Below are positions 1 to 64,000 of a stretch of DNA of 64,000 bases, in pieces. Location of the stretch: contig SVBB01000007.1 in the NCBI GenBank assembly GCA_015059105.1, forward strand, positions 1-64,000, in the 5' to 3' direction. The stretch comes from Erysipelotrichaceae bacterium (lineage in GTDB: Bacteria; Bacillota_I; Bacilli_A; RFN20; CAG-826). How positions within the stretch are numbered: the stretch's first letter is position 1; each line of letters starts with the position of its first letter. Below the pieces are notes generated by a model that was not told the origin of the DNA, searched no databases, and saw only the letters and a list, made by a program, of their open reading frames with translations. A program made the translations under genes and the position numbers.

Positions 1-37
1 GGAAACCAATGATTTCCAGGCAATTTTCCTTTGAAAC

Positions 38-88
38 GCCCCCTTTAACTTTGGGACTTTTCATCTTGTGCCCCCTTTAACTTTGGGG
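38..88. repeat. Two identical 18-bp direct repeats next to yebC
   Basis: The 18-mer GCCCCCTTTAACTTTGGG occurs at 38-55 and again at 70-87, a 32-bp period, and the second copy ends a few bases from the yebC stop codon. Each copy is itself CCCC...GGGG symmetric. Bases 1-17 also form a small inverted repeat (GGAAA/TTTCC). Spaced short repeats at an element edge are known in the ends of some insertion sequences such as IS21. No transposase is visible because the window begins here, so the assignment to a mobile-element end is a guess. Confidence 0.5.
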
Positions 89-96
89 CGCCATAA

Positions 97-801
97 TTAT
101 TTGACGTTATGATAAACGTTTTGAACGTCTTGTAATTCGTCAAGCATATCGCAAAGTTCATCGAATTTACGACGATCTTCTGGATCGCTAATTTCAATAT
201 ATTCGTTAGGAATATAAGAGATTTCCGCAACATCGAATTCTTTAACTCCCATTCCAGATAAAACATCTCTTGCTTTACCAAAGTCAGTTGGACTCACTAA
301 AACTTCGATAACACCGTCTTCTTCAGTGACAGAGTTAACATCGACATCACCTAAGATTAATGTTTCTTCCACTTCATCTCTATTGTTGCCTTTAAACGCT
401 AAGACACCATATTGAGTAAAGTTATAAGCAACTGTTCCTAAGTGACCGCCTTTTTTAGTGATGGCAGTTCTAATTTCAGTTAATGCTCTATTCGTGTTAT
501 CAGTTAAGGACTCGATAATGAAATAGGAGTTGCCTGGTCCAAAAGCTTCATATAAACCAGAAGTATAGCTCTCAGCAGAACCACCTTTGGCCTTTTGGAT
601 TGCTCTTTCAATAACGTCTTTAGTAACGTTTTGGCCTTTCCATTTTTCAATCGCGCTTCTTAACGCAAGGTTCATATCTGGATCAGGTTCGCCAGATTTC
701 GCGGCCATGTAGATTTCCTTACTGGCACGCATGAATAATGCACTTCTCGCCGCGGCTGTAGCAGCCATTGCTTTTGCTCTAACTTCATGTGCTCTTCCCA
801 T
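97..801 (-). CDS. yebC: YebC/PmpR family regulator
   Basis: This is a 234-residue full-length member of the YebC/PmpR/TACO1 family, proteins reported as DNA-binding regulators or as translation factors that relieve ribosome stalling. The N-terminal helical domain (about residues 1-75) is followed by the conserved stretch FIIESLTDNTNRA and then GGHLGTVAYNF, both diagnostic of the family. The start is supported by AGAGGA eight bases upstream of ATG. It begins 35 bases above the stop of truA and is the last gene before the repeats at the window edge. The family is certain; which cellular role applies is not visible from the sequence. Confidence 0.93.
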   Translation of the reverse strand: MGRAHEVRAKAMAATAAARSALFMRASKEIYMAAKSGEPDPDMNLALRSAIEKWKGQNVTKDVIERAIQKAKGGSAESYTSGLYEAFGPGNSYFIIESLTDNTNRALTEIRTAITKKGGHLGTVAYNFTQYGVLAFKGNNRDEVEETLILGDVDVNSVTEEDGVIEVLVSPTDFGKARDVLSGMGVKEFDVAEISYIPNEYIEISDPEDRRKFDELCDMLDELQDVQNVYHNVK

Positions 802-835
802 AAATAATTCCTCTTTTTCTTTCTTAAAAATATTA

Positions 836-1564
836 TCACTTGTAGATTACATCTATCAAGAACAAGCCTTCACTTGATGCGCGATAAGCCGTATGCGCGT
901 CGACATCTTTATCAAGTCTATCGGAAATATAGGTTAAATCTTCCTTGCCTGACGCTACCGCTAAACAGGTACCAATAATGTCTCTAATCATATATCTCAT
1001 AAAGCCATCGCCGATGATATCAACATCTATTGTTTCATTTAAAGAAACTCTGATATCAAATATCTCTCTAATATAATTATCTTCATCTTCTTCCTTACTG
1101 GTGAAGTTAACAAAATTGTGTTGGCCGACAAATTTATCAAGCGCTTCCACAAACTTGGTCATCACAAATGGATATGGATAATACAAACTAGTATTTGTGA
1201 GAAATGGGTTCTTATCGCCACTATTAATTCTGTATTGATAATGCTTTTTCTTCGCACAAAAACGCGCGTGAAAATCTTCTGCCACTTCAACTAAAGAATT
1301 AATCGCGATATCATCTGGAAGAATTGAATTTAAAGAATATTTTAATCGTTCTAAATCCATCTCTTTGTTAAGTTCAAAATGGAAGCTTTGATTAAGCGCA
1401 TGCACACCGGCATCAGTTCTTCCAGCTCCATATATTTTGGTTGGATTATTTAATATTTTTGATAAAGCTTTTTCAATTTCTTCTTGAACAGTATTACCAT
1501 TTGGTTGAATTTGCCAACCATGATAATTTGTTCCTAAATATGCGACTTTTGCAAGTATTTTCAT
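836..1564 (-). CDS. truA: tRNA pseudouridine(38-40) synthase TruA
   Basis: TruA converts uridines 38-40 of the tRNA anticodon arm to pseudouridine. The catalytic Asp lies in GAGRTDAGVHA (about residue 51), and the family features YLGTNYHGWQ near the N terminus and FMRYMIRDIIGT near residue 190 are present. An ATG four codons upstream overlaps the ecfT stop as TAATG, but the GGAG at that point sits at ideal distance from the ATG at 1564, so I place the start there (242 residues). It follows ecfA1-ecfA2-ecfT as in most Bacilli, where the block trails the alpha operon. Confidence 0.95.
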   Translation of the reverse strand: MKILAKVAYLGTNYHGWQIQPNGNTVQEEIEKALSKILNNPTKIYGAGRTDAGVHALNQSFHFELNKEMDLERLKYSLNSILPDDIAINSLVEVAEDFHARFCAKKKHYQYRINSGDKNPFLTNTSLYYPYPFVMTKFVEALDKFVGQHNFVNFTSKEEDEDNYIREIFDIRVSLNETIDVDIIGDGFMRYMIRDIIGTCLAVASGKEDLTYISDRLDKDVDAHTAYRASSEGLFLIDVIYK

Positions 1565-1575
1565 ATAAAACTCCA

Positions 1576-2451
1576 TTAAAATCCTGGATTTACTTTAAAT
1601 AATGTTTCGATGATGTTAACAACCTGAACATTTTTATCAATGATGAATAAGGTGAGAACTCCACCGAAAACCGCTATGACAAATAAGAAGGAAATTAAAT
1701 CTACTAATTTAAAATGCATGACATGGAAGTGAGTGCGTTTCGCACGTGGGTCATATCCTCTTGCCTCCATCGCGTTTGCAAGCTCTTCACTTCTTTCAAT
1801 CGCTGATACAAATAAAGGAATGATCAAGGATACAATTGCTCTAACTCTTTTAACGATGCCATGGGTGAAATCAACACCTCTAGAGCTCTGCGCTTTCATA
1901 ATGCGGTTAGTCTCATCTAAAATCGTTGGAATAAATCTTAAGGCGATAGAAATAGTCATCGCTATTTCATGAGCAGGGAAATGAATTGGTTTAAGGAAAC
2001 CCATACCCCATTCAAGACCATTTGTAAGATCCATTGGTTTAGTCGTTGAAGTGAGAATCATCGTCGTACATAAGATCATAATAAGTCTCAGCATAATATA
2101 TCCCCACTGATAGAAGGCGTCGTAATAAATCGTTAATGAGCCGATGTTAAATGCAGGATAAATATATGTTTGGTTAGGAATAAGGACATAGATAACTAAA
2201 AGGAAGAGCAAAAGGAACCACATCGATAAAATCGATTTGAGAAGTGAACGAAATGAAATACGAGAAATCATCATCACGACAATTAATAGAACAAGCATTA
2301 AACCACTGATGATGAGGTTTGTAGACCATAAAGTGAACTGCAAAAATATCGCCACAAAAAGAAGAATCATAAAGAATATCTTGCTTCGCGGATCGATGCG
2401 ATGCACGACTGTGTTAAATGGAGAATAACGGCCAAAAGTTAATTCGCTCAT
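1576..2451 (-). CDS. ecfT: ECF transporter transmembrane component EcfT
   Basis: The 291-residue EcfT scaffold couples the two EcfA ATPases to exchangeable substrate-binding EcfS subunits for vitamin and cofactor uptake. Several membrane helices lie in the first 130 residues and one near the C terminus. The two cytoplasmic coupling motifs are visible as SSRGVDF and EARGYDPRAKR. Its start overlaps the end of ecfA2 by four bases, so translation is probably coupled. No EcfS gene lies in the window, as expected for a group II shared module. Confidence 0.95.
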   Translation of the reverse strand: MSELTFGRYSPFNTVVHRIDPRSKIFFMILLFVAIFLQFTLWSTNLIISGLMLVLLIVVMMISRISFRSLLKSILSMWFLLLFLLVIYVLIPNQTYIYPAFNIGSLTIYYDAFYQWGYIMLRLIMILCTTMILTSTTKPMDLTNGLEWGMGFLKPIHFPAHEIAMTISIALRFIPTILDETNRIMKAQSSRGVDFTHGIVKRVRAIVSLIIPLFVSAIERSEELANAMEARGYDPRAKRTHFHVMHFKLVDLISFLFVIAVFGGVLTLFIIDKNVQVVNIIETLFKVNPGF

Positions 2452-3290
2452 GACTTCTTCTCCTTAATATATGGAATGAGGTCTTTAATCGTTCTAATTT
2501 TGTTTAAATCGATGCTATAACCATTCTCATTCAATTTATTAACTAATCTATATAAGTTAGGGACTTCTATGTCGATATCCTTACTTGCAAAAAGATCCGT
2601 TGGTTTGCCAACAAATTTAACTTCCCCATTTTCTAGGAAAAATACTTTTTGAACATATTCATTAACTAAAGACATATCATGGGTAATCAAGATTATAGAA
2701 GTGCCTTCTTCATACATCTTATTAACGAGATTCATGATATCTTTGCTGCCTTGGTGGTCTAATCCCACTGTCGGTTCATCAAGGATGAGGATATCGGGTT
2801 TAATCGCGAATATACCCGCGAGAGCAACTCTTCTTCTCTCTCCACCAGAAAGTTCAAATGGCGATCTTAAATAATATGATTTATCTAATCCAACTTTTTT
2901 AAGCGCTTCATGAGCGAGTTTAATCGCTTCTTCCTTGCTGCTACCAAAGTTAAGTGGACCAAAAGCTACATCTTTTTCCACTGTCTCTTCAAAGAGTTGA
3001 TACTCAGGGAACTGGAACACCATTCCAATATGTTTTCTTAATTCATGAATCTTTTTATTCTTACGCTTTTTAGGGGTGATTACAAAATCATCGATTACTA
3101 TTTCACCTGCATCAGGTAATAATAAAGCGTTGAGGTGCTGGGCTAATGTGGATTTGCCACTTCCCGTTTCCCCAAGAAAAGCGACATAAGAATGGTCTTC
3201 AATAGAGATATTAATATCTTTTAAAGCTTCCACTCTCTGTGGAGACTTTTTTAAATATGTATGAAAGAGATGATTAATGTTTATCGGCAT
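2448..3290 (-). CDS. ecfA2: ECF transporter ATP-binding protein EcfA2
   Basis: This ATPase subunit of the energy-coupling module has 280 residues. Walker A is GETGSGKST (about residues 40-48), the Q-loop region is FQFPEYQLFE, the signature is LSGGERRRVALAG, Walker B is ILILDEPTVGLD and the switch His lies in LITHDMS. The FPEYQLFE stretch is typical of EcfA2. The gene overlaps ecfA1 by ten bases upstream and ecfT by four downstream, forming one transcript. Confidence 0.95.
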   Translation of the reverse strand: MPININHLFHTYLKKSPQRVEALKDINISIEDHSYVAFLGETGSGKSTLAQHLNALLLPDAGEIVIDDFVITPKKRKNKKIHELRKHIGMVFQFPEYQLFEETVEKDVAFGPLNFGSSKEEAIKLAHEALKKVGLDKSYYLRSPFELSGGERRRVALAGIFAIKPDILILDEPTVGLDHQGSKDIMNLVNKMYEEGTSIILITHDMSLVNEYVQKVFFLENGEVKFVGKPTDLFASKDIDIEVPNLYRLVNKLNENGYSIDLNKIRTIKDLIPYIKEKKS

Positions 3291-4096
3291 AAATAATTAA
3301 CAACCTCTTTAATATCATTTAAATTATCGACGTCAAAACCTGCATCTTTTAGCTCTTCTTTTAAAGAGATTAAGAATGGGGCTTGGAGTTTATATTTTTC
3401 TCTAATTTCTTTATTAGCAAACACTTCTAATGGTGAGCCAGAACAAACAGCTTTACCTTTTTCCATGACGATGACACGGTCAGATAATAATGCTTCTTCA
3501 ACTTCGTGAGTAATCGAAATAATCGTGAGGTCAGGATTATCTTTTCTCATATGTTTGATCGTTAAGAAGATTTCTCTTTTCCCTTTCGCGTCAATCATCG
3601 CTGTCGCTTCATCTAATATCAATATCTCCGGTTTAAGGGCAAGCGCGCCGGCAATTGCCACTCTTTGTTTTTGACCACCCGAAAGATATGTTGGTTCTTT
3701 TTTCAAATAATCTTCCATCTTCACATATGTCGCGTATTTTTTGATAATTTCTGGCATTTCTTCTGATGGAATCTGTCGATTTTCTAATCCAAAAGCGATA
3801 TCATCTTCCACTGTTGAACCGATAAACTGGTTATCTGGATTTTGGAAAACGATTGCTATCTTCTTACGAATATCGTTTAACGACTTATCTTCAAGTTGAA
3901 CTCCGTCCACTATAATCTCTCCACTATTGGCCCTTAATAATCCCACAATCAGTTTCGCAAGCGTTGATTTACCAGATCCATTATGACCAACAATGGAAAC
4001 GAAAGAACCTTGCTCAACCTGAAGAGATAAATCGTCAACAGCTTTGTTACCAGCAGAGTAGGAATAAGATAAGTTTTTAATGACTATTTTTTCCAC
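3281..4096 (-). CDS. ecfA1: ECF transporter ATP-binding protein EcfA1
   Basis: First gene of the ECF module, 271 residues. Walker A is GHNGSGKST, the Q-loop is FQNPDNQFIG (typical of EcfA1), the signature is LSGGQKQRVAIAG and Walker B is ILILDEATAMID, where EPT is replaced by EAT. The start is GTG at 4096 without a Shine-Dalgarno sequence. Instead an extended -10 box lies seven bases upstream, so its own transcript would begin at or next to the start codon. It is the first of four co-directional genes ending with truA. Confidence 0.95.
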   Translation of the reverse strand: MEKIVIKNLSYSYSAGNKAVDDLSLQVEQGSFVSIVGHNGSGKSTLAKLIVGLLRANSGEIIVDGVQLEDKSLNDIRKKIAIVFQNPDNQFIGSTVEDDIAFGLENRQIPSEEMPEIIKKYATYVKMEDYLKKEPTYLSGGQKQRVAIAGALALKPEILILDEATAMIDAKGKREIFLTIKHMRKDNPDLTIISITHEVEEALLSDRVIVMEKGKAVCSGSPLEVFANKEIREKYKLQAPFLISLKEELKDAGFDVDNLNDIKEVVNYLCR

Positions 4097-4103
4097 GCCT
4101 GCT

Positions 4104-4112
4104 ATTATAACA
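4104..4112 (-). promoter_or_regulatory. Extended -10 promoter of ecfA1 (leaderless geometry)
   Basis: On the minus strand TGTTATAAT (extended -10, TGn plus TATAAT) ends seven bases before the GTG of ecfA1. Transcription normally begins six to seven bases after the -10 box, so the predicted mRNA starts at or within a base of the start codon. No good -35 hexamer is seen, which extended -10 promoters tolerate. Confidence 0.6.
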
Positions 4113-4119
4113 TGCTTTA

Positions 4120-4731
4120 TTATTTAAAGTATCCACTTTTAAAAAAGTTAGATACTTTCTTTCTCACGCTATCACTAACGCGATAAACCTTATCGGCTTT
4201 CCATTTCGTCAGCATTTTTATTTCTTCGAAATTATATCCTTCGATGAAAGTGAAAAAACCAACTAATCTTTCATCATTCGTGAGTTTTGAATCTTTTGAA
4301 ACGATGAAATCATGAACTAATTTTTTCTCAACAGAATATGAGATTTTATCATCATCTGAGCCGCAGGTTTCATGGAGGGTAAGTCCATCATCAAATAGAC
4401 TAGAATCAAGAGATAAGGGATGGATGAAGTCGTTATTTGAATAAGAATTGTTTCTCACAAAGTTGATGCATTGGTTCTTCGCAATAGTTGTCCAATAACT
4501 ATAAAAAGACTTCTCTTCGTTAGGTGTATATTTCTTTAACGCAATCGCAAGACTGGTAAAAGCAACCGCGGTAAATTCATCCGCGGAAAAACCTAAGTCA
4601 GAATATAAAGAAGCGTACTTTTTGCCAAAATTCTGTGCAAAACTTAGGTATTTTTCACATAACAAAGCTTCAGCATGGGTATCTCCTGTCCTAATTAAAC
4701 TGATGATAGTATCATCATCAATTAAAACCAT
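4120..4731 (-). CDS. Sigma-70 family factor in SigH position
   Basis: A 203-residue sigma factor. Residues of about 25-95 match sigma region 2 (ADEFTAVAFTSLAIALKKY and SFYSYWTTIAKNQCINFVR), and the C-terminal third contains a helix-turn-helix like region 4 (FEEIKMLTKWKADKVYRVSDSV). Gene order cysS-rlmB-sigma is the order found around sigH in Bacillus and relatives, so orthology to SigH is likely although the sequence is strongly diverged. A small hairpin (TTTCTC/GAGAAA) lies between rlmB and this gene, close before the start. Its regulon cannot be inferred here. Confidence 0.8.
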   Translation of the reverse strand: MVLIDDDTIISLIRTGDTHAEALLCEKYLSFAQNFGKKYASLYSDLGFSADEFTAVAFTSLAIALKKYTPNEEKSFYSYWTTIAKNQCINFVRNNSYSNNDFIHPLSLDSSLFDDGLTLHETCGSDDDKISYSVEKKLVHDFIVSKDSKLTNDERLVGFFTFIEGYNFEEIKMLTKWKADKVYRVSDSVRKKVSNFFKSGYFK

Positions 4732-4763
4732 GACAGTTTCTCTTTTCTATAGAGAAATTGCCG

Positions 4764-5474
4764 TTACACCTCTTTGATTTTTGCTAATAAAATCCCTGAC
4801 GCTACCGAAGCGTTTAAAGAATTCACTTTCCCATACATTGGGATTTTAACAATATAGTCAGAGTTTTTAAGAATTAGCGGTGCAATGCCGTTGCCTTCTG
4901 AACCTATAACCAAAACTGTTGGGAAGTCATATTTCAAATCGAGGTAGCTCGTTTTTCCACTTCCATCTGCGCTAAGAATCCAGAATCCGTTCTCCTTTAA
5001 TGTTGCAATCGCTTGATTGAGGTTGCTGACCAAAGCGACAGGAACATAGTTGATTGCCCCTGCACTTGTCTTCGCGACTGTTGAATTTAAAGGGACTTGA
5101 TTATGTTTGCTGATGATTACCCCTTTCACTCCAAAGATGTCACAGTTTCTAAGCACTGTGCCCATGTTGTGAGGATCATTGATACCGTCAAGCATCACTA
5201 ATGTTGGGTTTTGTTCACCCTTGCATTGATGCAAGAGGTAATCTAAAGAAACATATTCATATGGTTTGATCTCCGCGACGATGCCCTGATGGACTCCACC
5301 ATTAGCAAGCGCGTTAATCTCGTTATTCGTTTTCACTACTTTTGGAACGAAGCTTTCCGCTAATAAATTAAGTAAATTACGGTCAGAAAAACCTTGGCTG
5401 ATATAAACCTTAAGCACTCTTTTCGCTTTCAAAGCTTCTTTAACAGGGTTTCTTCCAAAAATAATTTCTTTCAC
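4764..5474 (-). CDS. rlmB: 23S rRNA 2'-O-methyltransferase RlmB (TrmH family)
   Basis: A SPOUT-fold SAM-dependent 2'-O-ribose methyltransferase of 236 residues. An N-terminal substrate-binding domain begins IIFGRNPVKEALK. The catalytic and knot motifs follow: LDGINDPHNMGTVLRNC, VIGSEGNGI and SLNASVASGI, whose Asn and Ser are the conserved RlmB/TrmH residues. It starts on the last base of the cysS stop codon, so cysS and rlmB are translationally coupled. Confidence 0.95.
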   Translation of the reverse strand: MKEIIFGRNPVKEALKAKRVLKVYISQGFSDRNLLNLLAESFVPKVVKTNNEINALANGGVHQGIVAEIKPYEYVSLDYLLHQCKGEQNPTLVMLDGINDPHNMGTVLRNCDIFGVKGVIISKHNQVPLNSTVAKTSAGAINYVPVALVSNLNQAIATLKENGFWILSADGSGKTSYLDLKYDFPTVLVIGSEGNGIAPLILKNSDYIVKIPMYGKVNSLNASVASGILLAKIKEV

Positions 5475-6811
5475 TAGAGGATTCCTCTTTCCATAAGCTG
5501 TTTTCTGATTTCATCGCTTCGCGCGAAATCTTTGTTGGCTTTACTCTGGTTATATTCAGCATATAACTTTTTATCTTCCTCGCTTAATTTGACATAAGGG
5601 ATATCAAGTCCGAGGACATAGAACATATCAGAGAGAGTTTTAAAATAATCATTTAATAGGTTGATATTTGATTCTCTACTTCTAAGTTCATTATTGATTA
5701 ATTTCACCAATTCATACATTTCGCTTAACGCATTAGAAGTATTTAAATCATCCGCGAGAGCGAGCAAGAATGGTTCAATATTCACTACCTTGCCTTTACT
5801 CATATCAACATCGGATGTTTGAAGTTTTAATGCGAGTTGACGGTAAGCATTAGATAATTTATTGATTTGTTGTTTGGAAGAAAGAAGCGTCTCGTCAGTA
5901 TAGTTAACAGGCTGACGGTAATGGGCAGAAAGAATAATCATTCTCGTCACCGGTCCGCCTAAAGAGGCCAATATATCTTTTGCAGTGACGACATTGCCTA
6001 ATGATTTAGACATCTTTTCTTCGCCGAAATTGACGAACCCATTATGCATCCAATATTTGGCAATCTTATTGTGATGAGTGGCTTCTGATTGAGCGATTTC
6101 ATTCTCATGATGTGGGAATTTTAAATCATATCCACCACCATGGATATCGATATAGTGACTTGGGAAGATTGTATCGATCATCACACAGCATTCCGTATGC
6201 CAACCAGGACGACCATTCCCCCATGGAGAAGGCCAAGTAATACCTTCACTAGTTTTCTTCCATAAGGCGAAATCTAAAGGTGATTCCTTACGGTCATCTT
6301 TTTCAATTCTCGCGCCGACTTTAAGATCTTCGACATTGATACCGCTTAAGCAGCCATAATCTTTAATCGCTGAAACTCTAAAATAAACATCTCCATCGAC
6401 GACATAGGCCGCACCAATCTTCACGAGATTATCAACATAATCGATAATCTTTTGAATATATTCGCTGACCTTAGGAGTGACATTAGGGATTTGAGAACCA
6501 ATGCCTTTCACATCTTTTTCAAATTCTTTGATATAGAATTCTGTTAATTCTTTTTCAGTGATGTTTTTCTCTTTCGCGGCTTTGATGATTTTATCATCGA
6601 TATCCGTGTAATTTGAGACATAGGTAACATCATAACCAACATAAGTTAAAAAGCGTCTTAAAACGTCAAATACGACCACAGGACGCATATTGCCGATGTG
6701 GGGATCGCTATAAACAGTTGGGCCACATACATACATTGAAACTTTGTTGGGTTCGTTAGTAACAAATGGTTCAACTTTATTTGTTAATGAGTTATAAAAT
6801 TTAATATCCAT
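5474..6811 (-). CDS. cysS: Cysteine--tRNA ligase
   Basis: Class I aminoacyl-tRNA synthetase charging tRNA-Cys. The HIGH motif appears as DPHIGNMR, the KMSKS loop as EEKMSKSLGN, and zinc ligands are consistent with CGPT near the N terminus and with WHTECC and HHENE. The GTG six codons upstream lacks a ribosome site; ATG at 6811 (445 residues) gives the normal family N terminus. TATAAT lies nine bases upstream, so a very short leader is possible. It heads cysS-rlmB-sigma. Confidence 0.95.
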   Translation of the reverse strand: MDIKFYNSLTNKVEPFVTNEPNKVSMYVCGPTVYSDPHIGNMRPVVVFDVLRRFLTYVGYDVTYVSNYTDIDDKIIKAAKEKNITEKELTEFYIKEFEKDVKGIGSQIPNVTPKVSEYIQKIIDYVDNLVKIGAAYVVDGDVYFRVSAIKDYGCLSGINVEDLKVGARIEKDDRKESPLDFALWKKTSEGITWPSPWGNGRPGWHTECCVMIDTIFPSHYIDIHGGGYDLKFPHHENEIAQSEATHHNKIAKYWMHNGFVNFGEEKMSKSLGNVVTAKDILASLGGPVTRMIILSAHYRQPVNYTDETLLSSKQQINKLSNAYRQLALKLQTSDVDMSKGKVVNIEPFLLALADDLNTSNALSEMYELVKLINNELRSRESNINLLNDYFKTLSDMFYVLGLDIPYVKLSEEDKKLYAEYNQSKANKDFARSDEIRKQLMERGIL

Positions 6812-6821
6812 AATAACATTA

Positions 6822-7358
6822 TTATACACATTCTTTTTTTGGTTCGCGGTAAAGAATAAATTTTCTCGTTAAATAATTCCAAACAAGACCCACGAATGTC
6901 TTGATGACAAAGGATATAAAGTACGCCCAGAAAGCCACATCGCCCCAGAAGGAGAAGGAGAATATTTCTCCAACGATGGTATCGGCTTTAGAGATGATAT
7001 CGATATTCCAAGCATTTAAACAGATAAACGCGCATAACTGCATCGTTCCGATTGATAGAAACATCGCTCCCGCGCTAAGCACGACAAACCAGAATATAAA
7101 CATTGGTTTTTTGCTCGCACTTTCGTCTTTAACATTTCTAAATACCCAGAATGTGGATAATAGATAATTTAAAACGACGCTGACGAGAAAGCCAACAGCA
7201 ATAGAAAGTGCATTAGCCCATCCATTATCCATTCCTGTTTTAACTAGTCCTGCCAAAACGAAATAAGAGACGATGAAGTCCACTAATGCACAAACGATTC
7301 CCGTTACCAGGAATCGCAGTATTTCAAGTCCTCTATTTGTTTTTCTGTCAATCGACAT
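6822..7358 (-). CDS. GtrA family membrane protein
   Basis: A 178-residue protein with four predicted membrane helices and the GtrA signature region FLVTGIVCALVDFIVSYFVL near the N terminus, then SVVLNYLLSTFWVFRN. GtrA-like proteins are thought to move lipid-linked sugars across the membrane for cell-wall polysaccharide decoration. I chose ATG at 7358, seven bases after the lemA stop, because the family starts near here; a longer reading (to 7454) would overlap lemA. The tail includes an extra pair of hydrophobic segments compared with the shortest GtrA proteins. Confidence 0.85.
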   Translation of the reverse strand: MSIDRKTNRGLEILRFLVTGIVCALVDFIVSYFVLAGLVKTGMDNGWANALSIAVGFLVSVVLNYLLSTFWVFRNVKDESASKKPMFIFWFVVLSAGAMFLSIGTMQLCAFICLNAWNIDIISKADTIVGEIFSFSFWGDVAFWAYFISFVIKTFVGLVWNYLTRKFILYREPKKECV

Positions 7359-7365
7359 CTTTATA

Positions 7366-8037
7366 TTAGAAGAATACTTCTCTTGCTTGTGCTTTTGTTT
7401 CTTGAGAAGCGATGAATGGGATACGAGTTGTGTAACCACGTTTTGCAGCAACAATCATCTTGAGTGGCCAACGATAGATATCTTGGTTCCATTGATTAAC
7501 TGTGTCGTTATAAACGCTTCTCGCGGCTGTGATTTCTTTTTGTAAGTAACTGTTTTGATTCATCGCAGATTGAATTTCATTGTGCGCTCTGAGTTCTGGA
7601 TAATTTTCCATGACCGCGTTTAATTTAGTAACAGCATTATCAACTTTGCTTGCAACATCAACACGTTCCATATCGCCGAGAGAGTTGCCCGCTCTTAAGC
7701 CAGCGATTTGAGCGAATGTTTCTTTATCTAATTTGATAGATTTTTCTAAAAGTGCTGCAACGTTCTTTAAGATGATGACTCTTTGTTCTAAGTAGTTATC
7801 AATTTCAGAAGCATCGTGTTGAATCTTTTGTTGTAATCTAGATAAATAGTTACCCGCGCCAACCTTTAATGCGAGATAGATAAGTCCACTGATGATTGGG
7901 ACTGGCAAGAACCAGATAACAATTTCAAAGATTTTGCTACCAGTGCCTACTTTGATTGGGATTTGTTTATCAATGACATTGACATCTCTGCCGGCTTCAT
8001 TGATTACTGGATTTGTTTCGTCTAATTCATTAGCCAT
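7366..8037 (-). CDS. lemA: LemA family protein
   Basis: A 223-residue LemA protein: one membrane helix near residues 38-58 followed by a long helical cytoplasmic domain with YLEQRVIILKNVAALLEK and ENYPELRAHNEIQSAMNQN. The role of LemA proteins is not settled; they often sit beside TPM-domain or large membrane proteins. Here it follows a 553-residue membrane protein by 19 bases, with a good AGGAGGAAAT site, so the two are co-transcribed and may act together. Confidence 0.9.
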   Translation of the reverse strand: MANELDETNPVINEAGRDVNVIDKQIPIKVGTGSKIFEIVIWFLPVPIISGLIYLALKVGAGNYLSRLQQKIQHDASEIDNYLEQRVIILKNVAALLEKSIKLDKETFAQIAGLRAGNSLGDMERVDVASKVDNAVTKLNAVMENYPELRAHNEIQSAMNQNSYLQKEITAARSVYNDTVNQWNQDIYRWPLKMIVAAKRGYTTRIPFIASQETKAQAREVFF

Positions 8038-8056
8038 AATATTTCCTCCTTATAAG

Positions 8057-9718
8057 CTATTTATTAGCAAGGTATAAATGTCTATATTCCATTATAATAC
8101 CTTCTTTTCCTTTAGGAACAGCATTTTTAAATACGACCATTGGGGTTTTCTTAGTCAGTGGTTCATATGTGAAATAATGAACAGGGACGGGATGCATACG
8201 CCCATCTCCCCCTAAAGTCGGCACCATTGTGACATGTGGAACTTCCTTAAATGAATGGGCAACGACATTGATTTCATCGACATTCTTGCCTTTGTTAACC
8301 ACTTCAGTCGTCAAAATAATTTCAGTATCAGTATCTTCATGAGCAAACTGCTTTGTATCTTCTAATTTGTTTAACAAACACTCCGTTTCATAAGAAGAAA
8401 CATTTCTCGTTGGTTCATGAGTTGGGATGAACGGCAATGGAGTGTGTTGATGGAACATTGGAATCGATAAGAATAAGAGGAAGTCATAATAAAGACCTTG
8501 GAAGAAGTTCATATTGTAGTCGGTGAATTTCTTCTTAATTTCCTCATAGTCATAACTGGAATAATTATATGATCCGCCAGAATAGTCCATATTGCGGGAA
8601 TGGGCAGAATAGATGAGATTGATACAGCCTTTCTTATAGTAAGTGATGTCATCGCCATACGGTTCACTTTGTGAGAATAATGTACAGATGTTGTTTTGTG
8701 CAAGAGGAGTGAATAACAAACGATATTCCACTTCATTATTACGATCAGAAGAATTCAAATAGGCTTCAAATTTAGAGTTGGCCATCTTCGTATATGATTG
8801 CCCCTTCTTCACTGCTTTTTCGGCAGCTTTCGCGTCTTTCTTTTCAAAACTCTTCACATAGCGTTCCATCTCTTTTTCACTCTTGCCCGCTAAACCAGCT
8901 GGTTCGCGTTTGAAAGATAATTTAGGAGCGGCATCAGAAGCTAATATAAGCTGTGTTTGCACGGCATAATTAGGTGCGTCTTCTGTCACAGTCGCGGTTA
9001 ATGTTTGAGTGTGTGTCACTACTCTCGTATTACCGTTACCATCTCTTTCTGTCGTCGTCCAAGAAATGACGAGATGTCCTGTATAAATTTTTGGATACAT
9101 GTTCATCGCATATGTCTGGGTGAGCATAAAAGGATTGCCGTTAATTTCTCCAGATTGCACGACTAAAGTGGAGTGGTTATCAAATTCGTCTTCTTTTAAT
9201 CCAAACTGTTCGACCATTCTATCGACGAGTTCTGGTTCGCATCTTTCATCGAAATCGAGAATCGGCGCGGTTTGTTCCATTAGTTTTACCGCAGTCTCAC
9301 TATCTAAAGCTGCCACTAATGGAGCGGTTTGAGCTTCAGCCTCCGCGAGGAAATGTGCTTTCTCTTTATCGATTTTTGCCTTTTGTTTCTCTAATTCTTC
9401 AATATCTTTTTTCACTTTATTCTTACGATGTAAAATGATGAAAATACCAACGATTATCAAACATAAAATAATGCCGATAAAAAGTAAAAACCCGGAAAAT
9501 GCACGCTTTTTGCTAATCTTTTTCGCAAGATCGTCACTTTCTTTGCACTTCTTTTTATATTGTTCAACAGTCTCTTTATTCGCGTCGATACTGAAATTAG
9601 TTTTTTCAACCGCACCAGAAAGGAACGCTTCAATGTTTTCAAGATGTTTATCCTTTAAAAAGTAATTATAGTACTTAAGCGGTTCGAGATATAAAGTTGT
9701 ATCAACGTTATTGTTCAT
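8057..9718 (-). CDS. Large membrane protein coupled to LemA, unknown function
   Basis: I do not recognise this 553-residue protein. Residues about 1-70 are charged and helical. A single strong membrane helix follows (FSGFLLFIGIILCLIIVGIF), then a coiled coil rich in K and E (residues about 100-135), and a large domain with beta-rich, Tyr-rich sequence. There are no Cys-rich motifs and no signal peptide. It starts with ATG after AGGAAAAG and a promoter (TTGTGG-16-TATAAT), and continues into lemA. The constant pairing is the only functional hint; it may be the partner of LemA at the membrane. Confidence 0.75.
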   Translation of the reverse strand: MNNNVDTTLYLEPLKYYNYFLKDKHLENIEAFLSGAVEKTNFSIDANKETVEQYKKKCKESDDLAKKISKKRAFSGFLLFIGIILCLIIVGIFIILHRKNKVKKDIEELEKQKAKIDKEKAHFLAEAEAQTAPLVAALDSETAVKLMEQTAPILDFDERCEPELVDRMVEQFGLKEDEFDNHSTLVVQSGEINGNPFMLTQTYAMNMYPKIYTGHLVISWTTTERDGNGNTRVVTHTQTLTATVTEDAPNYAVQTQLILASDAAPKLSFKREPAGLAGKSEKEMERYVKSFEKKDAKAAEKAVKKGQSYTKMANSKFEAYLNSSDRNNEVEYRLLFTPLAQNNICTLFSQSEPYGDDITYYKKGCINLIYSAHSRNMDYSGGSYNYSSYDYEEIKKKFTDYNMNFFQGLYYDFLLFLSIPMFHQHTPLPFIPTHEPTRNVSSYETECLLNKLEDTKQFAHEDTDTEIILTTEVVNKGKNVDEINVVAHSFKEVPHVTMVPTLGGDGRMHPVPVHYFTYEPLTKKTPMVVFKNAVPKGKEGIIMEYRHLYLANK

Positions 9719-9735
9719 AAGCTTTTCCTGCCTTA

Positions 9736-9763
9736 ATTATACAAATTAACATATTAACCACAA
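9736..9763 (-). promoter_or_regulatory. Promoter of the LemA operon
   Basis: On the minus strand TTGTGG, a 16-base spacer and TATAAT precede the 553-residue gene. A leader of about ten bases containing AGGAAAA follows, so unlike several other genes here this one has a usual leader and ribosome site. Confidence 0.6.
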
Positions 9764-10055
9764 ATAACTTTTTATTCTAAATAAATGGGAGTGACAAAAA
9801 TGTAACCTATTTTTCAAGTTGAGTTATAGGTTATGTGGGTTTATTTGTCGTTATAATTTTATTCAAATTCTTCACCCAAATATTTAATTACAAAATGCTG
9901 ATATAAATCGCTCCCATAAGAAATGCGCTTTTCTTTCGCCAATCTTCCTGTGACAATAAACGGTGGTACATTCACTAGCCTAGCTCAATTCTTCTAGAAG
10001 AAAGAAAACTACAATCTAACATTTCTTTTTTTACATCAACGAATATTGTTTTATA
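9764..10055. other. Decayed intergenic stretch with a hairpin
   Basis: No intact gene is seen between the LemA operon promoter and the left rplQ repeat. It holds an inverted repeat with 8-bp arms (TAACCTAT at 9803-9810 and ATAGGTTA at 9826-9833) and a minus-strand coding remnant described separately. The stretch looks like the debris of an inserted and decayed element. Confidence 0.5.
9859..9975 (-). pseudogene. C-terminal coding remnant of unknown gene
   Basis: The minus strand reads 38 codons of protein-like sequence (…PPFIVTGRLAKEKRISYG, then YQHFVIKYLGEEFE) to a TAA, but a TGA lies a few codons above the GTG and no ribosome site precedes it. The composition is that of a real protein end. 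I cannot name the family. It lies between the LemA operon and the duplicated rplQ tail, which fits a decayed passenger gene. Confidence 0.4.
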
Positions 10056-10160
10056 AACATAAAGGCCGCCTTGCGGTGACCTAATATAAATAAATTTAAG
10101 GATTAAGATTATTCAACCCAAGTGACGACCACGACTGGCACGTTATCACCTTTATGGTTT
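10056..10160. repeat. Left direct repeat carrying an rplQ 3' remnant
   Basis: About 105 bases match 10911-11016 with scattered substitutions. The copy includes the terminator hairpin and the last 16 codons of rplQ, decoding on the minus strand as NHKGDNVPVVVVTWVE plus stop, against NRKGDNAPVVVVTWVD in the intact gene. Similarity stops abruptly at 10160. The two copies are directly repeated and bracket the toxin-antitoxin genes. Confidence 0.85.
10110..10160 (-). pseudogene. Truncated rplQ 3' end
   Basis: This is the coding portion of the left repeat: 16 codons and a TAA corresponding to the last 16 residues of ribosomal protein L17, with three amino-acid changes. It has no start and cannot be expressed as L17. 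It marks duplication of the rplQ end, with the full gene at 10965-11372. Confidence 0.8.
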
Positions 10161-10212
10161 AGATATTTTTTTGTTTATTAATTTACTAGTAATGCATATT
10201 TATAATATCATA

Positions 10213-10255
10213 ATGTACATTTTATATTGAGATATGTACATTTCAACTATACAAT
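10213..10255 (+). promoter_or_regulatory. Toxin-antitoxin promoter with twin TGTACA operators
   Basis: TTGAGA (10227-10232), a 17-base spacer and TACAAT (10250-10255) form a sigma-A promoter. Two copies of the palindrome ATGTACAT lie at 10213-10220 and 10234-10241, exactly 21 bp or two helical turns apart. The second is inside the promoter spacer. The E. coli YefM-YoeB operator is known to have palindromes with a TGTACA core, so autorepression by the antitoxin downstream is a strong inference. Confidence 0.75.
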
Positions 10256-10277
10256 AAAATTGTAAGGAGGTAATATT

Positions 10278-10487
10278 ATGTGCACTATTACATCGACAGA
10301 ACTTAAAAACAATTATGGAAAATATATTAAACTCGCAGAAACAGAGAAGATTGAGGTCACCAAAAGAGGTGTTGTTGTTTTCACAATGGTCCCAAAAAGA
10401 TATGAATTAGGTGAGAAATTAAAAAGCTATTTTGGAATCCTTCCTAAAGAAGCGTCAATCGGTAAAGATCCTGATGAAAGAGACTAG
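10278..10487 (+). CDS. Phd/YefM family antitoxin
   Basis: A 69-residue antitoxin. The N-terminal part (about residues 1-42: ITSTELKNNYGKYIKLAETE, then I-VTKRGVVVFTMVP) matches the Phd/YefM DNA-binding and dimerisation fold, and the short C-terminal tail would wrap the toxin. AAGGAGG lies eight bases before the ATG. It is followed six bases later by a PIN toxin, giving the usual antitoxin-first order. The TGTACA operators upstream agree with a YefM-type repressor. Partnering with a PIN toxin rather than YoeB is common for this antitoxin superfamily. Confidence 0.88.
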   Translation: MCTITSTELKNNYGKYIKLAETEKIEVTKRGVVVFTMVPKRYELGEKLKSYFGILPKEASIGKDPDERD

Positions 10488-10492
10488 GCATT

Positions 10493-10903
10493 ATGAAATA
10501 CTTCTTTGATAGCAATGTAATTGTAGACGCTTTTACTGAGCGTGAAGGCTCGGTTGAAACTGAAAGAAATCTTTTATACGCTGCCGTGATTGGAATGATT
10601 GAAGGAGTAGTATCTTCTAAGCAAATGACCGATATATACTACATTCTTAGAAAATATGTCTCTGACGATAAAAGCAGAAGGGAAATCCTTTCAATACTTA
10701 TGAAAGGTCTTGAAATAGTTCCCGTGGATAAGGAACTTCTTGAGGCAGCACTCATATCTCTTGTTCCAGATTATGAAGATGCGGTTATTGTTGAATGTGC
10801 AAAAAGATCAAATTCTTCTATGATTGTAACAAACGATAAAACAGGTTTTAAGAACTCTGGATTAGATATCAATAGTCCAAGTGATGCTTTTAAAACAATC
10901 TGA
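10493..10903 (+). CDS. PIN domain toxin (VapC-like ribonuclease)
   Basis: A 136-residue PIN nuclease, expected to be a Mg-dependent RNase. The acidic metal ligands are visible: Asp in FFDSNVIVDAF at the N terminus, Glu/Asp in YEDAVIVECAK near residue 90, and Asp in VTNDKTGF near residue 112. It is encoded five bases after the antitoxin, with little room for an independent ribosome site, so the pair is translated together. The pair lies between two rplQ-end repeats. Confidence 0.88.
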   Translation: MKYFFDSNVIVDAFTEREGSVETERNLLYAAVIGMIEGVVSSKQMTDIYYILRKYVSDDKSRREILSILMKGLEIVPVDKELLEAALISLVPDYEDAVIVECAKRSNSSMIVTNDKTGFKNSGLDINSPSDAFKTI

Positions 10904-10910
10904 GTAGAAC

Positions 10911-11016
10911 AACATAAAAGGCCACCTTGCGGTGACCTAATATAAATAAATATAAGGATTAAGATTAGTCGACCCAAGTGACGACCACGACAGGCGCGTT
11001 ATCACCTTTACGGTTT
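10911..11016. repeat. Right direct repeat, including the end of intact rplQ
   Basis: This is the functional partner of 10056-10160. It spans the terminator hairpin downstream of rplQ and the last codons of the intact gene. One extra A in the poly-A run and scattered base changes separate the copies. Confidence 0.85.
10914..10938 (-). terminator. Terminator of the ribosomal-protein operon
   Basis: On the minus strand GGTCACC, the tetraloop GCAA and GGTGGCC form a 7-bp stem with one G-U pair, followed by TTTT. It lies about 28 bases after the rplQ stop and ends the long operon. A copy with one stem mismatch occurs in the left repeat near 10060-10081. Confidence 0.8.
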
Positions 11017-11372
11017 CCTAATTTTAATTGACGAGTGTAACCACCATTACGGGAAGCGAATTTTGGTCCTAATTCATCGAATAAGACGTCCATTGCAGTC
11101 TTCTCGCTTTCAGCATTAACTTTAACGTTTCTGACGAATCTAGCGGCTTCTCTTTTCGCATTCATCTTATCTTCTTTCTTAGTTAAAGTGACAAGACGAT
11201 CTGCTTCCTTAATGACATCTTCCGCAGTCGCGGCAGTGACTTTCACTGTGCCGAATCTGATTAAATCAGTGACGACGTTACGGAGCATGTTTTCATATTT
11301 GCTCTTGGTATAGGCGGCCTTAAATCTGACACCTGTTTTACCATGAACGTTTTTTCTACCTTGTGCTGGCAT
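10965..11372 (-). CDS. rplQ: 50S ribosomal protein L17
   Basis: A 135-residue L17. The conserved beginning is altered to PAQGRKNVHGKTGVRFKAA but FGTVKVTAATAEDVIKEADRLVTL and FDELGPKFASRNGGYTR are typical. L17 lies near the polypeptide exit tunnel. It follows rpoA by 15 bases, as in nearly all bacteria. Its 3' end is duplicated at 10110-10160. Confidence 0.97.
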   Translation of the reverse strand: MPAQGRKNVHGKTGVRFKAAYTKSKYENMLRNVVTDLIRFGTVKVTAATAEDVIKEADRLVTLTKKEDKMNAKREAARFVRNVKVNAESEKTAMDVLFDELGPKFASRNGGYTRQLKLGNRKGDNAPVVVVTWVD

Positions 11373-11387
11373 TTAAGTATCCTCCTA

Positions 11388-12353
11388 TTATTCGAAATCT
11401 TTGAAAGAGAGACCTTGTTCGGCGAGTTTTTCCTTAATTTCTTTAAGGGATTTCTTACCGAGGTTTTTCACTTTCATCATTTCATCTTCAGTCTTTTCAC
11501 AGAGTTCTAAGACGCTGGAGATGTTCGCTCTCTTTAAGCAGTTATAACTACGGACGGAGAGATCGAGTTCTTCGATAGAAATATCGACAACTTTCTCTTC
11601 CTCTTCTTGTTCCTCGTCTTTTTCAAGATTGATGTCTCTAGTGATAGAGGCGAGGTCTAAGAATTTCGCGAAGTGGTAATTTAAGATTTGGGCGGAATGG
11701 GCAATCGCTTCTTGTGGAGTAGTTGAGCCATTAGTCCAAACTTCTAAAGTCAATTTGTCGAAGCGGGAATCGTGACCAACACGAGTGTTTTCCACGTTGT
11801 AATTGACCTTGATAACTGGAGAGTAGTTACTATCAGTGGCGATAGTACCGACTGGTAAGTTTTGGTGAATTAATTTGTTTTGTTCACCAGTTAAGAATCC
11901 ACGACCATTTCTCGCGTGTAAGACCATATTGAGCTTACCACCGCTTGAGAGGTGGGCGATGACGACGTCTGGGTTAACGATACGAACGCCTGATGGGCAA
12001 ACGATATCGCCAGCTTTGACTTCGCATGGACCAGTCATATTGAGAGTTAATTTTTTATTGCCAGTTTCTTCTTCATCGATATCATAGACAACATCTTTTA
12101 AATTTAAGATGATGCTAGTGACATCTTCTTGAACACCGTCAAGAGAAGAGAATTCATGAGCAGCGCCTTCGATTTCGACAGCATAGACACTGGCGCCTGG
12201 AAGTGCGCTTAATAAGACTCTACGTAAGGCGTTACCGATCGTTAAACCAAAACCTCTTTCGAGTGGTTCAATGACGAACTTACCATAGTTCTCATTACCA
12301 TCGTAGTCGGCAGAGGTGATACCAAATCTTTCAAATGGATTTGCGATTTTCAT
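11388..12353 (-). CDS. rpoA: RNA polymerase alpha subunit
   Basis: A 321-residue alpha subunit. The N-terminal assembly domain carries EPLERGFGLTIGNALRRVLLSALPG (seen in part) and the C-terminal domain has the helix-hairpin-helix LDLSVRSYNCLKRANI and KVKNLGKKSLKEIK, which contacts UP elements and activators. An acidic linker (EKDEEQEEEEK) joins the domains. It lies between rpsK and rplQ. Confidence 0.98.
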   Translation of the reverse strand: MKIANPFERFGITSADYDGNENYGKFVIEPLERGFGLTIGNALRRVLLSALPGASVYAVEIEGAAHEFSSLDGVQEDVTSIILNLKDVVYDIDEEETGNKKLTLNMTGPCEVKAGDIVCPSGVRIVNPDVVIAHLSSGGKLNMVLHARNGRGFLTGEQNKLIHQNLPVGTIATDSNYSPVIKVNYNVENTRVGHDSRFDKLTLEVWTNGSTTPQEAIAHSAQILNYHFAKFLDLASITRDINLEKDEEQEEEEKVVDISIEELDLSVRSYNCLKRANISSVLELCEKTEDEMMKVKNLGKKSLKEIKEKLAEQGLSFKDFE

Positions 12354-12368
12354 ATCTATTACCTCCTA

Positions 12369-12758
12369 TTAACCACGTGGTTTCTTTGGTGGACGGCATC
12401 CGTTATGTGGAATTGGAGTAGTGTCCACGATTGATAATACTTGTAATCCAGCAACGGCTAAGCTTCTGACCGCAGATTCTCTACCTGGACCTGGACCTTT
12501 CACATCGACATCGACTTGTCTAATGCCTTGTTCATAAGCGGCTCTTGCAGCGGCTTCACTAGCTTGTCCAGCAGCGTATGGAGTAGATTTTTTACTACCT
12601 TTATAGCCGATTGCACCGGAGCTGCTCCAGCATAAGACGTTACCTTGCGCGTCACAGATGGTGACGATGGTATTGTTGAAAGTGGAATGAATGTGGGCAA
12701 CGCCGCGTGTAAATGAACGTTTGATTTTCTTTTTACGTGTTGTGGTTTTAGTAGCCAT
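12369..12758 (-). CDS. rpsK: 30S ribosomal protein S11
   Basis: A 129-residue S11 of normal length, part of the small-subunit platform near the E site. It has [38 protein letters not shown] and the C-terminal [14 protein letters not shown] motif. Ribosome site GAGGA precedes the ATG. It follows rpsM. Confidence 0.98.
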
Positions 12759-12776
12759 ACAGTTCTATCCTCCTCT

Positions 12777-13154
12777 CTAGCCTTTAGGAGCCATCTTCTT
12801 ATTCGCGATGGTCTTACGTGGACCCTTACGAGTACGCGCATTTGTTTTTGTTCTTTGGCCACGGACTGGTAAGCCACGTTTGTGTCTTGTACCTCTATAG
12901 CAGCCAATTTCAGTTAATCTTTTGATGTTCAAAGCGACTTCTCTACGTAAATCACCTTCAACCTTGTGTTTCGCGATTTCAGTTCTAATCGCGTTTAATT
13001 GATCGTCGGAGAGATCTTTCACTCTGACTCCACCATCAACTTTTGCATTTTGACAAATTAATTCTGCAGTTGGTCTACCGATACCATAAATATAGGTAAG
13101 GGAGATTCTTACAGGTTTGTCGTTTGGAATATCAACACCAACAATACGTGCCAT
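12777..13154 (-). CDS. rpsM: 30S ribosomal protein S13
   Basis: A 125-residue S13 in the small-subunit head. It contains [20 protein letters not shown] at the start and [20 protein letters not shown] near the C terminus, which contacts tRNA and 16S rRNA. Position between rpmJ and rpsK is standard. Confidence 0.98.
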
Positions 13155-13168
13155 ATTCTGCCTCCTTA

Positions 13169-13282
13169 CTAACCTTGTCTTTGCTTGTGCTTAGGATCTG
13201 AACAAATGACCATGACTTTGCCATGACGTTTGATCACTTTGCACTTTGAGCAAATTGGTTTCACTGAAGGTCTAACTTTCAT
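13169..13282 (-). CDS. rpmJ: 50S ribosomal protein L36 (zinc-binding type)
   Basis: A 37-residue gene: [14 protein letters not shown], then [13 protein letters not shown] and a C-terminal DPKHKQRQG. It keeps the zinc ligands Cys11, Cys14, Cys27 and His32 (the C+ form). The ATG at 13282 follows AAGGAGGAAAATACTT. It sits in its usual place between infA and rpsM. Confidence 0.95.
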
Positions 13283-13320
13283 AAGTATTTTCCTCCTTAA
13301 ACAATAGTTTTGACTAGGAA

Positions 13321-13539
13321 CTATTTAAACCTAAATGTTATACGGCCCCGTGTTAAATCATAAGGCGAGATTTCTACCGTAACTTTATCACCTGGAAGAA
13401 TGCGAATGTAATTCATTCGGATTTTACCAGAAACGGTGGCCAAGATTACGACGCCGTTCTCGAGTTCTACCTTAAACATCGCGTTAGGAAGATTCTCTTT
13501 GACGACCGCCTGTACTTCGATGACGTCTGATTTTGACAT
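13321..13539 (-). CDS. infA: Translation initiation factor IF-1
   Basis: A 72-residue IF-1 of standard length with a single S1-like OB fold: [20 protein letters not shown] and [20 protein letters not shown]. It binds the A site of the 30S subunit during initiation. It begins one base after the map stop codon, so the pair is translationally coupled. Confidence 0.98.
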
Positions 13540-13540
13540 G

Positions 13541-14305
13541 TTAGTTCTTCTCCTCTTCTTCTAGAGTTAACGCTAGGAAACCATCTTTGGTCACTATGAC
13601 CGTATTTTCATAATGGCAAGATAATTTACCGTCTTTCATTTTGGCTGTCCATCCATCGCCGAGGACACGCACTTGAGGTTTACCTTCTGCGATCATTGGT
13701 TCAATCGCTAAGGCCATCCCTTCTTGGAGGACTACCCCCGTCCCGGCATTACCATAGTTTGGAATGCTTGGGTCTTCATGCATTTCTCTACCGATGCCGT
13801 GACCAGTATAATCACGGATGATGGAATAACCACGACTTTCACAGTATTCTTGAATCGCATGCGAGATATCACCTAAATGGTTACCAGCTTTGATGAACTG
13901 ACTCGCGTACCACCAAGATTCCTTAGTTGTATCGAGGAGTTTCTTCGCCTTTTCCGAGATGATCCCGACTGGGAAGGTTCTCGCTGCATCCGCGCAGTAC
14001 CCGTTTTTCTTGACGACGACATCGATGGTCACGATATCCCCTTCTCTTAAATAGATATGTTTAGAAGGAATGCCGTGCACGATGGTTTCGTTGACAGATA
14101 CGCATGTCGCTCCTGGGAAACCGTAATATCCTTTGCTCGCAGGAATTCCACCTTCTCTACGAATAATGCTTTCGCATTTTTCGTCGATTTCTTGGGTGGA
14201 AACTCCTGGAACAATATATTGCTTAATCTCTTTAAACAGGAGACCGATGATGCGACCTGATTCTTGCATTAACGCGATTTCACGTTGAGACTTGCAGCTA
14301 ATCAT
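13541..14305 (-). CDS. map: Methionine aminopeptidase type I
   Basis: A 254-residue enzyme that removes the initiator Met. Metal ligands can be seen in [22 protein letters not shown] (two Asp), TGHGIG (His), AIEPM (Glu) and [13 protein letters not shown] (Glu). It starts on the last base of the adk stop codon, within the usual secY-adk-map-infA block. Confidence 0.97.
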
Positions 14306-14955
14306 TATTTTTTCAAGAACGCACTGACTTCATCGAATAAATGTTGTGAACCTTGTAAAGAATTAAAGTTCTTCAATAGTCCTTCTTCCTCGTAGAAATC
14401 GAGAAGAGGTTTGGTATCGACAACATAGTGATGTAAACGAACTTTTAAGGCTTCTTCATTGTCGTCTTTTCTTTGGTAAAGTGGTCCGCCGCATAAATCA
14501 CAGACACCCTCCACTTTTGGTTTCATGGATTCGATGTGATAAGGCGCGCCACAATTCTTACAGACGCGACGACCAGAGATTCTTCTCACAAGTTCGTCAT
14601 TGTCACAGTCTAAATTGACAACAACTTCGACTGGACGATTTATTTCCTTAGATAATTCCTTAAGAGCTTTGGCTTGGCCTAAGGTTCTTGGGAATCCATC
14701 TAGAAGAAATCCAGATTCACAATCAGGTTTCGCCAAACGTTCTTTGACGAGTCCGATTGTCACTTCATCAGGAACGAGATTACCGCTATCTAAGTAGCTC
14801 TTGGCGAGCTTGCCAAGTTCTGTTCCTTCTTTGATTGCTTCTCTAAACATATCACCAGTAGAGATATGAGTGAGATTATAGGCTGTCTTTAACTGTTTTG
14901 CTAAAGTGCCTTTACCGGCGCCCGGAGGCCCCATTAATACGATATTGTGTAACAT
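14305..14955 (-). CDS. adk: Adenylate kinase (zinc-lid form)
   Basis: A 216-residue adenylate kinase interconverting ATP, ADP and AMP. The P-loop is GPPGAGKGT, the AMP site is STGDMFREAI and FPRTLGQA, and the lid carries a Cys4 zinc site, CKNCGAPYH and CDLCGG, typical of Gram-positive enzymes. It starts on the last base of the secY stop. Confidence 0.97.
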   Translation of the reverse strand: MLHNIVLMGPPGAGKGTLAKQLKTAYNLTHISTGDMFREAIKEGTELGKLAKSYLDSGNLVPDEVTIGLVKERLAKPDCESGFLLDGFPRTLGQAKALKELSKEINRPVEVVVNLDCDNDELVRRISGRRVCKNCGAPYHIESMKPKVEGVCDLCGGPLYQRKDDNEEALKVRLHHYVVDTKPLLDFYEEEGLLKNFNSLQGSQHLFDEVSAFLKK

Positions 14956-16316
14956 TAACGTCCACCTCCAGCGACAACCTCGTCAAATGATTTACCAGCG
15001 AGTAAACCATCGATTTGGTTATTGAGTTCGAGAGCGACACCGACGACGATGATTAATCCTGTACCACCGAGGGCTAAGGATGAATCGTTACCGAAGGCTC
15101 CAGATAAAGTGAGGATTGGAGGAAGCGCAGCGATGAATGCGAGAGCAAGCGCGCCGATAACTGTCACTCTATTTAACACTTTACGGACATATCTTTCGGT
15201 TTCGTTACCTGGTTTAATACCTGGAATGTAAGAACCGCTCTTTTGGAAATTCTCTGCGATTTGTTCAGGATTGATCTGCATATTCGCATAGAAGAATGTA
15301 AATGCAATTGTAAGGACGATATAGATGATTAAGCCCCAAGGCATATACCATCCAGTGCCGCCCATTTGGACCCACTTACTAGTGTTGAAGACATCTAACC
15401 AACCAGCTGTAGAGAGGTTTGGATCGATGAAGGCCACGATCACTTGTGGAGCCATCATTAATGAGCTCGCGAAGATGACAGGGATAACACCAGCGGAGTT
15501 GATTTTAATCGGTAGGAAGGAGGCTCTAGCCATCGACTGAGTCTGTCCGCCACCTTTGCCGGAATGTTGCACAGGGATTTTTCTCTGTGATAATTCGACG
15601 AAGGTAACGAAGGAAATGATCAATAAGTACATCACCACGTACAAGACGAACTGGAAGACACCGGCGATCTGCGCGTTGTCACCCATACCGACAGTTTGTA
15701 AGACCCACTTGCTGAAGGCTGTGGAGATTTGTCTTGGTAAGGATGAGACGATACCGGCAAAGATGATCATGGAAATACCGTTACCGATACCTTTGACGGA
15801 GATTTGGTCACCGAGCCACATGACGAGCATGGAACCCGCCATCATGACGAGGACGATGTAAATATATGTGAGCCATTCATTATCCGCGGTGACGAAGGTG
15901 ATATAATCACTGTTCTCCATCGTACGGATAATACCATAGGCTTGAACCGCTCCTAAGAGGAGAGTCAAGTACCTCGTAGCCATTTCAATCTTCTTACGGC
16001 CATATTGACCTTGACGTTTTAGCTCCGTCATAGCCGGGAGAACATCAGTCGATAATAATTGAATGATGATTTGCGCGGTGATATACGGGGATACGCCTAA
16101 CGCGAAGATTGAGAATGTTTGAAGCGTTCCACCTCCTAATAAGTTCATTAAGGAGAGGGCGTTATTTTGTGATAAGTATTGATTTAAATCGTCACCTAAC
16201 TTAACGCCTGGAACTGTAATCTGTGCACCGATTCTAAAGATGAAAAGTATGAGAAGCGTGAATAAAAGACGATTCATGATCTCTTTATTCTTTAAAATGG
16301 AGACGATTTTCTTCAT
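14955..16316 (-). CDS. secY: Protein translocase subunit SecY
   Basis: A 453-residue SecY with ten membrane helices. Seen are ITVPGVKLGD near helix 1, FALGVSPYITAQII in helix 2, the cytoplasmic loop FVELSQRKIPVQH and GVIPVIFASSL, and the C-terminal loop KSGSYIPGIKPGNETERY. It forms the central export channel. It lies directly after rplO. Confidence 0.98.
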   Translation of the reverse strand: MKKIVSILKNKEIMNRLLFTLLILFIFRIGAQITVPGVKLGDDLNQYLSQNNALSLMNLLGGGTLQTFSIFALGVSPYITAQIIIQLLSTDVLPAMTELKRQGQYGRKKIEMATRYLTLLLGAVQAYGIIRTMENSDYITFVTADNEWLTYIYIVLVMMAGSMLVMWLGDQISVKGIGNGISMIIFAGIVSSLPRQISTAFSKWVLQTVGMGDNAQIAGVFQFVLYVVMYLLIISFVTFVELSQRKIPVQHSGKGGGQTQSMARASFLPIKINSAGVIPVIFASSLMMAPQVIVAFIDPNLSTAGWLDVFNTSKWVQMGGTGWYMPWGLIIYIVLTIAFTFFYANMQINPEQIAENFQKSGSYIPGIKPGNETERYVRKVLNRVTVIGALALAFIAALPPILTLSGAFGNDSSLALGGTGLIIVVGVALELNNQIDGLLAGKSFDEVVAGGGR

Positions 16317-16317
16317 A

Positions 16318-16758
16318 TTAGAGGGCCTCTACTTTTCCGCCTGCTTCTGTGATTGCTTTTTCAGCGGATTTGGAGAACTTATTCGCTTGGACAGTTAAGG
16401 CCTTGCTGAGTTTTCCATTACCTAAAATTTTAACACCATCGTATTCCTTTTTGACAAGACCAACTTCTTTTAATAAAGCTGGAGTGATGACAGTGTTCGC
16501 GTCAAATTTCTCTAAATCGCCGACGTTGACGACAGCATATTCGACGTGATTGACGTTTTTAAATCCGCGTTTTGGAAGGGCACGGTATAAAGGTAATTGA
16601 CCACCTTCGAAACCTAAACGGGTACCGCCACCACTACGGGCATTTTGACCTTTATGGCCTTTGCCAGCAGTTTTACCATTACCGGAACCAAGACCACGGC
16701 CTTTACGATAATGTTTTTCGCGGGAGCCTTCGACAAATTGAAGTTCATTTAATTTCAT
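16318..16758 (-). CDS. rplO: 50S ribosomal protein L15
   Basis: A 146-residue L15 with its Gly-rich N-terminal extension ([20 protein letters not shown]) that reaches into 23S rRNA and [20 protein letters not shown]. It lies 14 bases after rpsE; the rpmD (L30) gene usually found between the two is missing. Confidence 0.97.
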
Positions 16759-16772
16759 GTTTGTGCTCCTCC

Positions 16773-17405
16773 TTATTCAGCTTTAGCTTCTTCAGTTTGG
16801 GCGCGTAAGGCCTTCACTTGATGGAAGCTCTTTAAGGAATCTAATCCTTGGGAAGTCGCTCTGATGACATTGATGGAAGAACGGCTACCATAAACTTTTG
16901 AGCAGACGTTTTGAACGCCACTAAGTTCTAAGATGGCACGAACTGGTCCACCAGCGATGATACCAGTACCTTCTGGGGCTGGTTTTAAGTAAACGTTACA
17001 AGCACCATATTTACCAATCACATCGTGGGAAATAGTGTTTCCTTTGACGAGTTTGATAGTGTGTAAATTCTTTTTCGCTGCTTCAGTTGCTTTCTTAATC
17101 GCATCTGGGACTTCTGCAGCCTTGCCTAATGCAAAGCCATATTTACCTTTGTGATCACCGACGACCACTAAGGCTGTAAATTTCATTCTACGTCCACCTT
17201 TGACAGTTTTAGAAACTCTGTTGATATAAACAACGCGATCTTCAAATCCGTCATCTTTCTTTTCAGGACGTGGACCTTTACGGTCTGGACGAGGACGTCT
17301 TTTGCCACCTTCACGATGGTTTTCTTTGTTTTCACCATCGGCTTTTGGGGCTTCTTCGGCTTTTGGTTGTTCTTGGACAACTTCTTGTTTTAATTCTTCT
17401 GCCAT
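16773..17405 (-). CDS. rpsE: 30S ribosomal protein S5 with N-terminal extension
   Basis: A 210-residue S5, about 45 longer than the Bacillus protein (166). The core starts near residue 52 ([20 protein letters not shown]) and includes [20 protein letters not shown]. The first 50 residues are a Glu/Lys/Pro/Arg-rich, low-complexity segment without Cys or hydrophobic patches. S5 shapes the mRNA entry channel and affects decoding accuracy. The start has an AGGAGGAAAT site, so the extension appears to be genuine. Confidence 0.96.
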
Positions 17406-17417
17406 AATTTCCTCCTC

Positions 17418-17774
17418 CTAGAATTCTAAGCCACCTTCACGGGCAGCATCGGCTAAAGCTTGAACACGGCCATGGTAGACATATCCACCACGATCAAAGA
17501 CCACTTTCTTAATCTTTTTGGCTTTGGCCTTTTTGGCGAGATCTTCACCAACTAATTTCGCAGCTTCGATATTGCTACCGTTAGCGAGCTTTAAGCTAGT
17601 GGAAGAAGAAGAGACTAATGTCACTTTCTTATCGTCGTCAATTAATTGTGCTTCAATGTTCTTGTTAGAACGGAAGACGCAGAGACGAGGGCATTCGGCA
17701 GTGCCGCTCACGACTTTTCTCACTCTAGCATGACGTCTGACGCGAGAAATATTTTTGCTTTCTTGATTAATCAC
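17418..17774 (-). CDS. rplR: 50S ribosomal protein L18
   Basis: A 118-residue 5S rRNA-binding protein. It has [35 protein letters not shown] and the C-terminal [24 protein letters not shown]. It lies between rplF and rpsE as usual. Confidence 0.97.
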
Positions 17775-17789
17775 TGTGATGTCCTCCTA

Positions 17790-18329
17790 TTACTTACCAG
17801 CTCTCTTACCTTCTTTAGTAACGACGTGTTCGTCGGAATAACGAATGCCTTTGCCGAGGTAAGGTTCTGGTGGTCTGACATTGCGGATAGCTGCCGCAGT
17901 TTGACCGACTTTTTGTTTGTCAATACCTTCGACATCGATTTCAGTCGCACTCTTACAAGTGACTTTCACACCTTCGAGTGGAACGATGGTGACAGTGTGG
18001 GAATAACCAGCCCATAATTGGATATTGTTACCCATCATTTGGGCCTTATAACCGATACCGATCATCGTTAAGGATTTCTTATAACCTTGGGTGACACCGA
18101 CGATTGCGTTATGAACGTTCGCACGAGTTGTACCATGGTTTTGTTTAGTTTGTTTTAATTCGTTAGCTCTAGTGAAGATTAAATTGTTACCTTCTTGCTT
18201 CATAGAGATGCCGTTATTGCAAGGAACGAGTAATGATCCTTTTGGGCCAGTGACTTTGAAGGCATTACCTTCTTGGCTCACTGTGACTCCGGCTGGGAGT
18301 TCGATATGTTTGTTACCAATACGTGACAT
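17790..18329 (-). CDS. rplF: 50S ribosomal protein L6
   Basis: A 179-residue L6 of normal length, located near the factor-binding site of the 50S subunit. It starts MSRIGNKHIELPAGVTV and ends with PPEPYLGKGIRYSDEHVVTK, a family signature. Confidence 0.97.
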   Translation of the reverse strand: MSRIGNKHIELPAGVTVSQEGNAFKVTGPKGSLLVPCNNGISMKQEGNNLIFTRANELKQTKQNHGTTRANVHNAIVGVTQGYKKSLTMIGIGYKAQMMGNNIQLWAGYSHTVTIVPLEGVKVTCKSATEIDVEGIDKQKVGQTAAAIRNVRPPEPYLGKGIRYSDEHVVTKEGKRAGK

Positions 18330-18344
18330 ATTCTATCTTCCTCC

Positions 18345-18737
18345 TTACCAGACGTAGGCGAGTACTTCACCACCGATACCGAGGGTTCTGGCTTTTGCGT
18401 CAGTCATGACACCTTGGCTAGTGGAAATAATCGCGATACCTAAACCTTTTAAGACGCGTGGAAGTTTGTCGGCACCGACGTTAACTCTTAAGCCTGGTTT
18501 AGAAATCTTTTTGAGACCGCTGATGACGCGAGTGCCATCGGCAGCATATTTTAATGTGATTGTTAATTCTTTTTTCACATTGCCTTTGACTTTGAAGTCA
18601 TTGATGAAACCTTCTTCCTTTAAAATGGAAGCGATTTCGACCTTCATCTTGCTAGAAGGCATTTTAACTTTTTCGTATTTCAAAGCATTCGCATTGCGAA
18701 TTCTTGTGAGCATATCGCTGATTGGATCTGACATCAT
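18345..18737 (-). CDS. rpsH: 30S ribosomal protein S8
   Basis: A 130-residue S8, a primary 16S rRNA binder and, in E. coli, the translational repressor of the spc operon. It has [15 protein letters not shown] at the start and the C-terminal [20 protein letters not shown]. Two adjacent ATGs occur; the first is ten bases after AAGGAGG. Confidence 0.97.
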
Positions 18738-18755
18738 AATACTTTTACCTCCTTA

Positions 18756-18941
18756 TTACCAAGATGATTTCTTTAAGCCTGGGATTTCACCCTTGTATGC
18801 TAATTCTCTTAAGCAGACACGGCATAAATGGAATTTAGAATAGACGGAATGAGGACGTCCACAACGTTCACAACGTGTATATTCTCTAACTTTGTACTTT
18901 TGTGGTCTTGCACAGCGTACTTTTGCACTTGTTTTAGCCAT
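18756..18941 (-). CDS. rpsN: 30S ribosomal protein S14, zinc-binding type
   Basis: A 61-residue short S14 (type Z) with the four zinc ligands in CERCGRPH and [16 protein letters not shown]. The zinc-independent long form is not in the window. It lies between rplE and rpsH. Confidence 0.97.
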
Positions 18942-18956
18942 TTACGTTCTCCTTTC

Positions 18957-19637
18957 CTATCTTTGGAATGGCATACCCATTAATTCGAGTAATGAGTAAG
19001 CTTCTTTGTCAGTCTTCGCAGTAGTGACGATGACGATATCCATACCGCGAACTTTCGCGACCTTATCGTAATCGATTTCTGGGAAGATCAATTGTTCTTT
19101 GATACCGAGAGTGTAGTTACCGCGGCCATCGAAGGCATTGCGGGAGACACCACGGAAGTCACGGACACGTGGGAGCGCGATACTAACTAATTTATCGAAG
19201 AAGTCGTACATGCGCACACCGCGAAGAGTCACTTTACAACCGATAGCTTGACCTTCTCTAAGCTTGAAGGAAGCGACGGACTTTTTGGCTCTTGTAGTGA
19301 CTGGCTTTTGACCAGTGATTTGTCCTAATTCTTGAACTGCTTCATCAAGACGTTTTGCATCGCTAGTGGCATCGCCAACACCGATGTTGATGACGATCTT
19401 ATTTAAAGCAGGGATTTCCATTGTTGACTTATATTTATAAGTTTCTAACAATGCTTTTTTCACTTCGTTTTCATATTTTGTTTTTAAACGTGGAGTGATG
19501 TTTGCTTGGGCATTACCCTTACCAGTTTTCTTGCTTGGAGCTTTCTTCGCTGGCGCTTCGGCCTTTGGGGCTTCTGCTTTAGGGGCTTTTGGAGCAGCAG
19601 GTTTCTTTGCTGCTGGTTTCTTAGTTTCTTCAGCCAT
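18957..19637 (-). CDS. rplE: 50S ribosomal protein L5 with N-terminal extension
   Basis: A 226-residue L5, about 47 longer than the Bacillus protein (179). The extra N terminus (residues 1-46) is an Ala/Lys/Pro-rich basic low-complexity segment built from AP and KAEAPK units. The core starts at [20 protein letters not shown] and holds [20 protein letters not shown] and the C-terminal [18 protein letters not shown]5 binds 5S rRNA and the P-site tRNA. AGGAGAAGG upstream supports the long start. Confidence 0.96.
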
Positions 19638-19651
19638 TTACCTTCTCCTCC

Positions 19652-19960
19652 TTATAAGATAGTGCCGGATGCTTTAGCATAACGGACTTTCTTGCCTTTC
19701 TCTTCTTTATGACCAATTCTAGTTGGTTTTTTAGTTTTTGGATCAACTAACATAACGTTAGAGGCATCGATTGGAGCGTAGATTTCGACCACTGAGCCTT
19801 CTGGTGTTTGTTGAGTTGGTTTTCTGTGTTTTTTACGGACATTGACATTCTCGACAACGACGCGGTTACTTTTTGGATCAACCTTTTGGATTGTACCAGT
19901 TTTTCCCTTGTCCTTACCGGCGATGACGATGACTTTATCACCTTTAACGAAATTCATCAT
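19652..19960 (-). CDS. rplX: 50S ribosomal protein L24
   Basis: A 102-residue L24, an assembly-initiating protein with a KOW motif ([19 protein letters not shown]) and [18 protein letters not shown]. Two adjacent ATGs occur; the second (19957) is better spaced from GGAGG, so the true N terminus may be one residue shorter. Confidence 0.96.
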
Positions 19961-19969
19961 CTTTCCTCC

Positions 19970-20347
19970 TTATAACACTTCTGGGGCGAGGGAGACAATT
20001 TTCATGAATCCATCGATTCCCTTTTCACGTAATTCACGAGCGACAGGACCGAAGACACGAGTTCCGACTGGAGCGTTATCATCATTGATGAGGACGACCG
20101 CGTTATCGTCGAAGGCAATCGTGCTGCCATCGGCTCTTTGAATTGCTTTCTTAGTGCGAACGACGACACATCTCACGACGTCACCTTTCTTCACTTTACC
20201 ATTTGGGATGGCATCCTTAACGGCTGCTAAGATGACATCGCCAATGGATGAACTTTTTCTGTTACTTCCACCATAGAGGTTGAAAGCTCTGACACTTCTC
20301 GCACCGGAGTTATCGGCGACGACGAGGTTTGTTTCCTTTTGGATCAT
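19970..20347 (-). CDS. rplN: 50S ribosomal protein L14
   Basis: A 125-residue L14 at the subunit interface. It begins [19 protein letters not shown] and has [20 protein letters not shown] and [13 protein letters not shown]. Between rpsQ and rplX, as usual. Confidence 0.97.
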
Positions 20348-20350
20348 AAC

Positions 20351-20734
20351 TTACTTTTCCTCCTTGGCTTCTTCAACTGGAGCTTCAGCTTTTGGCTCTT
20401 CAACAGGAGCGGCTTCGTTAACAGCTTCTTCAGCGGAGAGTTCTTCGGCCTTGATTTCGGCTTCAGCTTCCTTCACTGTTAATTCCGCTTTCTTATCGAT
20501 AGAGACGAGTCTGAATCTCTTGCTGGCAGACATTCTTCTGCAAGCCATGATAGTCACTGTATCACCAGTCTTCGCTTCGTTATTTTCATCGTGAGCGTAG
20601 TACTTGTTACCAGTTTTCACACGTTTGCCGTACTTAGGATGTCTTTTGTGGGTTTCAACAAGGACGACGATGGTCTTGTCGTTTTTATCTGAGACGACGA
20701 CGCCTTGAATTGTTGTTCTAGCATTTCTTTCCAT
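20351..20734 (-). CDS. rpsQ: 30S ribosomal protein S17 with acidic C-terminal tail
   Basis: A 127-residue S17, 40 longer than the Bacillus protein (87). The core (residues 1-86) has [19 protein letters not shown] and [19 protein letters not shown]. Residues about 87-127 form a Glu/Ala/Pro-rich acidic tail ([20 protein letters not shown] in part). The tail is followed by a normal stop three bases before rplN, so it is not a frameshift product. Confidence 0.96.
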
Positions 20735-20747
20735 CTTTTAGTCCTCC

Positions 20748-20948
20748 TTATTTACTTTCTTCGAGTTCGCGTTCTCTTAACACTAAGTTAACACGCGCGA
20801 TATCTCTTCTAACTGTGATGACGTCTTCGCCTCTTTCAAGCGCGCCGACGGCTTTCTTTCTTCTTAATTCGAAGAGTTGTTCTTTAAGTGAGTAGAGCTT
20901 TTCTTTTAACTCACTAGTGGATAATTCACGTACTTCATTAATTTTCAT
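20748..20948 (-). CDS. rpmC: 50S ribosomal protein L29
   Basis: A 66-residue helical-hairpin protein near the tunnel exit with MKINEVRELSTSELKEKLYS and FELRRKKAVGALER, ending with IARVNLVLRERE. It lies between rplP and rpsQ. Confidence 0.96.
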   Translation of the reverse strand: MKINEVRELSTSELKEKLYSLKEQLFELRRKKAVGALERGEDVITVRRDIARVNLVLRERELEESK

Positions 20949-20952
20949 GGCA

Positions 20953-21363
20953 CTACTCTCCTTTCTTTACAACCTTGCATTTGATTGGGAGCTTATATGC
21001 CGCTAAGCGAAGGGCTTCCATTTCGACTGAAGGTTCGACTCCTCCGATTTCGAACATCACGCAACCTTGCTTGACGACTGCGACCCATTCCTCTGGTGAA
21101 CCTTTACCGGAACCCATACGAACTTCTGCAGGTTTTTTAGTTTTTGCGAGTTGTGGGAAGATTCTAATCCAAATCTGTCCACCACGTTTTGTATATCTGG
21201 ATAAGACGATACGGGCTGCTTCGATTTGACGAGCAGTGATCCATGCGCCTTCCACAGCTTGGAGACCATATTCACCAAAGGCGACAGTTCTACCAGCTTT
21301 TGCTCTGCCTTCATACTTTAAGATATGAGGACGACGATATTTTGTTCTTTTTGGTTGTAACAT
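20953..21363 (-). CDS. rplP: 50S ribosomal protein L16
   Basis: A 136-residue L16 near the A site. It has [40 protein letters not shown] and [19 protein letters not shown]. It follows rpsC with a three-base gap. Confidence 0.97.
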
Positions 21364-21366
21364 GGC

Positions 21367-22044
21367 TTATTCTCCTTTCTTCTCTTCTTTTTTGAGTTCA
21401 GGGCGAATTTCTCCTCTACAGATCCAAACCTTAACACCTAAGCGACCATATTGAGTGGCGGCTTCTTTGCAGGCATAGTCGATATCGCTGCGGAGAGTAT
21501 GTAGAGGAATAACCCCTTCTTTATAACCTTCGCTTCTGGCGATATCAGCACCGCCTAAACGGCCACTGACAACTGTACGGCAACCTTTCGCACCGGCCTT
21601 ACGAACTTTTTGAATGGCTTTCTTTTGGACAGTTCTGAAACTGGCACGAGCCTCGAGTTGTTGGGCGATGGAATAGGCGACGATGTTCGCGTCTAAGTCT
21701 GGGTTCTTCACTTCGACGACATCAACTCTAACATTGACATCGGCTGGGAGTAATTTTTGAACTTCAGCTTTGAGTCTGTTAACATTCTTACCACCTTCAC
21801 CGATGACGAGAGCGACTCTCGCGACGAAGATGAGGATGGAGATGTTATAACCCTTATCTGTTTTAATTCTTTCAATCTCGATGTGAGATAATGATGCGGC
21901 TTGGCATTCTTTTTCAAGATATTTTCTGATTTTGATATCTTGGTTTAAGAACACATTGTAATCTTTATCGTTAGCGAACCAACGTGAATTCCAATCACGG
22001 TTGACGCCAACACGCATACCTACTGGATTAACTTTTTGTCCCAT
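21367..22044 (-). CDS. rpsC: 30S ribosomal protein S3
   Basis: A 225-residue S3 at the mRNA entry site, with helicase-related Arg/Lys residues. It begins MGQKVNPVGMRVGVNRDWNS and contains the KH-type segment VARVALVIGEGGKNVNRLK and SGRLGGADIARSEGYKEG. Reading further upstream would overlap rplV; ATG at 22044 preceded by AGGAGGAATACTT is the family start. Confidence 0.97.
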   Translation of the reverse strand: MGQKVNPVGMRVGVNRDWNSRWFANDKDYNVFLNQDIKIRKYLEKECQAASLSHIEIERIKTDKGYNISILIFVARVALVIGEGGKNVNRLKAEVQKLLPADVNVRVDVVEVKNPDLDANIVAYSIAQQLEARASFRTVQKKAIQKVRKAGAKGCRTVVSGRLGGADIARSEGYKEGVIPLHTLRSDIDYACKEAATQYGRLGVKVWICRGEIRPELKKEEKKGE

Positions 22045-22055
22045 AAGTATTCCTC

Positions 22056-22526
22056 CTAGCGCATCTTGACCACCACAGTGATGTGGCAGCATCTTTTCAC
22101 TAAGCCAGAGGCAGAACCTTTGGCTCTTGGAATGAATCTCTTAATTCTCATTCCGTCAGTAGCATAGATTTCAGAGATATATAAGCTATTCTCATCCATA
22201 CCGAAGTTGTTAATCGCGTTAGCAGCGGCAGATTTGATAGTCTTGCTGACTGGTTCACTTGCTGCTTTGTTGACGTTAGCTAAGATGCCAAGAGCGACTT
22301 TCACGTCTTTTCCTCTTACTAAATCTAATACTAAGCGCGCCTTGCGTGGAGTGCATCTCACATTCATGGATGTCGCTCTCGCTTCAGTTGGTTGAGGTTT
22401 GGCTGGCTTTTCAGGAGCCTTTTCCTCTTTCTTTGCTTTCTTTGCTTTCTTAGGAGCTTCTTCCACTGGAGCTTCAGCTTTCACTTCTTCTTCAGCGATG
22501 ACTTCACTTTTCTTTTTAGTAGCCAT
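22056..22526 (-). CDS. rplV: 50S ribosomal protein L22 with N-terminal extension
   Basis: A 156-residue L22, about 43 longer than the Bacillus protein (113). Residues 1-51 are a Lys/Glu/Pro/Ala-rich extension of mixed charge. The core begins at SMNVRCTPRKARLVLDLVRG and carries the tunnel-lining hairpin RIKRFIPRAKGSASGLVKRC. L22 shapes the exit-tunnel constriction. AGGAGGAAAGATA lies before the long start, so the extension is translated. Confidence 0.96.
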   Translation of the reverse strand: MATKKKSEVIAEEEVKAEAPVEEAPKKAKKAKKEEKAPEKPAKPQPTEARATSMNVRCTPRKARLVLDLVRGKDVKVALGILANVNKAASEPVSKTIKSAAANAINNFGMDENSLYISEIYATDGMRIKRFIPRAKGSASGLVKRCCHITVVVKMR

Positions 22527-22537
22527 TATCTTTCCTC

Positions 22538-22831
22538 CTATTTACCAGCGGCCGCTGCTTTATCTTCAGCAGTGTGGCCAGTATGACCGGTATATTTACG
22601 GGTTGGGGCGAATTCACCGAGTTTGTGTCCGACCATATCGTCAGTGACATAAACAGAGATGTGTTCCTTACCGTTATATACTGCGAATGTGTGGCCAACA
22701 AAGGCTGGGAATATTGTTGATCTACGTGACCAAGTTTTGATGATTTCTTTTTTATTAGCAGCATTTAACGCTTCGACTTTCTTCATTAAGTAGTCGTCAC
22801 AGAATGCGCCTTTTTTCAAACTTCTTGCCAT
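22538..22831 (-). CDS. rpsS: 30S ribosomal protein S19
   Basis: A 97-residue S19 of the small-subunit head. It begins [20 protein letters not shown] and has [20 protein letters not shown] and [16 protein letters not shown] at 22831 follows AAGGAGGTTAGCAAA; an upstream in-frame ATG would overlap rplB. Confidence 0.97.
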
Positions 22832-22844
22832 TTTGCTAACCTCC

Positions 22845-23681
22845 TTACTTCGCGTCATTAATTCTTCTAATCATTAATTTGTTAGAAGCTTTCTTTTTAC
22901 TTCTTGTCTTCACTCCGAGAGCTCTCTTGCCCCATGGAGTTCTTGGTGCATCACGTCCAACTGGGGATTTACCTTCACCACCACCGTGTGGGTGATCGTT
23001 AGGGTTCATAACGCTACCACGGACTGTTGGTCTGACACCGGCCCATCTGGTTTTACCAGCTTTACCTTTGTTGACCAAGTTGAAGTCTTCGTTACCGACG
23101 ACACCGATTGTCGCGCGGCATTCTCCGAGAATTTTTCTCATTTCGCCTGAGGCGAGTCTCACGCTGACGTATTTGCCATCAACACCGAGTGTTTGGGCTG
23201 AAGCACCAGCGGCTCTACATAATTGTCCACCTTTACCTGGAGTGAGTTCGAGGTTGTGGATGAATGTACCTTCAGGGATATTCTTTAATTTTAAGCAGTT
23301 GCCAGTGACGATATCGACTTGGTCACCAGAGACGACTTTGTTACCAACTTTGATATCTTTTGGTGCTAAGATGTATCTCTTTTCACCATCAGCATATGCT
23401 AATAAGCAGATGTTGGCGTTTCTGTTTGGATCATACTCGATAGTCTTTACAACAGCTGGGATATTGTCCTTATTACGTTTGAAGTCGATAATACGGTATT
23501 TGCGTTTATGACCTCCACCGATATGACGGCAAGTGATAACGCCTTGGTTATTTCTACCGCCACTCTTACTTAATGTGACTAATAAGCTTTTCTCAGGAGT
23601 GCTAGTTGTAATTTCTTCAAATGTCGAGTTGGTCATGTTTCTTCTACTAGGGCTAGTAGGTTTGTAACTTCTAATAGACAT
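22845..23681 (-). CDS. rplB: 50S ribosomal protein L2
   Basis: A 278-residue L2 of normal length, required for peptidyl transferase activity and subunit joining. It starts [17 protein letters not shown], has the [15 protein letters not shown] type region (here [10 protein letters not shown]) and the C-terminal [20 protein letters not shown] with the conserved His. Confidence 0.98.
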
Positions 23682-23716
23682 TTTGTCTTCCTCCTATAAT
23701 TTGGTACTAATTAACA

Positions 23717-24076
23717 TTAGTCCTTGAAGAGGTCAATGGCTTCGCCTTCAGCGATAGTGACAATGGCCTTCTTGTAACCAGAGATGTGGCCCTTATAACG
23801 GGTACCTCTAGTTGTTTCTTTGCCTTTAACGTTAGCAATTGCGACGTCAACAACTTTCACTTGGAAGATTCTTTGGAAAGCTAATTTGACTTCAGTCTTG
23901 TTAGCGTTTGGGGCGACATGAACGACGACTTTGTTTTGGTTTTGCATCATGTTCATGCTCTTTTCAGTGATGACTGGTTTTTCGATCACTGCGAAGTCTC
24001 TTTCAGTTGGTTTAGAGAATTTGACTTCGGCTTTTTCGACTTTCTTAGTTTCAGTCTTCTTAGCAGCTCTTGCCAT
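23717..24076 (-). CDS. rplW: 50S ribosomal protein L23 with short N-terminal extension
   Basis: A 119-residue L23, about 24 longer than the Bacillus protein (95). The extra N terminus (residues 1-26) is Lys/Glu-rich (AAKKTETKKVEKAEVK). The core runs from FAVIEKPVITEKSMNMMQNQ to KKAIVTIAEGEAID. L23 docks SRP and trigger factor at the tunnel exit. One base separates it from rplD. Confidence 0.96.
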   Translation of the reverse strand: MARAAKKTETKKVEKAEVKFSKPTERDFAVIEKPVITEKSMNMMQNQNKVVVHVAPNANKTEVKLAFQRIFQVKVVDVAIANVKGKETTRGTRYKGHISGYKKAIVTIAEGEAIDLFKD

Positions 24077-24077
24077 A

Positions 24078-24716
24078 TTACTTTAATCCTCCTTCGACTT
24101 CTTTAATCGCTTCTTGTGAAATGACTAAGTAATCGGAATTTAATAAATCGAGAACTGAGACATTGTCACAAGTGACGAGTTTGACCCAACCGAGGTTACG
24201 CACAGAGGCGAACGCGTTGGCATCTATTTCCTTAACAACCATTAACACCTTTGTGCAAGCGTTAACCGCGCTGAGGAATTTGACACATTCTTTTGTTTTC
24301 TTGTCAGTGAAGGCGATGTTGTCGACGACGACTAATCCTTCTTTGACTTTGAGGCTTAAGGCACTCTTTAACGCGAGTTTGTGTTCTTTCTTATTTTGGC
24401 TAAGTGTGTAGTCTTGATTACCATCTGGTCCGAAGACTGTACCACCGCCGACCCAAATTGGGGATCTAGTAGTACCGGCACGTGCGCGACCTGTACCTTT
24501 TTGTCTCCATGGCTTTTTACCACCACCGCTCACTTCGTGACGGACTTTGGTTTTCGCCGTGGCTTGACGGGAATTGGATTGTTCAACTTGGACAGCATTG
24601 AATAATGCTTGTTGATGAGGTTCAATTCCGAAGATGGAAGCATCTAGATTGAGCTTAGAAACTTCTTCGCCGTTCATATTGACGACTTTAACTGAGACGT
24701 TTTTCTTTTCAGCCAT
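24078..24716 (-). CDS. rplD: 50S ribosomal protein L4
   Basis: A 212-residue L4 with the tunnel-lining loop ([20 protein letters not shown] and [20 protein letters not shown]). In E. coli L4 also represses the S10 operon by binding its leader. It lies between rplC and rplW. Confidence 0.97.
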
Positions 24717-24729
24717 TTCTATCTACCTC

Positions 24730-25518
24730 CTATTTGTTTTCTTCAGCTGCTGGTTCTGCAACAGGGGCTTCGGCTGCTGGAGCTTCGGCGACTGGGGCTT
24801 CCGCGACTGGGGCTTCAACCGCTGGTTCTTCAACCTTTGGTTCTTCCTTAACTCTCACGAGTAAGTTTTTAACGACATCTGGGTGTTTGACGACTTTGAC
24901 GGCTGTGCGAATTGTAACAATCGCTTTACGTGGTCCTGGGACGCCACCTTTGATTAAGATGTAGCCCTTTTCTTCATTCACATCAACGATTTGGACGTTT
25001 AATAATGTGACGGATTTGTTACCGTGATGTCCGGACATGTGTTTTCCTGGCATAACACCGTGGTTGTAACGACCTTGGTTAGCGAAGGAACCTTGTCCTC
25101 TATGGTATCCTGAACCGTGACCCTTTGGTCCGATGGTCATATTCCATCTTTTAATGGTTCCAGTATAACCTTTACCTTTACTAGTACCGATAACATCGAC
25201 GACATCGCCTTTTTTGAAGATGCCACATGTGATCTTATCGCCTAATTGGTATCCACTTAATTCATCACCTTTTAATTCTTTGGAGATGTAATGTGGGTTT
25301 GTATTGGCTTTCTTAGCAATACCTTTTTCTGCTTTGTTAGCGCGGCTTTCTTTCTTATCTTCATAGCCGACTTGGACAGCAGCATAACCGTCTTTCTCAA
25401 CAGTTTTGACTTGAGTGACGACGTTTGGTAAGACTTCAATGACTGACACTGGATACATTGTTCCATCTTCAGCGAAGACTTGAGTCATACCAAGTTTACG
25501 GCCTAAAATAGCTTTCAT
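24730..25518 (-). CDS. rplC: 50S ribosomal protein L3 with Ala/Glu/Pro tail
   Basis: A 262-residue L3, 53 longer than the Bacillus protein (209). The core begins MKAILGRKLGMTQVFAEDGT and has MTIGPKGHGSGYHRGQGSF and GVMPGKHMSGHHG. Residues about 223-262 are an acidic tail of repeated APVAE/APAAE units. The repeat structure suggests recent expansion by slippage. The stop is normal and rplD follows 13 bases later. Confidence 0.96.
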   Translation of the reverse strand: MKAILGRKLGMTQVFAEDGTMYPVSVIEVLPNVVTQVKTVEKDGYAAVQVGYEDKKESRANKAEKGIAKKANTNPHYISKELKGDELSGYQLGDKITCGIFKKGDVVDVIGTSKGKGYTGTIKRWNMTIGPKGHGSGYHRGQGSFANQGRYNHGVMPGKHMSGHHGNKSVTLLNVQIVDVNEEKGYILIKGGVPGPRKAIVTIRTAVKVVKHPDVVKNLLVRVKEEPKVEEPAVEAPVAEAPVAEAPAAEAPVAEPAAEENK

Positions 25519-25532
25519 CGTGTCCTACCTCC

Positions 25533-25844
25533 TTATAATTTGATTTCGATATCCACTCCTGAAGGTAAGTCTAGATTACGAATCGCATCTAATGTTTCCT
25601 TTCTTGGGTTTTTGATATCGATAATTCTTTTGTGTGTTCTGATTTCAAATTGCTCACGAGAATCTTTATGCTTGTGAGGTGATCTTAAAATGGTAAACAC
25701 TTGCTTTTCCGTTGGGAGCGGAACTGGGCCAACTACTTGGGCACCACTCTTTTTCGCAACAGTGACGATTCTTTCAGCACTAGCATCGAGGTTGACGTGA
25801 TCGTAACTTCTGAGGCGAACCCTGATCTTGGTTGTTTTTGCCAT
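25533..25844 (-). CDS. rpsJ: 30S ribosomal protein S10
   Basis: First gene of the operon, 103 residues. It has [40 protein letters not shown] and [16 protein letters not shown]10 also binds NusB in antitermination. It is preceded by AAAGGAGAAAAAATTC and a leader of about 120 bases. Confidence 0.98.
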
Positions 25845-25854
25845 GAATTTTTTC

Positions 25855-25968
25855 TCCTTTCACACTTTCTAGTTTTGACTCTCCCTCTCGAAGCGAATTC
25901 CCAGACACGTTTTCATGACAACGTTAGTGGGCGTGTCCGCAACCTCGCTTTTCAACGCGGGCAGTCAA
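25855..25968 (-). promoter_or_regulatory. Structured leader of the S10 operon
   Basis: Between the predicted transcription start and the rpsJ ribosome site lie about 115 non-coding bases with several pairing segments. The clearest is GACACG pairing with CGTGTC around a 23-base loop, and AACGTT occurs twice. E. coli uses an L4-binding leader here; whether this one works similarly is unknown. No tRNA-like or known riboswitch pattern was recognised. Confidence 0.45.
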
Positions 25969-25975
25969 CGTTAAA

Positions 25976-26004
25976 AATATACTCCTCACGTATATGTGTG
26001 TCAA
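25976..26004 (-). promoter_or_regulatory. Consensus promoter of the S10-spc-alpha operon
   Basis: On the minus strand a perfect TTGACA (26004-25999), a 17-base spacer and TATATT (25981-25976) are present, with A/T-rich sequence upstream (25 bases nearly all A and T) that may act as an UP element for the alpha C-terminal domain. This strength fits the ribosomal-protein run. Confidence 0.85.
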
Positions 26005-26033
26005 CAAATTTATTAAATTTTTTTACAAATAAT

Positions 26034-26064
26034 TAAAAGCCGCAACAAATGACAACGGCTTTCG
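26034..26064 (-). terminator. Terminator after queH
   Basis: On the minus strand AAAGCCG and CGGCTTT form a 7-bp stem around a 13-base loop, followed by TAATTATTTG. It separates the queuosine genes from the S10 promoter. Confidence 0.65.
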
Positions 26065-26086
26065 GTGTGTTATTTATGCTCCAAAA

Positions 26087-26725
26087 TCAGTGATTATTTT
26101 CCTGTTTTTCTTGGTATTTTTTGTAGCTGAACTCGCATCCACAATACTCCTGAAAATACATCTCATGGTCACGAATTATTTGCAGTGAATCCTCGTATCC
26201 GTTCTCTTTTTTGAAGTCAGCATAAAGCCATTTTACAGAGGGATATTCTTTCGCTAATTCTTCGCCAATCGTATTCAAATCTTTGGAGTTTTTATAACGC
26301 GAAATCGACATCACCGTGCAAGCATAATCGAAGTGATTTTCACTAGCAATTTCAAATAACTGTTTTAACCTCTTTTTAAAACATATGCGGCATCTTTCTC
26401 TACCTTCTGGCATCTCTGCGTACGGCTTAAGATCAGCGATATATTTATCGTAATCATAATCGATATAAATGATCGGATAACCATATCCGGTTTCATCGAT
26501 GTATCTATTTAGCTCTTCATATCTTCTATCGTGTTCTTTTTTAGGGTAGATATTTGAATTATTGAACAATAAAGTGATATCAAAATAATTTTTTAATCTT
26601 TCTAATGGGATAGTGGAACATGGTCCACAGCAAACATGTAAAAGAAGTTTAGGCTTACCATTAGAAATATCAAGGTTTTGAACGATATTTTTGAATATTT
26701 TATTGAAATTTCTATTTTGCTGCAT
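26087..26725 (-). CDS. queH: Epoxyqueuosine reductase QueH
   Basis: A 212-residue QueH (DUF208), the non-cobalamin enzyme that reduces epoxyqueuosine to queuosine in tRNA. The Cys pairs expected to bind the [4Fe-4S] cluster and metal are visible as HVCCGPCS near residue 27 and CRICFKKRL near 105, with a third Cys pair near the end (YCGCEF). I place the start at ATG 26725, which overlaps the end of queA by 14 bases; longer reading lacks support. It ends the tgt-queA-queH pathway run. Confidence 0.92.
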   Translation of the reverse strand: MQQNRNFNKIFKNIVQNLDISNGKPKLLLHVCCGPCSTIPLERLKNYFDITLLFNNSNIYPKKEHDRRYEELNRYIDETGYGYPIIYIDYDYDKYIADLKPYAEMPEGRERCRICFKKRLKQLFEIASENHFDYACTVMSISRYKNSKDLNTIGEELAKEYPSVKWLYADFKKENGYEDSLQIIRDHEMYFQEYCGCEFSYKKYQEKQENNH

Positions 26726-27751
26726 AGATAAACATTGAATCACCAAAGGAGAAGAAGCGGTATCTATTATCCACTGCATGCTTATAAACTTCTTGGGTGA
26801 AATCTAAACCCATAAATGATGAAACTAACATTATTAAAGTAGATTTAGGCAAGTGGAAATTTGTGATGATGCAGTCCACTGCTTTAAATTGATATCCTGG
26901 TTGAATAAAGATATTCGTGTCTTCTCTCGTCGATTTAAAAGTATTGTATTTAGTATAATTAGCTTCTAATGTGCGAACAGATGTTGTCCCGACTGCAATT
27001 ATCCTACGATTATTTGCTTTTGCTTCATTTAATCTTCTGGCTGCGTCTTCCGTTATTTCATATACTTCTGAATGCATCACATGGTCTTTTGTATCTTCAA
27101 CATTAACTGGCCTAAACGTTCCTAAACCAATATGTAAAGTCACCTCAATTATCTCCACTCCCATGGCTTTGATCTTATCATTGAGTTCTTCTGTAAAATG
27201 GAAACCCGCTGTTGGAGCCGCCGCGCTTCCTTCATACTTTGCATATACTGTTTGATAGCGATCATTCTCACAAAGCTGCTTTTTAATATATGGAGGCAGT
27301 GGCATCTTTCCAAGAGCATCTAACACTTCAAGGAAAATTCCTTCATAATGAAAAACAAATTTTCTTAGTCCTTCATCCTTAACCTCAACACATTCGGCAA
27401 TTAATTTGCCTTCACCGAAGTCAATTTTGGTGCCCACTTTTATCGATTTTGCAGGCTTACAAAGACATTCCCAACAGTCCTTTTTTTCTTCATCTTGGTG
27501 GAGTAAAAGTAGCTCGCAGTGAGCCCCAGTTATCTCCTTAATTCCAAGTAATCTAGCCGGGATAACTTTCGTATTATTTCTCACTAAAACATCACCAGGT
27601 TTTAAATAGTTGATGATGTCATAGAAATGTTTATCTTCATACGTATGGTTATCTTTGTTAATCGCTAAAAGGCGTGAATGATCACGCTTTTCCGCTGGTG
27701 TTTGAGCGATTAATTCTTCCGGTAGGTAAAAGTCAAATAAATTGATATCCA

Positions 27752-27752
<1 letters not shown>
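26712..27752 (-). CDS. queA: S-adenosylmethionine:tRNA ribosyltransferase-isomerase QueA
   Basis: A 346-residue enzyme transferring the ribosyl part of SAM to preQ1 in tRNA, giving epoxyqueuosine. It starts MDINLFDFYLPEELIAQTPA and has LLHQDEEKKDCWECLCKPAK, GAAAPTAGFHFTEEL (as SAAAPTAGFHF) and VTLHIGLGTFRPV. It starts on the last base of the tgt stop codon, so the pathway genes are coupled. Confidence 0.97.
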
Positions 27753-28924
<1,172 letters not shown>

Positions 28925-28958
28925 CTATATTTTTACCAATCAATTAGCATGTGTGAAC

Positions 28959-29182
28959 TTACTCGGTAGTTGAATAACCGAGCATCTGGGTTACATATTG
29001 GTTGATGATATCTTCCCGTTTTCAATATAATCCGCGAAGATATCAATCATCCCGTTATTATAAAAATCATCGCTTTGTTTGTCTTAACAAGGATAACAAA
29101 TAACAGGCACATCGTAATGCCCATAAATCTTAATCATCATGTCTCTATTAATACGAGAGGAATACCAACATACTTCTTCGTA
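28959..29182 (-). pseudogene. Esterase (alpha/beta hydrolase) relic
   Basis: Two minus-strand reading frames together give WYSSRINRDMMIKIYGHYD, then VPVICYPC, and after a frame change QSDDFYNNGMIDIFADYIEN and a further frame with NQYVTQMLGYSTTE. This follows the N-terminal pattern of the putative-esterase family (W-S-R-N-RDM, YGH-G-PV-V-P, GMID-YI-G). Frameshifts, a missing start and the loss of the catalytic serine part show a pseudogene. It lies between the kinase-like gene and tgt, before a working terminator. Confidence 0.6.
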
Positions 29183-29227
29183 TTACATATAAAAGTAGGT
29201 TTATAGAAGATAATGAATATAGTTTAT

Positions 29228-29809
29228 CTATCTATAATATTTAACAACTGTAAGAACAATCTTTTTGTTGAGATTGAAATCAGGTAATAAACGTTTGTGA
29301 TCTAAAAGTTGTCCGTTTTCTGTCAGTAAATTTTCAAATTCTTTCGTGTAAAACCAAAGTCTTAAATCTTTTTCTACAAAGTCGTTACTCTTTTTATAAA
29401 AATCAAATGTGAAAGGGATATAATAAATCTTCCCATCCATTATTCTAAAGTTCTGTGGGTTAAAGTCTAACTGCATCATTGCTTTTCTAGCAAGCCAATT
29501 TATTTCAAATAATTGTTGATAGATTTCATCTTCAAAATCATGGTCACGAAGTTCATCATACATCGTTGGTCCATCAATATATTGGATAAGCGCATATCCG
29601 GTCTTTTTATCAAGTGCATAAATCGTTGGAGAAGAGACTCTTGAGGTTTTCATCTTCTTCATCGCGTATTTAAAATCAGAGAAAGCACCAGTCTTAACTC
29701 CAAGCCATCTCACAACGTATTTAACACCGTCTCTATTGACGAGAAGGAGGTTCTCGCCTAATTCTTCAACTGGGGTATATTCTTTTTTATTAATTACGAT
29801 GTTTTCCAT
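29228..29809 (-). CDS. Kinase-like fold protein, unknown substrate
   Basis: A 193-residue protein without clear annotation. The pattern KYVVRWLG (possible ATP-binding Lys area), YALIQYIDGPTMYDEL (hinge-like) and MQLDFNPQNFRI (catalytic-loop-like D-x4-N) suggests a reduced protein-kinase or lipopolysaccharide-kinase fold. The usual DFG Asp is uncertain; PFTFD could replace it. The start at 29809 overlaps the end of the MntR-type gene by 20 bases. Co-transcription with the metalloregulator suggests a linked function, otherwise unknown. Confidence 0.55.
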   Translation of the reverse strand: MENIVINKKEYTPVEELGENLLLVNRDGVKYVVRWLGVKTGAFSDFKYAMKKMKTSRVSSPTIYALDKKTGYALIQYIDGPTMYDELRDHDFEDEIYQQLFEINWLARKAMMQLDFNPQNFRIMDGKIYYIPFTFDFYKKSNDFVEKDLRLWFYTKEFENLLTENGQLLDHKRLLPDFNLNKKIVLTVVKYYR

Positions 29810-30167
29810 TATTATAAACCTCGCGTATTTTTGCGAATGTTTCATCGCTTAATTCATGCTCGATTTTACAAGCATCATCTTCCGCGATAGAATCGCTTAC
29901 ACCAATCGAAATTAAGATGGACTTAATGACCTTATGTCGCTCATAAGTTTTTTCAGCGATTTTCCTACCTTCCTCAGTTAATGAGATAAGACCTTCTTTA
30001 TCGACAGTGATAAAACCACCCTCTCTTAACTTTTTCATCGCCACCGAAACACTAGGTTTAGAAAAACCCATGTCATGCGCGATATCAATTGAACGGACGG
30101 AACCATTCTTTTGAGAGAGCATCAATATTCTTTCTAAATAATCTTCTTTGCTTTCTAACTTATTCAT
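29790..30167 (-). CDS. MntR/DtxR family metal-dependent regulator
   Basis: A 125-residue repressor. Residues 5-65 form a winged helix (EDYLERILMLSQKNGSVRSI, then DIAHDMGFSKPSVSVAMKKL); residues 70-120 are the dimerisation and metal-binding domain with AEDDACKIEHELSDE. The Asp/Glu pair in EDYLE and the Glu and His of KIEHELS match the MntR manganese ligands. No SH3-like C-terminal domain is present, so it resembles MntR rather than DtxR/IdeR. Its target genes are not visible nearby. Confidence 0.88.
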   Translation of the reverse strand: MNKLESKEDYLERILMLSQKNGSVRSIDIAHDMGFSKPSVSVAMKKLREGGFITVDKEGLISLTEEGRKIAEKTYERHKVIKSILISIGVSDSIAEDDACKIEHELSDETFAKIREVYNNGKHRN

Positions 30168-30182
30168 ATGGTTTATTTTAAA

Positions 30183-31337
30183 CTATTTTGGGTTCGCCTC
30201 ATAATACAATTTGAAATAAAGCTTTTGGTATAAAGAGAAATGGATCACTTCTTGCTTTTCTTTATCGACATCTGTTGGGGTGTCGTTATAAGAAGATGTC
30301 CCTTCTTTTTCTCCACTTAATTTGAGATAAATATCATTTACCCAATTACCAAAATCTGCGAACGCATTATGCTCCTTCCAGTAAGTGTATCCAAAGTTTT
30401 GATTCCTTTTGAAACTATTATTTATTGAGCCAATCACTTCTTGATAGTCTGTATCTACACCTGTGAAATTAGATAAATAATATAAAGAAGATAAAGAGAA
30501 ATAATAACCAGAATATCTAAAATATGAGTTTTTACTAGTGAGCATCAAATATAACGCGATAAAGTCAGCATCCTCTTCTTTCATCACTCCTTTCGTATGG
30601 AGTATTTCATGCGCGAATGTTAACGGCTTTAACGCATTGACATTCAAATAATTGATATTACCTTCTGTCGTTGGCATAAAAGTCACCCCAGTAATATGAA
30701 GTTCACGATAGAGGAAGGATGTCACCATTGGTTTTGCTCTTGTAGTAAAAGAAGTGAAATAATCGCCATACTCATGGTTTAATCTCATAAATTCATCTTC
30801 GAGCAAATCATTCATCTCTTTAATTGAATATGGGCAAATCAAATTGCCGTTTTCTTCAAACTGCATTTCTGCAGTAACTTTATTAACATCTTCTATGAAG
30901 TAATCGTTAATTTTCCTAAATTCTGTCTTATCTACTTGTTCCTCATAAACCGTTATAGGGTGCTTTTCACGGTTATAGGCCATTTCTGCAGTTGCTTGAT
31001 ATAATGTGATGATCGTTGTCGCAGTTAAGACAATTGTAAGCATTTTATTCACTCCAACAGAGTATTTATGCTTAAGCATACAAGTAGTGAATTGGTATAA
31101 CAGAATAAAGCCTACAATTGCTAGAGTAATAAAAATGACTTCTGTCAAAGAGAATGGAATATATTTAAAGATCGTTCCAAAAGCGCTTTGATACCATCTT
31201 GCAAAACTCCTCGTCCACGCTTCACATATCGCCGTGTTGCTCTTTAACAAGATGAGAACCACAGTAAAAACAATAAGCAAAAGAATCAAAATAGCTTTAA
31301 CTGTAATACCGATATGCTTTTTAACAAATTCCCTCAT
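30183..31337 (-). CDS. DUF3810 family membrane protein (metalloprotease-like)
   Basis: A 384-residue protein with three N-terminal membrane helices (about residues 12-30, 55-80, 95-115) and an extracytoplasmic domain. The HEILHTKGVMKEEDADFIA segment (HExxH plus downstream E/D) is the signature of DUF3810 and resembles a zinc protease active site. The transcript seems to begin at the ATG itself (TTGATA-17-TATAAT-6-ATG). The substrate is unknown. It ends 16 bases before the MntR-type gene. Confidence 0.82.
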   Translation of the reverse strand: MREFVKKHIGITVKAILILLLIVFTVVLILLKSNTAICEAWTRSFARWYQSAFGTIFKYIPFSLTEVIFITLAIVGFILLYQFTTCMLKHKYSVGVNKMLTIVLTATTIITLYQATAEMAYNREKHPITVYEEQVDKTEFRKINDYFIEDVNKVTAEMQFEENGNLICPYSIKEMNDLLEDEFMRLNHEYGDYFTSFTTRAKPMVTSFLYRELHITGVTFMPTTEGNINYLNVNALKPLTFAHEILHTKGVMKEEDADFIALYLMLTSKNSYFRYSGYYFSLSSLYYLSNFTGVDTDYQEVIGSINNSFKRNQNFGYTYWKEHNAFADFGNWVNDIYLKLSGEKEGTSSYNDTPTDVDKEKQEVIHFSLYQKLYFKLYYEANPK

Positions 31338-31343
31338 ACGATC

Positions 31344-31372
31344 ATTATATTTTATGTCGGCATTAATATCAA
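31344..31372 (-). promoter_or_regulatory. Leaderless promoter of the DUF3810 gene
   Basis: On the minus strand TTGATA (31372-31367), a 17-base spacer and TATAAT (31349-31344) are followed by only six bases before ATG at 31337. With normal initiation spacing the first transcribed base is the A of ATG. There is no Shine-Dalgarno. Confidence 0.75.
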
Positions 31373-31405
31373 CATAAGCGTACTAATTTAAACAATTATT
31401 ACTGG

Positions 31406-31448
31406 TTTTTGTCTATTCTAATAATTCTTTCGTCAAAATGGACAAAAA
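31406..31448. promoter_or_regulatory. Inverted repeat between DUF3810 and hyd genes
   Basis: Arms TTTTTGTCTATT (31406-31417) and AATGGACAAAAA (31437-31448) pair at 11 of 12 positions around a 19-base centre. It lies upstream of the hyd promoter and might be an upstream regulator site or a transcription block between the divergent units. Confidence 0.5.
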
Positions 31449-31514
31449 TATAAATATTTAGTAATATGCTTGAACTGTTTTGGTTTCAATATTTCTAATT
31501 AATTTAAGAAATAA

Positions 31515-31543
31515 TTGAAGATTAAAACGTTTTAATTCATAAT
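31515..31543 (+). promoter_or_regulatory. hydCBA promoter with palindromic spacer operator
   Basis: TTGAAG (31515-31520) and CATAAT (31538-31543) are 17 bases apart. The spacer contains the perfect 16-bp palindrome ATTAAAACGTTTTAAT (31521-31536), an ideal repressor position. The core AAAACGTTTT resembles a catabolite-responsive element without its outer G and C; it does not match the Rex consensus with TTGTG/TTGTTAA ends. The regulator is unknown. Confidence 0.7.
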
Positions 31544-31568
31544 TTTATTATGTTTATGGAGGTCATTT

Positions 31569-32057
31569 ATGGCTAAGTTACAACCACATGCTGCCAAACA
31601 AATCGCAGAGATTGTTGAACGTTACAAAAACGAAGAAACTCCTTTGATGATGATTTTGGAAGCAATTCAAGAAGAGTATGGTTACATCCCACTCGAAGTC
31701 CAAGAATTAGTTGGTTCATTACTCAACATTCCTGTCGCTGAGATTTATGGTGTTGTTACTTTCTACTCATTCTTCTCTCTCACACCAAAAGGAAAATATG
31801 TTATCGGTGTGTGTTTAGGTACTGCCTGCTATGTTAAAGGCAGCCAACTCGTGATGGACAAATTCTCAGAGTTACTCAAAATCAAACCAGGTGAAACTAC
31901 TGAAGATGGTTTATTCACATTAGATGCGCTACGTTGCATCGGTGCGTGCGGTATTGCACCAGCTATTTCCATTAATGGAAAGGTCTATCCAAAGGTGGAA
32001 GTTGGTAATGTAGCTAACATCATTAAAGAATATAAAGATATGGAGGGTATTGCATAA
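31569..32057 (+). CDS. hydC: [FeFe] hydrogenase subunit HydC (NuoE-like)
   Basis: A 162-residue thioredoxin-like [2Fe-2S] protein related to NuoE. Cluster ligands are in CLGTACYVKGS and RCIGACGIAPA. The N-terminal helical part (QIAEIVERYKNEETPLMMIL) and GVVTFYSFFSL are typical. TATGGAGGTCATTT precedes the ATG. It heads hydC-hydB-hydA and overlaps hydB by one base. In the trimeric bifurcating hydrogenase it passes electrons to the flavin subunit. Confidence 0.95.
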   Translation: MAKLQPHAAKQIAEIVERYKNEETPLMMILEAIQEEYGYIPLEVQELVGSLLNIPVAEIYGVVTFYSFFSLTPKGKYVIGVCLGTACYVKGSQLVMDKFSELLKIKPGETTEDGLFTLDALRCIGACGIAPAISINGKVYPKVEVGNVANIIKEYKDMEGIA

Positions 32058-33949
32058 TGTGTAGAATCGCAGATGAAAAAGAACTCCAAGAGTTAATTGT
32101 CAAATACTCTGACAAATTAGCGAAAAAATTTGCTGGCAATGACGGCAAGAAACACCTCGTTGTCTGTGGTGGTACAGGATGTTTATCCTCTAACTCCCAC
32201 GAAATTCTTCTCAAATTACAAGAATTAATCAAAGAAAAAGGCTTAGAAGATAAAGCTGAAGTCAATGTCGTCGGTTGTTTCGGTTTCTGTTCCCAAGGTC
32301 CATTCGTCAAAATCTTCCCAGATGATAGATTATATAGAATGGTTAAGGAATCCGATGCTGAAAGAATCATCGAAGAAGACATCATCGGTGGCAAAACTAT
32401 CGTCGACCTTCTCTATGAAGATCCAGCCACTCATGAAAAAGTCGAAAAACAAGATGACATCAACTTCTATAAGAAGCAAAAGAGAATCGCCTTACATGGC
32501 TGTTCTATGATCAACCCAGAAATGCTCGAAGAAGCTTTAGGCTACGGAGCATTCAAAGGTTTGACTAGAGCTCTCCACATGTCCCAACAAGAAGTTGTCA
32601 CTGAAGTGCTCAACTCTGGTATCCGTGGACGTGGCGGCGCGGGCTTCCCAACTGGTAGAAAATGGCAATTTGCTTTAGACCAAAAGAACGATACAAAATA
32701 CGTCGTCTGTAATGGTGACGAAGGTGACCCAGGTGCCTTCATGGATAGATCCATCTTAGAAGGTAACCCAATCGGTGTTATCGAAGGTATGATGATTGCT
32801 GGTTATGCAATCGGTGCACAAAACGGTTATTTCTACGTTCGTGCTGAATACCCAATCGCAGTTAAAAGACTAAGACTTGCGATTAAACAATTAGAAGAAG
32901 CTGGTTTATTAGGTGACAACATCTTAGGTTCCGGTTTCTCATTTAGATGCCATGTCCGTTTAGGTGCAGGCGCATTCGTCTGTGGTGAAGAAACAGCCCT
33001 CCTCAATTCTATTGAGGGTAAACGTGGTATGCCAAGACCAAGACCTCCTTTCCCAGCCGTTAAAGGTTTATGGGGTAAACCAACAATCATTAACAACGTT
33101 GAAACATTAGCGAACATCCCATACATCTTAAGAGAAGGCGCTAGCGAGTATGCTAAGATTGGTACTGAAAAATCAAAAGGTACTAAAGTCTTCGCCTTAG
33201 GTGGCAAAGTCAATAACGTCGGCTTAGTGGAAGTTCCAATGGGAACTACTCTTAGAGAATTAGTCTTCGATATCGGTGGCGGTATTCCACATGGTAAAAA
33301 GTTCAAAGCCATTCAAACTGGTGGCCCATCCGGCGGATGCTTAACTGAAAAAGACTTAGATGTCGAAATCGACTTCGATTCCTTAGTTGCACGTGGATCC
33401 ATGATGGGTTCCGGTGGTGCGATTGTTATGGATGAAGATAACTGTATGGTCGACGTTGCAAAATTCTATATGGAATTCATTTGTGATGAATCCTGTGGTA
33501 AATGTTCTCCATGCCGTATCGGTACAAAGAGAATGTTAGAAATCTTAAAGAAGATTACTGATGGGAAAGGTTCATTACAAGATCTCCAAGACTTAAAAGA
33601 ACTCGCTAATGCGACAAGAACTAACTCCTTATGTGCGTTAGGTCAAACTGCCGCTAACCCAATCACTTCTACAATGAATAACTTTGAAAACGAATACATT
33701 GCTCACGTCGTCGATAAGAAGTGTCCAGCCCACGTCTGCAAGAACTTAATGGAATACAAGATTCTTCCAGATAAATGTGTCGGCTGTGGCTTATGTGCGA
33801 GAAACTGCCCAGTTCAATGCATCAGCAAGACTGATCAACCAACTGTCAGAAATCCAAAGATGTTCATTCATAAAATTGACCCAAGTAAGTGTGTCAAATG
33901 TGGCTTATGCATGAGCAATTGTCGCTTCGGCGCAATCATTAAACAATAG
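32057..33949 (+). CDS. hydB: [FeFe] hydrogenase subunit HydB (NuoF-like flavoprotein)
   Basis: A 630-residue subunit of an electron-bifurcating hydrogenase. Domains in order: an N-terminal thioredoxin-like [2Fe-2S] domain (CGGTGC and GCFGFC, residues 38-85), a NuoF core with NADH site GRGGAGFPTGRKW and FMN site YVVCNGDEGDPGAF, a [4Fe-4S] ligand set ESCGKCSPCRIG, and a C-terminal double ferredoxin domain (CVGCGLCARNCP and CVKCGLCMSNC). It should couple NADH oxidation and ferredoxin oxidation to H2 release, or the reverse. Strongly expressed-looking codons match the other two genes. Confidence 0.97.
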   Translation: MCRIADEKELQELIVKYSDKLAKKFAGNDGKKHLVVCGGTGCLSSNSHEILLKLQELIKEKGLEDKAEVNVVGCFGFCSQGPFVKIFPDDRLYRMVKESDAERIIEEDIIGGKTIVDLLYEDPATHEKVEKQDDINFYKKQKRIALHGCSMINPEMLEEALGYGAFKGLTRALHMSQQEVVTEVLNSGIRGRGGAGFPTGRKWQFALDQKNDTKYVVCNGDEGDPGAFMDRSILEGNPIGVIEGMMIAGYAIGAQNGYFYVRAEYPIAVKRLRLAIKQLEEAGLLGDNILGSGFSFRCHVRLGAGAFVCGEETALLNSIEGKRGMPRPRPPFPAVKGLWGKPTIINNVETLANIPYILREGASEYAKIGTEKSKGTKVFALGGKVNNVGLVEVPMGTTLRELVFDIGGGIPHGKKFKAIQTGGPSGGCLTEKDLDVEIDFDSLVARGSMMGSGGAIVMDEDNCMVDVAKFYMEFICDESCGKCSPCRIGTKRMLEILKKITDGKGSLQDLQDLKELANATRTNSLCALGQTAANPITSTMNNFENEYIAHVVDKKCPAHVCKNLMEYKILPDKCVGCGLCARNCPVQCISKTDQPTVRNPKMFIHKIDPSKCVKCGLCMSNCRFGAIIKQ

Positions 33950-33961
33950 GAGGAACTATCG

Positions 33962-35743
33962 ATGGCTTTAGTCAATATCAAAATCGAAGGTAAAGATTAC
34001 CAAGTAGATAGCTCATTAACAGTTCTTGAAGCATGTCGTAAATGCGGCTATGTCATTCCGTCACTTTGTTCTTGGAACAAGGGTGAATGCTCATTAGCTA
34101 GCTGCCGCGTCTGCTTAGTCGAAGTGAAAGGCGCAAGAGGTTTAGTGGCTTCCTGTGCTTACCCTGTTAACGAAGGTATGGAGATTTCAATCTCCTCACA
34201 AAAAGCAATGGAAGCGCGTAGAACTTCCGTTGAATTATTATTAAGCAACCACCAAAGAAACTGCTTACAGTGTGATAAAGAAGGTCACTGTGAACTCTTA
34301 AAAGTCGCAGAACTCGTCGGTGCCAGAGATGGCAAATATATGGGCGCGGTTACAGAAGCGACTATTGATGAACTCGCACCTGGCTTAAAAAGAAACACTG
34401 CCAAATGTATCTTATGTGGTAGATGTGTTGAAGCATGTAAGAAAGCCCAAGGCATCGGTATCTTAGGATTTGAAAACCGTGGTTTCTCCACGATTGTCTC
34501 TCCAGCAGAAAACCGTAGCTTTGCTAATTCCCCATGTATGCAATGCGGTCAATGTGTTCTCGTCTGTCCAACAGGCGCCTTAATGGAACAAAGCGAAATC
34601 AGCAAAGTCGATGAAGCCTTAAAAGCGGGCAAGAAAGTCGTTTGCCAAGTCGCCCCAGCCGTTCGTGCTGCTATCGCCGAAGAATTCGGTGAAAAGATTG
34701 GTACTAACGGTACCAAGAAAATGATTGCCGCCTTACGTAGACTCGGTTTCTACCGCGTCTTCGACGTCAACTTCGGTGCTGACCTCACTATCATGGAAGA
34801 GGCCAATGAATTATTAGAAAGAATTAATCACAAAGGTGTATTACCACAAATCACTTCCTGTTCCCCAGGATGGATTAACTACATGGAATACTACTATGCT
34901 GACTTAATTCCAAATGTCTCCACTTGTAAGTCCCCACACCAAATGCAAGGTGCGATTACTAAGACTTATTTCGCTGAAAAACACGGTATTGATCCAAAGG
35001 ATATCTTCGTGGTCTCCATCATGCCATGTACTGCCAAGAAATATGAAAGAACACGTGCTGATCAAGGTCACGATGGCTTAGACGATGTCGATGCCGTCTT
35101 AACCACTAGAGAAATCGCAAAGATGATCAAACGTGCTGGTATCATGTGGAATAGACTTCCAGAAGATGAAAACTGGGATCAAGACTTATTAGGTCAATAC
35201 TCCGGTGCAGGCGTTATCTTCGGTGTCACTGGTGGTGTTATGGAAGCAGCCTTAAGAACTGCTTACTTCGCCTTAACTGGAAAAGAACATGAATTAATCA
35301 AGTTCGAACAAGTTCGTGGCTTAGAATCCGTTAAAGAAGCCGCTATCGACATCAACGGCACTGTCTTGAAAGTCGCAGTTGCTTCTGGTATGAGAGAAGC
35401 CAAGAAACTTCTTGATGAAATTAGAGCGGGCAAATCCGAATATGCCTTCATCGAAATCATGGGCTGCCCAGGTGGATGTATCAATGGTGGCGGACAACCA
35501 TATGTCAAACCACTCCTTCTTCCAAACGAAGATGACGACATCCGTGAGACTTATCGTGCGAAACGTGCTGCCGTCTTATATAACGAAGACGAAAGACAAG
35601 TTATCAGACAATCTCACAACAACCCAGATATCCAAAAATTATATGACGATTTCTTAGGTAAACCATTATCCGAAAAAGCCGAAGAATTATTACATACTTC
35701 TTACGTTGCTAATCGCGATAGATTCCCAGTTGATAAGAAATAG
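33962..35743 (+). CDS. hydA: [FeFe] hydrogenase catalytic subunit HydA
   Basis: A 593-residue catalytic subunit. An N-terminal [2Fe-2S] domain (CSWNKGECSLASCRVC), a His-Cys3 [4Fe-4S] site (NHQRNCLQCDKEGHC), and two [4Fe-4S] motifs (CILCGRCVEAC and CMQCGQCVLVCP) precede the H-cluster domain. H-cluster motifs: L1 TSCSPGW, L2 MPCTAKKYE and L3 EIMGCPGGCINGGGQP. In L1 the second Cys of the standard TSCCPxW, a proton-relay residue in CpI, is Ser. The maturases HydE, HydF and HydG are not in this window. AGGAGGAACTATCG precedes the ATG. Confidence 0.97.
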   Translation: MALVNIKIEGKDYQVDSSLTVLEACRKCGYVIPSLCSWNKGECSLASCRVCLVEVKGARGLVASCAYPVNEGMEISISSQKAMEARRTSVELLLSNHQRNCLQCDKEGHCELLKVAELVGARDGKYMGAVTEATIDELAPGLKRNTAKCILCGRCVEACKKAQGIGILGFENRGFSTIVSPAENRSFANSPCMQCGQCVLVCPTGALMEQSEISKVDEALKAGKKVVCQVAPAVRAAIAEEFGEKIGTNGTKKMIAALRRLGFYRVFDVNFGADLTIMEEANELLERINHKGVLPQITSCSPGWINYMEYYYADLIPNVSTCKSPHQMQGAITKTYFAEKHGIDPKDIFVVSIMPCTAKKYERTRADQGHDGLDDVDAVLTTREIAKMIKRAGIMWNRLPEDENWDQDLLGQYSGAGVIFGVTGGVMEAALRTAYFALTGKEHELIKFEQVRGLESVKEAAIDINGTVLKVAVASGMREAKKLLDEIRAGKSEYAFIEIMGCPGGCINGGGQPYVKPLLLPNEDDDIRETYRAKRAAVLYNEDERQVIRQSHNNPDIQKLYDDFLGKPLSEKAEELLHTSYVANRDRFPVDKK

Positions 35744-35760
35744 TTAATCAAACCAAACTA

Positions 35761-35797
35761 AAAAGCAACGGTTCACAACCCCGTTGCTTTTCTTTTT
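35761..35797 (+). terminator. Terminator of hydCBA
   Basis: AAAAGCAACGG and CCGTTGCTTTT form an 11-bp stem around a 9-base loop, followed by CTTTTTT. The A-run in front makes it potentially bidirectional, serving also the opposite gene ending at 35812. Confidence 0.9.
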
Positions 35798-35811
35798 TGC
35801 TATTAAAACAA

Positions 35812-36435
35812 TTACTTAACTCTCCAAAGAGATTTGATTAAGAAGAATAAATAAGCGATTTCTCTAATCACATAGAGAACGAGAATGATAATCGCGAACA
35901 CATTGACTACAGTCGCGTTTTCACCAATTGCTGGGATATAGCTGAGTAAGCTTAAGATAATTGATAATAAGAAGATAAGGATATAACCACGAATGATAAT
36001 CTTGGTTAATATTGGCATTCCTTTATCGTTTTCTTCAGCGAGTTGGTTAGTGCCTTTCACAAAGAAGATGACGACTAATGCTTCTGCGATTGAAGAGGCA
36101 ATGCTGAATCCATCAGCGACTTTCGCAAGTGTGGTTGGATCTTGTTGAGTACTAGCGATCAAAGTCAAAATGAAAACGACAAGAAGACATAATAAGGAAA
36201 GGATTAACGCCCACAAAGAGTTCGCATAACACTTATTTACATTTCTTAATAAAACAATCGCGATGATTTGAAGTATCGTACCCACAAAAGACATGACGAC
36301 GAAGTAATTTAGCCACTCCACATGTGCGACATCAGCAGCGTTGGTTAATACCGATGCAATAAATAGTAAAAATGTGCCGATGACGAAGATTACGATGTTT
36401 CGTTTAGCTTTTTCTCTACCTAAAGATACCTGCAT
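35812..36435 (-). CDS. Multi-pass membrane protein, unknown function
   Basis: A 207-residue protein with about six membrane helices and short loops, starting MQVSLGREKAKRNIVIFVIG. No conserved catalytic or ligand motif was recognised. It faces hydA tail-to-tail and stands alone. It could be a small sensor or channel-like protein; nothing in the sequence decides. Confidence 0.6.
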   Translation of the reverse strand: MQVSLGREKAKRNIVIFVIGTFLLFIASVLTNAADVAHVEWLNYFVVMSFVGTILQIIAIVLLRNVNKCYANSLWALILSLLCLLVVFILTLIASTQQDPTTLAKVADGFSIASSIAEALVVIFFVKGTNQLAEENDKGMPILTKIIIRGYILIFLLSIILSLLSYIPAIGENATVVNVFAIIILVLYVIREIAYLFFLIKSLWRVK

Positions 36436-36705
36436 AAAAAAATCCTCTTTTCTTAAATATCATAGCACGCGAACAAAAAATGTTAACAAAATGCAAATTC
36501 CCTAAAAACCCTAAGACCCTTTGGGTCTTTTATTTTCGTTTGTAAAAATTGCTGAAAATAAAATCCGAAAAAATCGTATTTCTCGGGTCTTTATATATAG
36601 GGGCCAAAGTTTAACTGCCCTTATTAATAACTATGGCCCCTACCCTATTTCGTATTCAAATAACAGTTAAAAGGAGGTGAAAAAAGACGACCTAAAAAAT
36701 AAAAG
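36436..36705. other. Non-coding stretch with two strong hairpins
   Basis: No gene is seen. A plus-strand terminator-like hairpin (AAGACCC at 36513-36519, GGGTCTT at 36523-36529, then TTATTTT) is followed by a perfect 9-bp inverted repeat (TAGGGGCCA at 36598-36606, TGGCCCCTA at 36634-36642). AAGGAGGTG occurs at 36670-36678 without a proper gene behind it. This lies just upstream of the next gene and could be its long regulated leader or leftover mobile-element sequence. Confidence 0.5.
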
Positions 36706-36753
36706 ATGAAAATGAACATCTCTAATAAATCATTAATTAAAAAAGGAGAATCT

Positions 36754-38097
36754 ATGAAAAAGAAAACAAAAATAGGAGCGGTGTTATGCTGCTCAACCGC
36801 GCTTGTGAGCATCCTTGGAGGATATCTCATCAGCAGAAACACAGGATTGTTTAATTTCAATAATCAACAATCTAAAAATAATGAAGTCATCAAAAACGAT
36901 GACCTCCAAACCACTGAAGAAGTGGAAAACATGTCCGTCAAATTGATGAATAAAACAGAAAATCAAGACGGTAGTATATCATACACTTATACCTATACAG
37001 TTATGCCAGGTAATTCCACTAGAAAAGATATCATTGGTGAATTATCATTCGTCGATGGGACAGAAGGGGTTGAAGAATTCCTCTCATTCAACATCGATCA
37101 AGATAATAAGAGATTTACAATCACTAAAAAGGCAGACTTTGCCCATCAAGCTAAATTAGTCTTAACATGTAACGCGAATACGAATGTGAAAGCCACTATT
37201 ACATTAGACTGTAAGCAATATTTTAAAGGTTATAACGATGTTAGTGAGAAGACTTATCAATCACTATTAACAAACACTAATTCCGTCTCGGTAAGCAGCA
37301 TTAGAAACGATGGTGCGAGGGAGATGAATGCGACTAACTTCTCAGAAGTATTCACTATTCCAACGAGAACAAATTGGAGAGTTGACCACATCAGCGCGAC
37401 AGTTACTGGCTATATCACTGGTGACGCCGCTGATCAAATGGTTGACAGCGGTCTCACTATCGGAGATGATTGGGCAATTAAACAAGTTGATCTCACTAAG
37501 AACTTCACTCTCATCAATCTCTATGATGCCGTTTATAGCGATACAGCCTTAATGCCTGGAACAAAAGCTTATGAATTCTCGCAACGTTCCTTATTCGGTG
37601 TTGCATATGATTTATCGCTTGTATATAACACTGCCGATGTTATCAAAACATTCACCGCTCACGTCATCGCAGTTGGTAATACCAGCAACCTAGACTTCGG
37701 CTTACCTACGAGAATAAATGTTGAGTCTAGTTCCGTAACATTTGAAGATGTGAAAACAACTTATCGCTTCGTCTATACCGATAGCAATAACCAAGTCACA
37801 TACATCAACACCCAAAGTGCAAATAATACAGGCTGGCTATCCACAGGATCACGCACATTTAATGGAGGCTATATCAACGTTGAAATCACACGTAAATTAG
37901 ATGGAGTTACTTTAGATGCGCCTGTGCTTCTTTATCCTCAAAATGATGGCAAAGGATACTTCACAGGAACAGATGAAGGAAATCAATATATCGTCTATAA
38001 CCCAGGTGGATATGAACTCGTGAGATGGTTAGATTCTAAGCAATGCTTAAACACTAACTTATATCGCATTAATTCTTACCAAGCTGGCTCGTATTAA
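36754..38097 (+). CDS. Predicted secreted/anchored surface protein, unknown
   Basis: A 447-residue protein with an N-terminal signal/anchor (KKKTKIGAVLCCSTALVSIL) and then a hydrophilic, Asn/Thr-rich exterior domain. Segment about residues 48-150 (VKLMNKTENQDGSISYTYTY, then VMPGNSTRKD) looks like an Ig-like or bacterial surface repeat; the rest is beta-rich. The second start, at 36754, follows AAAGGAGAATCT and gives a good signal. No cell-wall sorting motif is found at the C terminus. It is followed by two orphan genes. Confidence 0.6.
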   Translation: MKKKTKIGAVLCCSTALVSILGGYLISRNTGLFNFNNQQSKNNEVIKNDDLQTTEEVENMSVKLMNKTENQDGSISYTYTYTVMPGNSTRKDIIGELSFVDGTEGVEEFLSFNIDQDNKRFTITKKADFAHQAKLVLTCNANTNVKATITLDCKQYFKGYNDVSEKTYQSLLTNTNSVSVSSIRNDGAREMNATNFSEVFTIPTRTNWRVDHISATVTGYITGDAADQMVDSGLTIGDDWAIKQVDLTKNFTLINLYDAVYSDTALMPGTKAYEFSQRSLFGVAYDLSLVYNTADVIKTFTAHVIAVGNTSNLDFGLPTRINVESSSVTFEDVKTTYRFVYTDSNNQVTYINTQSANNTGWLSTGSRTFNGGYINVEITRKLDGVTLDAPVLLYPQNDGKGYFTGTDEGNQYIVYNPGGYELVRWLDSKQCLNTNLYRINSYQAGSY

Positions 38098-38109
38098 TAC
38101 TCCTCTTTA

Positions 38110-38153
38110 CGATGGTTTTGGATGTTTCCATCAATCAAAAAAAACATCCATCG
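38110..38153. repeat. Hairpin and repeated AACATCCAT motif
   Basis: GGATGTTT (38120-38127) pairs with AAACATCC (38142-38149), and the flanking CGATGG/CATCG can extend the stem. The right-hand arm AAAAAACATCCAT recurs at 38684-38696 just before the second orphan gene. It may be a terminator for the surface protein gene. Confidence 0.5.
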
Positions 38154-38176
38154 TTTGAGGTAGAAAGAGAGTTTTT

Positions 38177-38536
38177 ATGTCAAAGAAAAAAGGAAAAACA
38201 AAATTAAAATTAGGAAGATTTTATAATGTCCGTGATGGTAGTAAAAGCGGTCATCCTGGTCGTATTTATAATATTGATAGATTAAATGGTGAATACGACT
38301 CTACCGTTACTGAGACCACTTATAAAAAAGGTTTTATTCCTATTTCGCCTACCGATAAATACGTTAAGAAATCTTATATTAAACCTAGACCATTTCGTGG
38401 CACTAGGAATGATTATGGTGACAAAGAATACAAGGATATGAAACTTGATAATGACGCATTAAGAAAAGCCGAAAGAGTTAAAAATAAAAGTTTTGTATTT
38501 GGCCACCATTATAAAAAGAAACATAAGATTAAATAA
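38177..38536 (+). CDS. Small basic orphan protein
   Basis: A 119-residue, strongly basic hydrophilic protein (start KKKGKTKLKLGRFYNVRDG, end GHHYKKKHKIK) with no membrane helix or Cys. A ribosome site AGAAAGAGAG precedes the ATG. The charge suggests nucleic-acid binding; similar short basic proteins occur in mobile elements. I do not recognise the family. Confidence 0.55.
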   Translation: MSKKKGKTKLKLGRFYNVRDGSKSGHPGRIYNIDRLNGEYDSTVTETTYKKGFIPISPTDKYVKKSYIKPRPFRGTRNDYGDKEYKDMKLDNDALRKAERVKNKSFVFGHHYKKKHKIK

Positions 38537-38625
38537 AAAAATGGGCAATTAGCCCTCGCGATTTTATTCGCTAGTCGGTGAAGTGATAATTTCTTATCCT
38601 TCGGCATGACATGATTATTAAACAA

Positions 38626-38644
38626 CAAATTCTGTTAATTTGTC
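38626..38644. repeat. Small inverted repeat before second orphan gene
   Basis: ACAAATT and AATTTGT form perfect 7-bp arms around CTGTT. Function not evident. Confidence 0.4.
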
Positions 38645-38666
38645 AAGAAAAAGTGAGGTGATTATT

Positions 38667-38699
38667 ATGAAGATACCATCTCTAAAAAACATCCATTGA
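38667..38699 (+). CDS. Ten-codon leader-like ORF
   Basis: GTGAGGTGATTATT precedes an ATG that opens MKIPSLKNIH and then TGA. The next gene (38716) has no Shine-Dalgarno and starts 17 bases after this stop, so this mini ORF may serve for coupled translation or be the end of a broken gene. Confidence 0.3.
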   Translation: MKIPSLKNIH

Positions 38700-38715
38700 A
38701 TTAGAAAAATATAAT

Positions 38716-39096
38716 ATGCTTAAGTTTTACAAAACAAATGCTCTAAAAGGCAAAAAAGTACATACCGCCTTACAAATATCAGAAGATGGAAAAATGTGGT
38801 CATATATGGTTATTACTCATAATCCACAAAAGCACTTCCGATTTAAGTATGACCCTTATACAGGTGAGCCAAACCAACTATGTTCTTTTTTAGACACTAA
38901 TATAAAAAGATCTGATATTCGTACGCGATTACGAGAAGATAGATCAATTAAAATTAGCAATGATGACGAAACCGAAATAATTAAAATAATTAAAAAAGCC
39001 CTTTCGGGCAATGAACGAACCAGTCCTAAGACCAAGCGCATGAATAATAATTCACGTATTCGAACTGTTTTTATTAAAACAAATAAAAAGCATTAA
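38716..39096 (+). CDS. Orphan hydrophilic protein
   Basis: A 126-residue basic protein (KTNALKGKKVHTALQISEDG, then MWSYMVITHNPQKHFRFKYD) with a C-terminal basic tail. No known family was recognised. The KVHTALQIS/YMVITHNP part resembles segments of uncharacterised proteins of conjugative elements, which is a weak impression. It faces the Rnf accessory gene tail-to-tail. Confidence 0.5.
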   Translation: MLKFYKTNALKGKKVHTALQISEDGKMWSYMVITHNPQKHFRFKYDPYTGEPNQLCSFLDTNIKRSDIRTRLREDRSIKISNDDETEIIKIIKKALSGNERTSPKTKRMNNNSRIRTVFIKTNKKH

Positions 39097-39154
39097 ATCA
39101 ATAAAAAAGAAACAAATAAACAATATTTGTAAAAAATACATTAGTTATTGATTA

Positions 39155-39703
39155 CTAATAATGATATTTCTCTTTTTGCTTCTTGATAATATTCGTATGA
39201 ATAATCGCGGAAGCAACTATACCAACAAATACACCAGTGATAATCGCAGATAATCCAATAGCTGGTAAATATAAAACAACATATGATGTTCCTAGATACG
39301 CCATCGCGACCAATATTTGACCCACGACATGGGCGATTGCTCCAATAACCGAAACACCGATAATAGAAAACTTTCTAATTAATAAATAAAACAGTATCAT
39401 CACTATTAACGATAATGCTGCACCGGATAATGACATTAAAAAGCCAAACGACATAAATGTCCCGCGTACGAGTCCAACCACAAGGACACGAATTAAATTG
39501 ACCATAATCGCATCGATAATGCCAAGTTCATATAAAACAACCAATATCACAATATTTGCTAAACCGAGTTTAATTCCAGGAATACCAATGGAAGGAATAA
39601 ACGATTCTAATATAGCGATCACCACTGCTCCCGCTGTTAAAACACCTAATAAGGCAATCTTATGGATGTTAAACATATATGGCTTTTTCTTAGTTTCTTC
39701 CAT
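39155..39703 (-). CDS. Gx transporter family protein (Rnf-linked)
   Basis: A 182-residue, five-to-six-helix membrane protein: IALLGVLTAGAVVIAILESF, GIPGIKLGLANIVILVVLYE and VSVIGAIAHVVGQILVAMAY. It belongs to the Gx transporter family, often mis-named heptaprenyl diphosphate synthase component I. Such genes commonly follow a NusG-II protein and apbE beside rnf and are suggested to supply flavin or a precursor. Its start overlaps the stop of the NusG-II gene. Confidence 0.85.
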   Translation of the reverse strand: MEETKKKPYMFNIHKIALLGVLTAGAVVIAILESFIPSIGIPGIKLGLANIVILVVLYELGIIDAIMVNLIRVLVVGLVRGTFMSFGFLMSLSGAALSLIVMILFYLLIRKFSIIGVSVIGAIAHVVGQILVAMAYLGTSYVVLYLPAIGLSAIITGVFVGIVASAIIHTNIIKKQKEKYHY

Positions 39704-40080
39704 TAGCCAATCTCCACATCATAATTAGATTGCCCATCAATAACGATATAAACCGCGTTATAAGCGCAGATAATCGGATGGTTAGACTCTTTTACGTAGC
39801 CCATCTTTACACAGTCTTGATGTGGGCAATTCGATTCGATAATAGCGATTGCTCCATCCTTTGTATGAACATGGACTTCACCTTTAAGTCCTTTAATATA
39901 AAAATCTTTTTCTTCGTTACGAGATAAATCCACTTTCTCAACAACATTATTTTGAACGGATATGCTCGCAATTAAATTAGTGCGGTTCGCGTTCACATTG
40001 ACCACAACTAAAGATACCACTGCAATAACTAATAAAGAGAGGACGAGAATTATATCATTTCGTAGTTTCTTCTTATCCAT
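39703..40080 (-). CDS. NusG domain II membrane-anchored protein
   Basis: A 125-residue protein with one N-terminal helix (residues 8-28) and an outer NusG-II-type beta domain. The signature NCPHQDCVKMG and HPIICAYN are visible, giving conserved Cys residues. Its association with ApbE and Rnf in Firmicutes suggests a role in assembly or flavin delivery. It overlaps apbE by eight bases. Confidence 0.85.
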   Translation of the reverse strand: MDKKKLRNDIILVLSLLVIAVVSLVVVNVNANRTNLIASISVQNNVVEKVDLSRNEEKDFYIKGLKGEVHVHTKDGAIAIIESNCPHQDCVKMGYVKESNHPIICAYNAVYIVIDGQSNYDVEIG

Positions 40081-41017
40081 GGAAAAGATTTAGCCCCTCG
40101 TTGCAGTAAATAACTTTTTTATCCTTAATGACAACGGTCTTAACGTTTTGACTCTTCTCTATTTCTTTGATTTCATCCACACTATTCATCATCATCGATG
40201 TCGATAATGCATCCCCTAATGTTCCAGAAGAAGAGACGACGATAACCGCGTCGTTTTTATTTATCGCTGATCCATCAACAGGATTAATGATATGAGAATA
40301 AGTAATATCGCCAATCTTCACCCCTTGCACAGATTTGGATGAAGTCGAAATAAAACAGTCCTTCAGTTTGATAAATGTATTATCTAAATCTGAAATTTTG
40401 ACAGTAAAATAACCATCATTTGTATTCTTTTTTCCAAGCAAAATTGAAGAAAAGCCTGCATTTATCAAATATTTTTCAATATTGTGGTTTTTTAAATATT
40501 CTTGGATTTTATCTAAGGCATAACCTTTAACAATTCCGCCTAAATCGATTTCTGCTTCTCCGTTCTTATATAAAATATAGTCTGGTTCAAAGACTAAAGA
40601 AGACGCATTAATCTTCGTAAGTTCAGAGGCGATAACATCTTCTGATAGCACTTTATTATCCGCTAAAGAAGCTTTCCACGCTTTCGCTAAAGAGCCGCAT
40701 AATGGATTAAAATATATTGCTCCTTTTTCTTTAATATCAACGGAAGTTTTTAATAAATCATATAGTTGTTGTTCGACTTTGATAGGGTCGCTGCCTATCT
40801 TTCTAATCGTGATTCCTTCGCGGTCATAATAGTTATCGGAAACCTTATCGTAATATAACAAGATGTCTTTGATATCGGATAAGTTTTCTTTACTACCTTC
40901 ATATAGCTGTGATATCACTGTCGTGTCAAAACAAAAAACCTTGTCCTCAATAACATTATTGGTCGAACAAGATGTTAATAAACTGATTAAGATGAACGGT
41001 AAAAGTTTCTTGCTCAT
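40073..41017 (-). CDS. apbE: FAD:protein FMN transferase ApbE
   Basis: A 314-residue flavinyltransferase lipoprotein that attaches FMN by a phosphodiester to Thr in RnfG and RnfD. The signal peptide ends with a lipobox LLTSC near residue 16. The FAD/metal motifs are IDLGGIVKGYALDKI, NAGFSSILLG and SSKSVQGVKIGDITYSHIIN and the C-terminal ALSTSMMM. Its place after rnfB shows which substrate it serves. Confidence 0.95.
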   Translation of the reverse strand: MSKKLLPFILISLLTSCSTNNVIEDKVFCFDTTVISQLYEGSKENLSDIKDILLYYDKVSDNYYDREGITIRKIGSDPIKVEQQLYDLLKTSVDIKEKGAIYFNPLCGSLAKAWKASLADNKVLSEDVIASELTKINASSLVFEPDYILYKNGEAEIDLGGIVKGYALDKIQEYLKNHNIEKYLINAGFSSILLGKKNTNDGYFTVKISDLDNTFIKLKDCFISTSSKSVQGVKIGDITYSHIINPVDGSAINKNDAVIVVSSSGTLGDALSTSMMMNSVDEIKEIEKSQNVKTVVIKDKKVIYCNEGLNLFHG

Positions 41018-41018
41018 A

Positions 41019-41336
41019 TTATAGATGGGCTTTTATTTTACTACCGTCCTCGTTTGGATGTGAATCAAGATATTCTAAAATTGGTTTAAAGTTATTTTCT
41101 TCTTTACCTGGTTTGCATTTTCTTAAATTGGTTTCTTCCCCTTTAACGATAGCTTCTGCTAAGTCGTGACAACCAGCATAACCACAGGAACCGCAGTTAT
41201 AATTTGGAAGACGTTTTGCGACTTCTTCAATTCTTTCATCTTCTTTGACGTGAAGAACTTTCGCGGCAATCGCTAAACCAAGACCTAATACAAGTCCTAA
41301 TCCAAGTAAGATAAGTATTGCCCAAAGTATTTCCAT
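41019..41336 (-). CDS. rnfB: Truncated RnfB (membrane anchor plus first cluster only)
   Basis: A 105-residue RnfB. One membrane helix (about residues 4-26) is followed by [20 protein letters not shown] and a fourth Cys in LRKCKPG, the [4Fe-4S] ligand set of the RnfB anchor domain. Full-length RnfB proteins are about 250-300 residues, with a C-terminal double ferredoxin domain. Here the stop is followed two bases later by the apbE lead-in, so no room or out-of-frame continuation exists. The start at 41336 overlaps nothing important; an upstream in-frame start would overlap the next gene. Confidence 0.85.
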
Positions 41337-41338
41337 AT

Positions 41339-41530
41339 TTATTCTTCTCTCTTCTTTGCAAATTGACATTGTTCATTTGAACAAGCCGCGCATTTCTCTT
41401 CATCAGCTTTGATATCTTCACATCCCTTAGGAGCAGGAGTTCTTCGATATATCACAAAAGACACCATAAAGATTACTAATAGTCCTACAAGAATAGATAT
41501 CGCAAGAATGAGATAACCTGTTTGATCCAT
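41339..41530 (-). CDS. NqrM-like Cys-rich small membrane protein
   Basis: A 63-residue protein with one helix (residues 6-28: [20 protein letters not shown]) and a short cytoplasmic tail with four Cys in C-x9-C-x2-C-x4-C ([20 protein letters not shown]). It resembles NqrM, which supplies iron for the membrane cluster of Na+-NQR, and FeoB-associated Cys-rich proteins. It lies two bases from rnfA and three from rnfB, so it is surely part of the operon. The function is inferred from context. Confidence 0.65.
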
Positions 41531-41531
41531 A

Positions 41532-42137
41532 CTACTTAATCACTCCTGAGAATAATCCTTGTAAACCCATCATCGCAATCGCCATAATCGCCGCGGTAAT
41601 TAAAGCAATTGGTAATCCTTTAAATGCTTTAGGAGTATTCGCGCTTTCAAGTCTCACTCTCACGCAGCTGAATGTGACGATGATGAGCAAGAAACCGATA
41701 GATGTTCCTAAACCATTCGCGATTGCTTCTAGGAAATTAAGTCCTTGGTCTGTATTACCTTGTGCCACACCAAGAACCGCACAGTTTGTAGTGATAAGTG
41801 GTAAATAGATGCCCAAAGATTTATATAAAGTTGGAGAATATTTCTTGATGAATAAACCGACGAGTTGTACTAAAGAAGCGATGACTAAGATGTAGGCCAC
41901 TGTATCTAAGAAAGGAATACCAGCAGGTACTAAGATAAAGTGATATAAAGGCCAACAAATGAGAGTTGCTAAAACGATGACAAAGACAACCGCGATGCCC
42001 ATTCCTAAAGAGGATTTCACCTTTTTAGAAACACCTAAGAATGGACAAATACCATAGAATCTAGAAAGAACGACATTATCAATAAGCATTGAAGAAACAA
42101 TCGCGAGGAGGAAAGATACAAATGTTTGCATAACCAT
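41532..42137 (-). CDS. rnfA: Rnf complex subunit RnfA
   Basis: A 201-residue six-helix subunit. It has the RnfA/NqrE signature DNVVLSRFYGICPFLGVSKK with the Cys expected to share the [2Fe-2S] cluster with RnfE, and LITTNCAVLGVA with the second Cys. The gene start overlaps the end of rnfE by one base. Confidence 0.96.
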   Translation of the reverse strand: MVMQTFVSFLLAIVSSMLIDNVVLSRFYGICPFLGVSKKVKSSLGMGIAVVFVIVLATLICWPLYHFILVPAGIPFLDTVAYILVIASLVQLVGLFIKKYSPTLYKSLGIYLPLITTNCAVLGVAQGNTDQGLNFLEAIANGLGTSIGFLLIIVTFSCVRVRLESANTPKAFKGLPIALITAAIMAIAMMGLQGLFSGVIK

Positions 42138-42886
42138 TATTTATTACCTCCATTATTCGCTGCTGCTTGGGCAGCTTTTAATTTCGCTTCTTGAGCTTTT
42201 CTAATCTTTTCTTGTTTATCTAAATTGAATTTTAATTCGGCTTTTCTATTTCTAATAAAGGCGATGACCGCTAAGATAAGAGCAAAGACGATAAAGGCAC
42301 CAACAGGAGTTTGGAATAATGAGATTTCATATCCCTTAGGAATAATCTGTAATTTCACTTCTGGAATAAATGTGAAGATCTTACCAAAAGTAAATGCTCC
42401 AGTACCTAAGAATTCTCTAAATATTGCCATTAACATAATCGCTAAAGTATAACCAATGCCCATACCTAAGGCATCGATAAAGGAATCGAAGACGTTATTT
42501 TTAGAAGCATAGGCTTCAGCTCTACCAAGAACGATACAGTTAACAACGATAAGAGAGATGAACACTCCTAATGTTGAATACAGTTCTGGAAGGAATGCAT
42601 TTGTAAACATCTTCACCATTGTCACAAATGTCGCGATGATGACGATATATGATGGGGTTCTAATCTCTTCAGGAATCAGTTTTCTAAGTAGAGAGACTAA
42701 AACGTTAGAACAAATCAAAACGATAGTAAATAGTAAGCCCATACCAATCGCGGCTTCTAAAGATTTCGTGGTCGCTAAAGCAGGACAAGTTCCTAAAATG
42801 GAGACAAATAAAGGATTCTCCACAAATAAACCCTTGAGGAAGTTTGCTTTCGTATAACCTTTTTCTCTTTTAATCTTATCAGTCAT
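42137..42886 (-). CDS. rnfE: Rnf complex subunit RnfE
   Basis: A 249-residue membrane subunit homologous to RnfA/NqrD. Signature segments: ENPLFVSILGTCPALATTKS with a cluster Cys, and ISLIVVNCIVLGRAEAYASK with the second. The C-terminal 30 residues are a Lys/Ala-rich cytoplasmic extension (KQEKIRKAQEAKLKAAQAAA). It follows rnfG with an eight-base overlap. Confidence 0.96.
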   Translation of the reverse strand: MTDKIKREKGYTKANFLKGLFVENPLFVSILGTCPALATTKSLEAAIGMGLLFTIVLICSNVLVSLLRKLIPEEIRTPSYIVIIATFVTMVKMFTNAFLPELYSTLGVFISLIVVNCIVLGRAEAYASKNNVFDSFIDALGMGIGYTLAIMLMAIFREFLGTGAFTFGKIFTFIPEVKLQIIPKGYEISLFQTPVGAFIVFALILAVIAFIRNRKAELKFNLDKQEKIRKAQEAKLKAAQAAANNGGNK

Positions 42887-43406
42887 ACATCAATTCTCCC
42901 GTCGCTTCACGTGCTTCATTGATCATATCTCTAACGAGTTTTGCACCATATGTCGCTCCACAAGAAACGTCTTCAATATCTCTATTTCCGTCGTTCACTG
43001 GAACGATATAATTCTCGACTAAAGTTGTCGCATAAGTTTGTTCATTTGTAACGATTGATAAACCTTTAAAAACTTGGCTATTACCATCAAAGCCAACCAT
43101 CAAAGAGATCTTTCCGTACATATTACTACCACTAGTTCTAAAGACTTGGCCAACTAATTTGTCACCACTTTTAACTTCGTAATAATACTGTACATATTTA
43201 TATGAATTAGAGAGTGTTTTTTCTTCACTAACCGCAACATTTTCACCAAAAATCTCGGTAATTCCTTGCTTAATTTTATTTTTCTCGTTTTGTACGATGC
43301 GGTCTTTTGTAAGCATATTTGTGAGGCCAATAATTCCTCCGGCAACTGCCGCAATGCAGCCTAACGTAATGGCGGTGATAATATAATGTTTCTTCTGACT
43401 ATCCAT
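42879..43406 (-). CDS. rnfG: Rnf complex subunit RnfG (FMN-binding)
   Basis: A 175-residue outward-facing flavoprotein with one N-terminal helix (residues 9-29) and an FMN-binding domain. The covalent FMN site is the Thr in EDVSCGATYGAKLV, where the usual motif is SGAT: here Ser is replaced by Cys. TAGGAGGTGTTTATA before ATG at 43406 defines the start; the GTG three codons upstream lies inside this site. Confidence 0.93.
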   Translation of the reverse strand: MDSQKKHYIITAITLGCIAAVAGGIIGLTNMLTKDRIVQNEKNKIKQGITEIFGENVAVSEEKTLSNSYKYVQYYYEVKSGDKLVGQVFRTSGSNMYGKISLMVGFDGNSQVFKGLSIVTNEQTYATTLVENYIVPVNDGNRDIEDVSCGATYGAKLVRDMINEAREATGELMYD

Positions 43407-44535
43407 TATAAACACCTCCTAAATAAACGCATAAGAATAGTATCAAAGCAGGGATGACAACTAAGCAAACCATACCGATAATCTTTTTCTTTGTATAGAT
43501 GGACGAGCTCCATTCGTAATGGTCTAAAACACAGGCAATCATATTTGCAATCAAGATGGAGAAACCAACGCCTTCTGGAAGGGCCGCTAAATAACGAATG
43601 AAGACTGTTGATACCGCCGCGATAATTCCAAACATCACTCGTGACGGAGGATTGATTGGAGATGTGACTGGGTCGGTCAACATGAAGACCGCTCCAAAAA
43701 GAACACCACCAGAGAATAAGGAATATAAAGTGAACATCCATGGATTAACATCATTATTCTTTCCAAAGACGCTTAATCCAACAATTAAGGATAAAAGGGT
43801 GAATGTTCCTAAATAAGAGAGGATGATTCGATAGTCCGCACTTCTTCTAATTAATAGATAAACCATTCCCACTAAAATCGTAATCTTATATACTTCGCCA
43901 AGGGTTCCTGGAATTCTTCCTAGGAATAAATCGCCAAGCGAATAATAATTCATGTTGTTAACAAAATTATCTAATGTGGAAGATAGACCACCGGAAAGCA
44001 TTGATGGACCTGCTACCGCATCAGGGGCAGTATAGAACCATGTATCAACATATTTAACGTATTGGCTGCCAAAACATAATTTCGCGAAAAGCATTCCCAC
44101 CACCGCTGGGTTAAAGATATTGCTACCAAGCCCTCCGAAGACAAGTTTACCAAAAACGATACCAACTAATGCTCCGATGATAACGGCGTATATAGGCGCG
44201 CCTGCTGGCATCACCAATGTGAATATCGTCGCGGTAATAGAAGCGCTTAAAACATTGTTTCTATTGAAATGATGGTCTTTATAAGCGTACTGGAACCACT
44301 CTTTAAAAGTTCTCTTCGTGCCATCTTTTGGAGGCATATTTCTTAAGCCCACGTAGATGAATTCACTAAGAATCATAATCGCTAAAGAAATCGCATAGAA
44401 AATAAGTGTGTTAATTGGATAAACAACAAAGGAAAAGATAAGTGTCGGGGCCAAAGCGATTAATACATCGCTCATCATACGGGTGACATCAGCTTTTCTT
44501 CTTAGATGTGGAGAATTCTCTTTTACAATTGTCAT
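43399..44535 (-). CDS. rnfD: Rnf complex subunit RnfD
   Basis: A 378-residue, about ten-helix subunit. It has SPHLRRKADVTRMMSDVLIA at the start, FGGLGSNIFNPAVVGMLFAK and TDPVTSPINPPSRVMFGI; the covalent-FMN Thr lies in the DGLSGAT-like region, here around PDAVAGPSMLSG, not exactly conserved. The ion pathway is formed with RnfA, E and G. It overlaps rnfC by four bases. Confidence 0.95.
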   Translation of the reverse strand: MTIVKENSPHLRRKADVTRMMSDVLIALAPTLIFSFVVYPINTLIFYAISLAIMILSEFIYVGLRNMPPKDGTKRTFKEWFQYAYKDHHFNRNNVLSASITATIFTLVMPAGAPIYAVIIGALVGIVFGKLVFGGLGSNIFNPAVVGMLFAKLCFGSQYVKYVDTWFYTAPDAVAGPSMLSGGLSSTLDNFVNNMNYYSLGDLFLGRIPGTLGEVYKITILVGMVYLLIRRSADYRIILSYLGTFTLLSLIVGLSVFGKNNDVNPWMFTLYSLFSGGVLFGAVFMLTDPVTSPINPPSRVMFGIIAAVSTVFIRYLAALPEGVGFSILIANMIACVLDHYEWSSSIYTKKKIIGMVCLVVIPALILFLCVYLGGVYNG

Positions 44536-45833
44536 AACTTCGCCATTATCTTCGCTTTTCTAATATAATCAGTCACATTTATCTTGGATGTGCATGAATA
44601 TGAGCACAAACCACATTCGATACATTTTAAAGGATTGAGTTTCTTCACTCTTTCTTTATCCATCGCTTTCACCGCGTTCATAATCTGCACTGGTTCAAGA
44701 TGGGTTGGGCAAGAAAGAACACAAGAACCACATCGTACACATGGCTCTTCATGATATTCAGTCTTATCTAAAACGATGATAGAAGTCACAGTTTTAGAAA
44801 TGATGACGTCATCATTAGGAACAGATGCACCCATCATTGGACCACCTAAAATGAATACCTTTTCTTTATCAGGATTTTTATATCCACCACAGAGAGGAAT
44901 TAATTCTTTAATCGAGGTACCAACGCGAACCCTAAAGTTCTTTGGATAGTTGATACCATCCCCTGTAATCGTAATATTTCTTTTAATAACTGGCATGTTA
45001 TATTTAACAGCCTTATATAAACCAACTATTGTCGAAACGTTGAAATTGATAATCCCACGATTAGACGGAAGTTCGCCTTGTTTGAGTTTGATGCCAGTCG
45101 CATTCTTAATCATTTCCACTTCCCATCCTTGAGGATAGTAGTTACCGACTAAGCATAATTCAATTCCAGAACCTGCGTATTCTTTGATAACTTGGTCATA
45201 AACCATCTTTATATCTTTATATTTCTTTTTGATACAAATCTTCGCATGCTTACAGTTAAATGCTTGCATCACATATTTAATACCGTCCATGATGCGATAT
45301 GGATATTCGAGCATTAATCTATGGTCAGCAGTAATATATGGTTCGCATTCGATACCATTGATTAAAATCATATTAATTGGTTTATCGGTTTGAAATTTGA
45401 CATATGTAGGGAAAGATGAACCACCTAAACCCACTAAAGCGCAATCTTTAATAATCTGGGTCATCTCTTCTTTACTTAAGGCAGCAATCTCTTCTGGAGT
45501 TCTTGTTTTAACAGATGGATCATACGTTTCTTGAAAATCATTTTCAATCTTCATAAAATCGACAAGCTTTCCGTTACGATGATAATGCTTTTCAGTTCCA
45601 AGATAAGTTCCAGAACAAGGCGCATGGATTGGTTGGTCAAAGAAAGGTCCATGACGCATCCCAATCTTTTGACAGCAATTGACATGTTCGCCTTCTTTAA
45701 CAAGGATATCAGCAGTCGCACATCTCGCATTTGTCACAGGACAAAAAAGATATTTTGGATTTACATATCTGATGGAAGGTAAAAGACTGGTAAGATTTTT
45801 GCTATCTTCAATATATCTAGTTTTAGATATCAT
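44532..45833 (-). CDS. rnfC: Rnf complex subunit RnfC
   Basis: A 433-residue peripheral NAD-side subunit. It has CALVGLGGSSFPTYVKF (NADH/FMN region), LINGIECEPYITADHRLMLE, and two [4Fe-4S] ligand sets, CVRCGSCVLSCPTHL and CIECGLCSYSCTSKI. The start at 45833 lacks a Shine-Dalgarno; the sequence TGGTAAACT with eight bases to ATG, an extended -10 variant, suggests that the operon transcript has almost no leader. First gene of the Rnf operon. Confidence 0.95.
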   Translation of the reverse strand: MISKTRYIEDSKNLTSLLPSIRYVNPKYLFCPVTNARCATADILVKEGEHVNCCQKIGMRHGPFFDQPIHAPCSGTYLGTEKHYHRNGKLVDFMKIENDFQETYDPSVKTRTPEEIAALSKEEMTQIIKDCALVGLGGSSFPTYVKFQTDKPINMILINGIECEPYITADHRLMLEYPYRIMDGIKYVMQAFNCKHAKICIKKKYKDIKMVYDQVIKEYAGSGIELCLVGNYYPQGWEVEMIKNATGIKLKQGELPSNRGIINFNVSTIVGLYKAVKYNMPVIKRNITITGDGINYPKNFRVRVGTSIKELIPLCGGYKNPDKEKVFILGGPMMGASVPNDDVIISKTVTSIIVLDKTEYHEEPCVRCGSCVLSCPTHLEPVQIMNAVKAMDKERVKKLNPLKCIECGLCSYSCTSKINVTDYIRKAKIMAKL

Positions 45834-45878
45834 ACTTATATAGTTTACCACAATTATTTTATAAATAAATAATAGGCA

Positions 45879-45900
45879 TAAAAAAACCACCGAAGTGGCA
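45879..45900 (-). terminator. Terminator between methyltransferase and rnf
   Basis: On the minus strand GCCAC, the tetraloop TTCG and GTGG form a short GC-rich stem followed by TTTTTTT. It ends the transport/methyltransferase transcript. Confidence 0.8.
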
Positions 45901-45904
45901 TTTT

Positions 45905-46474
45905 CTATCTCTTCACCATGATGAGTTTGTAATAAGTGTCGCTTTCGCTTAACTCAATGGGTTTGAAATATTTTAGAAATGGCTTTATCTCTTCTTCTGG
46001 AGAGAGCAACGATCTCGATACTCCCAAGGCATGCTGTTTATGATGAGAATTGAGTTCACCTCTTCCAATATCGTGGATGATGGCAAATAGACCATCTTCT
46101 TTTAATAATTGATTGGCCTTATTCACATAACCATCAACATCTAAGAAATGTGGAAATGCATCAAAACAAACAATCGCGTCAAATGGTTCATCTTCATATT
46201 GATAAAAATCTGCATTTACAAACTTGACGCGTTCATCGTTGATTCTTTCTTTTGCATATTTAAGCATTTCGTCTGATAAATCTAACGCGACCACTTCCCC
46301 GTTATTACGAGAAGCGAGTTTTTCAGAGATGATACCTTTACCGCATCCTAAGTCGAGAATGCGGTGGCAACGAGTGACGAACAAAGAATCCAAAAGATCA
46401 TCGATGATTTTCTTGTCTTCATGGACATAGTTCACCGCGACCGCATTAAAGTATTCTTTGATATTCTCGTTCAT
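45905..46474 (-). CDS. SAM-dependent class I methyltransferase
   Basis: A 189-residue Rossmann methyltransferase: motif I ILDLGCGKGIISEKLA, motif II VVALDLSDEMLKYAK, motif IV IVCFDAFPHFLD and ADFYQY. Substrate unknown. It begins on the last base of the binding-protein stop codon, so it belongs to the iron-transporter operon and might modify the ligand. UbiE/methyltransf_11-like. Confidence 0.85.
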   Translation of the reverse strand: MNENIKEYFNAVAVNYVHEDKKIIDDLLDSLFVTRCHRILDLGCGKGIISEKLASRNNGEVVALDLSDEMLKYAKERINDERVKFVNADFYQYEDEPFDAIVCFDAFPHFLDVDGYVNKANQLLKEDGLFAIIHDIGRGELNSHHKQHALGVSRSLLSPEEEIKPFLKYFKPIELSESDTYYKLIMVKR

Positions 46475-47625
46475 TATTTTGCTAATTCTTTCAAATCGAC
46501 TTGTTTATAACCGCCCATACCATATTGATGAGCCTTGATTTCATTATACATTTCTTTACCTAAGAACTTAGTAGTAATTTCATTCATCTTCTCATCGAGA
46601 TTAACAGTGAATTCTTCGTGAGCAATAGAAGCAACATAATATGTGGACATGAGTTGGATTTCTAAATTTGAATAGTAAGCATTATAAGGCATGAGTTGAT
46701 ATGTTTCACCAGTTTGGAAAGCATCTAAAGCATCATACTTGGCTTTGTTACCTTCTTTTTTATAGTCAGCGATAAAGCCATTGATACCAGCAGTATCCAT
46801 TAAGATATGGTCTGGGTTAGTCGCTTGTAATTTTTCCATATCTAATGTCACTTGGCCTTTGGAGATGACTTTGCCGTCTTTATCTTTGAATTCCATATCA
46901 TCGATTGCGGATTTAGCTTTCGCATATTTTAGAACTGGGAATCCGAGGAAAGATCCATACATACTGGTTTGTCCCCAGTTGCCAACACCGCCGACATAAT
47001 AAGTTTCTTCTGTCATTTGTAAATCTTTAAAATCATCTGCACAGTCTTCGATGAAGTGATTGAGAGCTGAAGCGCGTTCGCTCCTATTAAACGCTAAACC
47101 TAAGGCGAGGAAGGAATTCATCGTTGCAGTATCAAACACCCCATCTCCACCTTGCTTTAATCCGAGAACTGGAACATTGATTGTTTTTTGAAGTTCGTCG
47201 TTAGCGTCCGCAGATAAGAAAGAAACGATAATATCAGGTTTAGCTGCCGCAATCTTTTCCGCATCTGCAACTTGGGCCATTGGACCACCTTTACCGATAA
47301 CTGGTAAAGTTTTGAAAGTGTCATAACCCGCCATATAATATGGTCTTAAAGCTTGACCAACACCAAAGGTCGTTCCACTATCGATTTCTTCCACACCAAC
47401 GAGTTTGCTGATGTCGCCGATATAAGAATAATAACGAAGAGCACCCGCACCGATGCAGATGACTCTATTCGTCTTTCCTTTTTCGATTCTAACGTTTCTG
47501 CCTTGCCCATCTAAAATCGTGACAAATTCTGGTTCGGCACTTGAGGAAGGTTGACTTGAGCCGCACCCTACCATAAATGGCACTAATAGTAAGGTAAATA
47601 AAGCTTTACTTTTCATAGATAACAT
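46474..47625 (-). CDS. ABC transporter substrate-binding lipoprotein (iron complex type)
   Basis: A 383-residue FepB/FecB-like binding protein. The signal peptide ends with lipobox FMVGC (Cys near residue 21). It has GQGRNVRIEKGKTNRVICIG, AAKPDIIVSF and NPDHILMDTAGI, typical of class III binding proteins that capture siderophore, haem or cobalamin. An in-frame ATG three codons later (47616) is also possible. The ligand is not determinable. Confidence 0.9.
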   Translation of the reverse strand: MLSMKSKALFTLLLVPFMVGCGSSQPSSSAEPEFVTILDGQGRNVRIEKGKTNRVICIGAGALRYYSYIGDISKLVGVEEIDSGTTFGVGQALRPYYMAGYDTFKTLPVIGKGGPMAQVADAEKIAAAKPDIIVSFLSADANDELQKTINVPVLGLKQGGDGVFDTATMNSFLALGLAFNRSERASALNHFIEDCADDFKDLQMTEETYYVGGVGNWGQTSMYGSFLGFPVLKYAKAKSAIDDMEFKDKDGKVISKGQVTLDMEKLQATNPDHILMDTAGINGFIADYKKEGNKAKYDALDAFQTGETYQLMPYNAYYSNLEIQLMSTYYVASIAHEEFTVNLDEKMNEITTKFLGKEMYNEIKAHQYGMGGYKQVDLKELAK

Positions 47626-48358
47626 AATCTCCTTTTTCTAACTTAATTATCTTTGATTTGACGTTATATACTTCGTCAATAATTGCTTCTTTTATTTCGT
47701 TTTTACTGCAAATCGCATATATTTTTCCATTTTTTAAGAAAATGAATTTATCGCCTATTGCTAATGCTTGATTGATATCGTGCATCGATATTAAGAACGA
47801 CTTATTTTTCTTCTTTTCTTCTTTGATGATGTCTAACACCCTTAGCTCCGCGTTGATATCTAAGTTATTCGTCGGTTCATCAAAGATCAATAATTTGCTC
47901 TCTTGAATCAAACCTCTAACTAGAGATACAATCTGTCTTTCGCCACCAGATATTTGGTTGGTTTGTTTATCTTTTAATTCCTGTAAACCAAATTTAGAAA
48001 TATATTCATTTGTAAGGTTGATATCGTTCTTATTTGGATAGATTTTGTAATAAGGTAATCTTCCTAAAATGACGGTATCAAACACAGTTAAGTCATTACC
48101 AGAAATAAGCTGAGGAACATAAGAGATATAATCCGCTTTTTCTTTCGCATTTAATTCTTTGATGTCCTTATCAAAATACGAGATAGAACCTTCTTTAGTT
48201 TTATTGTTTCCTAATAGCAAAGAGAGAAGCGTTGTTTTCCCAACGCCATTTGGACCAAGCAAAATGACGCATTCACCTTGCTTAATATCAAAAGAAACAT
48301 CATCCAGGACTTTTTTATTCTTGTTATATGAGAAGGAAAGATTAGATACCTTAAGCAT
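47606..48358 (-). CDS. ABC transporter ATP-binding protein (FepC/FecE type)
   Basis: A 250-residue ATPase. Walker A GPNGVGKTTLLSLLLGN, signature QISGGERQIVSLVRG, Walker B LLIFDEPTNNLDI and switch MHDINQAL. It overlaps the permease by eight bases and the binding protein by 20. Confidence 0.93.
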   Translation of the reverse strand: MLKVSNLSFSYNKNKKVLDDVSFDIKQGECVILLGPNGVGKTTLLSLLLGNNKTKEGSISYFDKDIKELNAKEKADYISYVPQLISGNDLTVFDTVILGRLPYYKIYPNKNDINLTNEYISKFGLQELKDKQTNQISGGERQIVSLVRGLIQESKLLIFDEPTNNLDINAELRVLDIIKEEKKKNKSFLISMHDINQALAIGDKFIFLKNGKIYAICSKNEIKEAIIDEVYNVKSKIIKLEKGDYVIYEK

Positions 48359-49403
48359 GTTTCTTCCTCCCTACTAATAAAATAACGATGAAGATAGGCG
48401 CACCTAATATTGAAGTGATTGCTCCAACAGGAAGTGAGAAGCCACTTAATAAAATGCGTGAAATAATGTCGCTGAAAAGAAGAACAACCGCCCCCATCAA
48501 TGAAGATGTAATTAACAAATAACGATGATCATTACCGACGAGTTTACGGCATACTTGAGGAACGATTAAACCGATAAACCCAATGATACCCACTAATGAA
48601 ACACAAACAGCAGTCAATAAAGAAGCAAGTAACAGAGAGATAAATCTAAAGACATTGAGGTTGATGCCTAATGTTGAAGAAGTGTCTTCGCCAAGTAACA
48701 TCGCATTATAACGATAAGAAAAGATGAGGAAGAACACTAATGATATAACCGCGACCACCAAGATGATTAAGTCGTCAACATAATTCGCTCTTCCTAAATC
48801 CCCAAATGACCAATAGACGGCAGTAGCCAGAGTTGTGTCACTCGCGAAATATTGAATGAGTGTTGTTAAGCCAGTACAAAATGTTCCAAAAGTGATGCCT
48901 ACTAACACTGTCGTCGCATTGTTGAATTTATTAATTCTTGATAATCCTAAAACAAGAAGGATTCCAAGTAATGCAAATAAGAAAGCGATACCAGAAGTGA
49001 AATATGGGTTAGTAATCGTAATGTTTCCCCCATTAAAAGCAATCACTCCACCGCCAATTATGATAATCGCGATATTTGCTCCTAATACTGCGGCATTAGA
49101 AACGCCTAATGTCGTAGGAGAAGCCATCACATTATTGCTCATCGTCTGCATGATGACACCAGACAAAGATAAGGCGATACCGACGAGCACCGCTGCTACT
49201 ATTCTCGGCAATCTAATATTTTGAACGATGATGATATTAGTCTCATCCCCAATTCCAAATAACCCTTTTAATCCATCGACAAAGGATATATTTGAAGAGC
49301 CGATAAAGATTGAAGAGAAGAATAAAACAATCAATAAAATTACTAAAACTGCGAGAGTGATACTTCTTTTCTTTGATAACGACATGATAGCCTTTTCGTT
49401 CAT
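48351..49403 (-). CDS. ABC transporter permease (FecCD family)
   Basis: A 350-residue permease with about ten helices. FecCD signature: LRLPRIVAAVLVGIALSLSG, then VMQTMSNNVMASPTTLGV and SLVGIIGFIGLIVPQVCRKL and HRYLLITSSLMGAVVLL. Two ATGs compete (residue 1 or 7); AAAGG lies before the second. First gene of permease-ATPase-binding protein-methyltransferase, divergent from a TetR regulator. Confidence 0.93.
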   Translation of the reverse strand: MNEKAIMSLSKKRSITLAVLVILLIVLFFSSIFIGSSNISFVDGLKGLFGIGDETNIIIVQNIRLPRIVAAVLVGIALSLSGVIMQTMSNNVMASPTTLGVSNAAVLGANIAIIIIGGGVIAFNGGNITITNPYFTSGIAFLFALLGILLVLGLSRINKFNNATTVLVGITFGTFCTGLTTLIQYFASDTTLATAVYWSFGDLGRANYVDDLIILVVAVISLVFFLIFSYRYNAMLLGEDTSSTLGINLNVFRFISLLLASLLTAVCVSLVGIIGFIGLIVPQVCRKLVGNDHRYLLITSSLMGAVVLLFSDIISRILLSGFSLPVGAITSILGAPIFIVILLVGRKKHA

Positions 49404-49483
49404 AGCATATCTATCTTATAAGATAAGGAAAGTAAGTACCTAGCAAAAAAGAAACAAAAATAGTATAATGTGTTCGATTTCTT

Positions 49484-50032
49484 ATGAGATACAAAAAAGA
49501 TGAACTTACCGCGTTAGATAAGATATATATCGCGACTGCATTACTGATTAAGAACGTTGGTTATAACGAATTCAATTGTTCAAACATCATCAAGTCCGCA
49601 GGTATAAGTCGTTCCACATTCTACGTTTATTTTAAAACCAAAGACCAAGTCATCATGTATATATGTGACGACATATTTAACAATATATTTTTAAAAGAAA
49701 AGAACCACGATTTTTCTAAAGACAACATCGACACATTAAAAGAATTGCTCGTAAAATCATTCTTCTATTTTCTTGATGAAAGAGAGATTGTTCTATCAAT
49801 TCTTAATAGCAACGCATCAAACATTTTCATGTCAAGACTTAGAAAAAGGCTTAAACCATTTATTCTCGCGATGGTTAATAAAAAAATAATCGGCAATAAC
49901 TCTATTCCCGAAGAAATTAAAATTCATCAATATATCAATGGTTATACGGCTTTACTTCAATATTATCTCCGTCACGGATACGAAATATCACCAGAAAAAA
50001 TATGCTCTTATTATTTTCAATTTTATAAATGA
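49484..50032 (+). CDS. TetR/AcrR family regulator
   Basis: A 182-residue repressor-type protein. The N-terminal helix-turn-helix is IYIATALLIKNVGYNEFNCS, then NIIKSAGISRSTFYVYFKTK; the rest is a ligand-binding helical domain. It lies 80 bases from the divergent iron-type importer, so it may regulate it. TATAAT sits 14 bases before the ATG without a clear Shine-Dalgarno. Confidence 0.85.
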   Translation: MRYKKDELTALDKIYIATALLIKNVGYNEFNCSNIIKSAGISRSTFYVYFKTKDQVIMYICDDIFNNIFLKEKNHDFSKDNIDTLKELLVKSFFYFLDEREIVLSILNSNASNIFMSRLRKRLKPFILAMVNKKIIGNNSIPEEIKIHQYINGYTALLQYYLRHGYEISPEKICSYYFQFYK

Positions 50033-50038
50033 GACACA

Positions 50039-52012
50039 CTATGTGCTCTCTTTTTCTAAATATCTTTCAAATTCATATTCGAACAAGAAAGTTTGTTGAT
50101 TATTTGGGCTATATTTGCATAATAAGATAAATGGCACAAGAATGAACATCCAGAAATTATTACCTAGCCCAAGATAATGAGCTTGTTGATTATGGACAAA
50201 GATGAAATCTAAAGAAGCAACTAAGATAATCAAAGAAGCGCATACGATATTTTGGATAAGAGAAAATTTATCCCCGTGGAAGAAAATTTGTGAGTTGTGC
50301 ATGCCGTATTTCCTTTCATAAAAAAGCCTAAGGAAAAATACGATGTACATGAAAACCACACTAACAACAGAGAGAAGCAAATATGAGTTAGGGAACCAGA
50401 AATTGATAAGGATATTTTCTTCAACCCCATAAACCATCGCATAACGATTTGAAAAATAATATATCGTTATTAATGCTCCTAAAGGAATTAAAGAAAGGGA
50501 ATGCCATAAAACGCGAACATATTTCTTTTTGTTATCAAGGAAGGCAGGCTGGAAGAATAAAAACAGCAAGATGATGTAATTAATTGCTATGACTTGGAAA
50601 ACGTTGCCAGGAACATATTTATAAACAAGTCCTTCTAAGTCATATCCCCATGCGGTAACGATAACTAAAACAACAGTTTCAACTGTCGCAATATACAAAA
50701 ACATCGCGAGATTATAAAGAAGTTTACGAATAAGATCTGTAGGCCTTCTAATTCGGCTAACAGTGATAAAGAAATCTAAGAAAATCGATATAACCCATGC
50801 CGTTTTAAATGTCTCAAGCAAAACAGGATTTGCTAAAGCAGAAAGGGCTGGAATCTTAAGAGTCGCCAACAAAGCAAGTATGAATAAAATAATTGAAGCT
50901 GCACGAACAATTCTTCCAAAAATGATAATCACTGCATCTGGGATACCAACATGGATATTCCAATCGTTTGGCACTTCGCTATTTTCTTCACTGTTCGGTG
51001 TTGCACTAATAAGTCGTGGTTTGATATTAGCAAACAATAATCTAAGGAAAATAGAGAAGAAAATAAAGAAGAAAGTGATACCGACAAATAGGAGAATCAA
51101 ACCAACTATTTGAAGGATGAAATTCGTCGCACGACCTTGCTCACGTGCTGGTAAAAAATCGTTGTAAAAATCTACGGATTTACCAGAAACATTACTGAGA
51201 AGTTGTGAAAATGCGGCATTTATTTCACCTACACCTTTATTTACTTTAAGAAGCAAGTAATCTTGATCAAGCTCCGTGTATAATCCTTCCGTAACAACTT
51301 TGACATTACTAATTTCGCTAACCGCATTCCCATCAAAAACAAAACTACATGTGAAGTGTGTGCCAAAAAGCACATCTCCAAAAGTGAAACGGCAGAGATA
51401 AGAATTAACTCCTAGATTGGAACCAAATTGGTACACAAACCTTTCAAAAGTTAAAGCCGATTCATCAATGATAGTCTTTGAATATGTAAAATCATTAAAA
51501 TACAAGATATTGTTGCTTTGGTAAAATATGGCAGTAGAACCATCAGCCTCATCAACACTATCACTAACATAATAATACTCCATGCCAGTAACAATATCGT
51601 GCCCAGTTGATCCTTTGGAAATGACTGCGTTTCTTACATCTTGATATGTCTGACCATAAAAGTAGTTGGTGTTGTTTACTGATCTTGAAAATAGCAAAGC
51701 ACCGGCAGTAATGACTAACGCAAAAAAAGCAGAAACAATTCCAAAAGCGATTCTTTTGCCTTTGAGATTCTTACTACGTTTGCCCATGAGATGTTCTTTG
51801 CTGGCGGCAGGATACCCATCAAGTCCTTCTAAGGATAGTTCTATTTCATAAAACTTATTTATTTTTTCGAGATTCTTTTTATTCGGACGAAAATAACCTT
51901 TTTCATAGCAAAAAAGCATCGTGCGAGACATGCCCATCTGCTTGGCTGCTTCTTTGATTGTGAGGCCTTTATTTTCTCTTAAAGATATCAAATGTAGATT
52001 ATAATTTTTCAT
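50039..52012 (-). CDS. Membrane-bound XRE regulator with sensor and polytopic domain
   Basis: A 657-residue protein of unusual design. Residues 1-60 are an XRE helix-turn-helix (LRENKGLTIKEAAKQMGMSR). A first membrane helix lies near 90-112, then an outer domain of about 210 residues (YFYGQTYQDVRNAVISKGST), then a second helix near 335, a cytoplasmic loop, and six or more further helices to the end. I know no standard family with this layout. The start at 52012 (MKNYNLHLISL) avoids an overlap with the divergent gene. The neighbour is a lipase-like lipoprotein whose promoter it shares. Confidence 0.75.
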   Translation of the reverse strand: MKNYNLHLISLRENKGLTIKEAAKQMGMSRTMLFCYEKGYFRPNKKNLEKINKFYEIELSLEGLDGYPAASKEHLMGKRSKNLKGKRIAFGIVSAFFALVITAGALLFSRSVNNTNYFYGQTYQDVRNAVISKGSTGHDIVTGMEYYYVSDSVDEADGSTAIFYQSNNILYFNDFTYSKTIIDESALTFERFVYQFGSNLGVNSYLCRFTFGDVLFGTHFTCSFVFDGNAVSEISNVKVVTEGLYTELDQDYLLLKVNKGVGEINAAFSQLLSNVSGKSVDFYNDFLPAREQGRATNFILQIVGLILLFVGITFFFIFFSIFLRLLFANIKPRLISATPNSEENSEVPNDWNIHVGIPDAVIIIFGRIVRAASIILFILALLATLKIPALSALANPVLLETFKTAWVISIFLDFFITVSRIRRPTDLIRKLLYNLAMFLYIATVETVVLVIVTAWGYDLEGLVYKYVPGNVFQVIAINYIILLFLFFQPAFLDNKKKYVRVLWHSLSLIPLGALITIYYFSNRYAMVYGVEENILINFWFPNSYLLLSVVSVVFMYIVFFLRLFYERKYGMHNSQIFFHGDKFSLIQNIVCASLIILVASLDFIFVHNQQAHYLGLGNNFWMFILVPFILLCKYSPNNQQTFLFEYEFERYLEKEST

Positions 52013-52041
52013 TTTTTCTAAATATAGTATACTAGATTTAA
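52013..52041. promoter_or_regulatory. 29-bp divergent promoter region with shared palindrome
   Basis: Only 29 bases separate the start codons of the XRE membrane gene and the lipase-like gene. AGTATACT (52026-52033), an 8-bp palindrome, provides TATACT as -10 for the plus gene with eight bases to ATG; TATATT (52026-52021 on the minus strand) also lies eight bases from the minus ATG. Both transcripts would be leaderless, and the polymerases would compete for the same DNA. Confidence 0.6.
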
Positions 52042-53814
52042 ATGAGAAATAAATTTGGTTTTTTACTATTAGTTCCCGTTCTACTAACTCTAAGCGGATG
52101 TCAGCAAAGCGATAAATTATCATTCACAACTGGTAAGTTTACTTTTGATACATATTATAACGACAACTATTTTTTGCTTGATAATAAAGACGTCCATGAA
52201 GAAATTGCTTTAGCAAGCCACGCGATGGCGCTTTCAACATTTAAAAGTGGGCCAGAATACGAAACCCATAACCAATACTTAAAAGAATTATGGGAAAAAG
52301 AAGGTTTTACTAATTTATATTTTAACGATTATTTCTTTGTTAAACCTGAAACCGACAGTATCGCTTTTGGGATTGCTAGTAAAGCGATAGGTGATTTTAC
52401 TTTAATTGCTATTGCAGTTAGAGGCGGTTTTTACGAAGCAGAATGGACCAGCAACTTTACACTTGGAGAAAAAGGCAACTCACAAGGTTTTGATGAGGCT
52501 AGTGACAAAGTAGTCGCAGGTTTTGACCAATATGTGGCAACAAACCAAATTAACGGGCATGTTAAAGTGTGGATATCCGGATATTCTCGCGCGGCTATTA
52601 CCTCTAATTTAACTGCTGGCAAATTATTAAATCGTACCGAAAACGGACAATATTCCACTGACAAATATAATTATTCAACAAGCGATATATACGCATATTG
52701 CTTTGAACCACCAATGGGAGTCGACGCATCACTTGAAGAAGCGCGTTCCCCTTTATATCAAGGAATCCATAATTTCGTCAATTTTAATGACCTCGTTCCC
52801 CTTGTTGCTCCTTATCAATGGGGCTTTGTAAGATATGGCACTGATCACTATTATTCAGACCGAATAAACGATATTTATTTTGATACAACTGAAAGAGAGA
52901 AAATACTTAGTTTGTACCACTTCACTTATGGCGCAGACAAATTCCATAGCTACACCGTTGACGATTGGAAATTCTTTGATGTCGGTGAATCCCTTGCTAC
53001 TGAATACGAACTCCCACGCAAAAGTATTCATCCGTCGGTAGGCCGTTTTGTTCACACTTTGATAGATAATATTGCTTTATATGGTTTCATTGATAGAGAC
53101 ACCTATTATGAAGATGTTCAAAGCGGATTAAGAGAATTAATTGCAACAGTGTATGGTGCAAATCCAAAAATTGAAAAGATAGACACTAGCGCAATTATTG
53201 ACATCATCTTTGAATATAGCTTTGTCAAGAACCTATTTATCGAATTAGGAACCGATAAAAGCGTTGAATTCGCGACCGATATGCAACTTTTATTATTACA
53301 AATTTTTGGTGCGAATAAAGAAACATTTGAAGACGTGCAGGATTTATATATTAACAACCTTGATTTCTTTGCATATCTTCCCGGCTCATTCGTCGCAAGA
53401 AAAGATATATTAGCCCAACTTCTATATCGCGACAACGCGATGGGGCTCATGATTGCTCACCAACCAGAATTAAGTTATTCTTTACTTTGCACATGCGATT
53501 CGCGTTTCCTCGGTGAAAATAAATGCAAATTCAACGATGGAACTTATTATATTCTTCACATTCAAAAGCCAACATCATTCTCGCTATTTGAAAATAACCT
53601 CAACAAAGTAGTTTTTGAATATAAAGATAGCACCATGATTAGCAATATATTATCCGCAGAACAATACGCTGACGGAAGTGTAGACATTTATCTTCCAAAA
53701 AACGGATCATACAGCTATGAAGCTGCTGCGGAAGGTATTTCCCTCATCAACGTCGATCCACTGATGGGAGAAAACATTATTAATAGCTCTCTACCACTAA
53801 AAGGAAATTTTTAA
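52042..53814 (+). CDS. Lipase-like lipoprotein
   Basis: A 590-residue exported protein. The signal peptide ends with lipobox LTLSGC (Cys near 20). A class 3-lipase-like alpha/beta-hydrolase segment follows, with nucleophile elbow ISGYSRAAITSNL near residue 180 (GxSRA instead of GxSxG), then a possible Asp in FVNFNDLVPLV and His later. The C-terminal part is helical. It is probably a surface esterase or lipase, but substrate is unknown. Confidence 0.75.
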   Translation: MRNKFGFLLLVPVLLTLSGCQQSDKLSFTTGKFTFDTYYNDNYFLLDNKDVHEEIALASHAMALSTFKSGPEYETHNQYLKELWEKEGFTNLYFNDYFFVKPETDSIAFGIASKAIGDFTLIAIAVRGGFYEAEWTSNFTLGEKGNSQGFDEASDKVVAGFDQYVATNQINGHVKVWISGYSRAAITSNLTAGKLLNRTENGQYSTDKYNYSTSDIYAYCFEPPMGVDASLEEARSPLYQGIHNFVNFNDLVPLVAPYQWGFVRYGTDHYYSDRINDIYFDTTEREKILSLYHFTYGADKFHSYTVDDWKFFDVGESLATEYELPRKSIHPSVGRFVHTLIDNIALYGFIDRDTYYEDVQSGLRELIATVYGANPKIEKIDTSAIIDIIFEYSFVKNLFIELGTDKSVEFATDMQLLLLQIFGANKETFEDVQDLYINNLDFFAYLPGSFVARKDILAQLLYRDNAMGLMIAHQPELSYSLLCTCDSRFLGENKCKFNDGTYYILHIQKPTSFSLFENNLNKVVFEYKDSTMISNILSAEQYADGSVDIYLPKNGSYSYEAAAEGISLINVDPLMGENIINSSLPLKGNF

Positions 53815-53822
53815 TATCATCT

Positions 53823-53853
53823 TTCTTGCTAACTTAAGCAAGAAGAATATAAT
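53823..53853 (+). promoter_or_regulatory. Hairpin overlapping the MATE promoter
   Basis: TTCTTGCT (53823-53830) and AGCAAGAA (53837-53844) form an 8-bp inverted repeat that may terminate the lipase transcript or act as an operator. TTGCTA, a 16-base spacer and TATAAT (53848-53853) overlap it, with eight bases to the MATE ATG, again a leaderless arrangement. Confidence 0.6.
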
Positions 53854-53861
53854 TATTTCAC

Positions 53862-55271
53862 ATGACCAATTATTTGAAAAAATTTTTCCATCAAGATACT
53901 GATATGACCGAAGGTAATCTTTTTTGGAAAATTATTTTATTTGCTCTTCCAATAATACTCACACAGGTGATGCAATTATTATATGTGACAGTCGACTTAA
54001 CAAGCGTCCACTACGGCGACTCTGCTGAATCGATGGGGGCAATTGCTTCTAACACTGCATTAATCAATCTCATCATCGTCGTCTTCACTGGCATTTCCAT
54101 CGGTGCAAACGTCATTCTTTCAGAAGCTAAGGGAGCGAGAAACCCTGAAAAAGCTGAAAAAGTACTGCATACCTCAATGATTTTTGCTTTTATTACAGGA
54201 ATTATTGTTGGTGTTGTTGGCTTTTTTATTTCCGATAATTTGTTGGAACTAATGGGAACAGAAGAGCATTATTTTGCAAAAGCCACATTATATTTAAAAA
54301 TATATTTCTGCGGGTTACCATTCCTTATGATATATAACTACTCCGCGCAGATGTTAAGAGCGCAAGGCGATTCCCATTCTCCTTTTATTGCTTTGTTTGT
54401 CGCGGGCTTATTAAATATTGGATTAGATTTAATATTCGTCTTCCCGCTTCATATGGGTGTTGCTGGCGTTGCGTTAGCCACTATTATTGCTGAAGCTATA
54501 AGTGCCATCATCTGCATGTTCGTCCTCATTTTTGATAAAAAAATATATGTACGCTTCTCTTTTAAAAAGCTAAAAATTGATTTTCCGGTATTAAAAGAAG
54601 TTCTCAGAGTTGGTATTCCAGCGGGGTTACAAGGATTCTTCTTTTCTTTACCCAATGTTTTTATCCAATCTTCTTTATACACTATTGACCCTGGCAATGT
54701 GAATCTTGAAAACGGCGCTACTGCATCAGGTAATATCGAAGGATATTTCCACGCTATTGTCGATGGCATCGGAGTAGCAACGATGACCTTCATTGCTGCC
54801 AATGTTGGAGCGAAGAAAAAAGATAACATCAAAAAGTGTATTGGATATGGTTTATTCTGGGGTTTGCTTGGATGCGGCATTATCGCATTAATGACTGGAT
54901 TATTATATCGACCACTATTATCTTTGTTTGTCACTAATGAAGAAGCAATTAACGCAGGAAGAACCAGATTATTCATCATGGGATTCTTCTACGCTCTTGA
55001 TTTCACGATGAACTTTACAGCCGCGGTGTTACGTGGTTTAAAACGTTCCACTTATCCAATGATGACCACTTTATTATCTTGCACAGTGTTAAGAATCGTT
55101 TTGATATTAACAGTCTTCCCACTACCAGAATTCCACACGATAGAATGGCTCTATGCCCTATTCCCAATCACTTGGATTATCGCGACTATCAGTAATGTCG
55201 TCGCAATGTTTATCTATTTACCGAAAGACTTAAGAAGAATAGAACAGCTCGAAAATAACGTTCCAAGATAA
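53862..55271 (+). CDS. MATE family efflux transporter
   Basis: A 469-residue, 12-helix multidrug/metabolite exporter of the MatE (NorM-like, DinF group) family. N half: GNLFWKIILFALPIILTQVM and DSAESMGAIASNTALINLII; C half: KEVLRVGIPAGLQGFFFSLP and NEEAINAGRTRLFIMG. Complete with both halves of the fold. It stands alone and has its own promoter and terminator. Confidence 0.93.
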   Translation: MTNYLKKFFHQDTDMTEGNLFWKIILFALPIILTQVMQLLYVTVDLTSVHYGDSAESMGAIASNTALINLIIVVFTGISIGANVILSEAKGARNPEKAEKVLHTSMIFAFITGIIVGVVGFFISDNLLELMGTEEHYFAKATLYLKIYFCGLPFLMIYNYSAQMLRAQGDSHSPFIALFVAGLLNIGLDLIFVFPLHMGVAGVALATIIAEAISAIICMFVLIFDKKIYVRFSFKKLKIDFPVLKEVLRVGIPAGLQGFFFSLPNVFIQSSLYTIDPGNVNLENGATASGNIEGYFHAIVDGIGVATMTFIAANVGAKKKDNIKKCIGYGLFWGLLGCGIIALMTGLLYRPLLSLFVTNEEAINAGRTRLFIMGFFYALDFTMNFTAAVLRGLKRSTYPMMTTLLSCTVLRIVLILTVFPLPEFHTIEWLYALFPITWIIATISNVVAMFIYLPKDLRRIEQLENNVPR

Positions 55272-55380
55272 TTATTCTTCAACATTCGCCATGCGTTTAA
55301 AGCCCTCGTCGATGAGGAATATTGGAGAGCTATTAGGAGAATATTTACATAGCAAAACAAAGACACAATATAAAAAAGAA

Positions 55381-55412
55381 AAAAATGACGGATTTGCGTC
55401 ATTTTTCTTTGC
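55381..55412. terminator. Bidirectional terminator between MATE and lipoprotein genes
   Basis: AAAAATGACG and CGTCATTTTT form a 10-bp stem around GATTTG. T-runs in both directions make it usable by the MATE gene and the opposite operon ending at 55461. Confidence 0.85.
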
Positions 55413-55460
55413 AAAATTCTGTTTTTTTAACAGCCTCTGTTATTACAAATACACTTTTTA

Positions 55461-56024
55461 CTACACGATAATTTTAGCGTTATTAATTAATTCATCAAAG
55501 CCATCGACTGGACTACTTAATTGTATTTTACCTTTTTTCTGTTGTTTTCCATAAATATCGTCTTCTAAAATAACATATTCTTTATCGGTTTCTTTTTTTA
55601 AAACAATATTGTCCGTGTAACATAGATTACATGAAACATAAATAGTCACGTTGTCGTATAGTTCTAAATGGAGGTATAGTGCGCCAATAGAAAGTAATAA
55701 GTCGGTTTGAGTGTTTTTATAACAATCAATAACATAAATAGAATTAATAACATTATCAAAATAATCAACATTGAGGGTATAAAGATAACCATTATGATCT
55801 ACAAACTGTTTCACCACTTCCTTGAGACCACTTGTTGTTGTCGCAGTTTTATTTATACGAATAATATATCCATCTAAAGGAATATCATTCGTTGTTTCAC
55901 TTGTGGTTAGTTGGTTCGATGAACTTGAAATAGTAGAACTAGGTGATGCTTCAATATTTGAGCAAGCAGTAACGAAAAGTAAAAATGGTATTAAAAGCTT
56001 ATTGTTCATCATCTTTATATTCAT
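55461..56024 (-). CDS. Lipoprotein of the ECF-serpin operon, unknown
   Basis: A 187-residue lipoprotein (lipobox LFVTACSN). A Ser/Thr-rich linker follows, then a small beta-rich domain with CNLC (VSCNLCYTDNIV). No family recognised. AAGGAGGGTTAACC before the ATG overlaps the serpin stop region (two bases apart), so it is the third gene of a sigma-serpin-lipoprotein operon. Surface location together with the serpin suggests a shared envelope role. Confidence 0.65.
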   Translation of the reverse strand: MNIKMMNNKLLIPFLLFVTACSNIEASPSSTISSSSNQLTTSETTNDIPLDGYIIRINKTATTTSGLKEVVKQFVDHNGYLYTLNVDYFDNVINSIYVIDCYKNTQTDLLLSIGALYLHLELYDNVTIYVSCNLCYTDNIVLKKETDKEYVILEDDIYGKQQKKGKIQLSSPVDGFDELINNAKIIV

Positions 56025-56026
56025 GG

Positions 56027-57328
56027 TTAACCCTCCTTACTAATATTAGTTAATTGACCAATAATTAACACAACACCGTCGTTGTTAGTTATTGAATAAA
56101 TAAATGGGCGATTGATAAAAACATTATAGTTATAATCGTCTATAACTTCTATACCACTAGAAGCATCTTCCCCAGTTATTGCTAACGCAGTAACGCCATT
56201 TTCTTTCAACTCAAAATGCGTATTTTGATATAACGACGTATTCAAAACATCATAGTCCAATATATGATTGCTTAAATCAGAGGTATAACCAGTAGAAAAC
56301 ATCGGTATAATCACATTCGCATTTATCTGCTTTTTTTCCATTTTATGAAGCGATAACAAATCCCCATCAAAAGCGACATTAGTATATTTTGAATAAATGA
56401 TATTGAAATCATAACAATGTGACATTGGAATGGAGATAAAATAATTCTCATCTGTTTCCGCGATTGATATTTCTGTATTTTGTGCAGACAAATAATCAAC
56501 ATCGTCAGTAACTGTTTCATCGTCATTGACGAAGGAGTATTTGTTTACCATCTTTTTAAAATCTGTTTTTTGCCAATTTGCTTCAAAAGAGAAACCACTT
56601 ACAATATTTAAATCAGCAAAACTCCATTCCGGATTATTATTCTGCAAAGCATTTTCTTTCAATAGATAATCGCTGACTAGCCTTGCTGTGTCCTCATTAT
56701 TTTTGCCCGATAAATATATTTCACCATAATAATTATTAGAAAGGAGATTAATATAATCTTCACTAAAAGTGTTAAGGATATTTTTATTACCAAATAACCC
56801 TAGATACTGATTTGAATATATGCTATTCCGGTTATCACCAACATGCTTAATAGAGATGTTATTTAGAGCTTTCTTCATCTCGTTTTTGTAATTACCATCT
56901 TTGTATAATAAATCATCCGTTTTAAAATAATCGTTTTTCAAATCATATAGAGCGTATAAAGAATGAACATAAGAAAATGGTGAAACCACTACATTGTCAT
57001 TTCCATCTTCTAGAGTTTTTTGGAAAAACTGTTCACCAACTTTGTTTACGCTCTCTATGAATTCATCAGAAACGTTTTGATGTGATAAATTATAAGGCTT
57101 TGTTACCTCGTTCAACGCATTGCTCTCTAATGTAGACAAAGCAAAAACACCTAAAGAATTAACCGTGACAAGAGAAATAACTATACCAATAATAGTAAAA
57201 CTTATTAGACCAATAAAAACAGATAAAAGCGGCATTTTAATTGCTTTTTTTCCTGCAAAATAAGGGTTTTTTGCATAATTTGAAATTCTTTCGTTTCCAT
57301 AAATACGCATTTTTTGTTTAAACGTCAT
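56027..57328 (-). CDS. Membrane-anchored serpin
   Basis: A 433-residue protein with a short cytoplasmic N terminus (residues 1-33, basic), one helix (about 34-58: LLSVFIGLISFTIIGIVISL) and an extracellular serpin domain (about 85-433). Serpin hallmarks are NVVVSPFSYVHSLYALYDL near the start and, near the end, the hinge FELKENGVTALAITG, a reactive loop and FINRPFIYSITNNDGVVLIIG. By counting from the hinge Glu, the scissile bond would be near SSG-IEV. Hinge residue P14 is Val and P11 Leu, so whether it is inhibitory is uncertain. It overlaps the sigma gene by four bases. Confidence 0.85.
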   Translation of the reverse strand: MTFKQKMRIYGNERISNYAKNPYFAGKKAIKMPLLSVFIGLISFTIIGIVISLVTVNSLGVFALSTLESNALNEVTKPYNLSHQNVSDEFIESVNKVGEQFFQKTLEDGNDNVVVSPFSYVHSLYALYDLKNDYFKTDDLLYKDGNYKNEMKKALNNISIKHVGDNRNSIYSNQYLGLFGNKNILNTFSEDYINLLSNNYYGEIYLSGKNNEDTARLVSDYLLKENALQNNNPEWSFADLNIVSGFSFEANWQKTDFKKMVNKYSFVNDDETVTDDVDYLSAQNTEISIAETDENYFISIPMSHCYDFNIIYSKYTNVAFDGDLLSLHKMEKKQINANVIIPMFSTGYTSDLSNHILDYDVLNTSLYQNTHFELKENGVTALAITGEDASSGIEVIDDYNYNVFINRPFIYSITNNDGVVLIIGQLTNISKEG

Positions 57329-57819
57329 AATAGAACCTTCCTCATTTTTTTCTTAGCCTCGGAGTAGATTTTTTTAGCACTAGATTCTGGGATACCCGTG
57401 GCCAAAACTATTTCTTTCCAACTATAGGAGAACACTGCTCGATAATAAATGATGATAGTCTCCTTGTTGCTTAGCATTGAACCAAGTTCGTTAAGCATAA
57501 GATTATAGCGATCTTCTTCGCCGTATATTTCATCAATCGTATCCGTATAAGAGATCTTGTTATTTCTTAAAAACATTAGGGCTTCATTCCTGGCAATTGA
57601 AACACAGAACGATTTTAAGTTTTTAATATCTTTTATCTCGCTTTTATGTTGGATTATTTTTATGAACGACTCACTTAGTAAATCATCGCAATCATCACTA
57701 TTAGAGACGTATGAGGCAATGACAAAATACATTAGGTTTTTATATTCTTCAAACACTAATCCAGTGGCATAAGGATCACCAACAATAAATTGATGAGCAA
57801 TATTTCTTGAGATGCTCAT
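57325..57819 (-). CDS. ECF-type RNA polymerase sigma factor
   Basis: A 164-residue sigma-70 of the ECF group. Region 2: FEEYKNLMYFVIASYVSNSD, then DDLLSESFIKIIQ; region 4: NKETIIIYYRAVFSYSWKEI, then VLATGIPESSAKKIYSEAK. A strong AGGAGGGATA site fixes ATG at 57819, discarding a longer hydrophobic upstream reading. The next gene, usually an anti-sigma factor, is here a membrane serpin. Confidence 0.9.
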   Translation of the reverse strand: MSISRNIAHQFIVGDPYATGLVFEEYKNLMYFVIASYVSNSDDCDDLLSESFIKIIQHKSEIKDIKNLKSFCVSIARNEALMFLRNNKISYTDTIDEIYGEEDRYNLMLNELGSMLSNKETIIIYYRAVFSYSWKEIVLATGIPESSAKKIYSEAKKKMRKVLL

Positions 57820-58044
57820 TATCCCTCCTAATAATAAGATGCAGTACAATGCCAATTTGTCTAAAATTATTATAATTAATCTCATAAAGAAAATAGACAC
57901 ATAACAACAAATCACTCAACCAACACTAGTAGAAAAAATCGATATAATGATGATCATTATATAGGTATGTCAGTAAGAAGAATTAGCAAAAACAAATGAT
58001 AAAACGGCAGTCAAAGGCGTTTTTTATTGGTAAAAAACCAGAAC

Positions 58045-58067
58045 AAAAAATCCTGAAATTTTCAGGA
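58045..58067 (-). terminator. Terminator of the P-type ATPase gene
   Basis: On the minus strand TCCTGAAA and TTTCAGGA form a near-continuous stem followed by TTTTTT, directly after the ATPase stop codon. Confidence 0.8.
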
Positions 58068-58074
58068 CTTATTT

Positions 58075-60756
58075 TTATTCGTCTAGATATTCTCTTTTTG
58101 AGAAGAGAAGTTTATCAATAACAATAGAAATGTATTTACGAGTGAATAAATATATTGGATATGCTAAAAGAATAAAGCCCACTAAAAATAGGATTTGATC
58201 CAAATTCATCGTACGGTAGAAAGCAAGTGTCGCATTAGGTCCTAAATGTGAAACAACATAAGAAGGAATCTTTAAGAAACCCCCTGTGTTACCAAGCATA
58301 TCTGTACCAGAAACAATAAAATATTCAGGAGCGAGATATAAGACTAATAAAACAACACCTAGAGTAACTCCAAAAAGAATCTTTCTAAATTTCGTAAATG
58401 GCTTACAGCTTTCAAAGAAGATGATGAAGCCCGCAACAGTCACGCATAACGCCATCACTGGTATCCAACCAAATTGCACGATTTTACCATTATCAAAAAC
58501 CGTTAATAATTTACTCGCATCAAACGATTGAGTGGTAACAAGCTGAGCAATAACGTTATATATCATGATTAATAATACTGGAACAAACATAAAGAACCCT
58601 GCAAGCAGTGCTTTCTCCACAACATTACGGTAGAAGTTACCTTTAACGCGTGTCTTGTCTGGTTCAAGAGAGATGAATAAAGAAGCAATGCCGGTGATGA
58701 AAACATTAACAATAGTCATGACTGTTGGTTGAATCATATGTGGTAGACCAAATAAGATTGGCATAATAGTAATGAATAACCATAAGAAATCCTTCATCAC
58801 GAAAAGAGACGAAGAACGTTGAATATTATTCACTACTCTTCGGCCTTGGAAAACCGCCTCTTTCATATTGGCAAAATTAGAATCTAATAAGATTAGGTTA
58901 GCAACGTTTTTAGTAGCCGCAGCCCCATTAGCAAGGGCGATAGAACAATCCGCTTGTTTGAAGGCTAGCAAATCATTTAATCCATCGCCAGTAACACCAG
59001 TGATACGACCATTCTTTTTAAGAACAGCGATGATATCCGCTTTTTGATCTGGGGAAACACGCGCGAAGATCCAGTGATTTAAAACAATCTCTTCTAAATC
59101 ATCTTCTGGGGTCAATTTAGACATATCAAATCCTTTATCCCAGTTGGCGATACCTGATTCTTTTGCAATATAACTAACCGTTCCTAAATTGTCACCAGAG
59201 ATGACTTTAATATCGACATCATTCTCTTTAAACCAAAGCATTGTATCTTTAACTTCTGGACGGATTGTATCTCTAATTACAAACATCGCAACATTATGAC
59301 GTCTTGCTGGGAGTTTTTCTTTATCGGTGACTAATCCATCAATCTTCGTAAGTAAAACGACACGTAAGCCGTGTTTTGCATATTCATCGACTTGATTAAG
59401 TATTTCTTTATCAGTGGTCAAATAATCAGGCGCGCCTAAAATATACCAGCCACTATTAAAGAACTCGACACCGGAATATTTTCTCGCTGAAGAGAATTGA
59501 ATTGTGTCAGCCACTTTGAGTTCGCTTTTCACATTAAAAGCATTTGATAAAGCGGAAGAAGTATCTTGATGTTGGCCAGGGTTAACTACTTTATTTTCAA
59601 GTTTACCAAAGCGTTGAATTAACGCTGTTGAAGTTTGGTTTGTGCTTTTAAAAGCTGATAAATAAGAAGCCATTAAGACTTGAAGATCTTCATCGCTAAC
59701 AGTTTTATCTAATATTACATATTTATCAAGCGACATCGTCCCATCTGTTAATGTTCCGGTTTTATCTAAACATAAAGTATTAACTCTACTTAACGATTCA
59801 ACAGAATATAAGTTTTGGGCTAATGTTTTTGACTGTCCTAATTTGACGACACCTGTAGCCATCGCAATAGAAGCCAACAAAGCCATCCCACATGGAATCA
59901 TATAAGCAATGGTTGTACCTGAATAAAACACTGCGTCAGAGATGACATTTGGATCACCCCAAAACCGTGGAAATAAAGGCAAATCAGCATGATTATTTGT
60001 CACTCCGTGAATGAATTCATTAACGAAAACAACAATTGCAAGCGGAATCGCAATAAAAGTCATCACATGAATAACTTTATAAATCGCTAACATCAAATGA
60101 GATTTTGGTTGTTTGGCTAATTTTGCTTTATTTTCAATTGAAGAAATATATGTGTCATTAGCGATTTTATCCGCACGAGCAACAGCAACCCCACTCACGA
60201 TAAATGAACCCGCGAATAATTGATCACCCTTATTCTTTTTAACAGGAACAGATTCACCAGTTAATAATGATTCGTTAACTTCGATAACCCCTTCTTCAAG
60301 AATGATACAGTCGGCAGGAATTTGGTCGCCAGGAGAAAGAACTAAGACATCATCGAGAACAATTTCAGTGGAAGAAACACCTGTTTCTTGACCATTTCTT
60401 CTCACCTTAATCTTGTTATCAGATAAAAGTTTAAGTTTTTCAATCGTCGCTTTACTTTTGCATTCTTGGATTGTTCCAATGAGGATATTAAAAACAATGA
60501 TGAGCAAAAACATCAAATTAGTAATAACTTTTGGGCCCACGATTAAAAGTAAAACAATCGCGACAACAAACATTAAAATATTGAATCCTGTGAAGATATT
60601 ACCAAGGATAATTTTCGTATAAGATTTGTTTGTAGGATTGCTATTAATATTGAGCAATCCGTCTGCTTGACGAGAAGCAATTTCTTGAATAGCAAGACCC
60701 GTCTCAGAAGAAGGGGAGAACCTAACGATTTCTTTGTTGACAACTTTTTTCTTCAT
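58075..60756 (-). CDS. Cation-translocating P-type ATPase
   Basis: An 893-residue P-type ATPase. Actuator motif LLTGESVPV, phosphorylation site CLDKTGTLTDG, nucleotide region ending TGDGLND, and about ten membrane helices including a six-helix C-terminal set. It lacks N-terminal metal-binding domains and a CPC motif. The M4 motif reads MIPCGMALL; P2-type calcium pumps have PEGLP here, with Glu as an ion ligand. It resembles the CtpE-like group, so a calcium or other cation export role is a guess. It is monocistronic. Confidence 0.88.
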   Translation of the reverse strand: MKKKVVNKEIVRFSPSSETGLAIQEIASRQADGLLNINSNPTNKSYTKIILGNIFTGFNILMFVVAIVLLLIVGPKVITNLMFLLIIVFNILIGTIQECKSKATIEKLKLLSDNKIKVRRNGQETGVSSTEIVLDDVLVLSPGDQIPADCIILEEGVIEVNESLLTGESVPVKKNKGDQLFAGSFIVSGVAVARADKIANDTYISSIENKAKLAKQPKSHLMLAIYKVIHVMTFIAIPLAIVVFVNEFIHGVTNNHADLPLFPRFWGDPNVISDAVFYSGTTIAYMIPCGMALLASIAMATGVVKLGQSKTLAQNLYSVESLSRVNTLCLDKTGTLTDGTMSLDKYVILDKTVSDEDLQVLMASYLSAFKSTNQTSTALIQRFGKLENKVVNPGQHQDTSSALSNAFNVKSELKVADTIQFSSARKYSGVEFFNSGWYILGAPDYLTTDKEILNQVDEYAKHGLRVVLLTKIDGLVTDKEKLPARRHNVAMFVIRDTIRPEVKDTMLWFKENDVDIKVISGDNLGTVSYIAKESGIANWDKGFDMSKLTPEDDLEEIVLNHWIFARVSPDQKADIIAVLKKNGRITGVTGDGLNDLLAFKQADCSIALANGAAATKNVANLILLDSNFANMKEAVFQGRRVVNNIQRSSSLFVMKDFLWLFITIMPILFGLPHMIQPTVMTIVNVFITGIASLFISLEPDKTRVKGNFYRNVVEKALLAGFFMFVPVLLIMIYNVIAQLVTTQSFDASKLLTVFDNGKIVQFGWIPVMALCVTVAGFIIFFESCKPFTKFRKILFGVTLGVVLLVLYLAPEYFIVSGTDMLGNTGGFLKIPSYVVSHLGPNATLAFYRTMNLDQILFLVGFILLAYPIYLFTRKYISIVIDKLLFSKREYLDE

Positions 60757-60767
60757 AACATTTTCTA

Positions 60768-60776
60768 ATTATAACA
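60768..60776 (-). promoter_or_regulatory. Extended -10 promoter of the P-type ATPase gene
   Basis: On the minus strand TGTTATAAT is followed by eleven bases to the ATG, leaving a leader of about four to five bases and no ribosome site. Confidence 0.5.
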
Positions 60777-60862
60777 CAATCAGAATATATAATATCTGAT
60801 TATTATTCATAGCAAAATAAAAACTATCTAATATAGAAAGTTCATTCTCATATAGATAGTAA

Positions 60863-61183
60863 TTATTGTTTGTTTGCGTTCATTTCGTCGATCTTTTTAG
60901 CGATATCTTCCACTGTTTTAACAAGATAATCGAAATCATACATACTATCATCGAGTTCAATTGGGGTATCTTGTGTTTTGCTAATTCTAAAATTACCCAC
61001 TAAAGCATCGATGGTGACATTATAAATTTCACTCATCTTTCTTAATGTGTCGATATTAGGCTCGCTGCGGTTGGTTTCGTAATTACCTAACTGGTAATTA
61101 TTGACGCCAAGTAGTTGGGCAGCTTCCTTTTGAGAATATCCTGCTTTGACGCGAAATCTTTTAAATCTTTTACCTAAATCCAT
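60863..61183 (-). CDS. XRE family transcriptional regulator
   Basis: A 106-residue protein. Residues 4-60 form a classic helix-turn-helix (FRVKAGYSQKEAAQLLGVNN, then YQLGNYETNRSEPNIDTLR). The C-terminal 40 residues are acidic then helical and unassigned. Its own promoter gives a leaderless mRNA. It stands between the ATPase and the oxidoreductase; targets unknown. Confidence 0.88.
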   Translation of the reverse strand: MDLGKRFKRFRVKAGYSQKEAAQLLGVNNYQLGNYETNRSEPNIDTLRKMSEIYNVTIDALVGNFRISKTQDTPIELDDSMYDFDYLVKTVEDIAKKIDEMNANKQ

Positions 61184-61189
61184 ACCATA

Positions 61190-61218
61190 ATCATAACGAT
61201 TTTTGGTAATAAATACAA
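61190..61218 (-). promoter_or_regulatory. Leaderless promoter of the XRE gene
   Basis: On the minus strand TTGTAT (61218-61213), a 17-base spacer and TATGAT (61195-61190) are followed by six bases and ATG at 61183. Confidence 0.7.
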
Positions 61219-61230
61219 ATATTAGACAAA

Positions 61231-61252
61231 GAAAAAGGACCCGAAGGTCCTC
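61231..61252 (-). terminator. Terminator of the oxidoreductase gene
   Basis: On the minus strand AGGACC, the tetraloop TTCG and GGTCCT followed by TTTTTC, about 20 bases after the oxidoreductase stop. Confidence 0.85.
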
Positions 61253-61273
61253 TTTATAACTTGATTATTGAAA

Positions 61274-62737
61274 TTAGAAGAATCTACCGACGATATCTTT
61301 AGATGCGGCACAAGTATCTTCCATATCGCCAAAGGAAATAATTTCGCCTGCGTAGAAAGTATTTCTTTGTCCTTGTAAGGCTTCTAAGCGGTCATACCAA
61401 CCTTCTTGGAAATCTTTGCAAGAAACATGTGGGCAGTAATAAACTTCTTGAGCGAAGTGTTTCTTCTTCACTGGGAAGCCGACTTTCGCCATATCTTCAT
61501 CCATTGTCTTTTGAGCGAATTCATAAGTGACATCTGGAGTACCTGTATGGTTCGCTAAAGCATAGACAGTGGCTGGGCAGTCTGCACCGAGATGTTGCCA
61601 TCTGTTATAGTAGACCATCGCGTGACCAAGTCTTTCTGGAACCATGTTTTCAACCATGTAACCAGAGATAACTGGGGATTTGCCTGGTTCGAATTCAGCG
61701 ACATAATCGATATATCTTTCGTGAATGATTTTGCTGAATAAATCTTTTTCTTCTTGAGAAGCATCCGCGTAATCTTTGAAGTGATCTAATGGTGTAGTGA
61801 CTAATAATTTGTCGAATTCTTCAACTTTAGTCTTGCCACTCTTATCTTTAACAGTGACTTTAACTTTGCCGCCTTCTGGTCTTTCAACCTTCACGACTTC
61901 GTGTTCGAGTAATGCTGGATTCTTTAATTTCGCATTCGCTCTGACATAGATTTCTTGGGTACCTTCTTGCCAAGTCCAGAGTCTTAAATTGACGAACTCT
62001 AAGGCGGTAGTAACGTCAAGGTATTTCATGACTAATGAAGCAGGGACTTCATCGAAATAACCATAACCGAAGGAAGTGAATGGAGCGATCCAAATTCTTT
62101 GCACTTCTTCAACGCCGTTGATTTTGCAGAATTCGGAGAATGGTAACATCAAATCTTTAAGATTTGGATTAACACCTTTAACATAATTTGGGAACGAATT
62201 TTCTTTAGTGGCTCCGCAGTGTCCTTCTACACCTTTAGAAATACCATAATATTCACCTTTAGCAATGCCGAGGTGACCATAGCAGTCATAACCGACATAT
62301 TTGGTTTGCATTAATTTGTTTAATTTCTTCATTTGTTTCTTAAGTTTGACTAAACTTAAGAGTTTGCCGACTGAGAAATCGACTTTTGGTTCAAATGGAT
62401 GTTGAACAACTCCGTCTAAAGAACGGAATTCTCTTCTCATATTTGGTTCGCCTGGTTTGAAATCTGGGCCTTTATGGTAATAACCACCGAATTCTTCAAC
62501 TTCGTGAACCGCGTGGTAAGTGATTGCACCCATAATCGCGCCTGTTTCGAATGTTTTTTCTTCTTCGACGCCGTTATGGCTGACTTTCAATTTTGGTGAC
62601 CAACATTTACCACCAATTTTGTTTTGTTTTTCGTAGATTACGTAGTTAGTGTATCCTTTTTTCTCAAGATACATGGCAGCGGAAATACCTGCTGGACCCG
62701 CGCCAATAATACATACTCTATCTTTGTTGTTTGGCAT
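61274..62737 (-). CDS. FAD-dependent NAD(P)-binding-type oxidoreductase
   Basis: A 487-residue flavoprotein. The FAD dinucleotide motif CIIGAGPAGISAAMYL is at residues 8-23, with NYVIYEKQNKIGGKCWSP behind it; the C-terminal FAD segment NTFYAGEIISFGDMEDTCAA matches the amine-oxidase/phytoene-desaturase group. There is no signal peptide. Substrate unknown. AAGGAGTATAAAC precedes the start. Confidence 0.8.
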   Translation of the reverse strand: MPNNKDRVCIIGAGPAGISAAMYLEKKGYTNYVIYEKQNKIGGKCWSPKLKVSHNGVEEEKTFETGAIMGAITYHAVHEVEEFGGYYHKGPDFKPGEPNMRREFRSLDGVVQHPFEPKVDFSVGKLLSLVKLKKQMKKLNKLMQTKYVGYDCYGHLGIAKGEYYGISKGVEGHCGATKENSFPNYVKGVNPNLKDLMLPFSEFCKINGVEEVQRIWIAPFTSFGYGYFDEVPASLVMKYLDVTTALEFVNLRLWTWQEGTQEIYVRANAKLKNPALLEHEVVKVERPEGGKVKVTVKDKSGKTKVEEFDKLLVTTPLDHFKDYADASQEEKDLFSKIIHERYIDYVAEFEPGKSPVISGYMVENMVPERLGHAMVYYNRWQHLGADCPATVYALANHTGTPDVTYEFAQKTMDEDMAKVGFPVKKKHFAQEVYYCPHVSCKDFQEGWYDRLEALQGQRNTFYAGEIISFGDMEDTCAASKDIVGRFF

Positions 62738-62823
62738 GTTTATACTCCTTCAAATGTAATTTAATCTTAAATATATTATAAAACATAAGTTTTACTTGTT
62801 AAACAAAATTACATTTTTTGATA

Positions 62824-62890
62824 AATCAGTGACATACTCCCACCACTTATAGAAGTGGGGGGTTTCTTGCGCGATGACCCTAACGAATCA
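62824..62890. mobile_element. Orphan IS200/IS605-type element end
   Basis: The stretch GTGACATACTCCCACCACTT, then ATAG and AAGTGGGGGG followed by TTTCTTGCGCGATGACC, forms an imperfect hairpin (CCCACCACTT/AAGTGGGGGG with one A-G mismatch). This is the form of the right end of IS200/IS605 and TnpB elements, whose 3' hairpin also belongs to the omega RNA. No tnpA or tnpB is present nearby, so this is a solo relic or a palindrome-associated non-autonomous element. Confidence 0.65.
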
Positions 62891-62953
62891 AACATAAAAA
62901 CGCACCTTTGATATTATCTCTGGTGCGTTAATTATAGAATTAACAATCCTTAA

Positions 62954-63406
62954 TTATTCAACAATTTCAACAGCTGCTTTTTCTTTTTTGCTAAAGAAAT
63001 TAGCAACGATTGCGGCAATAGAGCCGAGAAGATAGATAATGAAGAATGTGAGATATAGCGACAAACTTCCTCCAAACCACTGGACATTAGTCATCATATC
63101 CGCGAATGGATAGACAGTGAGATAGAACATTCTACCAGTGCCAATCGCAAACATCACAACGGGGATTAGAGGCAATATATCTTCCACTACTTTGATATGG
63201 ACTAGAGGAATGAATAAGCCGACAATACCACCGATTAAGAACATGATGAAGACAAGTGTCTTATCTCCTTCATCGAGGATTTTTAATGTCCCAAAATCGA
63301 TAATTTGATAAACGATTGCTGCTACTAGCATCACGAGACTGGTGATGGTTAAGATAATCACACCCACTCCTGATTGCAAATAGGATTTTTTGAGATAATT
63401 AATCAT
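62954..63406 (-). CDS. Four-helix membrane protein linked to GH3 gene
   Basis: A 150-residue protein with four membrane helices (SGVGVIILTITSLVMLVAAI and three more) and a charged C terminus. No family recognised. The start at 63406 overlaps the GH3 stop region and has GGAGGAAAGAAAG, so it is co-transcribed with the glycosidase; a longer reading is unnecessary. It may support transport or anchoring of the enzyme. Confidence 0.6.
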   Translation of the reverse strand: MINYLKKSYLQSGVGVIILTITSLVMLVAAIVYQIIDFGTLKILDEGDKTLVFIMFLIGGIVGLFIPLVHIKVVEDILPLIPVVMFAIGTGRMFYLTVYPFADMMTNVQWFGGSLSLYLTFFIIYLLGSIAAIVANFFSKKEKAAVEIVE

Positions 63407-64000
63407 CTTTCTTTCCTCCTTTAATAGCTGAATAAACACTTAAACCTAATGTTGATAAGGCGAGTGCACCAGTGACTGCTGCGAGTGATATCACAATCGC
63501 ATTCATTGCAATCTTCCATCCATATTCTTTAACTTCAACTTTTTGGTCGCTTGTTTGATCAGCGGTGTTGAAACTATGAGTGTAGACATAGAAGTAACGT
63601 TTTGCGATTTCACGTAAGTTTTTATACATATTGCCGTCTTTAGATTTGACGATTTGCTGACGAATAGTGTCAGCTTGGCTCTTATCGTTATTGAATTGAT
63701 CAGTGCCCGCTTCAACAGATTCGATTGTTCTTAAGAAGTAATGGGAACCAGCGCTGGAATCAGTCATCGCTAATCCTTTGAAGCCCCATTCAGTTCTTAA
63801 TACACCAGTCATTAATGATTTGGACATGGAATTAACTTCAAAACCAACACGGGTGTTAGATGTCATTGTTCCTAATGAACCACCTTTAACGAAAGCGCCT
63901 TCAAAACCTCTTGCATCATATTCACGTAAGCATTGTTCAGTCATGATAGTGCTATTACCAGTGCGCCAAATCTCTTGGTCATTAGCGAGGAAGTGCTTCA
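63399..64000 (-). CDS. GH3 glycoside hydrolase, C-terminal part with membrane anchor (partial)
   Basis: The frame is open to the window edge, so only the last 199 codons are seen. It has KHFLANDQEIWRTGNS and WGFKGLAMTDSSAGSHYFLR; the Asp of MTDS is the expected catalytic nucleophile of GH3 beta-glycosidases, where TDY is common. The last 45 residues hold a membrane helix (IVISLAAVTGALALSTLGLS) with a Lys-rich tail, so the enzyme is anchored by its C terminus to the outside of the membrane. The substrate cannot be told. Confidence 0.8.
   Translation of the reverse strand, partial: KHFLANDQEIWRTGNSTIMTEQCLREYDARGFEGAFVKGGSLGTMTSNTRVGFEVNSMSKSLMTGVLRTEWGFKGLAMTDSSAGSHYFLRTIESVEAGTDQFNNDKSQADTIRQQIVKSKDGNMYKNLREIAKRYFYVYTHSFNTADQTSDQKVEVKEYGWKIAMNAIVISLAAVTGALALSTLGLSVYSAIKGGKKDD

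Follow-up and report, generated by a model that had tools for sequence, protein, structure and literature searches.

A putative anti-sigma receptor with a serpin ectodomain encoded beside an ECF sigma factor gene in an Erysipelotrichaceae bacterium

We propose that an ECF sigma factor and a membrane-anchored serpin, encoded by two overlapping genes of an Erysipelotrichaceae bacterium, form a sigma/anti-sigma module in which the serpin serves as the receptor. The pair lies in the stretch of DNA analyzed here and referred to as the window, i.e. positions 1-64,000 of contig SVBB01000007.1 from the assembly GCA_015059105.1. Taken in full, with an attacking protease as the trigger, this proposal is in our opinion the best explanation of the available data, and we assign to it a probability of about 0.6.

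Architecture of the gene pair

ECF sigma factors comprise only the regions 2 and 4 of the sigma-70 family and are typically 150-200 amino acids long. The 164-residue product of the first gene (see the Table) meets this criterion, and its identity as an ECF sigma factor, claimed previously in a sequence-only reading of this DNA, can be regarded as secure according to profile searches: it matches the Pfam families Sigma70_r2 (E-value 8e-10) and r4_2 (1e-4) and scores above the cut-off of TIGR02937 (sigma70-ECF). The ATG codon of the gene is preceded by a ribosome-binding site, AGGAGGG (~57823-57829).

Table. Features of the ECF-serpin locus in the window
Feature	Position	Strand	Basis or remark
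ECF sigma factor gene, 164 aa	57325..57819	-	Pfam, TIGR02937, relatives 45-58% identical
Gene of the TM-serpin (433 aa), putative receptor and anti-sigma factor	56027..57328	-	shares the bases ATGA with the sigma gene
Region coding for the basic cytosolic tail of 33 aa, putative short anti-sigma domain (class II-like)	57230..57328	-	similarity to tails of same-subfamily partners
Single transmembrane (TM) helix	57155..57229	-	hydropathy; AlphaFold helix 38-59
Extracellular serpin domain (predicted)	56039..57130	-	AlphaFold2 and Foldseek; identity to solo serpin L002; tree
Reactive-center loop region, hinge P17-P8 = E-N-G-V-T-A-L-A-I-T	56114..56203	-	model loop 387-399 of low confidence
Lipoprotein gene, 2 nt downstream of the TM-serpin gene, lineage-specific	55461..56024	-	lipobox LFVTAC

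The sequence-only reading described the second gene as overlapping the first by four bases and as encoding a 33-residue cytoplasmic N terminus, one membrane helix and an extracellular serpin domain, without the HxxxCxxC motif or any other recognizable anti-sigma domain. This description is accurate in all respects. The two reading frames share the sequence ATGA; the N-terminal tail is rich in Lys and Arg and contains neither Cys nor His; and the hydropathy profile places a TM helix at residues ~34-59, in agreement with the model. Class I (ZAS/RskA-type) anti-sigma domains (ASDs) extend over about 100 residues and often carry the HxxxCxxC motif, and the tail of the window protein, with 33 residues, no such motif and no match in Pfam, is not one of them. 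A scan of the tails against Pfam likewise revealed no known anti-sigma domain, including the DUF4179 domain of RsiV. The window protein does exhibit the architecture expected of TM anti-sigma factors, as it adjoins an ECF gene and possesses one TM helix and a cytosolic N-terminal domain.

The serpin motifs of the ectodomain are present but degenerate, and the window serpin used as a single query does not match PF00079 in Pfam and is not recognized by NCBIfam either. Because these searches missed it, we relied on an AlphaFold2 model calculated from an alignment of 60 relatives, 51 of which match PF00079 on their own. The top 50 matches of this model (pLDDT 79) reported by Foldseek in the PDB are all serpins, with E-values down to 9e-19, and its structural neighbors include several cleaved or latent forms. 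On the strength of the model, the ectodomain has kept the serpin fold, with a sequence that has diverged beyond recognition by Pfam.

As to the third gene, said to encode a lipoprotein, the lipobox is indeed there, but a role as a conserved part of the system has to be rejected: a search of 224 genomes of the family yielded no convincing relatives of this orphan, and no conserved third gene was found after the other ECF-serpin pairs.

The only genes with the sigma-70 region 2 in the source genome are those of RpoD, one SigH-like protein and two ECF sigma factors. The second ECF gene (contig C5) is also directly followed by a TM-serpin gene, so that both ECFs of this genome are serpin-linked. 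A separate conventional anti-sigma gene would have argued against the sequence-only reading; however, no other anti-sigma candidate was found beside either ECF gene. The genome also encodes, on contig C21, a solo serpin (positions 1312-2613 of locus L002, by which name it is called below), which is membrane-anchored with ~7 cytosolic residues and located between ffh-like and trmD-like genes. A candidate for a third ECF of the window (4120-4731, minus strand) was rejected as a SigH-like gene from the rlmB/cysS neighborhood; it lies between rlmB/cysS-like genes and genes for ECF-transporter ATPases.

Conservation of the pair and tail swapping

Serpin ORFs were collected by flank retrieval and profile HMM searches, with 224 genomes of the family, 99 of which carry serpins, as the base of the survey. 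Among 135 distinct serpin genes, mostly from this one family, 67 (a few of them from other families of the order) have an ECF gene directly upstream on the same strand, at distances mostly between -10 and +5. Fourteen further pairs were found, of which 10 belong to other parts of the order and four to a different order within the class. The distinct ECF-serpin loci thus number at least 80, in many independent assemblies, and those relatives that bear names come from the rumen and the gut and carry the labels Erysipelotrichaceae, Bacillales or Bacilli. When the search was extended to the class and then to all genomes, none of the 111 unlinked serpin ORFs retrieved had an ECF gene next to it, so that no linkage was detected outside Bacilli. 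Since about half of the distinct serpin genes directly follow an ECF gene, chance is excluded, and the pairing of sigma factors with serpins is confirmed as real and general; lack of conservation in relatives, which would have spoken against the sequence-only reading, can be dismissed. Other TM-anchored serpins without an ECF neighbor were observed in a class-level family, f17 (L235, L238, L257, L258 and L259); their Pfam match is split, suggesting a large insertion.

The comparison of N termini, suggested together with the genome search in the sequence-only reading, reveals a clear difference between the linked and unlinked serpins. The first hydrophobic segment starts at residue 25 or later in all 67 ECF-linked serpins (median 41) and in only 5 of the 63 serpins without linkage (median 4); the majority of the latter carry a lipobox. 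The long tail is therefore essentially confined to the ECF-linked serpins. At each of the 12 other loci with a sigma factor of the window type (45-58% identical), the next gene encodes a TM protein whose tail is related to that of the window protein, and behind this tail the ectodomain is serpin-like in seven loci and unrelated in five. Relative to shuffled-sequence controls, the window tail is similar to the partner tails of the same sigma subfamily, regardless of whether the partner is a serpin (z 2.5-6.9), but not to the tail of L002, the solo serpin encoded in the same genome (z -0.2). For the ectodomain the relationship is the opposite, with z of 13 (31% identity) for L002 and of only 2.6 to 6.0 for the serpins that accompany sigma factors of the window type. 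Because the tail matches the sigma-type partners and the ectodomain is closest to L002, the window protein is, as judged from these comparisons, a chimera of a window-type tail and a stand-alone serpin.

The phylogenetic tree of 130 serpin domains, a quick one with some long branches, groups the window serpin among solo serpins and requires eight changes of state to account for ECF linkage, at least six of which are forced by well-supported branches. Within the main linked clade, one member (L087) has lost both the sigma gene and the long tail and is now a lipoprotein. In 66 pairs, tail similarity tracks sigma similarity when the ectodomain is controlled for (partial r 0.36, permutation p 0.0005); sigma similarity is also correlated with that of the ectodomain, to a degree similar to that of the tail. 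The tail swapping, the linkage, the tree and the covariation are together hard to explain unless the tail contacts the sigma factor, and we infer that the tail is the sigma-interacting part of the protein. Both the swapping of domains and the perfect association of long tails with ECF linkage hence favor the suggestion of the sequence-only reading that the sigma factor is held by the short N terminus. With sigma binding inferred, and its support from tail swapping and covariation indirect, we are nonetheless highly confident that the tail represents a short anti-sigma domain.

Reactive-center loop, proposed mechanism and alternatives

In inhibitory serpins the hinge of the reactive-center loop follows the consensus ExGTEAAAA at P17-P9. 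An inhibitory-type hinge is kept in the unlinked serpins (GxEGAAVT or GxEAAAYT) and, in the canonical form GxEAAAxT, in three small, separately placed linked clades. In the main linked clade the hinge is non-canonical, G[TS]x[VA]KSx[TS], with Lys or Arg at P11, and the hinge of the window serpin (GVTALAIT) does not meet the consensus either. P14 is Ile or Val in the unlinked serpins and Thr or Ser in the main linked clade. Because the inward-facing residues P12, P10 and P8 stay small or compact in all groups, including the linked serpins, insertion of the loop after its cleavage appears plausible. Efficient inhibition of proteases, on the other hand, is doubtful for the main linked clade and the window serpin, as their hinges depart from the inhibitory consensus. 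It is tempting to infer that this pattern fits a sensor that needs the spring, but not necessarily the trap. The loops of the main clade (to which L001, for example, belongs) are rich in Gly, Ala, Ser, Thr and Pro, like a cleavable bait, and 20 of 40 contain the motif [ASTG]AP (2.6 expected from shuffling), e.g. in the form AAAPM. The motif resembles elastase-type substrates and is present also in some solo serpins.

According to the mechanism that we propose, at rest the inner tail of the TM-serpin would bind the ECF sigma factor, while the serpin domain would display its reactive-center loop outside the cell as bait. A protease that cuts the loop or becomes trapped by it would elicit the stressed-to-relaxed transition, and the altered ectodomain would expose the protein to regulated intramembrane proteolysis (RIP), with a site-1 cut followed by that of an M50 site-2 protease. 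Destruction of the tail would then free the sigma factor, leading to transcription of the operon and replenishment of the serpin. The genome encodes one M50 site-2 protease (PF02163, E-value 2e-56), which satisfies the requirement for an anti-sigma factor controlled by RIP. The data establish the gene pair and its architecture, the serpin fold, the conservation, the exchange of tails, the correlated evolution, the promoter shared by the related operons and the presence of the M50 protease. The remainder of the scheme is inferred, without any experiment, namely the binding of sigma by the tail, the protease as trigger, the successive proteolytic steps and the extent of the regulon. Several findings weigh against the proposal: the tails resemble no known anti-sigma family, the hinges of the main linked clade and of the window serpin make inhibition doubtful, the window pair lacks both the promoter of its relatives and a counterpart in the other genome of its genus, and sigma covaries with the ectodomain as well as with the tail. 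That the serpin is the sensory domain we consider probable from the sequence data; that cleavage of its loop by a protease constitutes the signal is an inference that we favor only slightly. Whether the pairs represent a novel type of protease sensor made of a single protein, in which cutting of the loop by a foreign protease would drive ECF-dependent expression and which arose by repeated grafting of serpin ectodomains onto short anti-sigma tails, seems to us an evenly balanced question.

The same protein could also be an anti-sigma factor with a serpin domain that is not inhibitory but merely binds a ligand or forms a scaffold, by analogy to the hormone-binding serpins, in which case the signal would be a peptide, a small molecule or a component of the cell surface. 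This possibility gains some weight from the hinge of the main linked clade and the degeneracy of the window-type serpins, as well as from the use of the same tail with unrelated ectodomains, which indicates that the sensory input is flexible. However, the retention of GxEAAAxT in three separate linked clades, the insertion-compatible inward positions in all clades, and the bait-like composition of the main-clade loops speak against it, and we regard it as unlikely, albeit worth keeping in mind.

One could further argue that the serpin is only the output of the system, i.e. that the ECF sigma factor controls a membrane-anchored inhibitor whose tail is a mere anchor, and that the anti-sigma factor is encoded elsewhere. 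ECFs often regulate the adjacent gene, and solo serpins without an ECF do occur in the same genomes; yet for the unlinked serpins anchoring by a lipobox suffices, the long tail accompanies ECF linkage and is common also to the non-serpin partners, and neither ECF of the genome has another anti-sigma candidate beside it, all of which renders this scenario improbable. As for a chance neighborhood or an assembly artefact of a single metagenome bin, the host genome is a draft and the pair is absent from the one other genome of its genus that we examined, but the recurrence of distinct pairs in independent assemblies, including the named rumen and gut genomes, contradicts such an explanation so strongly that it can be practically disregarded.

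Promoters, related systems and significance

The operons of the C5 type share a conserved promoter motif, CGACAAAA-N15-GTYTTAT, just upstream of the sigma gene. The only exact match in the window's genome is the C5 operon's own promoter, and a genome-wide search with this motif for a wider regulon yielded no more inexact matches than the reversed-pattern control. In the relatives of the window-type sigma, a different motif, TTGAGCAGTTTTC-N-GTCTT, precedes the start codon by 18-19 nt, irrespective of whether the partner is a serpin (leave-one-out score 134 vs 77-83 in shuffles); it is not recognizable upstream of the window pair. Because the conserved promoters sit just upstream of the sigma genes, autoregulation appears likely in the group, although it is not shown for the window pair.

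Among the known systems, the nearest functional analog is RsiV, which is both a receptor and an inhibitor of lysozyme and from which SigV is released via signal peptidase and RasP (PMC5014341, PMC6066255); with the TM segment at residues 37-59, RsiV provides a precedent for a short cytosolic tail (PMC4183432). The SigV-RsiV system of Bacillus subtilis and Clostridioides difficile resembles the window pair in combining an ECF gene with a single-pass anti-sigma factor that has a very short cytosolic tail, and its receptor ectodomain inhibits the attacking enzyme, with site-2 proteolysis as the last step, as we propose for the TM-serpin. On the other hand, the ectodomain of the window protein is a serpin instead of DUF4163/DUF3298, its presumed ligand is a protease rather than lysozyme, and no match to the Pfam families of RsiV (DUF4179, DUF4163, DUF3298) was found in it. 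By analogy, the TM-serpin would act on proteases as RsiV does on lysozyme. In class II anti-sigma factors, of which CnrY of Cupriavidus metallidurans is an example, two helices wrap around the sigma factor (as discussed in PMC7406223). CnrY has an anti-sigma domain about as short (less than ~50 aa) as the one proposed for the window protein, but belongs to a metal-resistance system and has no serpin ectodomain. In the RsgI-type anti-sigma factors, one type of tail is combined with varied, swappable sensory ectodomains. The proteins described here show the same exchange of ectodomains, but their tails do not match RsgI_N, and serpins take the place of carbohydrate-binding modules.

Bacterial serpins that are secreted or are lipoproteins, e.g. 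miropin, act as free inhibitors (PMC8233489). The window serpin has in common with them the fold, the reactive loop and the hinge, but is attached to a cytosolic tail and has a sigma factor as its partner. Known roles of serpins include those of inhibitors, hormone carriers and chaperones. A literature search, which did not cover many subscription papers, revealed no link between serpins and ECF or anti-sigma factors. If our proposal is correct, sensing on behalf of a bacterial anti-sigma factor would have to be added to these roles of the fold, and the pair would be one of the few examples of a signal that consists in a physical event itself, here the cleavage and insertion of the loop. It could explain how small-genome gut Bacilli sense the proteases of digestion or of competitors. 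The pair offers a two-gene test system with more than 80 natural variants and several changes of linkage, and the minimal anti-sigma tail of ~33-50 residues may be useful in studies of sigma capture and in protease biosensors.

ECF partners with non-serpin ectodomains from the same lineage were observed at seven loci (L152, L153, L161, L165, L166, L025 and L027). The non-serpin ectodomains of ECF partners include Big_3, vWA and RsgI-like (L027) domains, as well as several without a match in Pfam, and these proteins suggest that Bacilli with small genomes possess many anti-sigma receptors that are still uncharted. At one further locus (L168, 947-2449, plus strand) an ECF sigma factor and a TM partner with a non-serpin ectodomain are fused in frame into a 500-aa ORF, which could serve for modelling of the contact between sigma and the tail.
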